NCBI RefSeq assembly: GCF_000003815.2
Contig: NC_049995.1
Location: 4,527,237-4,591,236 of the forward strand
Direction: 5' to 3'
DNA from: Branchiostoma floridae
Taxonomy: Eukaryota > Chordata > Leptocardii > Amphioxiformes > Branchiostomatidae
Length of the DNA stretch: 64,000 nucleotides
Positions 1 through 64,000 of this stretch are shown here, in pieces; within the stretch, counting starts at the first letter, position 1; every line of letters starts with the position of its first letter. The position numbers were made by a program, and so were the translations under genes. The notes beneath the pieces were generated by a model that had not been told where the DNA came from, did no database searches, and saw only the letters and a list, made by a program, of their open reading frames with translations.

Positions 1-2
1 AC

Positions 3-3000
3 ATCGCCCTGGCGGAAGGCTACCACCTGTCAGACATCCTCAGACGGGTGACCTACTTAACAGGAGACGAATCCTTGGTAAATGAGTATACAGACAGAGT
101 GAACAAAATCTTTGATCGTTCACCTGTACTGTCGAGGCAATCAGCTCTACTAATACTGCGGGATGATATTCGGAAAATAGAAAATGATAAGCCACTGACT
201 GGAGAACTCCTGGATGTCAAGAAAGAAATATATCGTTTTCCCAGCGTAGCCGTTGATCTGTTGAGTGTTTTCTGCAGTATAACGGTCCCCAGTATATGGG
301 GCATGATAGAAGAATTGTACAAGACGCAAAGGATAACTCACGAAGATGCCCACCATTTGACTGTACTAATCAGCATCTCAGCGGAGCTACGGTTAAGAAC
401 GTACACTGCCAATGGAGGACAGGATAATAGACTGTCTCCCCTCACTAGAATGGAAATCCAACTAGATAAACATGACATAGATGACACTTTCGTTCAGACA
501 GTTTTCTACGTACCGGACTCAAAAATGCTTTTCAGGTACTATTACACTTCCATCCCACTAAAAAGCTGCATTCTGGATGTAGTTGTAGAGACAAATCAAA
601 CGAAAAATATATTTCCAACACCCATTTTTGATACTTCATCTCTAACAAGAGGCCGAATGACACACCAACTGCTCCATTTCGATGCATCCATATATCATTT
701 GGAAAAAGCTCTTAAAGAGGTGGGCAGTGACCAAAGAAAGCAGTTTGAAATACTTTTCGAACTAGGCGATACCTTGCATAAACGCGGTAACTTTGAGAAA
801 GCGATCAGCTACTGCAAACGGTCACTCAGAGTTAGAAATACTATCTACGGAAGTAAAGTGCATCCAAACATTGCCGCATTGCTTGAAAACATCGGAGCAT
901 GTTGTTGTAAACTCGGCGACCAGAGTAAGGCCCTCATTCATTTAGAACAGTCACTAAAGATCAAGAAAGCTCTGTATGGTGAAACAACAGCACATCCCGA
1001 AATTGCCATATCTTTACACAACATTGGAGCATGTTGGAGTGAGCTTGGAAATCAGAATAAAGCTATAAGTCTCTATGAACAGTCACTAAAGATGGGGAAG
1101 GCTATCTATGGTGAGGAAACTATACATGTCAACATTGCTTCATCTTTAAACAACATCGGAGCATGCTGGAGTAAATTTGGTAATCAGAGTAAAGCTATAA
1201 GGTATTACGAACAATCACTGAAGATGACAAAAGTTATCTACGGTGAAACAACAGCACATCCCGATACCGCCTCACTACTCAACAACATTGGATCATGTTG
1301 GAGTGACCTTGGTGATGACACGAAAGCTATTCGTTTCTACAAACAGTCACTGAAAATGAAGAAGGCTATCTATGGGGAAACAGTTGACGGTGTACATCCA
1401 GACATTGCCTCAACACTGACAGGCATCGGAACATGTTGGATAAAACTTGGAAATCAGAGGAAAGCGATCAGTTATCTTGAACAGTCATTGAAGATGATGA
1501 AAGTTATCTATGGCGAATCAGCAGCACACCCCGACATTACCACATCGCTGACAGGCATTGGATCATGTTGGAGTGACCTTGGTCATGACAAGAAAGCTAT
1601 TAGGTACTTCGAACAGTCACTTAAGATGAGTAAAGGTATCTACAATGAAACAACCTCACATCCCGACATTGCCTCATCTTTAAACAACATTGGATCATGC
1701 CTTAGAAAACTCGGGGATCAGAGAAAAGCCGTCAATTATCACGAACAGTCACTGAAGATGGCCAAAGCTGTCTATGGCGAAACAACAGCACATCCCAATA
1801 TTGCTACATCACTGAACAGCATTGGACTATGTTGGAGTGAGCTTGGCGATCAAAGGAAAGCCATCAGTTGCTACGAGCAGTCACTAAAGATGAGGAAAGC
1901 TGTCTATGGCGAAACAACAATACATCCCGAGATTGCGTCATCACTTAACAACATTGGAAAATGTTGTAGTAAGCTTGGCGATCAGAACAAAGCCATCAGT
2001 TATTACGAACAATCACTGAAGATGAGTAAAACAATCTATGGCGAAACAGCAACACATCCCAACATTGCCACATCACTAAACAACATTGGAACATCTTGGA
2101 GCGAACTTGGTGATCGGATGAAAGCCATTCGTTATTATGAGCAGTCACTGCAGATGAAGAAAGCTATGTATGGCGAAACAACAGCACACCCCGACATTGC
2201 CTCATCACTACACAACATTGGAGCATGTTGGAGTGAGCTTGGTGATCAGAGTAAAGCTATCAGATACAACGAAAAGTCATTAAAGATGAAGAAAGCTATC
2301 TATGGCGAAACAAACTCGCATTCTGACATTGCTTCATCATTTAACAACATTGGAGCATGTTATAGTAAACTCGGTGATCAAAAGAAAGCAATCAGTTATT
2401 ACGAACAGTCACTTAAGATGAAGAAAGCTATCTATGGCGAAACAACAGCACATCCTGGCATTGCTTCATCTTTAGACAACATTGGAGTGTGTTGGAGTGA
2501 GCTTGGCGATCAGAGTAAAGCAATTAGGTATCACGACCAGTCGCTGAAGATGACAAGAACTATTTACGGGGAAACAACAGAACACCCCGACACTGCTTCA
2601 TCACTTCACAACATTGCAACATGTCTGCGAAAACTTGGTGATCATGTTAAAGCTATCGAGTATTACGAACAGTCACTGAAGATGAAAAAAGTTATCTATG
2701 GTGAAACAACAGCACATCCTGACATTGCTTTATCACTTACCAACATTGCAACATGTTGGAGAAAACTTGGCGATCAGAGTAAAGCTATCTGTTATTACGA
2801 ACAGTCATTAAAGATGGTGAAAGAAGTCTATGGAGAAACAACAGCACATCCCGATACTGCCGCATCACTCAACGACATTGGAAACTGTTGGAATCAGATT
2901 GGAGATCATAGGAAAGCTATCAGTTATTACGAACAGTCACTGCAGATGAAGAAAATTATCTATGGCGAAACAACAGCACATGCTGGCATTGCCTCAACTT

Positions 3001-3431
3001 TAAACAATATTGGAGCATGTTACAGTAGACTCGGCGATCAGAGGAAAGCTATCATTTATTACGAACAGTCACTGAAGATGAGTAAAACAATCTATGGCAA
3101 AACAACGGCACATCCAAACATTGCTTCAGCGTTAAACAACATTGGAACATGTTGGAGTAACCTTGGCAATCAGAGTGAAGCTATTAGTTATTACGAAACG
3201 TCACTGGAGATGAAGAAAGCTATCTATGGCGAAACAACAGCACATCCTGACATCGCTTCATCACTTAAAAACATCGGCGCATGCTGGTATGAACTTGGTA
3301 ACCAAAGTAAAGCTATCAAATATTACGAACAGTCATTGGAGATGCTGAAAGTCATCTACGGGGACAACATGGCACATCCAGACATTGCATCAGTAGTGAA
3401 AAACATATTATTATCTATAAGTGCCCTCTAA
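3..3431 (+). CDS. TPR-repeat protein, kinesin-light-chain/nephrocystin-3-like repeats (5' partial)
   Basis: One uninterrupted frame runs from the window edge to a TAA at 3429-3431, about 1142 residues. The GTG at 48 is not a real start because the frame stays open upstream of it. The first ~200 residues match nothing I recognise. One divergent TPR follows (around residues 215-270), then 19 tandem 44-residue units starting with an HPxIA motif and a final half unit. The unit core is NIGxCW-x2-LGDQ-x-KAI-x-YYEQSLKM, a helix-turn-helix TPR of the KLC/NPHP3 type with a longer loop (44 rather than 34 residues). TPR arrays are protein-protein docking scaffolds; many lancelet TPR proteins carry an N-terminal signalling domain, which here would lie upstream of the window. 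No intron or membrane segment is visible. Function is not assignable beyond scaffold. Confidence 0.85.
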   Translation: MALAEGYHLSDILRRVTYLTGDESLVNEYTDRVNKIFDRSPVLSRQSALLILRDDIRKIENDKPLTGELLDVKKEIYRFPSVAVDLLSVFCSITVPSIWGMIEELYKTQRITHEDAHHLTVLISISAELRLRTYTANGGQDNRLSPLTRMEIQLDKHDIDDTFVQTVFYVPDSKMLFRYYYTSIPLKSCILDVVVETNQTKNIFPTPIFDTSSLTRGRMTHQLLHFDASIYHLEKALKEVGSDQRKQFEILFELGDTLHKRGNFEKAISYCKRSLRVRNTIYGSKVHPNIAALLENIGACCCKLGDQSKALIHLEQSLKIKKALYGETTAHPEIAISLHNIGACWSELGNQNKAISLYEQSLKMGKAIYGEETIHVNIASSLNNIGACWSKFGNQSKAIRYYEQSLKMTKVIYGETTAHPDTASLLNNIGSCWSDLGDDTKAIRFYKQSLKMKKAIYGETVDGVHPDIASTLTGIGTCWIKLGNQRKAISYLEQSLKMMKVIYGESAAHPDITTSLTGIGSCWSDLGHDKKAIRYFEQSLKMSKGIYNETTSHPDIASSLNNIGSCLRKLGDQRKAVNYHEQSLKMAKAVYGETTAHPNIATSLNSIGLCWSELGDQRKAISCYEQSLKMRKAVYGETTIHPEIASSLNNIGKCCSKLGDQNKAISYYEQSLKMSKTIYGETATHPNIATSLNNIGTSWSELGDRMKAIRYYEQSLQMKKAMYGETTAHPDIASSLHNIGACWSELGDQSKAIRYNEKSLKMKKAIYGETNSHSDIASSFNNIGACYSKLGDQKKAISYYEQSLKMKKAIYGETTAHPGIASSLDNIGVCWSELGDQSKAIRYHDQSLKMTRTIYGETTEHPDTASSLHNIATCLRKLGDHVKAIEYYEQSLKMKKVIYGETTAHPDIALSLTNIATCWRKLGDQSKAICYYEQSLKMVKEVYGETTAHPDTAASLNDIGNCWNQIGDHRKAISYYEQSLQMKKIIYGETTAHAGIASTLNNIGACYSRLGDQRKAIIYYEQSLKMSKTIYGKTTAHPNIASALNNIGTCWSNLGNQSEAISYYETSLEMKKAIYGETTAHPDIASSLKNIGACWYELGNQSKAIKYYEQSLEMLKVIYGDNMAHPDIASVVKNILLSISAL
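861..3374 (+). repeat. 132-bp coding tandem array, 19 units
   Basis: The TPR array repeats at DNA level with a 132-bp period. 2514 bp separate the first and last HP codons, which is 19 units plus 6 bp; the extra 6 bp encode a two-residue insertion in the unit starting near 1260. Units are alike at DNA as well as protein level, which suggests recent unequal exchange or gene conversion. Assembly collapse or expansion is possible in such an array. Confidence 0.9.
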
Positions 3432-6322
3432 GGAAAGCTGTTGGTAATCGCTGTCCGTCAATCAACTGGAACTACATGGACGTTTCAGTACTAGTTGTAG
3501 ATTTTCAAACAGGAAAAAAGTCAAGAAGACTTAGAGTGATAACTTCTGTGGACCTCACATGTCAGTCGTAGCTCATTGCAGATAATCAAAGAAGTCTCAT
3601 TACTAGACATTAGTACAGTATCATTGTCTCACTTTCTAAATCAGCAAACATGGAAACATCTTTGTTCACTATTGTAGAATTGTGTACACGAGGCGATTTT
3701 CTTTTCAAATCAATGTCTGCTGATATCCAAGTGCTCACCTTGTAGTGTATAATGACACATAGTGCAGCAAGTTTTCATTGCTGTTTCTGTAGAAGGGTTG
3801 GTTTTTACAGGGAGGGGTTGCTAGCCCTTCACCTTCTTTTACGTCCCATTTGCAAGACGCTTCAGCCCCACTCGGTGCCCTGCCAGGATTTGAGCAGGGA
3901 TCTCCCAGTTACAACTTGCTACCTTAACTACAAAACTGCTACCGAGTTACGGGGACATCCACTGTGCTTTCATAAATTACATACTAGACTAGGTTATGAT
4001 TTGCACTATTTAGATCTATTTAAGTTTTTGTGGAACTTGAAACATCTGGAAACACAGACACACTGATCGACACACACACAGACACGCTAAAAACTATATC
4101 TCATCAATTAATCACAATGATAGACCGGTCGCTGGTCGCACACTATTGAGACTGACTGAGAGTATAGGCAGAAAGAGAGTTGACCCAGGTATAGTTATGA
4201 TCCTGTGTTTTTCATATCAACAAAATAAATGAACACACCTTTTCTGGCTTGATTTTTGCATCATCCTTGTATTTCCACATCTTTACATTGTTGTACAGGA
4301 ATTCTCTCTTGCACAAATATAGCAGGAATACTTCCAAACTTACAGGTTACATAAAGCCCTGTTAAATTACACTATGAAGAATTGCACATATATATAGTCA
4401 AAAGTAGATTAATAAGCATCAATAGCATCTTCCATAAATATCATAACTGCACCCCTGCCCATCCCCATACCATGAATTAGACTAGTCCAGAAACATAAAT
4501 ACAACAAAGGACTGTACCAAATATCCAACACTAAGGGATATTCTTACGTCATCAAATTTCTACAATAGTTGAATATGACCAACATTATACATTGTGAAAT
4601 GAAATGTACAATTGAATATTAATGTCTCCATTCTCTAATTTTTCAAAGCTTTTGTATGATTCTAAGACTTAAATTCTTTCATTGGCAAGTTTCTCACATG
4701 TATGATTGTCGCTCGTGACTACTACATTCTCTGCTCTGCTTGAAAAAAAAAGCAAAAGAAAGAAAAAAATGTACATCATATTTTCTGTTCATAAAGGCAT
4801 TGGAAGCACGTTAAGGATGGCATCAGGGGTACAAATGTACTAAAAAATGTCTGTTTAACCCTTCTAAAGCTATGACCCATAATAAATGCACACCAACTTG
4901 CAGCTATCAAGGTATGTCTTCTCAGACAAAACGTTCATAATTGTCTACATGGCAAAGACAATTCAACAGTTCTTGGACTACCTGAATCCCACAAAAAAAT
5001 AATACTAATGGTCAGTTATTTCTTCATGCATTGTATGGCAACTGAGAAAATGATTGATTTTTAAAGATCATTGACTTGTGCAAGGCCATAAGTAACTTTA
5101 GGTTTATCATGCATACATTCTCGTAAGCTTTCAAAGTGCCTCCTACCATCTGAAATGCTCACTTGGGAATCGAACTATGTATTGAAAGTATACACAAAAG
5201 TGGCTCAGAACCATCAAGAATACTTTACCATAGTCTCCTAGTCATATATGAACTTCACACCTTTCTACCTTCACCTATAGAAGTTCACATTCAAGTTCCT
5301 TCCACTAATCTTCCATTTAGATGTCTTGATGCTATACAATATCCCTAGAATAGTGTAACATAGGGTTTCTCCATACAACCCGTAAACTACTCATATTCAG
5401 TCTGAACATAACCTATACAGTGAGGTTGTAGCTTGTACCATATATTCACATTTACAACTAAGAAATACACAGTTTTATCCTGAATATGTAGTTTTCAGGA
5501 CAGCTCTACCAAATATACTTTGAGTGGATTTTAGACTGCTTTGCTTCACTGAAATGAAATGTCATAACTTAAAAACAGGCTTGTCCAGAACGTTTTTTGC
5601 TTAAACAAACAATATTCATTTGTCATATCAATTTGCCACTGTTTCCACTGTTTTTGTGCATTGGCAAAATGCACTGTATATGCATAGCCTATTGTCAACA
5701 AACGAAAACATGAGATCCATGGCAATATGCACTTCAATGCATAGACAATAAGTAGTGGTAAACTCAAAAACATTGATAGAAGCACACATTTTGACTACCA
5801 AAGAGCATTTTCATAATGTGGTACATATCATTATTAAGTGTAACATAATTCACTAAATTGTTTCACCACTTATCACATTTCATTGGTCTACAAAGTGACC
5901 AATCATCTGCTGTCACAGAACAGCAAAACTACATCAACCAATCAAAACGTCCACCCAAGGAAAGGAGCTAGCTGATTGGTTTAGGCATGTGCTATGCAAA
6001 TTACAATAATTTATACATGATCTGGATTGCACTTTCCATAACAGTGTACTCTACAAGCGCAGACTTGTTTAACAGCTATTTTTCACACTATTTAAAGTCA
6101 AAACACTTGAAATTTGGAAAAACACTGAAAATTTAGGAAATCTTACAATCTTGGCAACTACAGTTATGACACTGTAATGTTTCAGAAAGTGCTCTTTCAA
6201 ATAACATGGAAACTTATTTCCAAACTCAACAAATAAACGGACAAGGTTAGAATTTGATTTGACTTCCCGAATTCCCAGTGTCTTTGCACATTTCAAGTGA
6301 TAACGGCTTGAAGGAAAACTTT
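3432..6322. other. Intergenic, between TPR gene and TRAPPC9 stop
   Basis: No convincing exon on either strand. The low-coordinate part should hold the 3' UTR of the TPR gene and the high-coordinate part the 3' UTR of TRAPPC9 (minus strand). I could not place a poly(A) signal for TRAPPC9. A SINE-like element lies at 3790-3965. Small ORFs at 5163-5348 and 5546-5785 have no family resemblance. Confidence 0.5.
3790..3965 (-). mobile_element. tRNA-derived SINE-like element
   Basis: Read on the minus strand, the segment holds an A-box-like stretch (TAGCAGTTTTGTAGTTAAGG) followed by a B-box-like GCTCAAATCC at tRNA-like spacing, then a non-tRNA body. This suggests a SINE of a different family from the copies at 9900-12135 and 26727-27234. 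No target duplication was identified. Confidence 0.45.
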
Positions 6323-6506
6323 TCACGGACTCTTCTTGGCCTTGTCTTGGACTGTTATTCTGACGATGGGAGTGAAAACCCACTTGTGGTCCTGCGATCT
6401 GACTCGGGACGCACACGTGGCACGGATGTCTAGGCCGAAGTCACCGCAGCAGAAAAACACAAACGTACACGAGTGCTGGAAACTTTCACCTGGCTCCATC
6501 TGGGGG

Positions 6507-6537
<31 letters not shown>

Positions 6538-9500
6538 TAATCAATCAATCAATCAATCAAATAACAACCAGAAAGCCTTAAGTGGTACAGTGCACATAAA
6601 TGCATTTCAATTTGAATCAGTACACAACATGTTGACTGTGGTGAGTTCAATCAGACCACAGTCTTGGACACAAAATTTGAAAAAAAAAGCCATGTACACC
6701 AAAGCCATATACCAGAGACAGTGATGCCATAAACTTTTTAAAACTTAAAATATGACCCACTGGTCACTGCATAAGGTGTCTTGTTTACATTAGGTGGCAT
6801 CACAAAAGTCAATCACTTATTCCTTGACAAAGACTGGTGCTGGTCAGTCAAAAGTCCAAATTGAATTTTTTTGCTGTGTTGGAAAGCACAGTTTGTTTAA
6901 TCTAATTGCATCAACCTTGTTTATTCATTTGATTCAAATTTTCTTTAGAACAGAATGATCCTAAAGCGTAAGGCCAGGTTTCAAATGTAATGCCAGTTAT
7001 GCTACATTTTTAAAATTCAAGATATAGGAGATGCATTTAAACTGCATAGTTTTTTTTACCTTTTTGACATCCCTCTTCTGACATCCGACGCATGCAACTT
7101 TTCCGCCAACGTTGTTCAGGACTGTCCCGTTCCACAGGTCCTGGTACGGCTGTACGACAAGCGTGCTCCCCTCCACCGCTTCAGCTGACGCGTTCGTAAC
7201 CGACACTTTCACTGACATGGGCCTTCCCACCATGCATTGCACTGGTTCCTCTGTATCATAATGTTTGTCGTCTATTCTAACATCTGTAAGAGAAAAATAC
7301 TGTAAATACACTTATTTCTGTTGGGACATTTTTTGGCAGTAGAAGAATAAGGGAAATTCTGGGGGTGTTTCAAATTTGTATTTTACACCATTTTGTTGGA
7401 CAGTATGTATTGTAATACAATGGAAAGGCATATTTGTGCTGGTAAGAGTTCAATTCATCCTGCAGAAAATTCTAAGCAAAGTTATGATAAGTCAACAGTT
7501 TGGTGGAAATACTTACGTTAAATGGAGTCAACTGTCACTGCACTCGTCACAACAAATATCTCAAGATATATACTATACCTTAAAACAAAGTACACTCAAC
7601 GTAGGTTTCAACTGAAGCTTACTAGTGTCCTTTAAGCTCTGATACATTCCAACTTACCCCATTGTATGGGTGAAATACTTATGAGGTCGATCGCCTCAGG
7701 TGTCATGGGGATCCCTTCTAGGTTTACAACTCCACAGGTTCCACTAGAGGGGTGGGGAGGGGGGTCAAGGCAAATGCATGTACAGAAGCAACATCTAAGA
7801 CTCTAGTTTAATAGCAATCTGAAACAGCCTTTTGGCTACGGATTCTCTATTGGTTACAAGGTTTGGCAACAATTAAAGAAAGAATTCAATAAAATTTGCA
7901 AAACACGACAGTGTTACATCCAGTCATGCGACATGAGACATGAGAGAGAGTGACCTCCAACCTCCAGGTCACATGACCCTTCAAAGCTGAAGAAATATGG
8001 TGGATACCACATGAAAGCTTCTCACCAGCAGCAGACTAGTCACAAGTATCAGTTTAGATTCATAGATTCCTAGGCTTATCATTATTTTTTCTTCACTGGC
8101 AAGCTCTACTTACCACCCTTACATTTTCAGCACCAAGGACAGACTGAGTACATTTCCATTGGCTGTACAGCTTATCATATAAAAACCTGATCATAGGAAA
8201 ACCAGTCAAACCTTCCGAACCGATGACAGCTTGTGAAACTGTTTTGTCAAAGCCAAGAAACATCCTTTTTTTGGCAATTCCAACAAAAAACAATTTGAGA
8301 TTCAAATCAGCGACATTTGGAGCATGGGAAACAAAAAGGATATCATTTTCGAATTGATACACAAAAGGATTTTTCTGGCAATTTGAAAAAAAAAATGTGT
8401 AGCTTTTGAGATTCAAACCAGGGACCATTGGAGCACGGGAAACAGAATGGATATCATTTTCCATTTGATACCCAAAAGGATTCTTTTCTGGCAATTTAAA
8501 AAAAAAATGTAGCTTTTGAGATTAGAACCCAGGACATTGGGAGCATGGGAAACAGAAAGGATATCATTTTCCATCTGATGTCCACGAGAGTGGCGAGTTG
8601 TTGGCTGTACTGCTGGCTCCTGGCATCAGCAGGGCTGATGATGGAGATGGGAGCATCACTCGTACACGGCTCTGGCAGGGAAAATCTCTCCACACGGACT
8701 GCAATTCTGAAACAAGGAATCAAAGATCTCTCAACTCCACTAAATATTTTCAGTTAAAATTTGTGAATTTCACTATGCTTTAGTCCCAGTCTTATCATGT
8801 GCTATAACAGTTGAAGTCCCACGCTGTGCCAGGTATTCTAAAATGAGGTCACTAATTAATGAGCTGGTTAACATTAAACCTACATTTGCAGTGCAACCCA
8901 GATGCTCATGGACCATACCACACAACTTTCAGGAAGGGGGTGTTAGCCTATAAGGCTGCACAGCATGGAGATAGTGCTAGGGGGCCTAACTACATACCGA
9001 TATTCATACAAATTCATCAAAAGATTCTTGATTTATCTGACGCACACGCCACAGACAGAAGCGATACCCCTTTTTGAGGTAAACCTCCCTCCTGGAGGCA
9101 ATGACAATGTAGTTGCACGTATTTCCTGATGTTAATACCAAAATTTTTGATGAAGAGTAGAGGGGTTGACATTGGATTGAGGACTAGCAACTGATAATCA
9201 GAATATTTGGTACATGATGATGATGGTAGGTACCTAGGTGGGGTTGTTGACTAAATTGAATTACCTCTTCAGTTGCTTGCTCTCGATGATTAGGTCATCG
9301 TTGTCAGGGTAACTGATGACGACCTCATGTCTGGTGACGTTATGGAGGTCTAGCGTCAAGTGGCAATGTCTAGGGCTGGGGAAAAACAGTGCACAAAAAA
9401 ATTAAAAAGGCAGCAGAGCAATCAGTAAATGTACAAAGTCTTTGAAATTTGAAATGTTTGAGGTTGCTTTTCAAGGTTTTTGCAGTGCCCTCCTTGATGT

Positions 9501-12500
9501 GAATCTATTACATTTTCAATATATTACTACAAACTGTAGAGCAAAGTTGCTTTAAGTGTGAATCTATCAAGTTTCTCCTTCTATTGCAAAATTATGTTCC
9601 CATGAAAATGAAACAACTTACTTTCAGCAGCTTAAAGCCATGCCTACGTTGGATTTCATACCTATGTGCATCACTGTGTTTTCTGTAGTTACCTTCCTTT
9701 TGTATCTGACTAAGAGGTTCAAAAAGTAAATTAAACAAAAAAGGCTGATTTACCTTGGAGCAGGTAGTATGTTGACCTTGGACACGAGTAGTGACTGTAG
9801 TACGTCCACATGAAGTATGATGGAGGCTTGTCTGTGGTAACCTTCCTCGTAACCCTGCCCTCCTGAGTATGTCAGCTTCAGCACTGCATCCACTGGCTGG
9901 GGGTAGAAGCAAAAAGTACATATAAAGATAGTCCCATAGGCTTTTTGAGGCCATAGGGACAGTGGGTTGTTATCCACTGTGTCTAGGGTACGGTATTGGA
10001 CAGCAGACCCAACCCTCCACCCAAAGCAAAGTCAGGAGAGATCATCACTGACAAAGACAAACAAATGGCACGTTGGGTAGAACATTACTTGGACATTTAC
10101 TCAACAGAAAACTCAGTCTCACAAGATGCACTTGACAATATTGAAGACTTCTCTCTGTCCTCGCAGAGCTGGACGCTGAACCTACCATTGAGGAGTTGAG
10201 TAAAGCCATTGATTCCATGTCAAATGGGAAAGCGCCTGGTGAAGACAATATCCCAGCTGAGATCATAAAGAGTGGGAAATCTGTCTTGCTGGAACCACTA
10301 CATGAGCTACTACGTCTTTGCTGGAAAGAGGGCAAAGTACCTCAGTCAATGCGAAACTCCAAGATAGTCACTCTGTATAAGAATAAGGGAGACCGTACGG
10401 ATTGCAACAGCTATAGAGGCATCTCTCTGCTAAGCATCGTGGGAAAAGTCTTTGCCAAAGTGGTCCTTACCAGGCTCCAGGTTCTGGCAGACCGGGTCTA
10501 CCCAGAATCCCAGTGCGGCTTCCGAGCCGAGAGGTCCACAACTGACATGATATCCTCCGTACGTCAGCTTCAGGAGAAGTGCCGCGAACAGCAGAGGCCA
10601 CTATACATCGCCTTTATCGACTTGACGAAGGCGTTCGACCTTGTTAGCAGAAGAGGCTTATTCCAACTGCTGAGGAAGATTGGTTGTCCCCCACAGCTGC
10701 TAGACATCATCATCTCCTTCCATGAGGACATGAAGGGTGTGGTCAGTTTCGACGGGGAAACCTCTGAGCCCTTTGCAATTCGGTCAGGTGTGAAACAAGG
10801 GTGTGTGCTGGCCCCGACCCTGTTCGGGATTTTCTTTTCTCTGCTGTTGAAGTCTGTATTCGGTCACTCAACTCAAGGTGTCCACCTACACACCCGCAGT
10901 GATGGGAAGCTGTTCAACCTGGCCCGACTGAGAGCCAAGACAAAGGTCCGCTCAGTACTGATCAGGGACATGTTGTTTGCCGACGATGCAGCACTGGTCG
11001 CACATGTTGAAGATGAGCTGCAACAGTTGCTCAACCAGTTTGCCCATGCGTGCAGTGAATTTGCACTGACCATCAGCATAAAGAAAACAGTAGTCATGAT
11101 CATGGGCCAGGATGTTCCACAGCCACCCGTCGTCACCATAGGCTCGGAAGTGCTTGAAGTGACAGATCACTTCACATATCTTGGATCGACGGTTACTAGC
11201 AACCTGTCTTTAGACAAGGAAATTGACAGACGGATAGCTAGGGCGGCAGGCGTGATGACCAAGCTCGGAACGAGAGTGTGGAACAATAGCCACCTGACGC
11301 TTAACACAAAACTTGAAGTATACCGTTCTTGCGTACTCAGTACGCTTCTGTATGGTAGTGAGACCTGGACTACATATGCCAAACAGGAGAACCGCCTTGA
11401 AAGCTTCCATCTTCGTTGCTTAAGGCGCATTCTTGGGATTTCTTGGAGGGACAGAGTACCAAACACCACTGTTCTGGAACGCTCCTGCTCCCTGAGCATC
11501 CATCTTCTCCTCTGTCAGCGACGTCTACGCTGGCTGGGACACGTATCCCGAATGAAAGATGGACGCATCCCAAAGGACATCCTGTTTGGTGAACTAGCGA
11601 CAGGAAAACGGCCAGTAGGACGACCGGCACTGCGCTTCAGAGATGTCTGTAAGCGTGATCTGAAGCTAACTGACATTGACCCAGCCAGCTGGGAACAGAT
11701 TGCAGCAGACCGCAACAGATGGCGTCACACGGTCAAGGATGGTCTTGCAAAGGGCCAGGAAAGACGTACAGAGCATCTTGAGTCAAGGAGACGCAAACGC
11801 AAAGAGAAACCGCAACAGGGGAACCCCTCTGCCTTCATATGTCCAAACTGTGGCCGCGACTGCCATGCCAGGATCGGTCTACAGAGCCACAGTAGACGCT
11901 GTCAACCACCGTGACCTGATACAGAGCGCTACCATCATCTGGAAAGATGGAAGGATGCCTACTACTAGGGTACGGTATTGGACAGCAGACCCAACCCTCC
12001 ACTTCCAACGTCTTTCCCCTCCCCAACAAAGTCAGGTACCCATTTTTACACCTGGGTGGAGTGAGAAAAGTCATGGCACAAGATCGGTAGCATGATGGGA
12101 TTTGAACCCCGGACCTCTGGCTTCTAGCCAAATACCCTGCAGTAACCGGTAGAAGTACACACTCATAATATTGCTTCTTGTTAAAATACTAAACACTATG
12201 TTATAATTTTAAGACCCTATATCCGAACACAAAATAAAGCGCTTAAGAACTAACACTGGTCTTGTTTCTTTGAAATTGGAAAATCAATTGATAGAAAGAC
12301 ATTGGTATTAAGTCGTAAAGTTTACCTGTGCTTTCTCCTCCTCAGGTTGTTGTGCCTCCATGGGTGGAGCAGTCATGGCAGCCGTTCTCATGGACCGGGG
12401 TCTGGTCTGGGGAGACTTCTTGGGTGAACTGTGTCTACTACTGGGTTCTAAAGGAACAAACAAAGATGACAAGAAAAGTTGACAGGTGGTCTGGGGTTCT

Positions 12501-15500
12501 GGGCTCAAAACTTGAGCAAGCCTCAATGTTGTGCTCTCGGGAAACACATTTTCAAGAATACTTATTTTCTCATTCTACATGTGAAAATCGGTAAAAGACT
12601 TGGTTGAAGACTTCTTCTCAGATGGGATTTAAAGCCAGAGGAGAGAAATGTTTGAGGAGAGCCACATCTTAAGCAAGTTAAACATCCCACTATACTTATG
12701 GAAAATAGTAGTACATGTAGTACTGTAAATAGTGCCCAGTATTTGATTATACTACTGCTGGGTTCTCTGACACAAGGGTTACTAACTTAAAGGCAGCAGT
12801 AGGGCAAGGGGTCTTACTTCCAAAAATGAATTTCCAGCCTGATTTTCTGTCAAATGCTTTCCTACTACATTACACTTTGCATCATGACAAACAAAAATAA
12901 TTGTATAAGCTTAAGAATGAATAAACAATGTTGTTTACCTTCATTTTCGGCTGATTTTCTGTCCTGTGTTGCGATCTCTCCCACCGCCTTGATTAGTACT
13001 GTGAATGTTGCCATGGCACCAGGTTGGAGTGGAAGTTGGGCTTTCGTGTTCTCCAAATTCCAGGTGAAAAATCCGGAGGGAACTTTTGGGGAACTTATGG
13101 AAGTGTCCAAACTTATGTCTATGGATTCCACTGGAATCTGGCTAACATTTTGGAGAGTTAGAACACATTCTTGACTGCAAAGGAAGAAAAAACAAAGACC
13201 AATGAGAACAGAATCTCAACACAAAGGATCTAAAAATGGATACAATCTAACTTACATTCTTTTAAAGCATCTTATTGACTGTAAAAGAATCGTCTAGATT
13301 ATGTCAAAAAGGCTGCAACATTATATTAGAATTCTTCTTGATTTTTTTTTACAAAGGCTGCAACAATATGAAAACAATCTTCAGTACCTTTTGGATATGA
13401 TAGGTGGCACTCTTACACTGTTGCAACACCAAGATTTAGATCAATACAACAGTTTTGATTCTTGAAGCTTATCTTACAAACCTTCAACTGCAGTGCCATT
13501 CAAACCTGATAGGTGGCACTATTAGAATAATAAAAATAAAATCACAAAAATGCAACTGTTTGACGGGTATGCATACACTCTCTCATTGGTTGAAATGTCA
13601 TGTACTGTCAATTGTGATTGACAGCCAGGTTTGGTCTACTGATATCTTTTTGAACAGCAAAAGTGATTAGGGACAAGGAAAGTCACTAATCTGACAGCCA
13701 ATCATTTTTTACCTCTCTCCAGCATACAGCCTAGCAGCAGCACTTGTCACAGCGGTTTCCTTGGCCTTGTTGAGACCCAGGTTGTGATTGGTCGTTCCGA
13801 ACGCGGCTTTCGGCAGTGATGTCGTGACCTGTAGTTTGGGCAGTTCAGGAACCACCTCCACAGAGTAGTCTGGTTCCTCTATCTGTCGTAAATCTTTGAA
13901 CTTGCAATGGGACTTCACTCCAAGTACATGCGTTACATATCCTACATGGAAAGAAGATACATTGTACACTTAAAATCAGAAATAAAAAATCTTTAATATC
14001 AAAAACTTTAATCAAGAAATTTTACAAAGAATAACTCAGGAGTTTATGGAGAACATGAACGTCAAATACAAGTAAGCAGAATAAAATATTGTCTGTGAAC
14101 TTGTAAACTTTAAACATGTCTATGACTTTCATGTCATAATTTTTCAAGAAAAAATATATGTACATCATGTACCTCCTGAAATTTTATGCAGTCAGAGTTC
14201 ACTTGTTAAATATGACTGACGTAAGAATTTTTGTTAGATAAGTATATCAAATGTCCTTCAAAGAGAGTCAGAACTTTTCAACTTGTTCTGCTAAAAGTAC
14301 TAACAATATCTATCAAAGATCTAATACAGTGGAAGCCAGTTAATTGCATGTTGGATAAACGCACACTTCAGTCAATTGCACAGAATCCCAAACTCCCGAG
14401 GCACAGTGGCAGTGCGGTCCAACTGTAACTTCGCATTATTGCCCATGCTGGATAATTGCACGGAATTCGCTGGCAAATTGGGAGTGCAATTCAGCGGCTT
14501 CCACTGTATGTAAGTAAAAAGTCGTGTCATTCACTCACCCACGAGTTTGAGCTGTCCGGCTGTTTTAGGAGTCCCCAGTAGGGTGACACCAAGTGGTCCA
14601 GACTCGGCGGGGAGGGACAGGTTACTGATGAGGGGCTCAAACACGATCCCTTCAGACATCACACTCTGAACAACAAAGGAGAAAGGTTTAAACCACCCTG
14701 GATTTTTTTTCAAATGGTTTTCTTCAAAGCAAGGCCATTTGACCACACTCTGCACAACAAAGGAGAAAGGTATAATATAGTGCTTAAGATTTGCTAGAAT
14801 GAGTTGTTCAAAGCATGGCTATTTTACCACTTTTAGGCAATGAAATAAGGCAATGGATAACTTATACTATACCGAACGACTCGTTACCCCTAACTTTTGC
14901 ACATCTATCTGCAAGCGTTCTTTAAAACTACCGAGAGAAGATGCCCCTACTGTACTTGGTGATAACAAGTTCCACTCTACGATAGTTCTGGGAAAGTACG
15001 AATTTTTGAACACATCAATCCTAGGTTGGTAACTCTGGTATTTGAAGGCATGACTGTTTCTTGTTCTTTTTTGAGCTGGTATTAGATACTTATCCGTTGG
15101 TACGTCCACCTGGTTTATTGGTCATTTTGTACATCATGGAAAGTCTGGACATTTGATATTTGATATGCAAGGAGATAACTGTTACATGTAACATTGGTTT
15201 TGAAGGCTAAAACACAATCCCTTCTGATATCACACACTGTACAACAAGGGTGAATGGTTCAAAGCACTCAAGATTTTTGTAAAATGGGTTCATTAAAAGC
15301 ATAGCCATTTTACCACTTTTAGGCAATGAAATAAGGCAATCGATGGTGGAACTCGATATGCAAAGAGATAACTGTTACATGGAACATTAGTTTTGAAGGC
15401 TAAAAGGTTGTATCAGTAGGGGAATGGTTGTCATTGAGAGAGTTCCATAGTTTGGCAGTCTTAGGAAAGAATCTGTCGCTCCATAGAAGGACTTTGAGAC

Positions 15501-18500
15501 TCAAAATTGAACAGAATAACAATGTGAGCTAGAGAAAAACTATAGTATTATGCTGAAAGGATCTCAATGGAGGGACAACAGTGAGATGCAAAAAACGTAA
15601 TATTATACAAAAAAATGAAAGGTGCAAAAATGAAATGTTTCATCATTGTGGAGTCATTCTCGGATTGGTCCGAGAATTTTGATGGTCAGTCCTTTAAAGT
15701 TTTTCAAAGTGCTGTATCAAACTTCAATGGAGACTGTAAGTGTTTCACATGTCATTTAAAAAAGCATCATTTTCTCCATATCATGATGGTTTTCTAGCAA
15801 CTTTTTATATACATGTACTTTGATAATCATAACCTACTGAATGGATACATAAAACTAACTCTTTCAAAAATCGAAGTAACCTGTGTTTATTCTCACCCCT
15901 TGTGCATTTGTAATGCCTACACAAACTACAAACAACTACAGTACAGTAAACTACACATTGTGCTCACCATGTTCTGCACCTTGAGTTCAAAGGGCATGGG
16001 GTTAATGACCTGCAGTGCCATCTCACACACCTCTCCACTCACCCACTGGAAGTCTACACAAACGGCACATCAACAAAATGAAAAATGGCTCCACCCCCAA
16101 GGTGTTGCCAAAAAAATTTAATCAACTATCCTACCTAGTTGAGAAATGTGCATATTTCTGATATACATTTGTATACACATACTGATTTTGTACTACAAGT
16201 GTCCTGTTTTGTTTTATAGACTGAAAAAAACATACTATTTAGACTTTTGAAGAAATTGCGAAAAGATGCTAGACAAAAGAAATCATTCATTGTACTAAAT
16301 GTGTACCTGTAAGTTTTACCAGTAATCTCTTAATAGTGTCCTTACTATCCTAATAATCTAATGACCATAGTACCATATTTGTGCTACATTTGTGCTAAAT
16401 TTTCATTGTTAAATATATCTGTGTCTTTGTCCTGCATCTATACAAAAATGTTTCAGTTCGAACAACAATTATCTATTGATAGATTCCACTGGATCCCATT
16501 TTCTACCACAAGTAAGTGTCAGATGTCTTTAACCAATGGTGACAGCCGTAACAAATGACAGATTTGTGTACCCATTTTTGATTGGTCCTTCTTCTCCTGC
16601 TGCCTAGACTGGATGGGTGAGTAGATGAATGGACTGTTGAGGGAGGCTGAGCTGGCCTGGCTGGACGGTTTCTTCATGGGTCTCAAGTGTGGAGCCAAGT
16701 CCAGCAACTTGAACGACCTGTCGATACAACAAAAACGGATTCATATTTCCTGTTGGCTCACTAATCATTGGACGGATGTCCCCTAATCCCTATGACCTCC
16801 ATCATTGTAGATCCCACGGAAAGTTTCTGTAGGCTCACAAAAAGACCCCTTTGAACCACACAAACTGCTTTCGTCATTCGGTGGCGATTTTACTCACAAA
16901 CCGTAACGTCATTGCACTCGTCAGTAAACAAAGAATGAGTCAAAAAAAGTGTTTTCCCAACCCGAAAGAAGCAGGCATTTGATTACAATTTCCACACTGA
17001 TCTACGTACTGCTGTTTTATCAGTATTTTAAGCAAGTGCGGAAGAGAAATAGCCATGAAATTCTAAATACAGGGTTAGCTAGTCTGCCAGATCCAGTTGG
17101 CTGCTGGATCTGGTTAGCTGCCAGATCCAGCTAGCTGCCTGATCCGGTAAGGTGCCGGATCCGGTTAGCTGCTGGAATCCGGTTAGCTGCCGGAATTTGA
17201 TTAGCTGCCGGAATTTGATTAGCTGCCGGAATTTGATTAGCTCTCGGAATCCGGTTAGCTGCCTGATCCAGTTGGCTGACAGATCTGGTTAGCTGCCGGA
17301 TACAGTTGGCTGCCTGATCCGGTAAGCTGCCAGATCCAACATAATGTTGTCACTGACAACAATGACCAGTGTATGTACATGTAGTCTACATATAGGTTTA
17401 TGTGGAATTTCTTGTTTTAGTTGAGACTATGTTTCAATTTACATAAAGTGGATTATTGTTCCTTACTTGACAGTTGGCAAGTTTGTCATTGGCACGGGAG
17501 GTAAGATGGCGCCGCTCTCCAGCGCCAGAGGAACGGGTGTTCCCGGGACTTTCGCAGTGTAGCTCTCCAACACCTTGGACAACTCTTTCCTCTCGTATGG
17601 CGCTAGATGGTCACTCATGGCGTGCAGTAGGAAGGACATGTGTCTGGAAAATCAGAATTGGAGTTCTTAATGTTATGCAACTTGAACAATGAAAAAGTGC
17701 TAACAAAACGTGGAATATCATATTGCAGTGATAGTTACTTTAAAGCTATTAGTTCTATACCAAGGAGAATATTTTCTCATTCATGTCTTCTTGAAGTGTG
17801 ACTCAAAATTTCTGTATCTAGAAGAAAATGTGTTTTCAAGCAGATCACAGCTACTACAGAAAGAAAGCCAGGAGTCAGAAGAGCCCAAAATCACTGTTAG
17901 TAACATATTCCCCTCCCCTACATTTAAGACATTAGCGCTTCCTACTTCCATGAAAACCTAGAAAAAGCTATCATTGGTTGATTACTACTTGTAACTGACA
18001 GAATGAGTGTTATATTTCCCATCACAACAGCCCTACTTAACTGCTATATGTCATGCAATAATTCAGGGATAAACAAGTCCACTAGCCCTATTGTCCAGGG
18101 CAAGTGAAAGTGCTGTTCAGGCAAGTGCATGTCCTACCCCACTTGTCCGATCGGGCAAGTAAGATTTTTCCATTGATTCTAGTGTAATTTTGATATACTT
18201 GTTACTTTTTACAGTCATGACATCAAGCAATTGTCTACAGAGAATTCCATTGCTGGAAGTGAAAATGCATATACTAGTAACAGTGACATTTGAATTTTGG
18301 GCAAGTGAAAAATTGGTTCAGGCAAGTACATTTTTTATGTGCTTGCCCGATAGGACAAGTGGATTTTAGAAAATTTGTTCAACCCTGGCTTCCTAGAAAA
18401 AAGCTATCATTGGTTGATTGCTACTTGTAACTGACAGAATGAGTGTTATATTTCCCATCACAACAGCCCTACTTAACTGCTATATGTCATGTTAATGCTA

Positions 18501-21500
18501 CCATTAATTGTGACAGACAGTCAGACTGAATGATAACTCCTGTCACCACAGTCCTACCTGACAGCTAACGCAGGATTGCCCATTTTCCTGGCCGTGTACA
18601 CCATCTCGTGTAGAATCCGCAGCTGTATCGCTGGCCACCCGTACGTGTACTCTCGCGGGAACTGTCGGGGGTCCAGCGTCAAACTATAACCATCCAAGGT
18701 CTCCTGTAGGAGATGGTAGCACTGGACAGCAACAACCAAAACCATGTTTACTAACGTTTAAAACTATTAAGTGTATCCATAACAATAACATCTGAGACAC
18801 TGTAGGTGTTAGGACCTGGAATGATATGCAGCCAAAATGTACTAATTCAGAAACTAATAATATTCTATAATATTTCCTTTTTTTGTGAAAAGCAATATAC
18901 TTTAAGATGCTACTCTTAACTTAACATGCATCCCTTAGTACAATAATGCATTTTTTTACACCACTATAAGTTGCAGATCTTTCTCAATTTAGGGCAATGC
19001 TGCTTAGCTATTGCTCGTGTTTTTATCGAAGCTCACCGGGTTTTCTTGATAAGATACTAGGTTCCTTTAAGTGCTAAGCAAAATGTTAAGAAACATGCAG
19101 TAAATCATAACTTACAGAGTTCCATGCTGGGTTGGGGTTGTTTGGGGACACACATTGCATGGCGGCCACTCTCTTGAAGAAGGCAGCTTTTCTCTTGAAG
19201 CCTATCTGTTCGTACAGCCCTGACAGTGTGTTGTATCTCTGGATCTGTGGAAAAGCAATGCAAAATCTTTAAGTTACAACAGTTAATATTACATACATGT
19301 ACAATGCTGAATATGAGGAAAATTGTTATTAAACATATTATGCCAAAAAAAAAGAGTCTAGATGTATCAATATAGGACCATCTTCCTACACAGAGACCTG
19401 GCCTATACAGTGTATACCTTTGAAAGGCTCTAGAAGATGGGGCTAAGGTTTCCATGGCCACTTTTGTGAGCATTAACTCCAACTCAGAGACCAGCGTTGT
19501 CAGAACACAGCCTCTACCATCACAAACAACTTCAGATGTGCAAGATGCGGCAGAGACTGTCATTCCAGAATTGGCTTGTTCAGCCACCAAAGAAGATGTC
19601 AACCATGGCCAAAACCCCTCGTCTCTTTAGACGGATGGAGGCCAATGAGTGAGTGACTCCAACAGTTAACCACTCAAAGAATTGATTTCTTTACGTAAAG
19701 CTGATTCTCTGATTGGCTGCCAGTTAGTTACAGGCCACACCCACAAATGTTGAAACCTCAGCTTGGTTTAGCAGACTTCTAAAATGTACCATTGTAAAGG
19801 TCGAGAGCAAAGCTCTGCGTAGGAGAATGAAGAGAAGAAGTCTTAATGAGTTTGTTTGTTTTCTTACCTTATCTTCGTCTGTGAGTTGAATGTTGATGTA
19901 CACCATGTTCTGGAGAAACTCAGACGCCTGAAGATTTTTCTATATTATTTGTAATAAAAATATTGTTATATCAGCACCAGTTTTAAATACATGTAGTAAT
20001 TGAACGTCATTCTATGTACATCAGTTAAAACTGAAAAAAACATTAATGACTAAACAAAAAAACATCAATGACTAAACAAATCTGAGCAGTTTTGCACCAA
20101 AAGTATAAGACCTGATGCATAAATTGTATGAGCCTATGAGATAGTATGACTAAAAAATATACTGAGGTATCTTAGTCTATGTTTTTGTTATGCAATTTAC
20201 ATGAACTAAACATATATTGTAATAAACAATATGTACGTTTACACTGTAGTGGTACTCATTAACAGTAACTACTCAATGGTTGCTTGTACATGTAATACTA
20301 ATAAGCTAGTTCACAGTAACAAGTCTGCATGCACCTAAGTCAAAGGTTTAAGGCCCATACAGTTCTTTGTCCAGACATGTTTTGCTGGAACCAGGTGGAT
20401 CATGTTTACGTCATAGGGGCCATAACCTATGACCCTACCCACAATTCCATGGAACTATGACAAAGCTATAGAAGAACAATCCGCAAAGAAGGGAATGAAA
20501 GAAGGAGAGAGAATGTGGAGGAGGAGACTTACCCCCTGCATAAGCATTACCCGACAGGCCTTTACACTCGCCTCCATTTCAACTACACCAGCATAGGAGT
20601 ACTGGGGTGGGGGAACGAAGGAAAGAAATACGGAGGAAAAAAGAAAACGGGGGTAGCCATAGTGAAGAAAATAATCAAGAGATTGAAATAGAAGGAAAGA
20701 TAACAAGCATGTCGGTGAAGAGTATGACAAACATTGGAAGAAAAATCATGAAGTGAAGAAAAAATAAGCCCAAATATGTGGAATTTGTGAATAAAAATAA
20801 ATGAAAGATAGGATGAAAACAGGATGAGAATGAATGATAATCAGGATGCAGCAAGAAGACAAGGGAAAAGGGTTAATTCCACATAAGGTTTGGATTATAG
20901 TACATTTACATACAAGTCAAGGATGACCGTTACAGACTTTTCTCCTGTTTGAAAGGAAAATTTAAAAACTGTGTGCTGCCCAACATGGTAAACAAACTGA
21001 TTGCTTTGAGGTGAAAAATCTGTAACTTGGGATGGTCTCCTTTCATATGTCAAGTTTACAGATGAGACTGGTGAGGCCACTGGCAAGGACATTCTGTGGT
21101 TTATCTTTCAAAAACAAACAGAATTAAACGTTGTATCACAGTGTTTTTTTTCTTGAATAAAATTACATGATAGAATTTTGTGTGTAGTTTCAATAACTTG
21201 TTAATAACATTCTTCCCTTGCGAAAGGACTACATTTAAATATTGACAATATAGTAATCAAAGTAGAAATGTCAACTTTGTTAAAATCCTTCTAAAACATC
21301 TATAAAAGATTACGTATGCATTTTCCATGTGTTGAAAAATTGTAATTGGGACACTGCTTTATTGCAACAAAATTTGACAAAAAAATGAACAATTAGGCTA
21401 GCCCCGGGGGCATCGCCAAAAAATGAGCTATTTGTGAACCAAGAAATGTCCTTCCCTGTGACCTCCCATGATGCATTGCTACCACTCACCCGTTGAGTTA

Positions 21501-24500
21501 TCATAATTCTAGTGGCTTTAATGATGCCTTCCAACTCTATCACTGCTGCATTCTTGTACTGAACATGCAAAAATAAACATCAAACCTCCATGCAACAAAG
21601 AAAGAACGCATGTACTGTAAATTTGCTAATCTTCGCGGTGGATTTATTTTGCAAAATTAGATCTTTTAGTTTCACAGTTGTAACAGCACTGTCGTACAGT
21701 AGTAATACATCGAAAATGTATATTATATATTATTCGAATTCACTCATTCAAAAGTGTCAAGAATTTCAAAGAAAAGCCACCGGAAAAGTTTCAATATCTT
21801 CAATAGCAACAAGGTATGGCAAGCTATACATGTATGCTCAACACAAATGACAATGTCAATGCATAATGATAATAAATGTTGAATAATTGTTAAATTTAAT
21901 GATGATAGTTTAACAAATGCTACTTAAAACTATTAATCAATTGTAATACTCTTCCTCAATAGACTGCAGATTTTCACATATTGTACTGTAATTCACTTTG
22001 TCTTCTCGGTACCAAATTTTCACGGTCTGAGAAAATTTAACTTGTTCTTGGAACTACATTGTAAATGTTCACTGTCGCGGCAGGTGCGCATAAAAAAAGG
22101 CTGTGATTTATTTGTCATCGGTAATGATAAGTTCACGTTAAAGTCGTCACAGTGAAAACCGTGAACATAACAGTACATTGAAAAAATCAGGAATTACAGT
22201 ATTTAGAATGACTTCATCATATATTTTGCAAGCAAAGTATACTAACCGTTTCATGTTCACAATTCAAATTCAATTTTTTCAACATTAGGTTTGAAAAATT
22301 CACACAAGGCCCCTTAACAACCTACCTTGCTGTACTGAATGAGAGCCTCCTTGTATTTCTCGATGATCTCATCAGGCGACAAACAGTTCTTGGCTTTGCC
22401 GTCTTGCAGGAATTCTGCTGTTGCCATTGGTAACCCATTAGGTGACATCGTTGCTGAAAAAATGAGAGAAAAAATGATATTAAAACCAAGCTCTTTAAAG
22501 AAATCTGAGCACCAACCAGCCTAGGCCACGAGCCAATTTTTCATGCCCATGGTATTGAATGTGAGATACATCTAAAGCCTAGAAAATCATGTTGATCAGG
22601 CTGATACGTAGGGAATCTCTATTATTTTTCCTTAATATCTGCTGAAGTGATCAGCAAATACAGCTGAACAAGGTAAACCTGAAGTCATAGAGATATACAC
22701 TATGCAAGTACAAATCTACATTACTTTCAAATTGTTTTTTTAAGGTCCGTTCATTTTTCTAATACAACAGAAATAAGGAAAACATTTTGGAAAACAATTC
22801 TACAATGTTTTCATCACAAAAATGTCAGATCCAAAATTCTCTACTGCCCAAAAGGCAAGGTTTTTAGAGTCAGTTGGGTAACAATATTTTTTCCTAGGCC
22901 TTATAGTATTCTCAAAGCAATTCAAGCAATGCTTAAAATACTAGACTAATTAGTATAATCCATGCAGGCATGTAGAATAAAATGAGAGCTTCTACAGTTG
23001 AGCCAATACTACGTGTAAGCCAAACTCCTGCAAAATGAACATACAAGTTCATTAGTTGAAAACCACCACCTTTATGGATGCAAAATGTTCCAATCATTAG
23101 CCACAATTATTCAATGTTTAAGCTTCTAGTTTGGACATAAACAGACCAATCACGTCAGCACACATACAGTTTAGTACCCTAACTGGTCATGTCTGCTGAC
23201 CAATCAGCACAATACTTAAACAAGACAGTAATGCTGATTGGATTACTTCTGACCAATCAGAAGGCCTCATAGTCATACTTGTGAAAACAAAGGAGTGTTA
23301 GTCTTTTTAGAGTTTACATACAATTATGTTAACGTATACTTTACTGAACTATATATTTTACAAGTACAGGGATATATACGTTATAAATGTACATGCGGGA
23401 ACCTTCACCCATGGACAAGACCACAACCACGAGCATGTACAGTACAGGGATGTTGTACATATACAGGCATTGTTTCCCCTCACCAGGCATCCTAACACCA
23501 CACCCGATGCATGTGTGATGGTAACCTCTAAACGCAGGCTTCTCAGCAGGCATTTAGATTTTGCCTATTTTGTATTATGCACTGTTTTGTGACTCAATTG
23601 CAGTCAATTTTAAATGGCATTCTTAACATCAACTGTTGTTGAACATTTGATCAATCCGATCACAGTAAGCAATAATGAAAACAGAGCATGATTTAAAAAA
23701 AGGAACATCACAATGCCTGCAAAGAAGCCTGCTGTAGAGGCTAAGACAGGACTCACGAGGGGCAGAAACATCAAGGAACTGAGACACTGCGGTCCATAAC
23801 GCGCTTCCAGTAGATGTTAGGCGACTGTCGCTCGCTGAAAAACCGCCCTCCGTTTGTTTACAAGTATACATACACATATATGATAACTCAATATATGAAT
23901 GCAGGGCTCGAAATTCATTTTGGGGATTAGGTGCACTGGAGAACCCAGCTTAAAAAGTTGGGTGCACCAAAACATTTTGGGTGCACCACTTAAATCTAAC
24001 TAATAACCTAATAATAAAACTTAGTTTGAGCTATCAAATTCTTAAACAAGTACAATGACAGACATTTTTATTACCTTTCTAACACTTAGATGTCAAGAAT
24101 ATGATGTATACTTTGATATCTTTACATACATAAACCTAAGAAAATACTTGGGTGCACCCTGTGTACCCGGTACCCACAGAAAATAATTGGGTGCACAGCT
24201 CCAATTTTGGGTGCACCTGGGTGCACATGCACCCAGTATTTCGAGCCCTGGAATGTATATATATAGCGTTTTGTCTCAGTGCAGTCTGATTTGTGTAGAA
24301 CATAGAAAACACATTTTACCACACTTTACCACATAAGGATGATACAACAGAGACAGACAACATTATACTAGTACTTAACCTTCTCCATACTAAGGGACTC
24401 AAAGGGAGCCATTTGGCATGCACCGATTTGTATTGGTTATGGGTTAGACAGCAAAGAAAGGTTAACAACAAAAGATTGACAACAATACTGTAACAAAAAC

Positions 24501-27500
24501 TTAGTTTTAAATCATTACATTTTCATTAAATATACAACATGATCCTTCTTATTAAAATCAACACCAATTAAAACCATAAAACACAACAAAAAATAACTGT
24601 TAGTTCAGTCATGACCCCATAGCAGACATCTGATGATGATTGAGAACTGTTAGTTTGGTCATGACCCCATAGCAGACATCTGATGATGATTGAGAACTGT
24701 TAGTTCAGTCATGACCCCATAGCAGACATCTGATGATGATTGAGAACTGTTAGTTTGGTCACGACCCCATAGCAGACATCTGATGATGAATATGAATTGT
24801 TAGTACAGTCATGATCCTATAGCACCATGCCTCACCTGTCCTAGTGAGGGTTTCGCTTCTCCTTCTATCTACTGAGGGAACAATACAAACAAAACAAAAC
24901 AAAACCTCAATCTAAATCCAAATTACCACAATGTTATACCCTGTAAAAGAAGTATCAACTTGAAAGTTGAAACAATTAAACTTTATCAAAGCCAATTAGC
25001 TGTGAAAATAAAATTGAAAATGGTACGAGTTGCTCAGACATGACCACATAGCACCATCACTAACCTGCCCTATTGAAGGTCCCACTAACGCTCAATCTCT
25101 CTGATAACAAAAGATCATATAATTGTAGACAATCGAAAACACAAAAACTCAATTTCAATCTAAATGATTGCCCCTAATGTTAAAAACTTTTCTTCCAAAA
25201 AAGTCTGGTTGAAAGGGGAAGAATGGATAATCTTCAAAACCTGAAAGCAAAACAGTAGTAGGTCAGCCATGACCCCATAACTCCATGACTAACCTGCCCT
25301 AGTAAGGGTTTCACTACGCCTTCTCTCTGATGACAACACATTGGAAACAAAACAAGAAAATGATTCAAATAAAAATCGCCATAAATGTTACATGATTTAA
25401 GCATGTAACAAAAGCTGATGTAAAAGAACAAATTCGGAACGATTATCTAAATCAATCAGTAGCAAGTGGTAGGTCAGCCATGACCCCATAGCACCATAAC
25501 TCACCTGCCCTAGTGAGTGAGCCAGAGAGCTTTCTCTCTGACGTGACTTTGGGGCTGCCGCTGAAGGACTGGTTACGGGGCATAGGGGGCCTTGTGGTGC
25601 CATGTGGGTACTGGACAGTCACAGATGCAGCACATGTTCCCTCAAAAGCAGCTGGAAAATATCGAATAAATAGTTTAGTGAAGGAGTGAACAAGTTTCCA
25701 TAAATGCAGAAATGTTTGCAGTGGTTTTATGTCCACATTTTCCGTGAGGCAGTCTTAACCACAAAACTTAAAACCACCGCAAAAACTTCGGCATTACAGT
25801 ATGTGACTAGTGTATGGCACTACCGTGAACTTAAAACCACCACGAACACTCCACTTTCCAGCTAACGTGAAATTACATCCCTTAAATGCATTTACAGTAT
25901 TCAAAGCTTACCATGTGCACAGAGACACAACTCGTTACTGTTAACTAAAACGAAACTGTATGAGTGTAGTGTAAAAGTGCTTAAAATCGCCACCCTGAAA
26001 ATATGTGTCAATTTTAATGCAATAATGGTCCCCTGAGTAATCTTCTTGGGCAGATCTGACTAATTCATTAAGGATTTATGTAAAATTCCACCATTGCATA
26101 GTGAGCCTATGACATAATTTTTGTGCTCTCATTTCTAATCAGATTTTAAATATCAAAGATGAGACGATATACTAACCAGCGAGCCAGAGCCAGTCGTTGG
26201 CAGACTTGAGGATGTCAGCAGAAGCCTGGTAGTGGAGCAGGGCTTCCTGTGTGAGTCCTGCCAGCAGACACAGGTCTCCAGAGTACTTCCTCATCCGGCC
26301 CTGGCAACGCTTCCGAAAGGCCCTGAAAACACAAAATAGGGTTTCATTAATTAATGATATTAGATTCATATTTAGTTACCTCAGTAAATGGAGGTGTTGT
26401 TTTTGGTTTGTTCAAATTGTTGTCTTGATACTGTCATGAGTCTGAGAACAAAGAAAGCGTTGCATATGTTAGATTTAGTTAGAAACGTATATAGTTTTCA
26501 TGGAGGTGCTGTTTTTGATTTGTTTTCTGATGCTTGAGTACTACCTATAAATGTACCTCATCTGGCCCTGGCAATGCTTTCTAAAGGCTCTGAGAACACA
26601 GTAAGGGTTTCTCAAATGTATAGATTCATAAAGGTAATAGCCTTTATAACATTTATCTACCAGGTTACAAAATTCCACCACATCTCCAGTGCAGCACCCC
26701 TCATCTAAGATATGTAAACATGCATTGTGGGACCGCGTGGCACGATCGGGAGCGCGTTGGTCTCAGGCCCGAGAGGTCCCGGGTTCAAATCCGCTTGCCG
26801 TGTCACCGATCTTGTGCCCTTGGGAAAGGCACTTTACACGACTTTCCTCACCTAACTCAGGTGTAAATGAGTACATAGCTGCGGCTAGTGGAAGTGACAG
26901 GCCTTTGTGGTGGTGAAAGGCCATAGGGGCATGTTCGGGCATGACGCACCCGCCATGACACATGAGTCAGGGGTAGGAGGAACCCCTTGCATCCTTGGTC
27001 GGAAGTCCTCCTAGGAGACGGAAACTCCAAACAACAAACCTGCATCTGCTGGGGCCGTCTTACACGTTGCATACAGTTGCCCCTGTAGGACTAGTGCGCC
27101 AGTGGACGAGAGGGTGGAGAAGGACGTGCACACCCCTCCTTCACATTAAAAACCCAAGTGCAGGCCAGGCAGATGGGTCGCCTTAAACCCGTCTGCCTAC
27201 CATTGTCCTCCGAGACAGACGGATGCCAAAACAAAAACATGCATTATACTGGGGGATGTGGTGCTGGAGATTATCTTTAGATGCAATCTTTGGGGTGGCA
27301 AATATATGTAAACTGGCAGAATTACTAACTAAGGTTTGTAGATGTTATAGTTTGTTTTCAGCTTGTTTGTTTGTTTGTTTGTTTTGAGGTGTGAGCAAGT
27401 TTGGCCTGGGTCCAAGCTCATTCCTGGTCTGAGTTGTTAATAGGAAGACTGGCAGGATGCAAAGGAAACGAAGGATGGTGGAGTCATGGCCCAAACTCAG

Positions 27501-28222
27501 GAACCTAAAGATGTCATGTGCTTGAGAGTGGAGCATGTAATGGGTGTTATATTTTGTTACTGGGATGTATAAAGAAATATGTGAGTGAGTGAGTGAGTGA
27601 GTCAGTCAGTGAGTGAGTGAGAGAAAACCCACCTTGTTTCTGTATCAATCCCAATCAGATCTTTCTTCTCGAATGGTGCAAGAAGCAATGGCAGCTTTTC
27701 TGACTTGTCGCTTGCCAAACGTTCCGCCTGCAACCTCTTTGATTCTAGGACCCAGAAAAGGGAGGCTGCAAATTCCCGCACAGTCTCATCTAGCGAAAAG
27801 CTGTCTTCCACACTGGAATAATATACCATGTTTGTTTTCGCGTTGGTCCCGTTCTCTTGCTTCATGCCGAAGATCAAGCAGCGGGAATCGTACAGCGTGG
27901 AGCCGTAGAGTTCCTTTAGTAGGTTGTATCGCTCTTGTATCGCACCGGTGTCAGCGGCGGTCGCGCATTTCCCAACAACCAACAGTCCCATGACTTTGCG
28001 ATGAGCCTGAAACTCGCCCCAGACATTGTTCTCCACGGGGGAACTCTTCTTGTAACGTAAGCAGAAGGACCTCTGGGAATCTGGTAAGCGTACGTGGCGA
28101 CAGCGGGTGATGCGGTCAAAGATGTGGTTGAACGTTTTGGCGTTGATTTGACCGGCGGGCTTCACTACCACAAGCACGGCCTGGTGATCCTCTGCAGTTT
28201 GCTCGTAATCAGCGATACTCAT
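6323..28222 (-). CDS. TRAPPC9: Trafficking protein particle complex subunit 9 (TRAPPC9/NIBP, Trs120 orthologue)
   Basis: Complete coding sequence in 21 core exons. Coordinates from the 5' end: 27633-28222, 26177-26322, 25505-25651, 22326-22453, 21490-21558, 19868-19927, 19116-19244, 18558-18721, 17467-17643, 16572-16717, 15968-16053, 14539-14665, 13713-13941, 12939-13174, 12326-12447, 9754-9896, 9265-9369, 8554-8706, 7658-7743, 7060-7283, 6323-6499. Every junction has AG/GT sites and matching phase; the sum is 3444 nt, 1147 residues plus stop, close to human (about 1148). Conserved blocks recalled from human include AEDHQ and ENNxWGxFQxHRKV near the N-terminus, [58 protein letters not shown] and [14 protein letters not shown]9 is a TRAPPII-specific subunit acting in Rab1/Rab11 activation and Golgi/recycling traffic; the vertebrate protein is also reported to bind NIK and IKK-beta. 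The start is the ATG in [14 protein letters not shown], aligned with the human N-terminus. The 3' boundary of exon 8554-8706 is the least certain junction. Confidence 0.95.
6501..6560. repeat. (AATC)n microsatellite touching a TRAPPC9 acceptor
   Basis: About 13 AATC units with one variant. On the minus strand the run reads (GATT)n and ends only at CCCCCAG, the acceptor of the terminal exon, so the microsatellite itself supplies the polypyrimidine/branch-point region. Confidence 0.85.
8280..8570. repeat. Three tandem ~120-130-bp copies overlapping a TRAPPC9 exon end
   Basis: Three copies share GGATATCATTTTC, GGAGCATGGGAAACA and GATTCAAACC-type blocks separated by poly-A/T stretches. The right-hand copy runs into the 3' end of the exon at 8554-8706, so the last codons and the inferred donor (TTTCT|GTTTCC) belong to the repeated unit. 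That donor is weak, but its phase matches, and the peptide length between W and the next exon matches human by recall. Confidence 0.65.
9983..10020 (+). repeat. Left 38-bp target-site duplication of the LINE
   Basis: The 38 bases beginning CTAGGGTACGGTATTGGACA are repeated exactly at 11965-12002 and bracket the LINE. The sequence is the body of the interrupted SINE. Confidence 0.85.
10021..11964 (+). mobile_element. 5'-truncated non-LTR retrotransposon (LINE), reverse-transcriptase part
   Basis: The main frame at 10196-11914 encodes 572 residues with RT motifs in order: [23 protein letters not shown], motif [10 protein letters not shown], motif [12 protein letters not shown], motif C FADDA, thumb [11 protein letters not shown], then [10 protein letters not shown] and a C-terminal CCHC-like finger (CPNCGRDCH ... 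SHSRRC). A piece of the same ORF lies at about 10030-10155 in another frame, so a frameshift occurs near 10155. The N-terminal endonuclease region is missing, consistent with 5' truncation during target-primed insertion. It is a dead copy in the antisense direction of a TRAPPC9 intron. The clade was not determined. Confidence 0.9.
11965..12002 (+). repeat. Right 38-bp target-site duplication of the LINE
   Basis: Exact copy of 9983-10020, directly after the LINE 3' end (GATGCCTACTA). Confidence 0.85.
14327..14506. mobile_element. pogo/Tigger-like MITE, 180 bp
   Basis: Terminal inverted repeats CAGTGGAAGCC...GGCTTCCACTG, similar for about 22 bp and ending in TGCA on both sides, are flanked by TA dinucleotides at 14325-14326 and 14507-14508. 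A TA duplication and CAGT termini are typical of pogo-type non-autonomous elements. Lies in a TRAPPC9 intron; no coding capacity. Confidence 0.8.
14867..15165 (-). mobile_element. LINE 3' fragment (second family)
   Basis: The minus-strand frame reads [25 protein letters not shown] and SLGSFKERL, the usual C-terminal end of a metazoan RT ORF. Upstream [10 protein letters not shown] is in another frame, so a frameshift separates the two pieces. Degenerate fossil in a TRAPPC9 intron. Confidence 0.75.
15207..15400 (-). repeat. Decayed duplicate of the exon 14539-14665 acceptor region
   Basis: On the minus strand TTGTTGTACAG is followed by codons for CVISEGIVF and a stop, copying the acceptor and start of the exon at 14539-14665 (SVMSEGIVF). 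Neighbouring blocks (ACCACTTTTAGGCAATGAAA, GAGATAACTGTTACATG) are also present twice between 14700 and 15400. The stop rules out a normal cassette exon. Confidence 0.65.
17083..17342. repeat. ~19-bp minisatellite (GGTTAGCTGCCGGATCC type)
   Basis: About 13 degenerate units built on GTTAGCTGCCGGATCCG, including three near-identical units with GGAATTTGATTAGCTGCC. Lies in a TRAPPC9 intron. Confidence 0.9.
17957..18490. repeat. ~99-bp direct duplication bracketing a CAGGG...CCCTG element
   Basis: 17957-18055 and 18392-18490 are nearly identical (AGCTATCATTGGTTGATT through TAACTGCTATATGTCATG). Between them, 18064-18387 starts CAGGGATAAACAAG and ends TTGTTCAACCCTG, with internal GGGCAAGTG repeats, like a hAT-type MITE without an obvious 8-bp duplication. 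Confidence 0.7.
19498..19652 (+). mobile_element. LINE 3' relic with zinc-finger end
   Basis: The plus-strand frame reads [18 protein letters not shown] then QRRCQPW, the same C-terminal finger as the LINE at 10021-11964. Only the 3' end remains. Confidence 0.75.
20533..20601 (-). CDS. TRAPPC9: TRAPPC9 duplicated 69-nt exon, version A
   Basis: Acceptor ...CCCCAG|TACTCC and donor CAGGGG|GTAAGT bound a 69-nt phase-0 exon encoding 23 residues ([16 protein letters not shown]..., ending LMQG). It is a paralogue of the exon at 21490-21558, with the same length and phase, and shares the human-like AGV and EA-VKA-RV positions. It splices in frame to the next exon (ASEFLQN). Including only one version gives 1147 residues in total, so the pair looks mutually exclusive; using both would add 23 residues. 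Confidence 0.75.
21490..21558 (-). CDS. TRAPPC9: TRAPPC9 duplicated 69-nt exon, version B (canonical-like)
   Basis: Acceptor TGTTCAG|TACAAG and donor CAACGG|GTGAGT bound 69 nt in phase 0 encoding [11 protein letters not shown]...MITQR. This version is closer to human (YKNAGVIELEAC) than version A and directly follows QYSK of the exon at 22326-22453. Confidence 0.85.
21615..22199. mobile_element. Possible TIR element with CTGTAA ends
   Basis: CTGTAAATTTGC at the left and GGAATTACAG at the right, with TA on both sides (21613-21614, 22200-22201). The interior has TTCGCGGTGG and TTCACGG motifs common in marine-invertebrate repeats. TIRs are short and imperfect. Confidence 0.4.
23902..24250. mobile_element. 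hAT-type MITE, 349 bp
   Basis: Inverted ends CAGGGCTCGAAAT and ATTTCGAGCCCTG enclose GGGTGCACC-rich sequence. GAATG lies directly outside both ends, a possible partial target duplication. In the TRAPPC9 intron upstream of the exon at 22326-22453. Confidence 0.75.
24596..24825. repeat. 50-bp minisatellite, about 5 units
   Basis: ATGACCCCATAGCAGACATC recurs near 24611, 24661 and 24711, with changed copies at 24761 and 24811, a 50-bp period. The GACCCCATAG block is also the intron sequence beside each micro-exon donor at 24836, 25065 and 25294 and exon 3 at 25505, so the minisatellite grew from that flank. Confidence 0.9.
24836..24871 (-). CDS. TRAPPC9: Candidate TRAPPC9 cassette micro-exon m3 (36 nt)
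   Basis: TTGTTCCCTCAG|TAGATAGA at the acceptor and GGACAG|GTGAGG at the donor bound 36 nt in phase 1/1 encoding [12 protein letters not shown]. Third copy of the exon 3 tail; best pyrimidine tract of the three. Its intronic flank continues into the 50-bp minisatellite at 24596-24825. Confidence 0.55.
25065..25100 (-). CDS. TRAPPC9: Candidate TRAPPC9 cassette micro-exon m2 (36 nt)
   Basis: TTTGTTATCAG|AGAGATTG at the acceptor and GGGCAG|GTTAGT at the donor bound 36 nt in phase 1/1 encoding [12 protein letters not shown]. Same origin and frame as m1 but diverged in the middle. Confidence 0.55.
25294..25326 (-). CDS. TRAPPC9: Candidate TRAPPC9 cassette micro-exon m1 (33 nt)
   Basis: TTGTCATCAG|AGAGAAGG at the acceptor and GGGCAG|GTTAGT at the donor define 33 nt in phase 1/1. 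After the G left by exon 3 it reads [11 protein letters not shown], a near copy of the last residues of exon 3 ([12 protein letters not shown]). There is no stop and inclusion keeps frame. The acceptor pyrimidine tract is moderate. Splicing is inferred. Confidence 0.55.
25701..25900. repeat. Dispersed CGTGAA/TTACAGTA-type repeat
   Basis: TTAAAACCACC recurs twice and the segment ends AAATGCATTTACAGTAT, similar in style to 21615-22199. No clear TIR. Fills the intron between TRAPPC9 exons 2 and 3. Confidence 0.4.
26557..26589 (-). CDS. TRAPPC9: Candidate TRAPPC9 33-nt copy of the start of exon 2
   Basis: TGTGTTCTCAG|AGCCTTTAG copies the acceptor and first codons of the exon at 26177-26322. The copy diverges where a potential donor ATGAG|GTACAT appears. 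The 33-nt piece reads [10 protein letters not shown] in the correct phase, so inclusion would duplicate the AFRK-CQG-MR motif in frame. It may equally be a decayed duplicate. Confidence 0.4.
26727..27234 (+). mobile_element. Full-length tRNA-derived SINE, 508 bp
   Basis: The tRNA-like head has TGGCACGATCGG (A-box-like, 26738-26749) and GGTTCAAATCC (B box, 26782-26792), followed by a long body. It is bracketed by an exact 11-bp target duplication AAACATGCATT at 26716-26726 and 27235-27245. It inserted between TRAPPC9 exons 1 and 2, antisense to the gene. Confidence 0.85.
27581..27622. repeat. (GTGA)n microsatellite beside the exon 1 donor
   Basis: GTGAGTGAGTGA with a GTCAGTCA interruption, starting about 10 bp inside the intron from the TRAPPC9 exon 1 donor (27631-27632). 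Confidence 0.85.
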
Positions 28223-29314
28223 CTTGACTGAAGTCCTATGTACTCTATTATCTGGGTTTAGAAGAAAAATGACACATTTTAATTTAAGTGCAAAACTTTG
28301 GAAGTGTTTTAAGATACATTTACCCTTTGGCAAAGGCTTTGGCTATATTTTTTAGACATTACACTTAACAATCAAGGAAAGAAAGTGAGTTATATCCTTA
28401 CCAATTTATTATTGCAATCAGTGACTATTATAAACATATCATCTAGAAATATTGGAGAACAAGAAATAAAACGTTTTAAAACTAAAGCTCCAGTAGACTG
28501 ATCCTGATTGACTTGTCCATCACTGCAAACCAATGAAAGAAAGGCATCTAAAGGTATGACCAAAGAAGAGTTAAGCTGCATGTCCGGAAAAAAATTGCAT
28601 AATTGCTATGTTTTTATTGTGCATTTCTATGTATACGCTTTGACAGCATTGGGCGGGGCTATGGAGAGAGTTGGGCGCTGCCTTCCAAATTGTACCACAC
28701 CCTAGACACAGTAGATAACAACTTACAACAACACCTATGGCCATAAAATACAGAAAAACACACACACACAGATAGTCGAGGTGACTGTTTGTAGTGCTTC
28801 TCTTTCCCTACAGTCACCATGGCTAACACAAGAGTGTCAGATTCAGAAAATGATACACATACACACAAACAAGTCAAAAACAGTACTAGTGCTTCACTCC
28901 AAGATTAACAGAGAGATTTCAACATAACAATTTCACATTTTCATTTGATTGACGACTGTCATATGCCCAGTTCTAAGTTAAAGTAGAGTTTAGAAACTGT
29001 GTCTCTACTATTGACACGGATAAATTTAGAAACGTCACATGAGGTCATGTCAAAAGACTGTGAAGTACATCTGGTAAAAATCATTACCTTTTTAATATGT
29101 TAACAAATCAATATTGACATTTTACCTTTAATAATTCGATGCAAAGATAAATAAAAAAGCTGCAAGGATGTCGTGCAGTTGTCCTGACTAGAAAACCAGT
29201 GAATTATGTGCTAAGAAATCGATCAGCAAAAGTAATTTGTTACACCCCAACATACGATCTCGAGTAATCGTACATGGTTGATGTTAAATGTTTCGTGCTC
29301 AAAAATACACCTAC

Positions 29315-29500
29315 CTGTGTTTCAAAACAGCCCTCTGTGTCACTGTACACAACGCCGGTGGTACATGTCTAGCTGGGAAAGGTCGAGCTTTGACTGTGCG
29401 GCGCGACAGAGCGGAAAATATCAGAAAACATCCACGTAATTTTTCGCAGTTGCGGAAAGACGGCCATCTTGGACCACTGACAGCTAGCACGCATGCGCAC
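29315..29500 (-). promoter_or_regulatory. TRAPPC9: TRAPPC9 non-coding first exon and core promoter with YY1-like site
   Basis: Exon 1 has an acceptor (AAACCCAG|ATAATAG, exon edge 28251) upstream of its ATG, so a 5' non-coding exon is expected. A donor AACACAG|GTAGGT at 29313-29314 on the minus strand ends a relatively GC- and CpG-rich segment. On that strand it holds GTCCAAGATGGCCGTC (29460-29475), a YY1-type CAAGATGG motif often found just downstream of TATA-less start sites. The upper limit of 29500 is approximate. Confidence 0.5.
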
Positions 29501-29555
29501 TGGACGGACGAAACCATTAGTTACAGGGAAGACATTTATGTGGGTAATTAGATAA

Positions 29556-30086
29556 GGCCGCAGCAAGTAAAGTTTATGGATGATATCAGCGCGCTTATTA
29601 ATTTTCGCCCGATTTCAAAATAAAAAACAACAATTTTTTCTTCTTTGGAGACGGTCAATATGATGAAAAATTGCCACAAATGAGCAAATATGATGTGTAG
29701 AAGCATATGGATCAATATTGTAACTTTGTTACTTGTACTTGTAGAAGTGGCACTTGCTAGGTACCCAGTAGTTTTAGAAGTCAAAATAGTTGGATAGTTG
29801 TAAAAGTGGCACCAATACGGAAGCCATGTGTGGAGTTGCCAACTTTGTTAGTGATACCAGTCTACCACACTTTTACTTCACCAGTACATGTCTTGAAAAC
29901 AGGAATGAGTGCCTTGTTGGCTGTGCTACCATGTTTTGTCCCTTTAGTTTAATATTGTTACAATGTTTATGGTGTCTATTTGTAGCCATCTTGTTTTTTG
30001 TAGCCATCTTATTTTTTGCCCTATCTCACTAATTTTGCAGTTTGCTGAGGGTGTCATCCATAAAATAAAATTTACTTGCTGTGGCC
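29556..30086. mobile_element. Harbinger-like MITE, 531 bp
   Basis: Inverted ends GGCCGCAGCAAGTAAA and its partner TTTACTTGCTGTGGCC, both continuing into a TATGGATGA block, are flanked by TAA at 29553-29555 and 30087-30089. TWA duplications and GGCC ends are typical of PIF/Harbinger. No transposase. It abuts the TRAPPC9 promoter. Confidence 0.75.
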
Positions 30087-31046
30087 TAAAGTGCACTTTG
30101 TCACAGATTGTACCATGTATATTCATGACAGAAATATCCTATTCAGTTTAGTTGAAAGCAGATTCCCTCACGTTAGACCTATGAATAGCAATGAAAAATT
30201 TATGTTTGATAAATTAACTATTTCTAAACAATCCTACAGGTTCACCGTTACCAAAAAGCGGGAAACCAAGCAGAGGTCGGAAGATGGTAGTCGGCCTTAT
30301 CAGCTCAGACTTTGTTATGTATGATAGGTATGCGGAAGTTGAACTATGAACAGCCATATGCAACCACCAGTACTTGAATGGGACTGTCAGTAACTGAACA
30401 GTTAAAGTATTTAGTTAATCACAGTGTTTAACCACATCCTAACATTTAAGGATTACACACTGAAAACAACACCTCAATTTTTCATGGTGATTGACTGCGT
30501 TATGAATGAGCGTTGTGCATGTTCAAATATGAAATATTTAAGTAAGCGGTTTTGGGTGGTCAACAAGTTTTGATGTACTTTTAACACAAAAGATGTGGCA
30601 AATTTATGGATTTATCCCTGGAAGCAAAAGGCAGAACTCCTCCTAGTTACATTTCATAGTTAAAGTCAAAGATAAGAGATTTCTCATTTGACTGTAACTT
30701 TTTTTAACCATATATAAAAGAGTCTGCTTAGAAAGGGACTTGTTGATTTATATACAAACATATGCACACGTTCATGCAGTGACACACACAGGAACACACG
30801 CATATATCAGGTTTACATGCTCTTATATCAAGAACCATCTCCTGTGCTGATCACACGAAGTGAACTTTTATTAGCGTTAGATTTCAAGACATATTGCATT
30901 AAGGTCAGATACTTCTTATCTAAAAGAAAGAATCAAGGATACCTGATGAAGTTCAAAGTACAAATAATATAGGATATAAAAGGTACTACATGTATAAGAC
31001 TTTGTCCCATTCTTGTATCATTTAGCAAAACCCATACCTAAACAAA
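30087..31046. other. Intergenic, TRAPPC9 promoter side to kelch gene 3' side
   Basis: AT-rich DNA with no exon or clear repeat that I can support. Confidence 0.5.
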
Positions 31047-31250
31047 AATATGCCAAAAAGCAATTACTCAAGCAACTAGATATGATTTTGGAAACGGTAA
31101 GAAGCTTTAGGTAGAATCCACTACCTTTTGTGGATGCGTCAGTGACACTATTTTCATATTACCTTGACGAAAGGTGGATTCTACCTGAAACATGGGACCT
31201 TTTCCATAATGATATCCAGTTGCTCGAGTAATTGCTATTAGGCATATCTT
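31047..31250. mobile_element. Foldback element, ~204 bp
   Basis: The arms pair imperfectly for most of their length: ATGCC...AGCAATTACTC on the left with GAGTAATTGCT...GGCAT on the right, and AGGTAGAATCCAC with GTGGATTCTACCT near the centre. Confidence 0.7.
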
Positions 31251-31261
31251 ATTACCTGAAT

Positions 31262-31624
31262 CAGGGCTCTAGCCAGGGTCCGTTTTTCCGTCAATTGACG
31301 GAAATTTACTGCGTCTGACGGAAAAATTTTAAAAGCAATCCGTCAACCTTGACGGACAAAAATCCTAGGTAGAAGCTACAGGCGGCTTGGGGACGCTGTC
31401 CACGGCTGTAAAAGCCACACACTGTTTGTTTTGCTATTGTTATGATTGTTGACAATGTATGTCGGCGCTCTTTCGCATACGATAATCTCATTAAAACCGG
31501 TTTTTCAAGGTCTCAATGGCAACATTTACTACTTTGTAGTGTCATAGGGAAAATTGATTTTCACGATTTTCACGACGATTGGAATTGGCTGACAGAAAAA
31601 AAATTCGAGCTGGCTAAAGCCCTG
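31262..31624. mobile_element. hAT-type MITE copy 1 (363 bp) with 8-bp TSD
   Basis: Ends CAGGGCTCTAGCC and GGCTAAAGCCCTG, with exact 8-bp duplication ACCTGAAT at 31254-31261 and 31625-31632. It contains the palindrome TCCGTCAATTGACGGA. Same family as 36802-37154, opposite orientation. It begins about 70 bp past the kelch-gene stop codon, so it is probably in that 3' UTR. Confidence 0.9.
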
Positions 31625-31705
31625 ACCTGAATGTCTAACTTTCATCGACCTAAACAAAGATGTTGTAAAACAGTCCTGCCCTGCGTTGGCTGTGAGTAGG
31701 CCAAG

Positions 31706-34700
31706 CTATGCCGTACTCTTATCCTGCCGAATTGCATAGGAGGTGATGAGATTTTGTGCTCCCTTTAGAAAGGGTAGGTACAAACGTGCCACAGAGGACA
31801 GATTATCAAGTGAATAATATTCCTTATCAGGCAAAGTGGCCTTCAAGTCTCTCCAGGCATCAGCAGACCTGTCATACACATACACCAGATACTTTGTTGA
31901 TGGTCCTTCTTTGGTAGTATCATAGGTATCAAACAGTACATGCAGCTGGTTGTCAAGTACGAAAAGATACGGCCAGTTACGGGTACGAAGGTTTCCCCGG
32001 TCCTGCCAGCCTTGCAGTTTCTTCCACTGGTCTGACTCTGTATCGTACACCATGGTCTGATTGAAGTCACTATCTGTGCAGAAGATCTCTGTTCCCATGG
32101 CAACAACTGTGAGGAACGAGTAGCGACTCTCGAGGTTCGGTGGTGTCCGCTCGTGCCAACAGTTCTGACTTGGGTCGTAGCGATACATCGCTGAGGTCAT
32201 GATGAAATAGAGGTACGGACCACAGGACAATGCGGCGCTGCGATGACAAGTTCTGTGAAGTTGCAGCTGTGAACACTCCTGCCATTGGTCCTTCTGCCGA
32301 CTGTACTTTTTCATACGGACCAATCCACTGCCTTCTCCTACATTTGCAGAAACGTAATATAAAATCTCATCAACCTCAACAAGGAACTGACTCCACTCAG
32401 GACCTGAGGTTTCTCCCTTGAACTTAGATACTGTAGACATACCAGCATCTTCATACACATTGCCTGCATGGTTGTACTTGAACATGGACATCTGACCGGT
32501 ATCCTCTCGGTCATGTTCCAGAATGTAAATGTTATGATCACTGGTGAAAGCTGCACCAGCGCAATCAGGATAGCCATCATCTTCAGAACTGATGTACTTC
32601 CCTTTCTGAGGGTTCATGTAGAGGAGATCGCCTGTCCTGGAGAGGATAAAATAAATCAGAAATTGTCAATGAGACTAGACTGCAAATTCAAACCTTTTTT
32701 CTTCAAGAATGAGGCCATTAAATCACAGCATTGAATTGTACCTGTTGCTTACCAAATCTAGTCGCTGGAGAAGTGTTGAAAGTATAAGTTGGACACAGGC
32801 GCATAGTATATCTATGTAACTGACACTTTGGAAGTGTGTTTTGCAGGATCACAAAATGTGGAATACCATTATGGCAGGATTGTTACCAATCTAAGCTAAA
32901 GAAGGAAGAAGCATTTCATACCCCATATCCGACAGCAGAAGCATTTCCGTTGTCATCCCAAGTCTCGGCTTCAGATTCCTTTTCTTTGCTCTTTTCCTGA
33001 TGACCTTAGAACTCCCAGGAGACTCCTGGATCAGGGCGTGTTCCAAGATGGCTGCCGTGTCATCTGAGGTCAGCAGGTTGAAGCGGATGTGAGGGAGGAT
33101 GCTGGGAAGGTGGTGCAGCCTGTGGGGTACACGGTAGGGGTTAAACGTTTTGCCAACTCACAAGTCACTGCAGAGAATTAGAAGGTGAATATCATCGACA
33201 TACAAGACATCAAACCATACACATTCACACATGCAATTAAGTAGACAGACACAAGACAGACACCCATGTTCAGAACTGAACAATACCTACCTGTCCTCCC
33301 TGCTGTGCTGCACCCATTTCACTACAGCCTCCCACACTGTTGTCTCCTTTTCCACATCCAGCTCATCGTGGCTGATGATCTTAGTCAGCTGATTCACACT
33401 CAGGCTGCAGAACTCCTCACTGGAGGCAACCTGTGGAGATGCCAAATACATGAATTTCTTCACGTATGGAGATACAGATACATGCATTTACGTACAACTT
33501 TTATCAGTGGATTGTAAGAAGTTTTCATCTTTCTTGCAATCAGCTTTTCTCAGTTACTAATAATAATAACTTGATGTGTTTTAAGTGAATGACCATCTCA
33601 ACCTGATGAAGGTTCTATTTGTTTCTATACTGTGCTGAAATCATACTATCAGGTCTCTATAGAGGCTGTTATGTATATGTATATGAATTTGACACATTAA
33701 TTTTACTCTTAAAAGACTACCAACCTTCACAAAGTGCTTGCAGATACACTGCAGACAACGCTTCAGGACAATTTCCACAGAGAAGATATCAACAAACTTG
33801 TACAGGTCCACACAGGTGCAGCACTCCACATTCATGACCATGTAGCTGCTGCAGGTGTCTCTCACATAGTCCAGTTGGAGGAGGTCAGCTGCCTGGTACA
33901 GGGGCTGCACTTTGTCCAGGGACACATGGAGGGTTCCCGAGTAGATGTAACTCAGGATGTCCTCAAACATGGCCACATCCAAACCCTACATGTAGAGTTT
34001 GATGTAATGATGAAAAAACTTTACCTCATTTCTGTAAGATCACTAACGTTACAGCACAAAAATTATTATGTTACTAATGTTGTAATGTACGTATAACCCC
34101 TATATACACTACTCCAGTCTTTGTCATTATGTCTTGAAAGATAAAACAAGGACCTTCTGACAATGTCCTTGACTCCTTGGTATACATGTAAATCACTACC
34201 CAGAAGTATAATTAAAAGTTGACCATTCATCAAAGTCTAAAAACAGTCTTACGTGCCCCGGGATGGCAGCAAAGTTGATATAAAAAGTATAACATAGTAA
34301 AAGAGTCTTACATGGGGAGGGGGGCAAGATCACAAATCACAAGAAAGCTTGACTTTACTTGTTGGGAACACAAATTCTCAAACTTTCAGAATTTCTGTAG
34401 AATACGTAGTATCTTTTTAAATCCCCTACTTTGTTTTATTTACCCTCAACGTTACACAAACCTACCTGTAAAACAACTGTCTTGTGACGACTTTCCGTCA
34501 TGTCACTTGTAAACATGGCCCTGAAGTAGGGGCTGGCCGCGGACAGAACAAGCCGATGGCAGGGAAACCGCCGGCCCTCGACTTCAAGGATGACATCCTG
34601 AAGTACTCCAGCCTTCTGCAAGTCGCCCACAGTTCCAAGAAACCCGTGCAGATAGCTCTCGTCTTGGTAGGAACGAGGACGAACTGTGCTGTCTTGGGAA

Positions 34701-34720
34701 TCTTTGTGGGCGGATGCCAT
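31706..34720 (-). CDS. BTB-BACK-kelch protein (kelch-like family)
   Basis: Five exons: 34466-34720, 33725-33985, 33291-33430, 32922-33119 and 31706-32636. All have GT-AG sites and matching phases (total 1785 nt, 594 residues plus stop). The BTB domain spans about residues 30-140 ([52 protein letters not shown]). BACK follows ([36 protein letters not shown]), then a kelch-type beta-propeller region with degenerate blades ([40 protein letters not shown]). Such proteins are usually CUL3 substrate adaptors; the substrate is unknown. The start MASAHKD was chosen for its AACATGG context and BTB spacing; an in-frame ATG exists further upstream at 34880-34882. A basic insert (RKRAKKRN) separates BACK and kelch. 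I cannot assign a specific KLHL orthologue. Confidence 0.9.
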
Positions 34721-34882
34721 GTTGATGATGATGGCGGTGCTGTACCTCCCAAAGGGAACTGCTTCCGTACTTTGATTACCCACATAATGTAGCGATATAA
34801 GGTAGAGGATCGGGTCTACCAAGGAGTCTACCGACTGCGGGGTATCTTTTACAATAAACCTGGGAGTTAAATGTGGCTCCAA

Positions 34883-35157
34883 GTTACAAAGAGGAGTTTA
34901 ATGTTAACGCATAAAATTAGTTTATGGCCCAGCAGCTTTGATGGAAACTGCACCTCTTTAAAACCAGAATATCAACAGTCGTCAGTCAACCAGTCTTTCA
35001 AGCTTGAGACAAACGCTTCGTTAATGACAGTACCGTCGTGGATTACTAGTCGGCGCCTCTGTATCACTGAGCTGTTAGATATACATGTAATGATACGTGG
35101 CGTTACACAACATACATTGTGCTTTTCAAACACTTAATAGAGAACGATAGACTGCTA
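34883..35157. other. Upstream flank of kelch gene
   Basis: Presumed promoter and 5' UTR region of the minus-strand kelch gene. I saw no TATA box or motif I would defend. Confidence 0.4.
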
Positions 35158-36145
35158 AAGGTGTTATCTCACTGTACTTGGAACACCGGCACTGCGGGGT
35201 TCGCTCACTGTGTCACTGTTGTGCTATTTTTGGCGACGCCTCAGGGGCAAGCAAAATGGTATATTATTGTGTTCAGTTTGCAAAAATTCTAGGAATTGCA
35301 CAGGCATTTTTCCACAGGAATGCCAGTCCACAGGCATATGCATGCTTGCAATGTGAGAAGTTAGTCAGGGGAATGGCAGGAATTTGGGTTATGCAAGCTC
35401 CCCTGGGTATTTATTTGTCCTAGATAACTGGAGAGTCAGCCACATGTGTTCCACAGGCATGTTTGCAATGTGAGAAGTTAGTCCCAAGGAATTTTAATGG
35501 CAGGAATTTGGGTCATGGAAGCTCCAGCCCCCTCCACCATCACTCAAGAGCTCGTTAGTCCAGACTAGTTGACGGTTTGTAACCAAAGAAGATGGCTGTC
35601 TCTGTGGTTACAATCCTCAGAGAATTCCTTATGTGTACCTGTTTTCTAAAACAGTGTGCGGCTATCACAATGTTTACTGTTCCGTTACAAGTATAACATT
35701 GAATGTTCTTATTTTTAGGAAGGGGTCATGACTACATCAAGTTTCTAGTTGTATATAGACTCCTCTATACCCTTCATACCCCTCTTCAATTACCAAGACA
35801 AGCTAGATGTCTCGGAACCCACAGGAGAAATATCTACATGACAGGACTATCCTGTTCACCGTGAAAAAAAAAAAGAATTTCATTATCAGGAACATCCAGT
35901 CAATTATTTTTCAGGTTTCATTTGTCTTATGTTCACCTGTCTGAAAAAGACAATCGGCACCATTGCAATAATGTTTTTATTTAAAATCTAGATACTGTGT
36001 AATACGTAAAAGTATGACTTATAATAAGAAGACAATAAAATGCACAAAACGCAAGAAAACCCATTCTTTCTCTGAAATTCGTTGAGAAATCTTTCGAACC
36101 CCGCAGTGCCACACCGGTGCCCCAAGTGCAGTGAGATACTACCTT
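35158..36145. mobile_element. TIR element, 988 bp
   Basis: Left end AAGGTGTTATCTCACTG...CACTGCGGGGTTCG and right end CGAACCCCGCAGTG...CAGTGAGATACTACCTT are inverted copies. A shorter relative with the same ends is at 52057-52309. The interior has a partial direct duplication (about 35325-35405 and 35455-35530, TTGCAATGTGAGAAGTTAGT). No ORF. Confidence 0.75.
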
Positions 36146-36801
36146 AATAGCTCATCCCAACTAGTCTATATGTTGGAGAATGAACAGATACAAAGCCGCC
36201 AATCTATTCACATAATGTTTTAATGTAGTATTATTATTATTTGTTGAGTATTTTCTTAAAACCAACCTCCATAGGAGCGACTCACAATCAATATATACGC
36301 TATACCACCCCAGATTTATACACAATATAATACAAAGGAGGAGATAGCCCTTACTGTGCACAAAATCATGTAGATACATGAAGGAATGTTTAATCTTAGA
36401 ACCAGTAACGTGCATGTTACGTTGAACTCAGCATGTTGAGTGGCTATTCATATACCCGTACGTAGGTTATACCACTTGAATCCGTTTGTTTGTTTGTCCG
36501 TATTCTTGTGGACCCTACAAAATTCGCTGTATTTGTGTTGTGTCTGTTTAGATTGCTAAATACTGTGTGCAAATACACAAATATATCAAAGAATGTTTAC
36601 ACCTTAGAAAAAATAGTGTAAAGGAAACACAACATGTTGACTTATTCATATCAGTATGTATTCATATATGTAGACAATACATTTGTATACACTTGTCAGA
36701 TTTTATGTGTTGTTACGAAAGTCGCTGTACATTTGTCAAGTCAATAAAGTTTTCTATTACATAACGTCCGTTTCTAGCTCTGGACTACTCGGAAATCACA
36801 C

Positions 36802-37154
36802 CAGGGCTCTAGCCAGCTCGACATTTTTTTCTGTCAGCCAATTCCCATTGTCGCGAAAACACTATTCCAGGAGTTTGAGAGACTGAACTGAGACCTTGAA
36901 AAACGGGTTTTAATGAGATTATCGTATGCAAAAGGACACCGACACACATTGTCAACAATCATAACAATAGCAAAACAAACAGTGTGTGGCTTTTACGGTC
37001 GTGGACGGCGTCTCTAAGCAGCCTGTAGCTTCCACCAAGGAGCTTTTATCAGATTTTTGTCCGTCAAAGTTGACGGATTGGTTTTAAAATTTTTCCGTCA
37101 CACGCAGCAAATTTCCGTCAATTGACGGAAAAATGGACGCTGGCTAGAGCCCTG
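36802..37154. mobile_element. hAT-type MITE copy 2 (353 bp), TSD containing the SLC43 stop codon
   Basis: Ends CAGGGCTCTAGCCAG and CTGGCTAGAGCCCTG, with exact 8-bp duplication AATCACAC at 36794-36801 and 37155-37162. On the minus strand the right-hand duplication reads GTGTGATT and holds the last codon and stop of the SLC43 gene; the element starts two bases after the stop. Confidence 0.92.
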
Positions 37155-37156
37155 AA

Positions 37157-40100
37157 TCACACACATGTTTCCTTTGGATCAGAAACTTCGAGTTTAAGAT
37201 GTCCGTTCTCCGATTTCTCCGGCGTAGCTTGCGAAGGATGGCGGCCTTCTTTGGTCGGCCCGGTCCGGCAGTGGTACCTGATGTAGGCGGGGTGGACAAA
37301 CGTCGCGACGGAAAGCACCAGAACCAAGATGTACACCTGAAGCAGTGAAAAGAAAGTTCAACATGTTATTCTATTTCTCAAAGTTGTCAAAAGATTTGCA
37401 GATCATCTGAGTTTCGATAACTTATAAGCATCATCATATGGGTGTGAGATATGGAAAAGTATATATAACAGTCACTTGAAACTTGCTGACGAAAATGCGT
37501 GAGCAAAATTGTAGCATAGAGCCAAAATACGTAATTGTTCCGCCCACAAGTGAAGAGAAAACACTATAGTTCATGGGTCATGTGTGAATGCCAAAAAATA
37601 ACAAACAAAAAAAAGAAGCAAAAATAGATGCTGACTTGAAACCTGAAGAACAACATCACTGGGAAGACCATAGACAACCTTGAAAAGTACAGTCTTGAAA
37701 GATGGTCAAAACCTTTTGTGCGCTTGTCATCTCATAATTCTATACCATATAATTGATTTATTCTCCGAGTAGAGGTTTCGGTTGGGGATAACGAGGGAAG
37801 ACAGACGTCAAATCCCAGCCTAAACCTCTGCTTGGAGACTATTCCTGAATTAGCACATACAATACGTACGTAAAGCGGGCTTCCAGCCGTCTTGATCCAG
37901 CCGATGAGCGGGTACTGCAGCAGGCCGACCAGCCCGGCTACCATGTACGACAGCCCGATCAGCCGCCCGAGGTGCCGACCGGGGAATCTGTGAACGTTAG
38001 GAATACAAAATACATACATACACACATACATCTGTATCTGTATCTGTATCTATATAGCCGGTATAACCGCCATTCGGCGTAACACACCAGCTAACTCATA
38101 ATAAACATAGTCACATAGTCGTACTCTATCGAACATTGACAGAGTTACGCTTCCCGTGTGATCTATCAATTATCATTATAGTTAGGTTACTTATTCCTAT
38201 TACTTAGTCCAGTCTCTGATCCAAGAAAGTTCTTTGAATGTAAGGTATGGACGGCCTATCCTCCTACGCAGCGACATCCAACGGCGAAACCGACTGTCTG
38301 GATGTACCCTGCTTTCTCAACCGCCACCCTTAGTTCCTGATCGCGGTCACAAACAATATTTGTTTTATACATCGATAGCTGCGTTCAAGTGGTTCCAAAT
38401 GTCAGTTTTTTTTACGTACATTTTCTGTTGATATATGAATAATGCACTTGCTTTGTTTTCCATGGACTTACCACCCTAGTAAAACTATCCACGGATAAAA
38501 CAATTCACATTAGAAGAAGCTTACGAGTTAGCGATGAACGCGGTGTTCCCTCCGTAGATGAACGCCCTGCTGAGGATGTGGAGAACGAAGGTCAGGAACA
38601 TGTCCGGTGCTGACGTCATCAGCAGGCCTGTACTGGACTCCACAGAGGGCGTGTCCCACACGGACAGTGCGGCGAAGAAGAACACCAACGTGCTGGTCAA
38701 ACTGGTGATCACGAACACGGGGACCGCCGCACGCCGCCTGCTGGTCCTGGTAGGGCCTGAAACAACACGTAGATAATATTATACAACACGCAGATATTTC
38801 CGGATTACTTTCTCAGGGGAGTGAAAGAGTCCATTTACATCAGAACCCATCAACCTTTGCTCAACCAAGACGCGGGCCGATACCGACTTCCAATCACCTT
38901 TGACCATTTGCTGACATCACACTTCCAGTCTGGATATGTGACATAGACTTTGGCTATTTCAGTTTGATAAGGATCAGAGGACTGATTGAAAGCTTGTTGG
39001 TAAGCGCTATATTTTCTGTACGGATATAAAGTCTAAAGTTATAACATAATGTTGACTACCGTCACAGATAAACTTAAATTTGAGTAACAAACAAATATAA
39101 TAAACTAACGTCCTCGATTAAACATAACGTATGATTTTAAATTCATAGAAAACTCCATACTGATATTTCTTCGATTCTCCTTTTCATGATAATGAACAGT
39201 TGTAAGTATTTTTTTCAGGAGAGGAAGTTCGTTTATGCTTTCGAATACGCATGCGCAGCGACAGGAATTGTGGGTAATACGGCAAAGCTGAAGGCATGGA
39301 AAGAGTTCTCGTCTAGAGTCTAGACCATTGTCTCGATATGCATAACGATATCCAGACGTGTTTTGTTTATATCTCCGGGGCCCATGCCTTTGACATATTT
39401 CCCACAATTCCTGCGCACTCAGAAGTGTGAAGGGGCCTATACCTCCATACGCATGTCCTCTTAGCCCCAGATCGTAGACGAACCCACAGAGTGGAGACAC
39501 CAGCACATTGGACACCTGGAAGAATCCAAACACGTCCGTCCAGAAACTCACTGTAAAGGAAAACAGAAACGGGGTTATAGGATAGCTGTATACTGTAGAT
39601 ATGAGCATCTTTTTTCCTTACAAACAATAATAAAGGGCGAACCTAATGGTGTAATATAATTATGTTAATGACCTGGTCCAAAAATCAAGTAGACGTAGGT
39701 TTTATTTCTTTTGGGTACTCGCACACAATACTATAGGTGGAGCCTAATGGTATAACTGTTAGTATTGTGTGCGAGAAGCTTGACAAAAGGCTACGGGGAA
39801 AAATAAGGCTAATATCAACATCACCTCCGAGTTAAGAAAAACATTACAACTGAAAAATACAAAACAAATACAACAACAATAATAACAAGCAACTCACAGC
39901 ATGAAATGGCTTGGCTAGTCCAAGATACATGTAGTATAACAAGTTATTGATTGAAGGGTTTAGCAATTAATTTCTTGTTAACTATTAGATGAGTATGCAT
40001 GATACCCACCCTGTCCGTTGTTATTCCCGGTGACCATGTTGAACCAGATGTTTGCTGTGCCGACTAAGATGATGACGTTCAAGTTCATGACACTCATGTA

Positions 40101-42861
40101 GGCCAGGTGCAGGAGATACAGGCGTGACGTCACCACCTGTACAAATGTCTCCTCAGTCGGTTCAGCAGATTCACTCTTTTCTTCACTCTTGTTTTCTGTT
40201 AACCAAGAATGTTTCAAATTGATACAGTATGTATCGTACGTGTCTCAATGCACACAGGGCTGTGTCATCGTTCTTATATATGTTGCACAGGGTACTAACT
40301 ACTATGCTTCGGTTACATTTGAAAATATGGTCCCCGTGGGATGCCTGTGGCTACAGGGTTATCTTTGGGCACGCCGGGCCCCTGGATGATTTTAACTCGA
40401 AATGATTCTGCTAAAAACGATAAAGTAAACAACAACAAGAAAGCCTAGGCCTGGAATCTCTTGATCAAATTGGATCACAAGTTTGTGCATAAGTCGGCGA
40501 CACTACAATGAAGGTCAGCCTCATACCACCATATAAAATGGACGTTTTAACCTTGGTATATTGATAACATGTCAACAATATAGTATGCATCTTGGGTGCG
40601 TCCCAGATTGGATTTGTATTACCCTTGACTACATGTAAATAATCATGGGAATACGTACCACGCAAGACGCACAAGTAAGACTAAAATTTAAAAAGACACC
40701 AAAACACACAAAGACACAGTTTTCATCAAGCAAATTCGTTGAGCGCTCTGTCATTGTTTTACGGATGTTGCGACGCCACCAACGTACCACAGCACAAGTG
40801 AGATATCAGCTTAACAATTGTGACAGTGCAAGCTGTTTTAAGATATGGCTACTAGCTAGAGCACTCATTAGATAAACAAAAGAAAGCAATTAAATTTTCA
40901 GTACCCTGTTGCAGCTTCTCGGTTTCCTGTGAGTCTTTTCTGGTCTCTTGTTGTGACTCTGGAATGAACTTGCGTCTCGGGAAGAGGGTAAAGGTGGCCA
41001 TCAGCGAGGGGACACACAGACAGGCGAGGGTGAAACACATGTGTTGGAAGGGCACGCCGAACTGAACGTACAGCAACTGAAATTGAGAAAGAAATACCAA
41101 AATTTATATAGAACTTCATTCACATTGTACATTGTGTTTTCTTCCAATATTGCATATAGCCTGGCGGTGTACATTTGGCCACCTGCACCTGGAGTATTAG
41201 TTGTTACAGCAAATATGGACCAAATATTAGCTGTTACAGAAAAGATTACACGTTTGCGATAGCAAAACCTGCACTTACAGGTTTGCTAAGCAAAACTCCG
41301 TATTGCCTTCGTAAAAAGGCAAATACTGGGAGAAAAATATCCTGTATTTTCTCGAAAATGTTGTCATAGTTTTCTTAAGCTTATCAATTCGGGTTGCGCC
41401 CAGCCTACCTTTGTCATATTCGGCTTTGAAGTAAGGAATAATGTGTTCGTCACGTGAACGTCTCCCAATGCTATTTTAATGACGTCATTTCTATGATGTT
41501 AACCGTTTAACTGCCAAACCCGGATATATCCGGCACACATATACATGTCCTGTGTGCCGTGCCCGGATATAACCGGGATAGCGTATTCCCCCAAAGTATC
41601 AGCTTTGCGCACGTTTAGCACACCAACCCCGAAAGTTAGGGACTTCGGCCTTGTTTGGGGGTTTCTTTTGTGAGGTCAGCGGCCAACCATGGCACTGATA
41701 GCATTTTATAGGGCTGAAACTCTGGCAGTTTAAGGGTTTTAACATTCTGGCGGACGCTTTTCCATTGTTTTCTGGTGTAAAACGGGATAAACTCACCTTT
41801 TGAACCAGGAAGGTGATGGGAGAGGAGCCGAAGGATCCCGTTATGATAGTGATAACTGTAGACCTCCGCGTTCCAAACAAGTTCCCAACCTTAGAGAGAG
41901 TAGATAATTTACATAATTTTGTCAGTTACTGAATGACTTGATAGATGTCAAAACCTAGATCATTTAGATAAAATTCATGATATAATTTCAACTCGTTTCA
42001 GTTGTTAACTTTGTTTAGTTTTCATTTAGAACAATTTAAACCATTCATATAAACCAGTTTCGGGGAATAAGGCACGCAAATCCACATTGGTTTTCTAACT
42101 CTCTAATTATCATATTGTTTTGCAATTCTTGCATATGTGCAAAACTAAATATACAAAGATTCAAAACCCAACGTTTTTTGGTAAACATCCCTATAAGACG
42201 TAGATGATGATTAAAACATCATAAGACGTAGATGCTGTATAAAATTTCTAACATACATATATCAATAGTTACGAATGTTGCGTTACTTACCGTTACGTTA
42301 GCGAGAAGGGTGATGTTAGCACACATTCCCACAAGGATCATTCCGGGATACACAAGGTACACATACGGGTACTCTAGTGAAAAAATGAATGAAGGAAGGA
42401 AGGAATAGATAAGTAAGCAAAGTATTAGATTCGGACATACATTTTGTCTAGAACCATTCCTCATGGGTCAGCAATACTTAAGAAATGTCTTGCGAAGGGA
42501 TAACCCTAGCTTGCGAGGACGTACATAGTGCTGTATCGATAACATATTATCGGTTGCTACATTGCCCCCCCCCCCCCCCCTTGAAATTCATATATGTAAG
42601 AGAATTCACAATGTAAGAGAACTTTTGTTTTAATGTCTGGAATCTGGATACAGATACTAAATGTATATGATTTTTGTTATTCCGGGTATGAAGATGGTTA
42701 AAAATACATTAATAGATCTGCAGAATTAACAAATATAAGTCATTCTACAAACTTGAAGAACTATATATTGACACATTTCTCTCTCTTTTTCTCTCTTCCT
42801 CTCTCTCTTCCCTTTCTTTTTTTCTCTCTCTCTTCCTCTCTCTTTCTCTCTCTCAGATCTT

Positions 42862-42905
<44 letters not shown>

Positions 42906-44216
42906 CTCTCTGTTTCTCTCTCTCTCTCTGTCTCTCTCTCTCTCTCACTCTCTCAATGACAGTTGTAAAGTGTTACCTCTGGTGGAGAATCCCAGTAGCA
43001 ATCCAGCCGTGGCCATCAGTACGCTTCAAACATAAACAAATCATGTTTGGTTACTACACAGAATAAACAAATCAAACAATAAATAAACAAAGGTTCCTAA
43101 TTGTCCAGTTTGGCAGTCGGAGCTACATACCTAAAGCATGTCCTTGTCACACGGAGGCCGAAGTAGTCCAGAGCTATCCCAGCAAACAACGAGGCAACTT
43201 GACTGGCAACAACGGAAATGGCGAACACTTGCGTCAGAGTCTCATCCTGTTCAAGACATTCTGGGTAACGCGGTGCATCCTGGGTGGACGCGTTCGTCGA
43301 AAGTAGAATCTTGAATACAAATGGAAAAGGGTCAAGAGTTTAATTTAGATAGTAGGCCCGTTGAATATTCGTTATGAAGTATCATCGTCATCATCACCAT
43401 TACAGAAGTACTAGTATACATAACGTAATAAGCAATGACAGGTGTATGTTCACGTGTTTTTTTTCATGGAGCATAAATTGAAAGACTTTGCGACTGGCGG
43501 TGACTGTATCATTATTATTAGAATTAAAAGTTGTAATGGACAAATTTCCAAACCGAAGCCTGGTCTGGCTTGGGGAACATCAATAAAATTATATGCAAAC
43601 CCCAGCGACATTATATACATCTACATGTACCGTACGCAAGAGTATGCCCCATTGCCCTCCGCACTGTTTACAAGTATAGTCCTTTTTACCTGTGTACTAC
43701 GTTCCATGTTTGCAGATGAGTTGACAACAGATGTCGCTAAATGATATCGATATGACCCCCCCCCCAAAAAAATACACTGTTCAGGATTGTCTTAGTTACC
43801 ACTAAGAGATTTAATCCTCATTGGCTTACCAGTTTCCTTACCCGTCGACACAACGGGTCGCTGAAATCTCTGCCTCCCCCATCGTTTATGACTGTAGTCT
43901 TGCTTACTGTTTTACTTACCTGTGTATTTTGTTGCGTGTTGTTTGCTGATGAGGTGACACAGAGGTTACTGAATTATCTGCCTCTCGGTGACTCCCCATC
44001 GTTTATAACTGTAGTCTTGGTTACTGTTGTACTAACCTGTGTGGTTTGTTGCGTGTTGTTTGCTGATGAGGTGACACAAAGGTCACTAAAGTACCCCTCC
44101 TGTTTGAGGATGTATACCAGTGATGTCCATCCGTAGATGATGCCAGAAAACAACAACATCTCCAGAACAGAGATGGTCAGGAGCAGGAAACGCTTCTCAA
44201 ACATCACGGTCGACAT
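37157..44216 (-). CDS. SLC43A3-like: SLC43A3-like major facilitator transporter
   Basis: Eleven exons: 44037-44216, 43131-43309, 42977-43023, 42291-42373, 41797-41889, 40905-41076, 40010-40195, 39443-39550, 38525-38756, 37870-37987 and 37157-37336. Phases match at every junction; total 1578 nt, 525 residues plus stop, in the SLC43 range. Diagnostic stretches: SGIIYGWTSLVYILKQEGYF in TM1, MFS motif A-like GIALDYFGLRVTR, the family hallmark NLFGTRRSTVIT with GSFGSSP, ENKSEEKSESAEP in the central cytoplasmic loop, SRAFIYGGNTAF and FPGRHLGRLIGL. SLC43A1/A2 carry large neutral amino acids and SLC43A3 carries purine nucleobases; the N-terminus resembles A3 most, but the substrate cannot be read from sequence. 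NNT and NAS sequons lie in the first extracellular loop. An acceptor (ATTCTACAG) sits 4 bp before the ATG, so the 5' UTR is in upstream exon(s). Confidence 0.92.
39252..39418. mobile_element. TIR MITE in an SLC43 intron
   Basis: GCGCAGCGACAGGAATTGTG on the left pairs with CACAATTCCTGCGC on the right, and GGTAATACGGCAAAG with the right-arm copy. It ends about 25 bp from the donor of the exon at 39443-39550. Half copies with ACAGGAATTCT-GGTAATATG are at about 58490 and 60355. Confidence 0.7.
42779..42954. repeat. (CT)n-rich microsatellite
   Basis: About 175 bp of CTCTCT with TTTCTC variants, ending about 23 bp before the low edge of the SLC43 exon at 42977-43023. A poly-C run lies at 42567-42581. 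Confidence 0.95.
43660..43985 (-). repeat. Two copies of the SLC43 exon 1 3' end and donor
   Basis: The last codons of exon 1 and its donor (SSANNTQQTTQ|GTTAGT) recur at about 43900-43970 (SSANNTQQNTQ|GTAAGT) and, more diverged, at about 43690-43740 (SSANMERSTQ|GTAAAA). Potential acceptors give 49- and 47-nt pieces that break frame, so these are probably non-productive. Confidence 0.7.
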
Positions 44217-44681
44217 TTTGTCTGTAGAATAGAAAATTGATCAGTTGGTTTCTCCACAGGTTTTTGGTGTCCATATGTCATTTCTTTTATTGTCAATATT
44301 GTTTCTAACCTTGTATAGTTTAATTCTTTTACTTGTAACAGGATGAGATTTAGGCATTGCCAACCAATATGTTTTTAATGACCATATGCATTCGTTCTTC
44401 TTGTCTGCGACGTTGTAAAGATATAAACAGTTTTTTTAAAGTAACAAGTTTCAACATATTAGAGCAGTCCAGTCTACAAGTAGAGAGCTCTTCTTGTCAA
44501 AATGGATTTTAAAACATGGTTTTGCATATCAAATGCAAATGCATATATACCATATCCATACACATGAATCCGGATAGCTTACCTGGTCAAAATCAGCTTT
44601 TATATACATGTGTATCGGAACAATCGTGAACAAAAAAAAAGAAAAAAAGTGTGCAGATGTTGACACACGGCAGCACCAATC

Positions 44682-45023
44682 NNNNNNNNNNNNNNNNNNN
44701 NNNNNNNNNNNNNNNNNNNNNNNNNNNNNNNNNNNNNNNNNNNNNNNNNNNNNNNNNNNNNNNNNNNNNNNNNNNNNNNNNNNNNNNNNNNNNNNNNNNN
44801 NNNNNNNNNNNNNNNNNNNNNNNNNNNNNNNNNNNNNNNNNNNNNNNNNNNNNNNNNNNNNNNNNNNNNNNNNNNNNNNNNNNNNNNNNNNNNNNNNNNN
44901 NNNNNNNNNNNNNNNNNNNNNNNNNNNNNNNNNNNNNNNNNNNNNNNNNNNNNNNNNNNNNNNNNNNNNNNNNNNNNNNNNNNNNNNNNNNNNNNNNNNN
45001 NNNNNNNNNNNNNNNNNNNNNNN
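44682..45023. other. Assembly gap (342 N)
   Basis: Run of N. It lies in the presumed 5' region of the SLC43 gene, so a first exon could be hidden here. Confidence 0.99.
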
Positions 45024-45247
45024 CGGACATCAGCGCCCTGAAGTATAGCGTACGTCTTGCGAGCAACTAATCGATCCGAAGTCGCTGAATGAGCCGCTAA
45101 TAGGCTGCTCAGGCATGCTCACTCCGACATTTGTTCCATTTCTACGGTTTTCCAGCGACCCGGAGTCTGGTAGAGACTGGTACTTTGGACAGAAAAGGTT
45201 TCATCAGATTTCTTGATGAAATCTCCTTGAGACAAAAGCTCCCAAGC

Positions 45248-45386
45248 GGTAATCTCCAAGCAGATCCTACGGTGCCATAAGATAGTATCAAAGCTGACAA
45301 AGGAGTATAGCCGGCTAAGGGAGTCAAACGGGCACCGGGGGTTTGATACTATACATTACGCACCGTGGATCTGGTTGGAGATTACC
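45248..45386. mobile_element. TIR element, 139 bp
   Basis: GGTAATCTCCAAGCAGATCC at the left and GGATCTGGTTGGAGATTACC at the right are inverted copies, flanked by AAGC at 45244-45247 and 45387-45390. A partial copy lies at about 47610-47660. Confidence 0.75.
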
Positions 45387-45390
45387 AAGC

Positions 45391-47816
45391 GGTAGCACTA
45401 TTGACTATTGCATGTACACTTATATCGCGCCCATGCGCATGAATAGTAAATAGCTGACTTACTTGCCATGGTCATAATCAGATCTAAAATAGGGAACACG
45501 CGAGAACCAGTGGATAAAATTCAAGCATGCGCCCTACCCCCAAAAGGATGGCATATATAAACAACGGTGGCCTAAACAAACTGACCTAACCAATTATCTA
45601 ATTTTCACACATTAAGGACTTTCTATGACTTGAGAGCAGCTTTGCATTTTTTCTTAGTGGATACTGTAGAAATCAGTCGGAACGAATTTTCCAAAAATAA
45701 TTTCATATTAGCTAATCAACTAACAAGTTAAACGCTTACTAGGTCGAGGCTACAAACTCATTAATTGCGGTGACATAACGACCGACCGGTGACCCAACGA
45801 TGACCTGCCCCCAAGAGGTGAAGGACCTGTTTAGAACACGATGACCTAAAAAAAAACCGGACCTAACAAATGAACTAATAGATCAAGGAGGTTAAAAGTG
45901 TTTTTTAACCTCCTTGAATAGATAAAGTCCATAGCACACATTGAGGACCTTCTAACGACCTAGCTTTGGAGTAGTCTACATCATCGGCGTCAGCTCTGGA
46001 GTAGTCTAGCCATTTCTTTATTGAATACTATAAAAATCATTCCGAGCGATTTTTACAAAACAATCTCGGTGTAGAAAGTAGGTCAGATAATTAGCTCACA
46101 AGTTAATATTGAGTGGGTCACAAAGTCGGAACCAGTACATAACTTCTGGACTTACTACCAGAGGCTCTCTGTAGTAGCATCTTTGAAATTCGTAGTCATT
46201 ACTGTATTGAATCCCCAACGTATATTGAACCCTATTGTCCATAGATTATATCGGGTAATTAGTCTAATTTGAATCACTTTAAAGTCTTTTGTCAAATTTA
46301 AACCAGTTTTGTCACTTATTCAAACGAAAATTCTGCTTGGGGAATGGATAAAGGTATTTTTAATTCTGTTCTGTACATGTAGTCTTGTACTTAATCTTTG
46401 GTTTAAGCAAGGAGCTTTTGGTTTAAGCAGAGAAATCGGCCTGGACAGTTTTGTTTGTTTTGCGGTCATTTCTGTGTTCCTGTGGCGTTTTATAGGCAAA
46501 CGTTATCAAATAGCCCCTACCTACTCATCTGATCGGAGATTATCATTCAGTGACTTAATACTCATTTTGTTGGCTACGTTGGCATATTTTTTTGATGTAA
46601 AAAAGCACTGGTAATATTTTACTAGTGCTGTGCGTTCTCCAGCACGTGCACCCGTAACACATGTTTCAAGCAGTAGCGGTGACGCCCCCTACCCTCCGAA
46701 AAATATGAACGCCCCCCCCCCGCGCTCCCCCCCCCCCCAAAAAAAAACTCAAGCCGAAGCCCTTGTGACTGGCCAAATACTTTTTTCACAAACTTAGGAG
46801 GTTTTACCTTGATAAAACAAGGGAGTTATATAACCTCATTGCATCAACAGAAATCCTCCTTGCCCAAACCTTTCCCCTGTTTACATTTGGGTTAAAATTC
46901 TCTGTGTTTGGCTTCTGTGCAATCTGCATCCAGGAGTTGAATGTTTAAATTAGACAAATAAGTGACTCTTTTGTCTCTAAATACAGATATATACCATATC
47001 CATGCGCAAGAATATTAGATAGATGACTTACCTGTACCTGGTTTACCTGGATCAGGTAAAACGAACAGGAAACACCGCTTATGGTATGTTTGTATCTGCA
47101 ACAGTCGCTAGTTATGGTTATGTAAATCCTTGTATGTCCACGCCCTCTTTGTCTGTTGTTATTTGCATTGAAACAGCGGGTCTTCACGGGTTATCTCTGA
47201 AACGGCCGATAATGGGTAAACAAAATCCCAGCATGCTCCCCTGGGAATTAATGATTCCCCCAAGAGGTGACAAAAGGCTAAAAAAAAAACTGCCCAAACA
47301 AGTGAACTAAATGTCATGCATATCCTCAAAGACAATTTATCTCTGATTGAGTCCTATAGAAATCTAGAGTTCCACGAAACACATACAGGGTCTTCCCCAA
47401 ATAACCAAGGCTTATTATGGGTTATCAAAGACTTTAGTGTCATGGACTATACAAATACAGCTCAAAACATAACCTTCTTGTCAAAGGTAAAAATTGAAGA
47501 ATGCGTCCGTGTTGTACTGTGTTAAATGATCATGACCCCGCTATTTGACATGCTGAAAAATATAACCTTGCCATTCTGGGAAGGTAACAAGGAGCTTGTT
47601 CAGAACGAACTCTAATCTCCAAGCAGACCCCACGGAGCATAAGATAGTATCAAATGCTGTCAGAGGAATAAAACCGGCCTAGGAGTGTGTTTAGCTTACT
47701 CTCCAAACAGAGGTTAGGCTCCGGCTGTTTTTTAACGGTTTTTTAGTCGTTTTTATCGGGCTTTCTATTTTGTCATTTTTTCTTACTGTGTCCGGCCTAA
47801 CAAAATATACTCTCCA
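45391..47816. other. Intergenic, repeat-derived
   Basis: Degenerate blocks recur (CCCCCAAGAGGTGA at about 45810 and 47260; ATACTATAAAAATCA / ATACTGTAGAAATCA at about 46030 and 45660), suggesting an old duplication. The 101-codon frame at 46309-46614 is hydrophobic but has no supporting family. A poly-C/poly-A tract lies at 46710-46747. Confidence 0.5.
45884..45916. repeat. 33-bp foldback with 7-bp flanking direct repeat
   Basis: CAAGGAGGTTAAAA, a short loop, then TTTTAACCTCCTTG. AATAGAT sits directly on both sides (45877-45883, 45917-45923), like a target duplication. Confidence 0.75.
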
Positions 47817-48568
47817 NNNNNNNNNNNNNNNNNNNNNNNNNNNNNNNNNNNNNNNNNNNNNNNNNNNNNNNNNNNNNNNNNNNNNNNNNNNNNNNNNNNN
47901 NNNNNNNNNNNNNNNNNNNNNNNNNNNNNNNNNNNNNNNNNNNNNNNNNNNNNNNNNNNNNNNNNNNNNNNNNNNNNNNNNNNNNNNNNNNNNNNNNNNN
48001 NNNNNNNNNNNNNNNNNNNNNNNNNNNNNNNNNNNNNNNNNNNNNNNNNNNNNNNNNNNNNNNNNNNNNNNNNNNNNNNNNNNNNNNNNNNNNNNNNNNN
48101 NNNNNNNNNNNNNNNNNNNNNNNNNNNNNNNNNNNNNNNNNNNNNNNNNNNNNNNNNNNNNNNNNNNNNNNNNNNNNNNNNNNNNNNNNNNNNNNNNNNN
48201 NNNNNNNNNNNNNNNNNNNNNNNNNNNNNNNNNNNNNNNNNNNNNNNNNNNNNNNNNNNNNNNNNNNNNNNNNNNNNNNNNNNNNNNNNNNNNNNNNNNN
48301 NNNNNNNNNNNNNNNNNNNNNNNNNNNNNNNNNNNNNNNNNNNNNNNNNNNNNNNNNNNNNNNNNNNNNNNNNNNNNNNNNNNNNNNNNNNNNNNNNNNN
48401 NNNNNNNNNNNNNNNNNNNNNNNNNNNNNNNNNNNNNNNNNNNNNNNNNNNNNNNNNNNNNNNNNNNNNNNNNNNNNNNNNNNNNNNNNNNNNNNNNNNN
48501 NNNNNNNNNNNNNNNNNNNNNNNNNNNNNNNNNNNNNNNNNNNNNNNNNNNNNNNNNNNNNNNNNNNN
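47817..48568. other. Assembly gap (752 N)
   Basis: Run of N. Confidence 0.99.
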
Positions 48569-49061
48569 TTATCTTGATATATATAAATGCAATGTATATT
48601 TAATAATTTTATTCGCTCGCATCATTTTTTGGGTTCCCAGAGGATGTCATCCGTGTTATCAAGATCACGTGGCCTTATTTCGCTACTCTTTGAACGAGGT
48701 AACGTTAAAGTTATAAGCTAAGGAATCATTGATTTCGTGATTCATGATCATCTCAGGGTGATATTTGAAACGTCAAAAGTTCAGCGAACAAGTAGGGTGA
48801 TAGATAGCATAAATGTGCATACAGATACATACTGATATACGTACATGTATGAACTGTTACATTAACAATACCTTTATCACACACAAGAATACTTTGATAA
48901 CAAGCGTTGACAATATGAACTTCACTATTACAGCATCTCATAAGATATGGCAAATATCAATATTACCATCATATCCTAAGCCTTATATTAGAAATATGCG
49001 CCATAAGGTATAACTCACAAAAGGTCGTGCTATCCATAAGACATTTACACTGTTATAATTA

Positions 49062-49130
49062 AGGGTTAATGACCCGCCCCGAGGTGTTATGACACCATAT
49101 ATACCGAGGAACAGGCGGGTCATTAACCCT
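49062..49130. mobile_element. 69-bp foldback MITE
   Basis: Perfect 17-bp arms AGGGTTAATGACCCGCC and GGCGGGTCATTAACCCT, with ATTA on both sides. Confidence 0.75.
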
Positions 49131-49576
49131 ATTATCATATAGCCTACCCAAACTGACCCATTTAAGCGACAAATTATTTTATAATACATACACCCTTCAT
49201 TCAGTACATTCAATAGATACAGTTTCAAGGCTTTAAATAACAACAAAGTCGATTTATACAACAAAGTCGTCCCTACAAAAGGCCAACTGGTACCAAGTGG
49301 TACCTAAATAGCAAATGTTTTCTTTGAACAAAGAAACACGCACTACCGATGTTAAAAGAGGGAGCCATCCCCCCTGCCATGCCTGTACTTATTCTCCTAT
49401 CTTGGCAGATCGACGATTCCTGGATATCTCATTCTGATTAGCCAGCGTCCTGTGTGTCTGTCCTTCTGATGGGTTCAAAGTTTCAAAAGTCATTAATGCA
49501 CACGTGCATTAACGAAACGATTAATGCACGGCTGTTGATGGTTTTCCATCTGTTACGGCGTCATAACCAGCATGAA

Positions 49577-49702
49577 ATGGGGCCTTCTGATTGGCCCACG
49601 TCCCCTGGCTATATGATAATATTGAATAAATGCTGCGTCTCATACACTGTAAATTTACTAGAAGTATCATATAGCCAGGCGTTGTGCTAATCAGAGGAGC
49701 CC
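49577..49702. mobile_element. TIR element, ~126 bp
   Basis: CCTGGCTATATGATA and TATCATATAGCCAGG form the inner arms. The pairing extends outward, with mismatches, to GGCCTTCTGATTGG and CTAATCAGAGGAGCC. Confidence 0.7.
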
Positions 49703-49955
49703 AATAGACATGACCAAACGTTAACACAACGTCATAGCCATGGGTTTGTGAAGATGAAATCCAGAGCTAGATTATCGTTACAGATGTGATTGAATGTAAA
49801 CACAAATACATGGTGTCTTGACTGATACAGTCATAGTTATAAGATTGAGATGTCTATGTACAACCAAAGATAAGAATGTATATCTTTAATATCCAGACAA
49901 ATAGCATAAATGTTCATCTCTGTTAGTGAATTACAGGCAAAGTTTATTGTGTTTG

Positions 49956-50376
49956 CTAGGGCGTGGTCATATGGTCGTGCGATCGTCGCACGATTTTGAT
50001 GCCATAGGATTTTCAAGCAGGCCGTAATGCCCCCCTCACATTAGGCGAAAATCGATCGGACGACGAGTCTGCAAGCTCTAAATTACGAGGAGTTATGACC
50101 CTGCTGCCGACATAGAATCGACACAAGAAATGGCAGAGTTCCCCCCTTCCCGTCAGGGTCATGCGTCCTCGTAATTTACAGCTCGCAGACTCGTCGTCCG
50201 ATCGATTTTCGCCTAATGTGAGGGGGGTATGACGGAACCAACCACCGACATGGATCCAAAACAGCATTTTGTATACCAAGACGGTTGAACGTTGCAGGAA
50301 AACCTACATTTTTGTCCTCCAAAATGCTCGTTAGTGGTCGCACGACGATCGCACGACCTATGAGGCCACGCCTTAG
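49956..50376. mobile_element. Nested palindromic element, 421 bp
   Basis: Outer arms (CTAGGGCGTGG ... CCACGCCTTAG, including GGTCGTGCGATCGTCG) enclose inner arms of about 60-80 bp containing CCCCCCTCACATTAGGCG and CGATCGGACGACGAGTCTGC. It ends about 40 bp from the GPCR stop codon, so it may lie in that 3' UTR. Confidence 0.8.
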
Positions 50377-50416
50377 TCCTTCTTTCATATTGCCTAGATA
50401 AGTAACACTGTAAAGC

Positions 50417-53400
50417 TCACATAGTAAGCTTTCGTTTATGCACGTCATTCTTTTCCAGCTCACTGCTGCTGTCATTGGGGGTGTTTTTATCCCCAGAGTT
50501 AGCCGTCCGGTGAGCCCCAATCTTCCCCATGCCAATTTCTTCCTCCTTTGTAAACTTTGGAGTCTTTGGGGAGACCGCGGAACCCGCCGCAGAGGAGCCC
50601 CCCTTTTGAAACGATTTTGCGAAAGCTTTTTTAAAGTTCTCTCCCATGATCCCATAAACGAAAGGGTTTACAGAAGAGTTGGCATAGCTTAGACATAGAG
50701 CGGTAATTTTTAACCACATGACGACATGTGGGATTTCATTCAGTCCTTCTTTTTCAAAGGCAAACCACAGATTCAGCACGTGATTCGGTGCCCAGGATAC
50801 GGCAAAGAGGATGACAACAGTCGCCACCATGCGAGTAACCTGAAAAATAAAAACATGTCAATATCAGAAAAAAAGTCTTTAAAACGGATAAATCTATTAA
50901 TCTATATTTTCATACGATTAGGCAAACCTTGTTTAAGAAACAGAGGGTAATTCTACATCTACAATTGTTCATTCAATCAATCGGGATTCAAATTATTAAA
51001 ATGGATTGAAAAATACATCACGTTTTTCTGCATTACCATTTTATACTGCACATTTTCTGACAGATGTCAGGAAACTAGTTTATTTCACGCGCAGAGAACC
51101 AGCTTGAACAAAAGAGCATCAATTTTCTGGATCATAAATAGACAGGATCAGCAACCTGGAGCTGTGGGACAGAGCAGGACAAGAACCAGTGGTCAGTCAG
51201 ATACTAAAGAGGAAGTGGTCCTGGATAGGGCACACTCTCCGGAAGCCAACATCCAGCATTACACACCAGGTTCTGACTTGGAACCCTCAGGGCAAGCGGA
51301 AGAGGGGGAGGCCCAGGAATAGTTGGAGGAGAGATACGGAGGAAGAGATGAAAAGTATCTGCAACAGCTGTCAGGATCTGAGGAAGAAAGCCCAGAGGAG
51401 GGTACAATGGAGGACCATCATCGGTGGCCTATGTTCTGACCGGAACAAAGGGCCCAAGTAAGTAAGTAAGTAGTTAGTTTTGCATACTAGTAACTAGGAA
51501 ACCGCCTTTAGAAGTAACACGCTATTTTTGTACAAGGTTTGATCCAATCACACATTTAAGATGACTCAGCTTTTTGGCTAAGGCATGGGGTTTCTTTTAA
51601 CGTTCTATCCAACTAACAAGACATTCATTCATGTATCAAAGAAGAGAACTAGAGTAGTTAAAGTGATACTAGTGTGGTACACTGGTATCACTTGCCAAGC
51701 TGACAACTACATTCATGGCTTGGTGGCACTTTTACAACTATCCAACAACTATAGTCATGGCTACCTCCCTAGAGTCACTTCTACAAGTATAATCATTAGG
51801 CTACAACACAACATTTTTGTCTATTTTGGTCTATCTGACCATTCCCGAAGTTGTTTTTTTTTCTGAAATCAGGCAAAACTTAATGAGCGCGCTGATGTCA
51901 TCCATACATGCGCGCTATGGCCTAAAGCTTTGGGTCCCCTTTAACGTCTTATCATAGGAACATCTCCAGCAAAAGGTATTCATTTTCACCCGTGTAAAAT
52001 GCATTTCCAATGGGCGCATTATCGAGGCATGTCAGGGATGTTGGACTGCCACCCTGAAGGTGGTATCTCACTGCACTTGCGTCACGCTTGCGTCACGCTT
52101 GCGTCACTGCGGTGTTCGAAAGATGCTCAACGAATTTCAGATAAAGAACGGATTTTCTTACTTATTTGTGTATTTTGTCGTCTTCCAAGTCATACTTTTA
52201 CGTATCACGCAATGTCTAAATTATTTTTAAAAATCGGATAAAATAACAAAAAGTAAACGAAACCCCGCAGTGACGCAAGCTTGACGCAAGTGCAGTGAGA
52301 TACCACCTTAATGCCATGTTGATTTGATCCTATGTATGACAGCCTCTGGGAATTCCAAAACGTTTGCGAGCGTGTGAATAAAAAAAGTTTGGTAAAAAAA
52401 ACATTGCCATTATGAAATCTAAGTGGTCAGGAATCACACTCTCACACTCACTCCGGCGAGCTCGCTCGGAATCTCCACGTAACTAGCTTCCTCCACCCCT
52501 CTTTATCACCCATCGCTGAACAAATAATTGAGCATACAGGACCGAACAATAGATTCTTCATTTTTGCTCTTTCACATCTTCTCTTTTGACCTTTGAATTA
52601 ACGTTGACATTCTATGGCATTTGTTTGCAATCTACGGTGTATTTGTGCTAATTTCACAGACATTCCGTACAATTCACAGGACGTTTTAAAGCTTATTAAG
52701 TTTCGAAACGGCCGAAAATTGATGAGCACACGGATATCATCCACATAATAAAATCAATAACGCCTAATCACCAGGCCAACAAAAGCTACAAAGAAGGACC
52801 TTGAATTTCATTTGGAATATGAACCGTGATGCCCTCAATCGTACACGCTTGGTGGGCAGATAAAATTTTACATTGTAACGTACATCAGTTGCATTCTGTG
52901 TCTTTATTTTGGGGTTGGATGTCCGCAACAACTTTTCTCGAAGTGTGCTATGTCGTGCGTGGCGAGTATTCATGTGTATAGAAGGCTTACATGATTGTGC
53001 TGTGCACCACATAGGGTAGGTGCTAACAAACAAGCAGAACCCGTTCCCACTTTAGCTTGTCCTTGAAGAAAAACTTATCATGATATCAAAGTTCGGCTTC
53101 TCCGCCATAGTAGTTAGTTTTGCATAAACAGAAAGGCCTGTCATTTATATGGGCTTCCACCCTGATCACAAGGCCAACTAATACTGCAATGAAGGACCTT
53201 GAATTTCTTTCAAATTGATAGGTGAACCGTCATGCCCTACATCGTACATAGTGGATGGACAGATCAAATTTTACAAAGTAAGGTGCATCACTTGCATTCT
53301 GTGTATTCATTTCGAGTTGGATGTTCGCAACAACTTTTTTTTCGAAGCGTGCTATTTCGTGTGTTGTGAGTATTAATGTGTATAGAAGGCTAACATGTAC

Positions 53401-56400
53401 TGTGCTCTACATAGGGTATCAGCAAGTTGATGGTGGCCACCTAAACACTAAGAAGAAGAAGAAGACAAGCAGAAAACCGTTTCGAGCTTGTCCTTGAAGA
53501 AACACGTATTAGAGCTCGGCTTTTCCGCCATTATAGTTTGTTTTACATAAGCAGGAAGACCTGTCATTGATATGGGCTGCCATCCTGATCACAAGGCCAA
53601 CTAATACTGCAATGAAGAACCTTGAACTTCTTTCAAATTGATAGGTGAACTGTGATGCTCTACATCGTACATAGTGGATGGGCAGATCAAATTTTACACT
53701 GTACATCACTTGCATTCTGCGCATTCATTTTGGTGGTGGACGTCCGCAACATTTTTTTTCGAAGAGTACTATATCGTGCATGGTGAGTATTCATGTGTAT
53801 GGAAGACTAACATGTGCTGTGCACCAGATAGCGTACCAGTACGTGCGGAACATCCACACGCGGATGGTACAATATTGTAAGGTCGGATATCATGCCAAAG
53901 AGGATTATGGCTTAGAAAGGTTACATGTAGATATTTCATGGAAAAGTTAAACTATTTTCTAACTTTTGAAACTGTTTTCCAACTTTTTCAACTTTTTAAG
54001 TATTTGACTGACATGACTTTTCAACTGACCCACTCAGTCGTCTTCAACTGGTCGATAAGGCGTCAGAAGGATAACGCCTGACAACCTTTTACCAGTTTTG
54101 ACCTTTTATTCAAAAGTCTTCATTAGAATGACAAGAGAGCGGTACCGCACTGGCTTTTATATCGTCGTGACCGTCACCCAAAGAGCTCTCAGTCGTCTTC
54201 AACTGTTTGAACCTGTCACAGTGGATATGTGACTTCCTACATGTGTGACGTCAGCAATGGGTCAAAGGTTATAGGAAGTCGATATCGACTCCCTTCCCGG
54301 TTGAGGTCGGTTTGGCACACACTACGCTTTTCGACTGCCTCGTTTCAGATATTGACTTCCGGCAACCTTTGATCCATTGCTGACGTCACACGTTCAGACA
54401 ATCACGTGTCACACAGATTTTGTCAGACAGCTGAAAGAGAGTGAGCGACTCGAAAATTCCACTGAGTCCAACTTTTGAGTTGGCAACAGTTTAACTTTCC
54501 TATAATGTAATTCAACAACTTAGATGACCAACCGTCACTTCTCTGGGAAGTGATTGATAGTGATCGTTAATACTCTCATGGGAGGCAGTTACCACCATCT
54601 CGACGTGGAAAGATACAAATCATGATGACCAAGGGATTTTTAAAGTTTTTGCAGGTTAAAACAAAGAAAGGTTAAAGAGATTGGGCAGCGATTGATGATG
54701 ATCATTAACAGTCTCTAGTGAGGCAGTTGGAGATTTGTGACTCCAAGACACCACTTGGGTCATCACGTTTCAACATCCATCTGTCTTCTTACGCTGTCTT
54801 TTTTTGGCTCGTGGGTACGATTAATATCAGGACAACGACTGACAGAAACGTAGATAATCTAATCTTATGACAAATGCATGCATATTATCTGAGTTTTCAA
54901 GGACACCGTCTGGTAGTTTTCTTGAGGTTTTCAGCAGATAAGATAACGCTGCCATTGAAAAGGAATCATTTCTTGCTGCTATCATGTATCCACCTGCGTC
55001 ATAAGATTAATTATTTTCGCGAGATAATTCACGTTTCCTGTCGGCTCACAAATTGGACGGATGTGCCCTAATTCCTAACGGTCTTTTTCCATTGGTTCCC
55101 TCTTCTACCTCCCCCTATATCTCTCATTCGTCGTTGCTCACTCCTCGTGAGCGGTGCGCACGTTTACCCTATTCCCGTGTCTGTCCAGTTTGTGAATAGG
55201 CAGGAAACAGTTCTTTTCGGAGTTTGCGAAGAAGAGAAATCTTTGGCTGTCTTATCTATAGCAACAGCATTTTCCTTCAAATTGCAAACGTATTTGTGCG
55301 TCAGTGACTTCACTTTATTTTAGCTGGTCGTGTACGACCGCTTGGTGGCCGACTAGAAGTTATTTTTGGCGAGGTCTCTTTCTTTGACTTTCTTTTTTCT
55401 TTCTTTGACGAAAGTTCTCTAAAGACATCTAAATAGTAGTAGTAATAGCCTTTACTGCACATTCATGTCCTATTGTGCTAAATACAGGCATATAGATACA
55501 AAAGGTCGTAATACATTACAGACGGTTTCTCTAAGACTAATCTAAAATATGGGTTTATGCTAATACATTTGTTCGGCTTTTTCCCGTGTCTTAGTAATGT
55601 TAAAAATGTAGCTTGAGATGTGTTTGTAAAATGTCGTTTGATCAAAACTCATGAGAAAAATCATTTTTCACTGAAAGGCCTATTCTCTGATTGGCTGACA
55701 GCTGGTTTAGGGGAGGGGGGCGTCCACAGGAACTAAGAGTGACGGTTGAGAAAGCAGGGTACATCCAGACAGGCGTTATCGCTGTTGTATGTCCCTGTGT
55801 AGGAGGATGCTTTAACACTATCTTTATTCACTTCCTACCTTCTTTTTTCTCGCCATGACGTGTTGCTGCGCCACTGACGTATTCGCGGCCATGGTTGCTA
55901 GGTAACGAAGGATGAGGCAGTGGCAGACAACGCTGGTTGTCAGGGGGATGACGTAACTGATGAGTACCGTGTAGATGATGTAGGCCGGGTATTCGTTAGG
56001 TGAGGGGAAGTCCTCCAGGCAGATCAGCTTGACGCCGTACCAGTCGCGCTCAAACACCTTCATGAAGAAGGCGATCGGCAGGGACAGGAGAAAGGAACCT
56101 GGAAGAATGTAGAAAACTCTTTCAAAAACGTTACTTTTAATCCTCGGCCTATACAAAATATCTGGAGGGAGGCTCTGCTTAGGCCTAGGTCATATTTCCA
56201 AAACCGGGGCCAAGTCGGGCAGATTTCGGGAGCGAAAAGAATAATATAAAAGACATCAAAATACACAAGATATCGAAATAAGATGCGTGGGCATGATTTG
56301 TGTACATTTCTAGGTATACATTCTAATTTTACGTTTCTTTAAACATCCCGGCCGGGCCCCGGTTTGAAAATGTGACCTAAGCCTTAACCGGCTGAGGTTT

Positions 56401-59400
56401 CCGCTTTTGTGGGCGTGGTCTTTTTACCAGTTTTTACCAGCCAATCAAAGAATAAGTTTTTCCTAGTGAAAACATTAGGGCGATTTTCTGATTGGCTGAC
56501 CACGGCCATAAAGGTGGGTGAAACCTCCACCAGGTTTATTCCTGCCTACGTCACATTTCCAAACCGGAGCCCGACCGGGCGGCTTTCGGGAGCAAAGAAA
56601 ATATGATATAATAGAAACCAGAATAAAAAAAACGTAAAAACGAGAGACGTGGGCATGATAAATTGTGTTCCTGCGTGATTTATGGGTGTACATTTTAATT
56701 TTCGTTTTCTAGAACAGCAGAGTATATTGCATCATGTATAAAAGCTCATTGATTGTATAGACCGCACGGGGCTCATGAAAATGTCAGGCCATCAATCAAG
56801 TATTAAGTACTTTGCATATAGACAGTTTATCGTTTATGTACTTAAGCCCCCGGATCTGCTTTTATTATATGATATGATCTATTTGGCCCTAGCGTTTTAG
56901 GAGATTACATCGGTCATTGACACAGAGTACGAAAAGAAGATTTGTATTTCTTACACGTCTCGATATAAGGTAGCAGAACACAGTATTGACTCCCCGGGGT
57001 CCATGATGCGGGTACATAAAGTAGTACGGATAAACTTGTTAAAGGAGAGGTAGAAAACCTTATTTGAGGGGCAGCCAGATATAACCTGTGCTACGTGGTC
57101 AGAGAAGATGTCGACTTTGAGACTGTATGATCTGGAAAGCTATTTCGTGTATAAATGCGCCCTATTACGCAACTGCGTTTCTAGTGTGAACCAGCTGCAG
57201 TTATTTGACCTCCGCAGAGGGGCATTTCAAAGTGGGTGTCAGAAGGCGATACGCCGACAATATTTTCTATTTATTTTATATTGTGACTTGTACCCTAATA
57301 TCAAACATATTTTGGTATTCCAAAAGTGCACCCTATTATATATCATACTTTTTCCGCATCTAAGCCAGTCACCTTGTGGTCCTAAACTATAGAAATCCCC
57401 ATAGGCCGAAAACTATGTTCTGCTGGCATAAGTTATGGGCGAGAACAACGAATTGCAAAACGGCAGGCGCCACAGTTGAGTTGGGCAGTAGAAGGCACAA
57501 AATGGGAATACGATTATAGTGCCACCTAAAATATTTTAAAATGCTCTTTTTCCTTAGGAATTTTGGCCCAATCTGGAGACATTTAGGTTAGAAGGAACAG
57601 TACTTGGCGTAAAGACAGATTTTAGTTGGATTATACTTGTGGTATCGGGCGAAAACTGGTTAAAGGTGAGATTTCTTAATCATAGATTGAGCATTTCTTT
57701 GGAGCTTGAGTCGGTTCAAACCCTGTTTCCTACGGTTACAAAGATGACCTTTAAATATTAGAGAAGAATTTCGATGATTGAAATCGAGGTTAGTACTTAA
57801 GTCGTCTTTTAGTGTATTTTAACATGCATGCTTTCCTATGGACAGGTCTAACTGCGGTATCTGCCCTAAAGACAGGCATGCATCTTGATGGATATGTCTT
57901 TACGTTTCGCTATACAGCCTGTACTGCACCCGGGGATTGTAACACAAAACGGCGTTATGCAACGAAGGTAATAGTATACTCAATACAAAGTGTACTGTAA
58001 CAACTAGTGGATAAGATTTGTGACCGGTCAGACGTTCCAAACAGGGCCCGCTTTCTTTTGTCAGCGACTGGACGGAATCTGCATTCCAACGTGTACGAAT
58101 TGATAAATAAAAGAGGCGTTATGTAACAAAATATTCAGGGAGCGGTATTACGCGTGTGTACATTCCAGTTCCTTATTTATATTTATTATTAAAACCTTTT
58201 TTTCTGTTCGATAACCAGTCTTCAGGGTAAAGGTCAAGGTCAAAAACAACCGCAAACTTGACTTAAACCAAATAATGCCAATACGCAAATGATATGGACT
58301 TGTATATACGCACTGGTGTGACCCCTCACTTAGCTGAGAACCACAAGGGAGTTAAGCGACAAAATCACACAGCTTGCTCCCTACCTTACCGGCTCAAATG
58401 ATGTCGGTGGTGTATAGTGAGTAGTAGTGAATTGTGCACCAAAAGGTGATCAATTTGAAGCCCTCTCAGAGAGATCAGAACGGATGTGTGGTGACAGGAA
58501 TTCTAGGTAATATGTCAAAGGTAAAGGCTCGAAAAAAAAAACGGCTGGACGTTGTTATGTAAATCGAAACAATGGCCACACAATGGTTGTAAGTTTAGCC
58601 AAGGAGCTTTTATCAAGCTTCTGGGTTTAACGCAACGAAGCCCACGTGCTTAGCTATAAACGCGAATAACTCGCCAACAACAAGAGCTATTAAAAACGGA
58701 TTGCACTGTTCAACTCCCCACAAAGAGACCTTTCCAATGATACCATAGTTTGCCTATTTCGGACACTTTTCAAAAATCCACATTTTTGGTTACTGTTATC
58801 GGTGCTTAGCTATAAACGCGAATGACTCGCCAACAACAAGAGCTATTAAAAAACGGATTGCAGTGTTCAACTCCCCACAAAGAGACATTTCCAATGATAC
58901 CATAGTTTGCCTCTTTCGGACACTTTACAAAAATCCACATTTTTGGTTACTGTTATCGGTGCTTAGCTATAAACGTGAATAACTCGCCAACAACAAGAGC
59001 TATTAAAAACGGATTGCAGTGTTCAACTCCCCACAAAGAGACTTTTCCAATGATACCATAGCTTGCCTATTTCGGACACTTTTGAAAAATCCACATTTTT
59101 GGTTACTGTTATCGGTGCTTAGCTATAAACGCGAGAAACTCGCCAACAACAAGAGCTATTAAAAAACGGATTGCAGTGTTCAACTCCCCACAAAGAGACC
59201 TTTCCAATGATACCATAGCTTGCCTATTTCGGACACTTTTGAAAAATCCACATTTTTGGTCGCGGTTAGGGGGACTTAGATATAAACGCGAATAACTCGC
59301 CAACAACAAGAGCTATTAAAAAACGGATTGTAGTGTTCAACTCCCCACAAAGAGACCTTTCCAATGATACCATAGTTTGCCTATTTCGGACACTTTTCAA

Positions 59401-60102
59401 AAATCCACATTTTTGGTTACTGTTATCCTTGGTTTTACAAAATAAAAATATCCATTCAATGGTCAAGACAATACGAGCGATCGCGATGATGTCACAGTGA
59501 CGCAGTGGTAGGCAAAAAACAGTTTTTTGGCAAAAGATTGATTTACATATTAACCGGTAATTTGATCTGCTAATTCAAATGTCAATTTTCAATCCAATCT
59601 GCTGACGTCCTGGCAGGCACCAACCGCTGAATACCCCGGATATAAACAACAACAGCGATCGCTTGTATGGCTGTTTTTGATTTCGGGGCCTTTACATTTG
59701 AAACATTCTCGCCGCACATGCATCCTTACCTCTGAGGTAGAGCTAATTGTGTGACCACTAACTTAGCTACGACTCTCAAGAAAGTTTAGACACAAAATCA
59801 CACCCCTTGCTTTATACCTTTTGGACCAAATGATGGCGGCGGTGGTGAGTTGTGAGTACCTATAGTACACCAAAAGATAGTCTTATATATACGCACTCAT
59901 GTGAAAATACCTTTACCTACAAGTCGAAATTACCCCCCTCCCCTCCCCCCTTGCTTCCCAACTTACCGGCCCAAATGATGGCGGTGGTGAGTAAGACTCC
60001 GACAGACGTCCTGAACCAGGGCGTCTTGAATGGTCTGACGATGGCCCAGAACCGGTCCAGACTTAGAACAGCCAGGGTCATGCAGGTCGCCTGGGCTGTG
60101 AC
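50417..60102 (-). CDS. Class A peptide GPCR, kisspeptin/galanin-receptor-like (5' partial)
   Basis: Three exons: 59967-60102, 55839-56098 and 50417-50839, with matching phases and GT-AG sites. The first covers TM3 to TM4: VTAQATCMTLAVLSLDRFWA has DRF in place of DRY. The second covers TM4, extracellular loop 2 (KLICLEDF cysteine), TM5 and loop 3 (MARKKK). The third covers VTRMVATVVILFAVSWAPNH (TM6, SWAP for CWxP), TM7 (LKITALCLSYANS, NPFVY) and a Ser/Lys-rich tail of about 55 residues without cysteines. The VxAQATC and LK-x-C-SYxNS patterns resemble kisspeptin and galanin/allatostatin receptors; ligand unknown. TM1-3 exons were not found up to 64000. A Kozak-like ATG with MAELSTTK and a donor at 63351-63375 is a weak candidate first exon. 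Confidence 0.85.
51140..51475 (+). mobile_element. LINE 3' fragment (third family)
   Basis: The plus-strand frame reads ISNLELWDRAGQEPVV, KRKWSWIGHTLRKP, GKRKRGRPRNSWRRD and GLCSDRNKGPK then stop: the C-terminal end of a common metazoan RT ORF. It is followed by a (TAAG)n tail. Lies in the GPCR intron. Confidence 0.85.
51577..51922. mobile_element. Relative of the Harbinger-like MITE
   Basis: AGTGGTACACTGG, GGTGGCACTTTTACAAC and GAGCGCGCTGATGTCATCCAT match blocks of 29556-30086 on the opposite strand. TAA precedes GGCATGG and follows CTATGGCC. Degenerate copy. Confidence 0.5.
52057..52309. mobile_element. TIR MITE, 253 bp
   Basis: AAGGTGGTATCTCACTGCAC and GTGCAGTGAGATACCACCTT are perfect inverted ends; GCTTGCGTCA is repeated inside. 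Same family as 35158-36145. Confidence 0.85.
52770..53845. repeat. ~400-424-bp tandem repeat, about 2.6 copies
   Basis: AAGGCCAACTAATACTGCAA, GTATTCATGTGTAT and CTTGTCCTTGAAGAA recur. Copies start near 52772, 53168 and 53592. In the GPCR intron. Confidence 0.85.
53940..54500. mobile_element. Large foldback element, ~560 bp
   Basis: GGAAAAGTTAAACT at the left end pairs with AGTTTAACTTTCC at the right. An inner pair is TGTGACGTCAGCAATGGGTC with GATCCATTGCTGACGTCACA. Tandem-like CAACTTTT runs lie within the arms. Confidence 0.65.
56178..56387. mobile_element. TIR element, ~210 bp
   Basis: Left AGGTCATATTTCCAAAACCG and right CGGTTTGAAAATGTGACCT are inverted. A half copy with TCACATTTCCAAACCGG is at about 56550-56700. 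Confidence 0.7.
58648..59430. repeat. 157-bp satellite, five tandem copies
   Basis: Units beginning GCTTAGCTATAAACGCGAAT start at 58648, 58803, 58961, 59117 and about 59273 (155-158 bp). They share CGCCAACAACAAGAGCTATT and ATTTCGGACACTTTT. Only scattered substitutions separate them. In the GPCR intron. Confidence 0.95.
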
Positions 60103-61390
60103 CTGTCGTTAAGAAAATGATAACCCATTTTACATGGATCAGACTCATATGGGGGTCTGCATGCTATTTTCGGTAAGGCGTAGGCAGGCCTTTTAAATTT
60201 CCCGTAATTCGTAGGGAAGCTAATATATTGTATGTAATTCGTAGTGGGATGAAGCGTTGGTAGCCTTCGTGAATTGAACGTTAAGCGTATCAGTCATCCC
60301 GAATTTAGCGTACATCGTTGTCAGCACCTCCATGCAGACCCTCTCATATGCGGCGACAGGAATTCTGGGTAATATGTCAAAGGTAAAGGCCTACACACAC
60401 AAGTAAAACGCCTGGACGTTGTTATGCAAATCGAAATAATGGTCGAGACAAGGACTGTTTTAATTTTTCGATGCCTTTACTTTTGAGACAAAGGTCTAGA
60501 AGCAGACAGCAAGGGGAAAGCAAGGGGAATGCTTGAGTCTTCTGGGCTACTACAGTGGTTCGGGTGGCAGGGGAGTAGCGACACCCGACATAAGTCAAGT
60601 AAGTCAAGTATTACCTAGAATTCATGTCACCGCACATGAGTTCTAATCTCTGTGAAAGAGCTTATTAAGTATAATGATTATTGGTTCATACATATTTGCT
60701 ACATTGCTCGGATTACGTTCATGATTAAAGCACACTTCTAGCAAGTTGATTGATCGCCAACTGCTCTAAGTCAGACGAATCGGGAATATATTAGATTTAC
60801 AGAGATATTCACATCAATGAATAAAACAGCATCCTATGAGATATTTTCAAGTAAAACTTGATCTTTACAACTATGTTAAAACAGAGATTTACTTCTGGAC
60901 GTTCCGAGTAATCACTTTTCTTCAGCGTCATTAGAATGAACTGGCAGAAACAATTCACTACAATTACAGTTAACTTGAAAAAAAAAAAGGTTTGTATGCA
61001 GATGTCCCTCGTATGTAAATGACTCATAGAATCTAAACATGATTTACATACAAATGACATATATAAAGTGAATCAGTGAGAATCTAACATTATTTACATA
61101 TGAGTTTAGAACCTAAACGTCCGGTGAATATAACTTAGTTCTGTTGAAATTTGTTGTTTCAAGACATTTTTAAATAACTGGAGGAGTCTAAAGAATAGTT
61201 CTCTCTCGCATGCTGTTTGATAGCAACGCGAAAGACCGACCTTGTTGCGTAATGTAATTGCACGGTCATTACGTGGGAGAGCAATGGAATCCCGAAAGAG
61301 AGTGACCATTTGCATTGCATAGCATAGGGGTGAATGGCCGGTTACATTCAGCGTAGTTCTAGATATCGTTCCATGTTGCTGCGTGTACGT

Positions 61391-61546
61391 ACGTGTGTGT
61401 GTATGTGTGTGTGTGAGAGTGCATGTGTGCATGTGTGTGTGTTGTGTGTGTGTGTGTGTGAGTGTGCATGCATGCATGTGTATGTGTTGTGTGTTGTGTG
61501 TGTGTATTGTGTGTGTGGTGTGATGTGTGTTTGTGTGTGTGTCTTT
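61391..61546. repeat. (GT)n microsatellite
   Basis: About 155 bp of GTGTGT interrupted by GCATGCATG and TGTATG. Confidence 0.95.
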
Positions 61547-62524
61547 ATCTAACGTTATTAGATGTAGATGTATATATACTCTCCATTGTTTTACTTTATC
61601 AATATACTTTTGCTTGTACCATAAATATCTGTATGATTTGAATAGATGATGTTGAAAAAGAGGGCCTGATGTGTTTCGGAAACACAGCATTTTTGCTTGG
61701 CCTTAAGCATGTGTTTGCGCGTGTGTGTGTTGGGAGAGGGCGGGGTGTTTCTGTAATATGTATGTAGTGTGTGTGGGGTGTTTGGATGTATACGTATTCT
61801 AACCTCAAATTATAAAATTTTGCACATACCTCCTTGTTCAGTGTATGTTTGCAGCACTAGTCTGCTTTAAGTGCACGTCGCTTAATTGCGTTGCACGCTC
61901 CTATACAGCAATTCTAGCGCTACCCTGACCGTACTTGACCTCCCTGTTACGTGCGACAACCATACGGCACCACACCGTCTTCGAGCCTCAGTCAAATTAC
62001 ATGCTCTACGCTAGTCACGAACTTCTAACGACCACCCTGACTACAAAACATAATGTTCGCATTCATCACACAAGTACTATTATTTTCCTTCGCTCTCTTT
62101 ACGTAATTTTCCATCCTTCCTGCAGCTAGAATAATGATGACTTGGCTGTGGTACATCGTTATAGTAGTAACATTTGTCTGAAAGCTTTTATCTCCCTGGA
62201 TCTGGGCCAACATTAAGATAAAAGTATATACTTTAAAGAAAATATAATTGCCCTGTGAGGGCAAGTATGTCGTCACAGATAACTTTTTAAAAGTTATCAC
62301 GGGTACTATTACGTCAGTAGGCGCCGGTAGCAAGTTTACCCTTTTTCTTCAGTGCATGGTCATTGACCACTTCCGGGCAACGAACTTCACTGTAGCAACA
62401 TCTCTTCTCCCTAAGTCAGAAACATTGGGCTTCTGCAAGCTTGACTCGCTGACTTCATAGGGTTACGAAGGCTGCTCGGGAAATTCCCTACCCCATTTAT
62501 TCAGATTTGTTTGCTTCCAAAGAA

Positions 62525-62700
62525 GGTTGTCCTTGTGCCCTCTTGTGCCCTTGGGAAAGGCACTTTACACGACTTTCCTAACTTAACTCAGGTGAAAATG
62601 AGTACCTAGTTTCGGCTAAGGCCGTCCCTCGGATAGGACGTTAAATGGAGGTCCATATACTCACACCCCATGCACGTTAAAAAAAACCCACACGTACGAT
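62525..62700 (+). mobile_element. Headless SINE copy
   Basis: CCTTGGGAAAGGCACTTTAC, CGACTTTCCT and ACTCAGGTGAAAATGAGTAC match the body of the SINE at 26727-27234. The tRNA head is missing. Confidence 0.7.
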
Positions 62701-62755
62701 GGTGCGGTGTGGATGGAGCAAACCATTATTTTCGGGTACAATGCTACACTTAATT

Positions 62756-63057
62756 CCAAAACAGAAGTACACACGGATCAAATTTTTAAAGACCACTTTC
62801 GCCTTCTTCACAATCAATACTGATGACAAATCACTTCAGGACGTAAACTCGCGAGAGTTAGAGACACGTGATCTTATTATCATGTGATCTTCCGGATATG
62901 TGTCGTCAGCAATTGGTCAAAAGTGTCATGCAGTTTGAACGAGTCTGCAACTCTCGCGAGTTTAGGTTCTGAAGTAGTTCACCGTGTCATCAGTACTGAT
63001 CCTGAAAAAGGCAACAGTGGTCGTTGAAAATTTGATCCGTGTGTACTTTTGTGTTGG
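62756..63057. mobile_element. Foldback element, ~300 bp
   Basis: Arms AAGTACACACGGATCAAATT and ATTTGATCCGTGTGTACTT; an inner pair AAACTCGCGAGAGTT / AACTCTCGCGAGTTT. The arms cover most of the element. Confidence 0.8.
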
Positions 63058-64000
63058 AAGAAAGTTTAGCATTGTACTATGATTACTACCAACACCGATG
63101 AGCTTCCATGAGAATGCTATTTTTCCTGTGCGTCTCTCAGAGTGTCTGTGCGTCTCACAGAGTGTCTGTACGTCTCTCAGAATGTCTGTTTACTGCATAA
63201 CTCGAGAGGCTGTGGATGAATCTTCAGTGATATTTCGTAGGTGAGCAGGGATGGGGGACTTTAATGGTCAATTTAGACAATGTCCCCTAACGGATTTCTA
63301 ATGTACTGCAGTGGAGCTGCGGGATTTGATATCTTGCTTTCTGGACTGACCTTTAGTGGTAGACAGCTCTGCCATGGTTAATTTCGAGGTGGAAACAAAC
63401 GTAGTATAAACCAATACAAGATAGTGGACTACGTGTTCGCAGTGTTATGGTTTTGCGCGCAAGCATATTTCCGAAAGGTTTGAAGTAGCGGTAGTTATAT
63501 TACCCTGCATGTCTTTGCCTCTTCAACGAAGCATCAAGAAGTTAGATGAATGCTAACTTTACTTAGTCATTCTAAATTGCTTTTAGGAAGGTTCAACTTC
63601 ATTTGCAGTCGAGTACCACCACTAAGCTGAAGTACTCATGCGTGGTTAAAGTAGCGTTTGATTTTAAGACCTTGAAAATAAAATGAACATGTCCGCATTT
63701 AGTGTCTTGAGGATTTGGGAAGATAAAAGGATACTAATTATAGCAGAGATCACTCGAAAAGTGTAAATCTATAAGTGCCCATAAATATTCTTATGTATTA
63801 GATGAATATATATATGTATTACGTATGTCGTGTTGCTTGTGTTGTGCCTGGAATGGTTAATGCCCTATCTGTTTACAACAACTTTCTTTTACGTCCGAAG
63901 TGTCCGTTTAAATTACCGTACACTTGTAAACCGTACACTTGAAGACTGCCAGAAGTGGAAAGCACTTGTGAACAGTATTACTGCCCCTACGGCCACCTGA

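Follow-up and report, generated by a model that had tools for sequence, protein, structure and literature searches.

Duplicated and very small exons have been described in several settings that bear on the locus reported here. In human tandem-duplicated exon substitution events, the duplicated exons replace one another and are mutually exclusive (PMC9741552), and in a model of intron gain by tandem genomic duplication an exonic segment containing AGGT is duplicated, with latent sites that may add coding letters in an "imprecise" gain (PMC3443670). Inclusion of microexons is regulated, typically in neural tissue. Microexons are limited to 3–30 nt by a strict definition (PMC8627023) and to at most 51 nt by a broad one (quoted in PMC8627023; also PMC12409088), and 2,731 mouse genes have been counted as containing them (quoted in PMC9741552). 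The TRAPPC9 gene has a 27-nt microexon at chr8:141,436,713 of hg19 (PMC8627023). A mouse Trappc9 microexon of at most 27 nt is Srrm4-independent, with relatively high inclusion in N2A cells (PMC11283458), TRAPPC9 is among the genes with misregulated microexon inclusion (PMC7545264), and exon 5 of mouse Trappc9 is alternatively spliced (PMC9596773).

The window analyzed here is a 64-kb stretch of the genome of the lancelet Branchiostoma floridae. The host gene, on the minus strand, is TRAPPC9 (Pfam TRAPPC9-Trs120, E 3.1e-19, joined exons 1–6, residues 191–375), and exons 2–6 used as a query matched at this locus only (five matches, nine candidates scored) in a genome of 513,431,437 bases in 431 contigs. 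The end of exon 3 (its final 33 nt), together with the donor and ~35 nt of intron, recurs three times in the following intron, with start-to-start spacings of 211, 229, and 229 bp:

25505..25651, minus strand: TRAPPC9 exon 3, the parent, phase 1/1
25327..25504, minus strand: spacer I0, from the parent donor to the copy-1 acceptor, 178 nt
25294..25326, minus strand: mini-exon copy 1, 33 nt, donor gttagt
25101..25293, minus strand: spacer I1, from copy 1 to copy 2, 193 nt
25065..25100, minus strand: mini-exon copy 2, 36 nt, donor gttagt
24872..25064, minus strand: spacer I2, from copy 2 to copy 3, 193 nt
24836..24871, minus strand: mini-exon copy 3, 36 nt, donor gtgagg
24595..24824, minus strand: 50-bp minisatellite, 4.6 copies, resembling the post-donor intron block
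22326..22453, minus strand: TRAPPC9 exon 4, the next exon after the array, phase 1 in and phase 0 out

What was copied is only the 3' 33 nt of the exon and its donor, not the whole exon with both splice sites. All three copies are stop-free and in phase 1/1, and each codes for 11–12 basic residues with Ser/Thr. At 33, 36, and 36 nt they exceed the strict microexon limit and fit the broad one; the sequence CAGTAG offers copy 3 a second acceptor, which gives a 33-nt form (24836–24868). On most of these points the original prediction of a threefold copy of the exon-3 tail and its donor was accurate: copies, donors, lengths, phases, and peptides all agree, and the frame is indeed kept for any set of copies included, as all eight inclusion combinations are open through exon 6. 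It had also counted one to four R-x-x-S motifs. The motif is found in the parent, copy 1, and copy 3, and that count is too high by copy 2, whose first Ser is preceded by R at −2 and not at −3. Kinase control is speculation.

We consider it somewhat better than an even bet that the array consists of three optional (cassette) mini-exons derived by a tandem duplication that crossed the border of TRAPPC9 exon 3 and intron 3. If so, the copies would be spliced into transcripts, perhaps independently of one another, their inclusion may be regulated, and the added residues may change what TRAPPC9 does. Like human tandem duplicated exons, the array would be a set of alternative, exon-like copies made by tandem duplication inside one gene; those exons substitute for each other, whereas the lancelet pieces, taken from an exon's last 33 nt and donor, would add cassettes. 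In the intron gain model, too, duplication converts a site within an exon into a splice site and so creates an intron, and the AG of the array corresponds to an exonic TCAG. In that model an exonic AGGT segment is duplicated, whereas the lancelet segment spans a true exon–intron border, which would add an exon plus an intron per event. Very small optional exons close together are also seen in the chordate Agrin Z microexons (PMC12445529) and the consecutive microexons of RPS24 (PMC12686416, PMC11162997), but in the accessible portions of those papers they are not described as copies of a neighboring exon's tail.

The original prediction knew of no description of such an array. For the lancelet this stands among the open-licence papers searched: none joins TRAPPC9 and amphioxus, and those on amphioxus microexons and alternative splicing show no such array in their accessible portions. 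It does not extend to the gene as a whole, since a regulated TRAPPC9 microexon has been described in mammals. The open-licence literature on TRAPPC9 microexons is, in its accessible portions, all on mammals, and that on tandem or duplicated microexons and on partial exon duplication holds, to the same extent, no case of this kind. The available text of PMC12626424 and PMC7821500 does not mention TRAPPC9, and that of PMC7467316 and PMC8391980 gives no information on the exon. The new aspect is that the tandem duplication took in the tail of an exon and would yield mini-exons that add to one another.

The mammalian microexon very probably lies in the same intron as the array, flanked by the orthologues of lancelet exons 3 and 4. 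This placement was assembled from the coordinates and exon numbers of several papers and not from direct alignment. The variant c.1037G>A, at Gly346, maps to 141,445,327 (PMC8068822) and reads C>T on the reference, so human TRAPPC9 is on the minus strand; a deletion of exons 8–9 spans 141,313,791–141,403,956 (PMC8068822). By these published coordinates, the human microexon is 8.6 kb 3' of Gly346 and ahead of exons 8–9. A splice mutation, c.1024+1G>T, is known (PMC6396715), and c.937 lies in human exon 3, in which an unnamed splice mutation has also been reported (PMC8683625). The two splice mutations are presumably the same, which would put Gly346 at the start of human exon 4, just after the c.1024 border. 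That border is in phase 1, as is the exon 2 donor at the lancelet exon 2/3 border. We take the residues around human Gly346 to match the AAFEG that opens lancelet exon 3. Very likely, exon 5 of mouse corresponds to the human 27-nt exon. The mammalian and lancelet elements would thus share a gene, very probably an intron, and small size, but the former is a single 27-nt exon with inclusion data and the latter three pieces of 33–36 nt copied from the neighboring exon. With ~20,000 genes and 22 introns per gene, and 2,731 genes with microexons in mouse, the rough prior for an array in an unrelated gene to share its intron with a mouse microexon is ~0.6%; such loops attract small exons, so a fair prior is above this figure.

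Beyond the array, TRAPPC9 has two versions of exon 5 (20533–20601 and 21490–21558), each 69 nt and phase 0/0, with acceptor scores of 4.2 and 3.9 and donor scores of 5.4 and 6.3, respectively; they are probably an old mutually exclusive pair. A partial copy of the start of exon 2 (26556–26600, 87% over 45 nt) has an acceptor score of 2.7, giving a frame-keeping 33-nt piece (26557–26589) with a weak donor (gtacat, 0.4). A plus-strand open frame of 589 codons lies within a TRAPPC9 intron (10145–11914), and we take it to resemble a reverse transcriptase. Positions 888–3392 hold ~19 copies of a coding-like tandem repeat of 132 bp, which presumably resembles TPR repeats.

The sequence of the exon 3 end suggests how the array may have arisen. 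The exon ends in TCAGAGAGAAAGC...GGGCAG followed by the donor gtgagt, and its last 37 nt (25505–25541), the likely source of the copies, start with TCAG. The same TCAG directly precedes all three copies. The original prediction was that each copy had gained an upstream AG; because TCAG already stands at this position in the parent exon (25538–25541), the AG was most likely copied and not gained, and the new feature of the copies is most likely the T-rich intron stretch before it. The duplicated segment would have run from just inside the exon 3 end into the intron, carrying the true donor along, and its left edge would have put the exonic TCAG behind a T-rich intron, creating a usable 3' splice site. 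A ~229-bp unit of mini-exon plus intron would then have been copied again, so that transcripts could include none to three pieces, each adding 11–12 basic, Ser/Thr-containing residues in frame.

The order of these duplications is suggested by the spacers. With the first 40 nt excluded, I1 and I2 resemble each other at z 4.3 (0/300 shuffles), and still at z 3.6 (0/300) when the last 20 nt are also removed. I0 reaches z 2.8 against I2 (0/300) and 2.2 against I1 (1/300), scores that 22/300 and 46/300 shuffles, respectively, attain without the last 20 nt. As I1 and I2 are alike over their length and I0 is marginal, the proposal that copies 1 to 3 arose by duplication of a mini-exon plus intron unit is well supported, and the first, border-spanning step is only probable. 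The reverse order, in which a mini-exon came first and was later fused to exon 3, is conceivable. A transposon or dispersed repeat was also considered and rejected, the array matching only itself in the genome (one candidate scored).

The prediction that these exon-like pieces have plausible splice sites agrees with their scores, which fall inside the range for the gene's own exons. Under a generic splice-site matrix, the acceptors of copies 1, 2, and 3 score 2.1, 3.1, and 4.7 and the donors 4.6, 4.6, and 7.3. For comparison, the top candidate sites that we chose for the gene's other exons score 1.8–10.4 as acceptors, save for exon 6 (0.4 or below), and 2.0–8.5 as donors, save for two exons with none above −1. 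Copies 1 and 2 have acceptors at the low end of this range. By eye, the last 25 nt upstream of each copy contain no Srrm-type UGC just before the acceptor.

Such pieces are rare elsewhere. A scan for acceptor–donor pairs (acceptor at least 2.0, donor at least 4.5, 20–60 nt apart) across 17,866 nt of sense introns, whose ends are approximate, found seven pairs, four of them in the array (one per copy and one more from the second acceptor of copy 3); the antisense strand has none, and 300 Markov versions of intron 3 gave a mean of 0.29 pairs, 0.02 being in-frame and open. In a genome control of twenty 10-kb stretches read on both strands (one each from contigs C1–C19, of 17–35 Mb, and a second from C17), nine donors had an in-frame open piece, and nowhere did three fall within 800 nt. 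The minus strand of the window has four such donors, three belonging to the array and the fourth at 45463, and the plus strand two. A looser scan of intron 3 for a counterpart of the mammalian microexon outside the array returned three pieces, one of them copy 2 and two of them copy 3; copy 1 escaped the scan, which thus was not exhaustive. The array is not a coincidence. Since the three copies share an origin, the control scans rule out coincidence and not neutral copying, and since donors and open frames were inherited by copying, the three pieces are not independent evidence.

Neutral tandem duplication is the strongest competitor, and we regard it as a real possibility that falls clearly short of probable: copies of an exon tail, unspliced or rarely spliced, would owe their likeness to gene conversion or to chance, in a stretch prone to duplication that would also have made the adjoining 50-bp minisatellite, of related sequence. 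In simulations of neutral decay with the copies treated as independent, all three remain intact in 0.5%–14% of runs depending on the assumed rates, and the 14% obtained without indels means that three intact copies are not very improbable. The distribution of gaps points the other way, gaps being far commoner in the spacers than in the exon-plus-donor block. The intron block from +1 to +35 is gap-free in all six pairs. The exon piece aligns without a gap between parent and copy 1, and its only gaps among the three copy/copy pairs are of 3 nt; the gaps of parent/copy 2 (2 + 1 nt) and parent/copy 3 (3 + 5 + 5 nt) may be a matter of alignment choice, as the lengths differ by 3. The three alignments of spacer middles contain 13, 11, and 10 gaps. 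Also against neutrality, AG, GT, frame, and T-rich tract are kept in all three copies.

At the protein level, copies 1 and 3 differ at five nucleotides but one amino acid over ten codons (P = 0.023, uncorrected, one of six pairs), a signal that does not survive correction for six pairs, and the other five coding comparisons indicate no constraint (P 0.11–0.61, with copy 2's single inserted codon excluded). The intron block is moreover more alike than the exon piece in five of the six pairs, so that any constraint may not act on the protein, or the copies may be undergoing gene conversion. We judge these results to give moderate support to use of the copies and weaker support to protein-level selection.

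A broader version of the cassette reading would make the variable loop of TRAPPC9 a chordate-wide site of microexon control, with the lancelet array, made by partial-exon duplication, as its expansion into a graded dial, on which each tissue includes none to three basic cassettes of 11–12 residues, possibly by way of a Nova-type YCAY minisatellite, to tune TRAPPII or NIK/IKK binding. We think this unlikely as a whole. In either version of the cassette reading, the added residues would fall in a length-variable part of TRAPPC9. Exons 1–6 have no match among solved structures at E 0.001, and a longer joined model matches two yeast Trs120 sequences at E 2.4e-5, followed by two further, unrelated chains at E 0.72 and 1.1. 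The Trs120 alignment consists of two blocks (query 193–260 and 380–502), each weak alone (0.41 and 0.72); between them lie 119 residues in the lancelet model versus 177 in yeast, and hence the loop-bearing stretch varies in length. In Ciona Agrin, 18 YCAY sites follow the Z microexons in the intron and some clusters act with Nova (PMC12445529). The lancelet minisatellite is the source of a local YCAY cluster after copy 3, with 13 sites in 230 nt, a count reached by 15 of 6,377 minus-strand windows of the stretch (five of them at this place) and by none on the plus strand. At a scale of 100 nt the cluster is ordinary, its best count of six being reached by 73 of 6,390 windows, and intron 3 overall is not enriched, with 16.1 YCAY/kb versus 17.5/kb over all TRAPPC9 introns. 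As a possible Nova link the cluster is a lead and no more. The densest minus-strand YCAY windows are at a (TCAC)n tract on the gene strand (27581–27621), just past the exon 1 donor.

That the copies are chosen one at a time, perhaps through RNA structure of the repeated post-donor element, appears very improbable. All copy lengths are multiples of 3, so there is no frame pressure for exclusivity. Predicted folds do show the post-donor element paired with the donor region for the parent and copy 1, but copies 2 and 3 are predicted to fold otherwise, and the fold z-scores (−0.75, −1.99, 0.00, and −1.65) include none that is convincing. Paired with other copies, the elements of copies 1 and 3 form duplexes that beat 10/10 shuffles; the copy 2 duplex energy is beaten by a shuffle, and the parent is barely above the best of ten. 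With duplex and fold results thus mixed and unconvincing, we did not adopt RNA pairing as the means of an exclusive choice. Finally, false copies made in assembly are scarcely credible: the array is known from one assembly, with a single match, but its copies differ by 18%–30% in the exon piece and by many spacer gaps, and mis-assembly makes no such differences.

Under the favored reading of optional mini-exons, this is one locus at which the steps are still readable: a single border-crossing tandem duplication could make an in-frame mini-exon with both splice sites at once, which could then multiply. The probable coincidence in location with the mammalian TRAPPC9 microexon offers a test case for whether small optional exons recur at the same tolerant protein loop. 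Were the graded dial to prove true, border-spanning duplication would be a one-step route to new regulated mini-exons.
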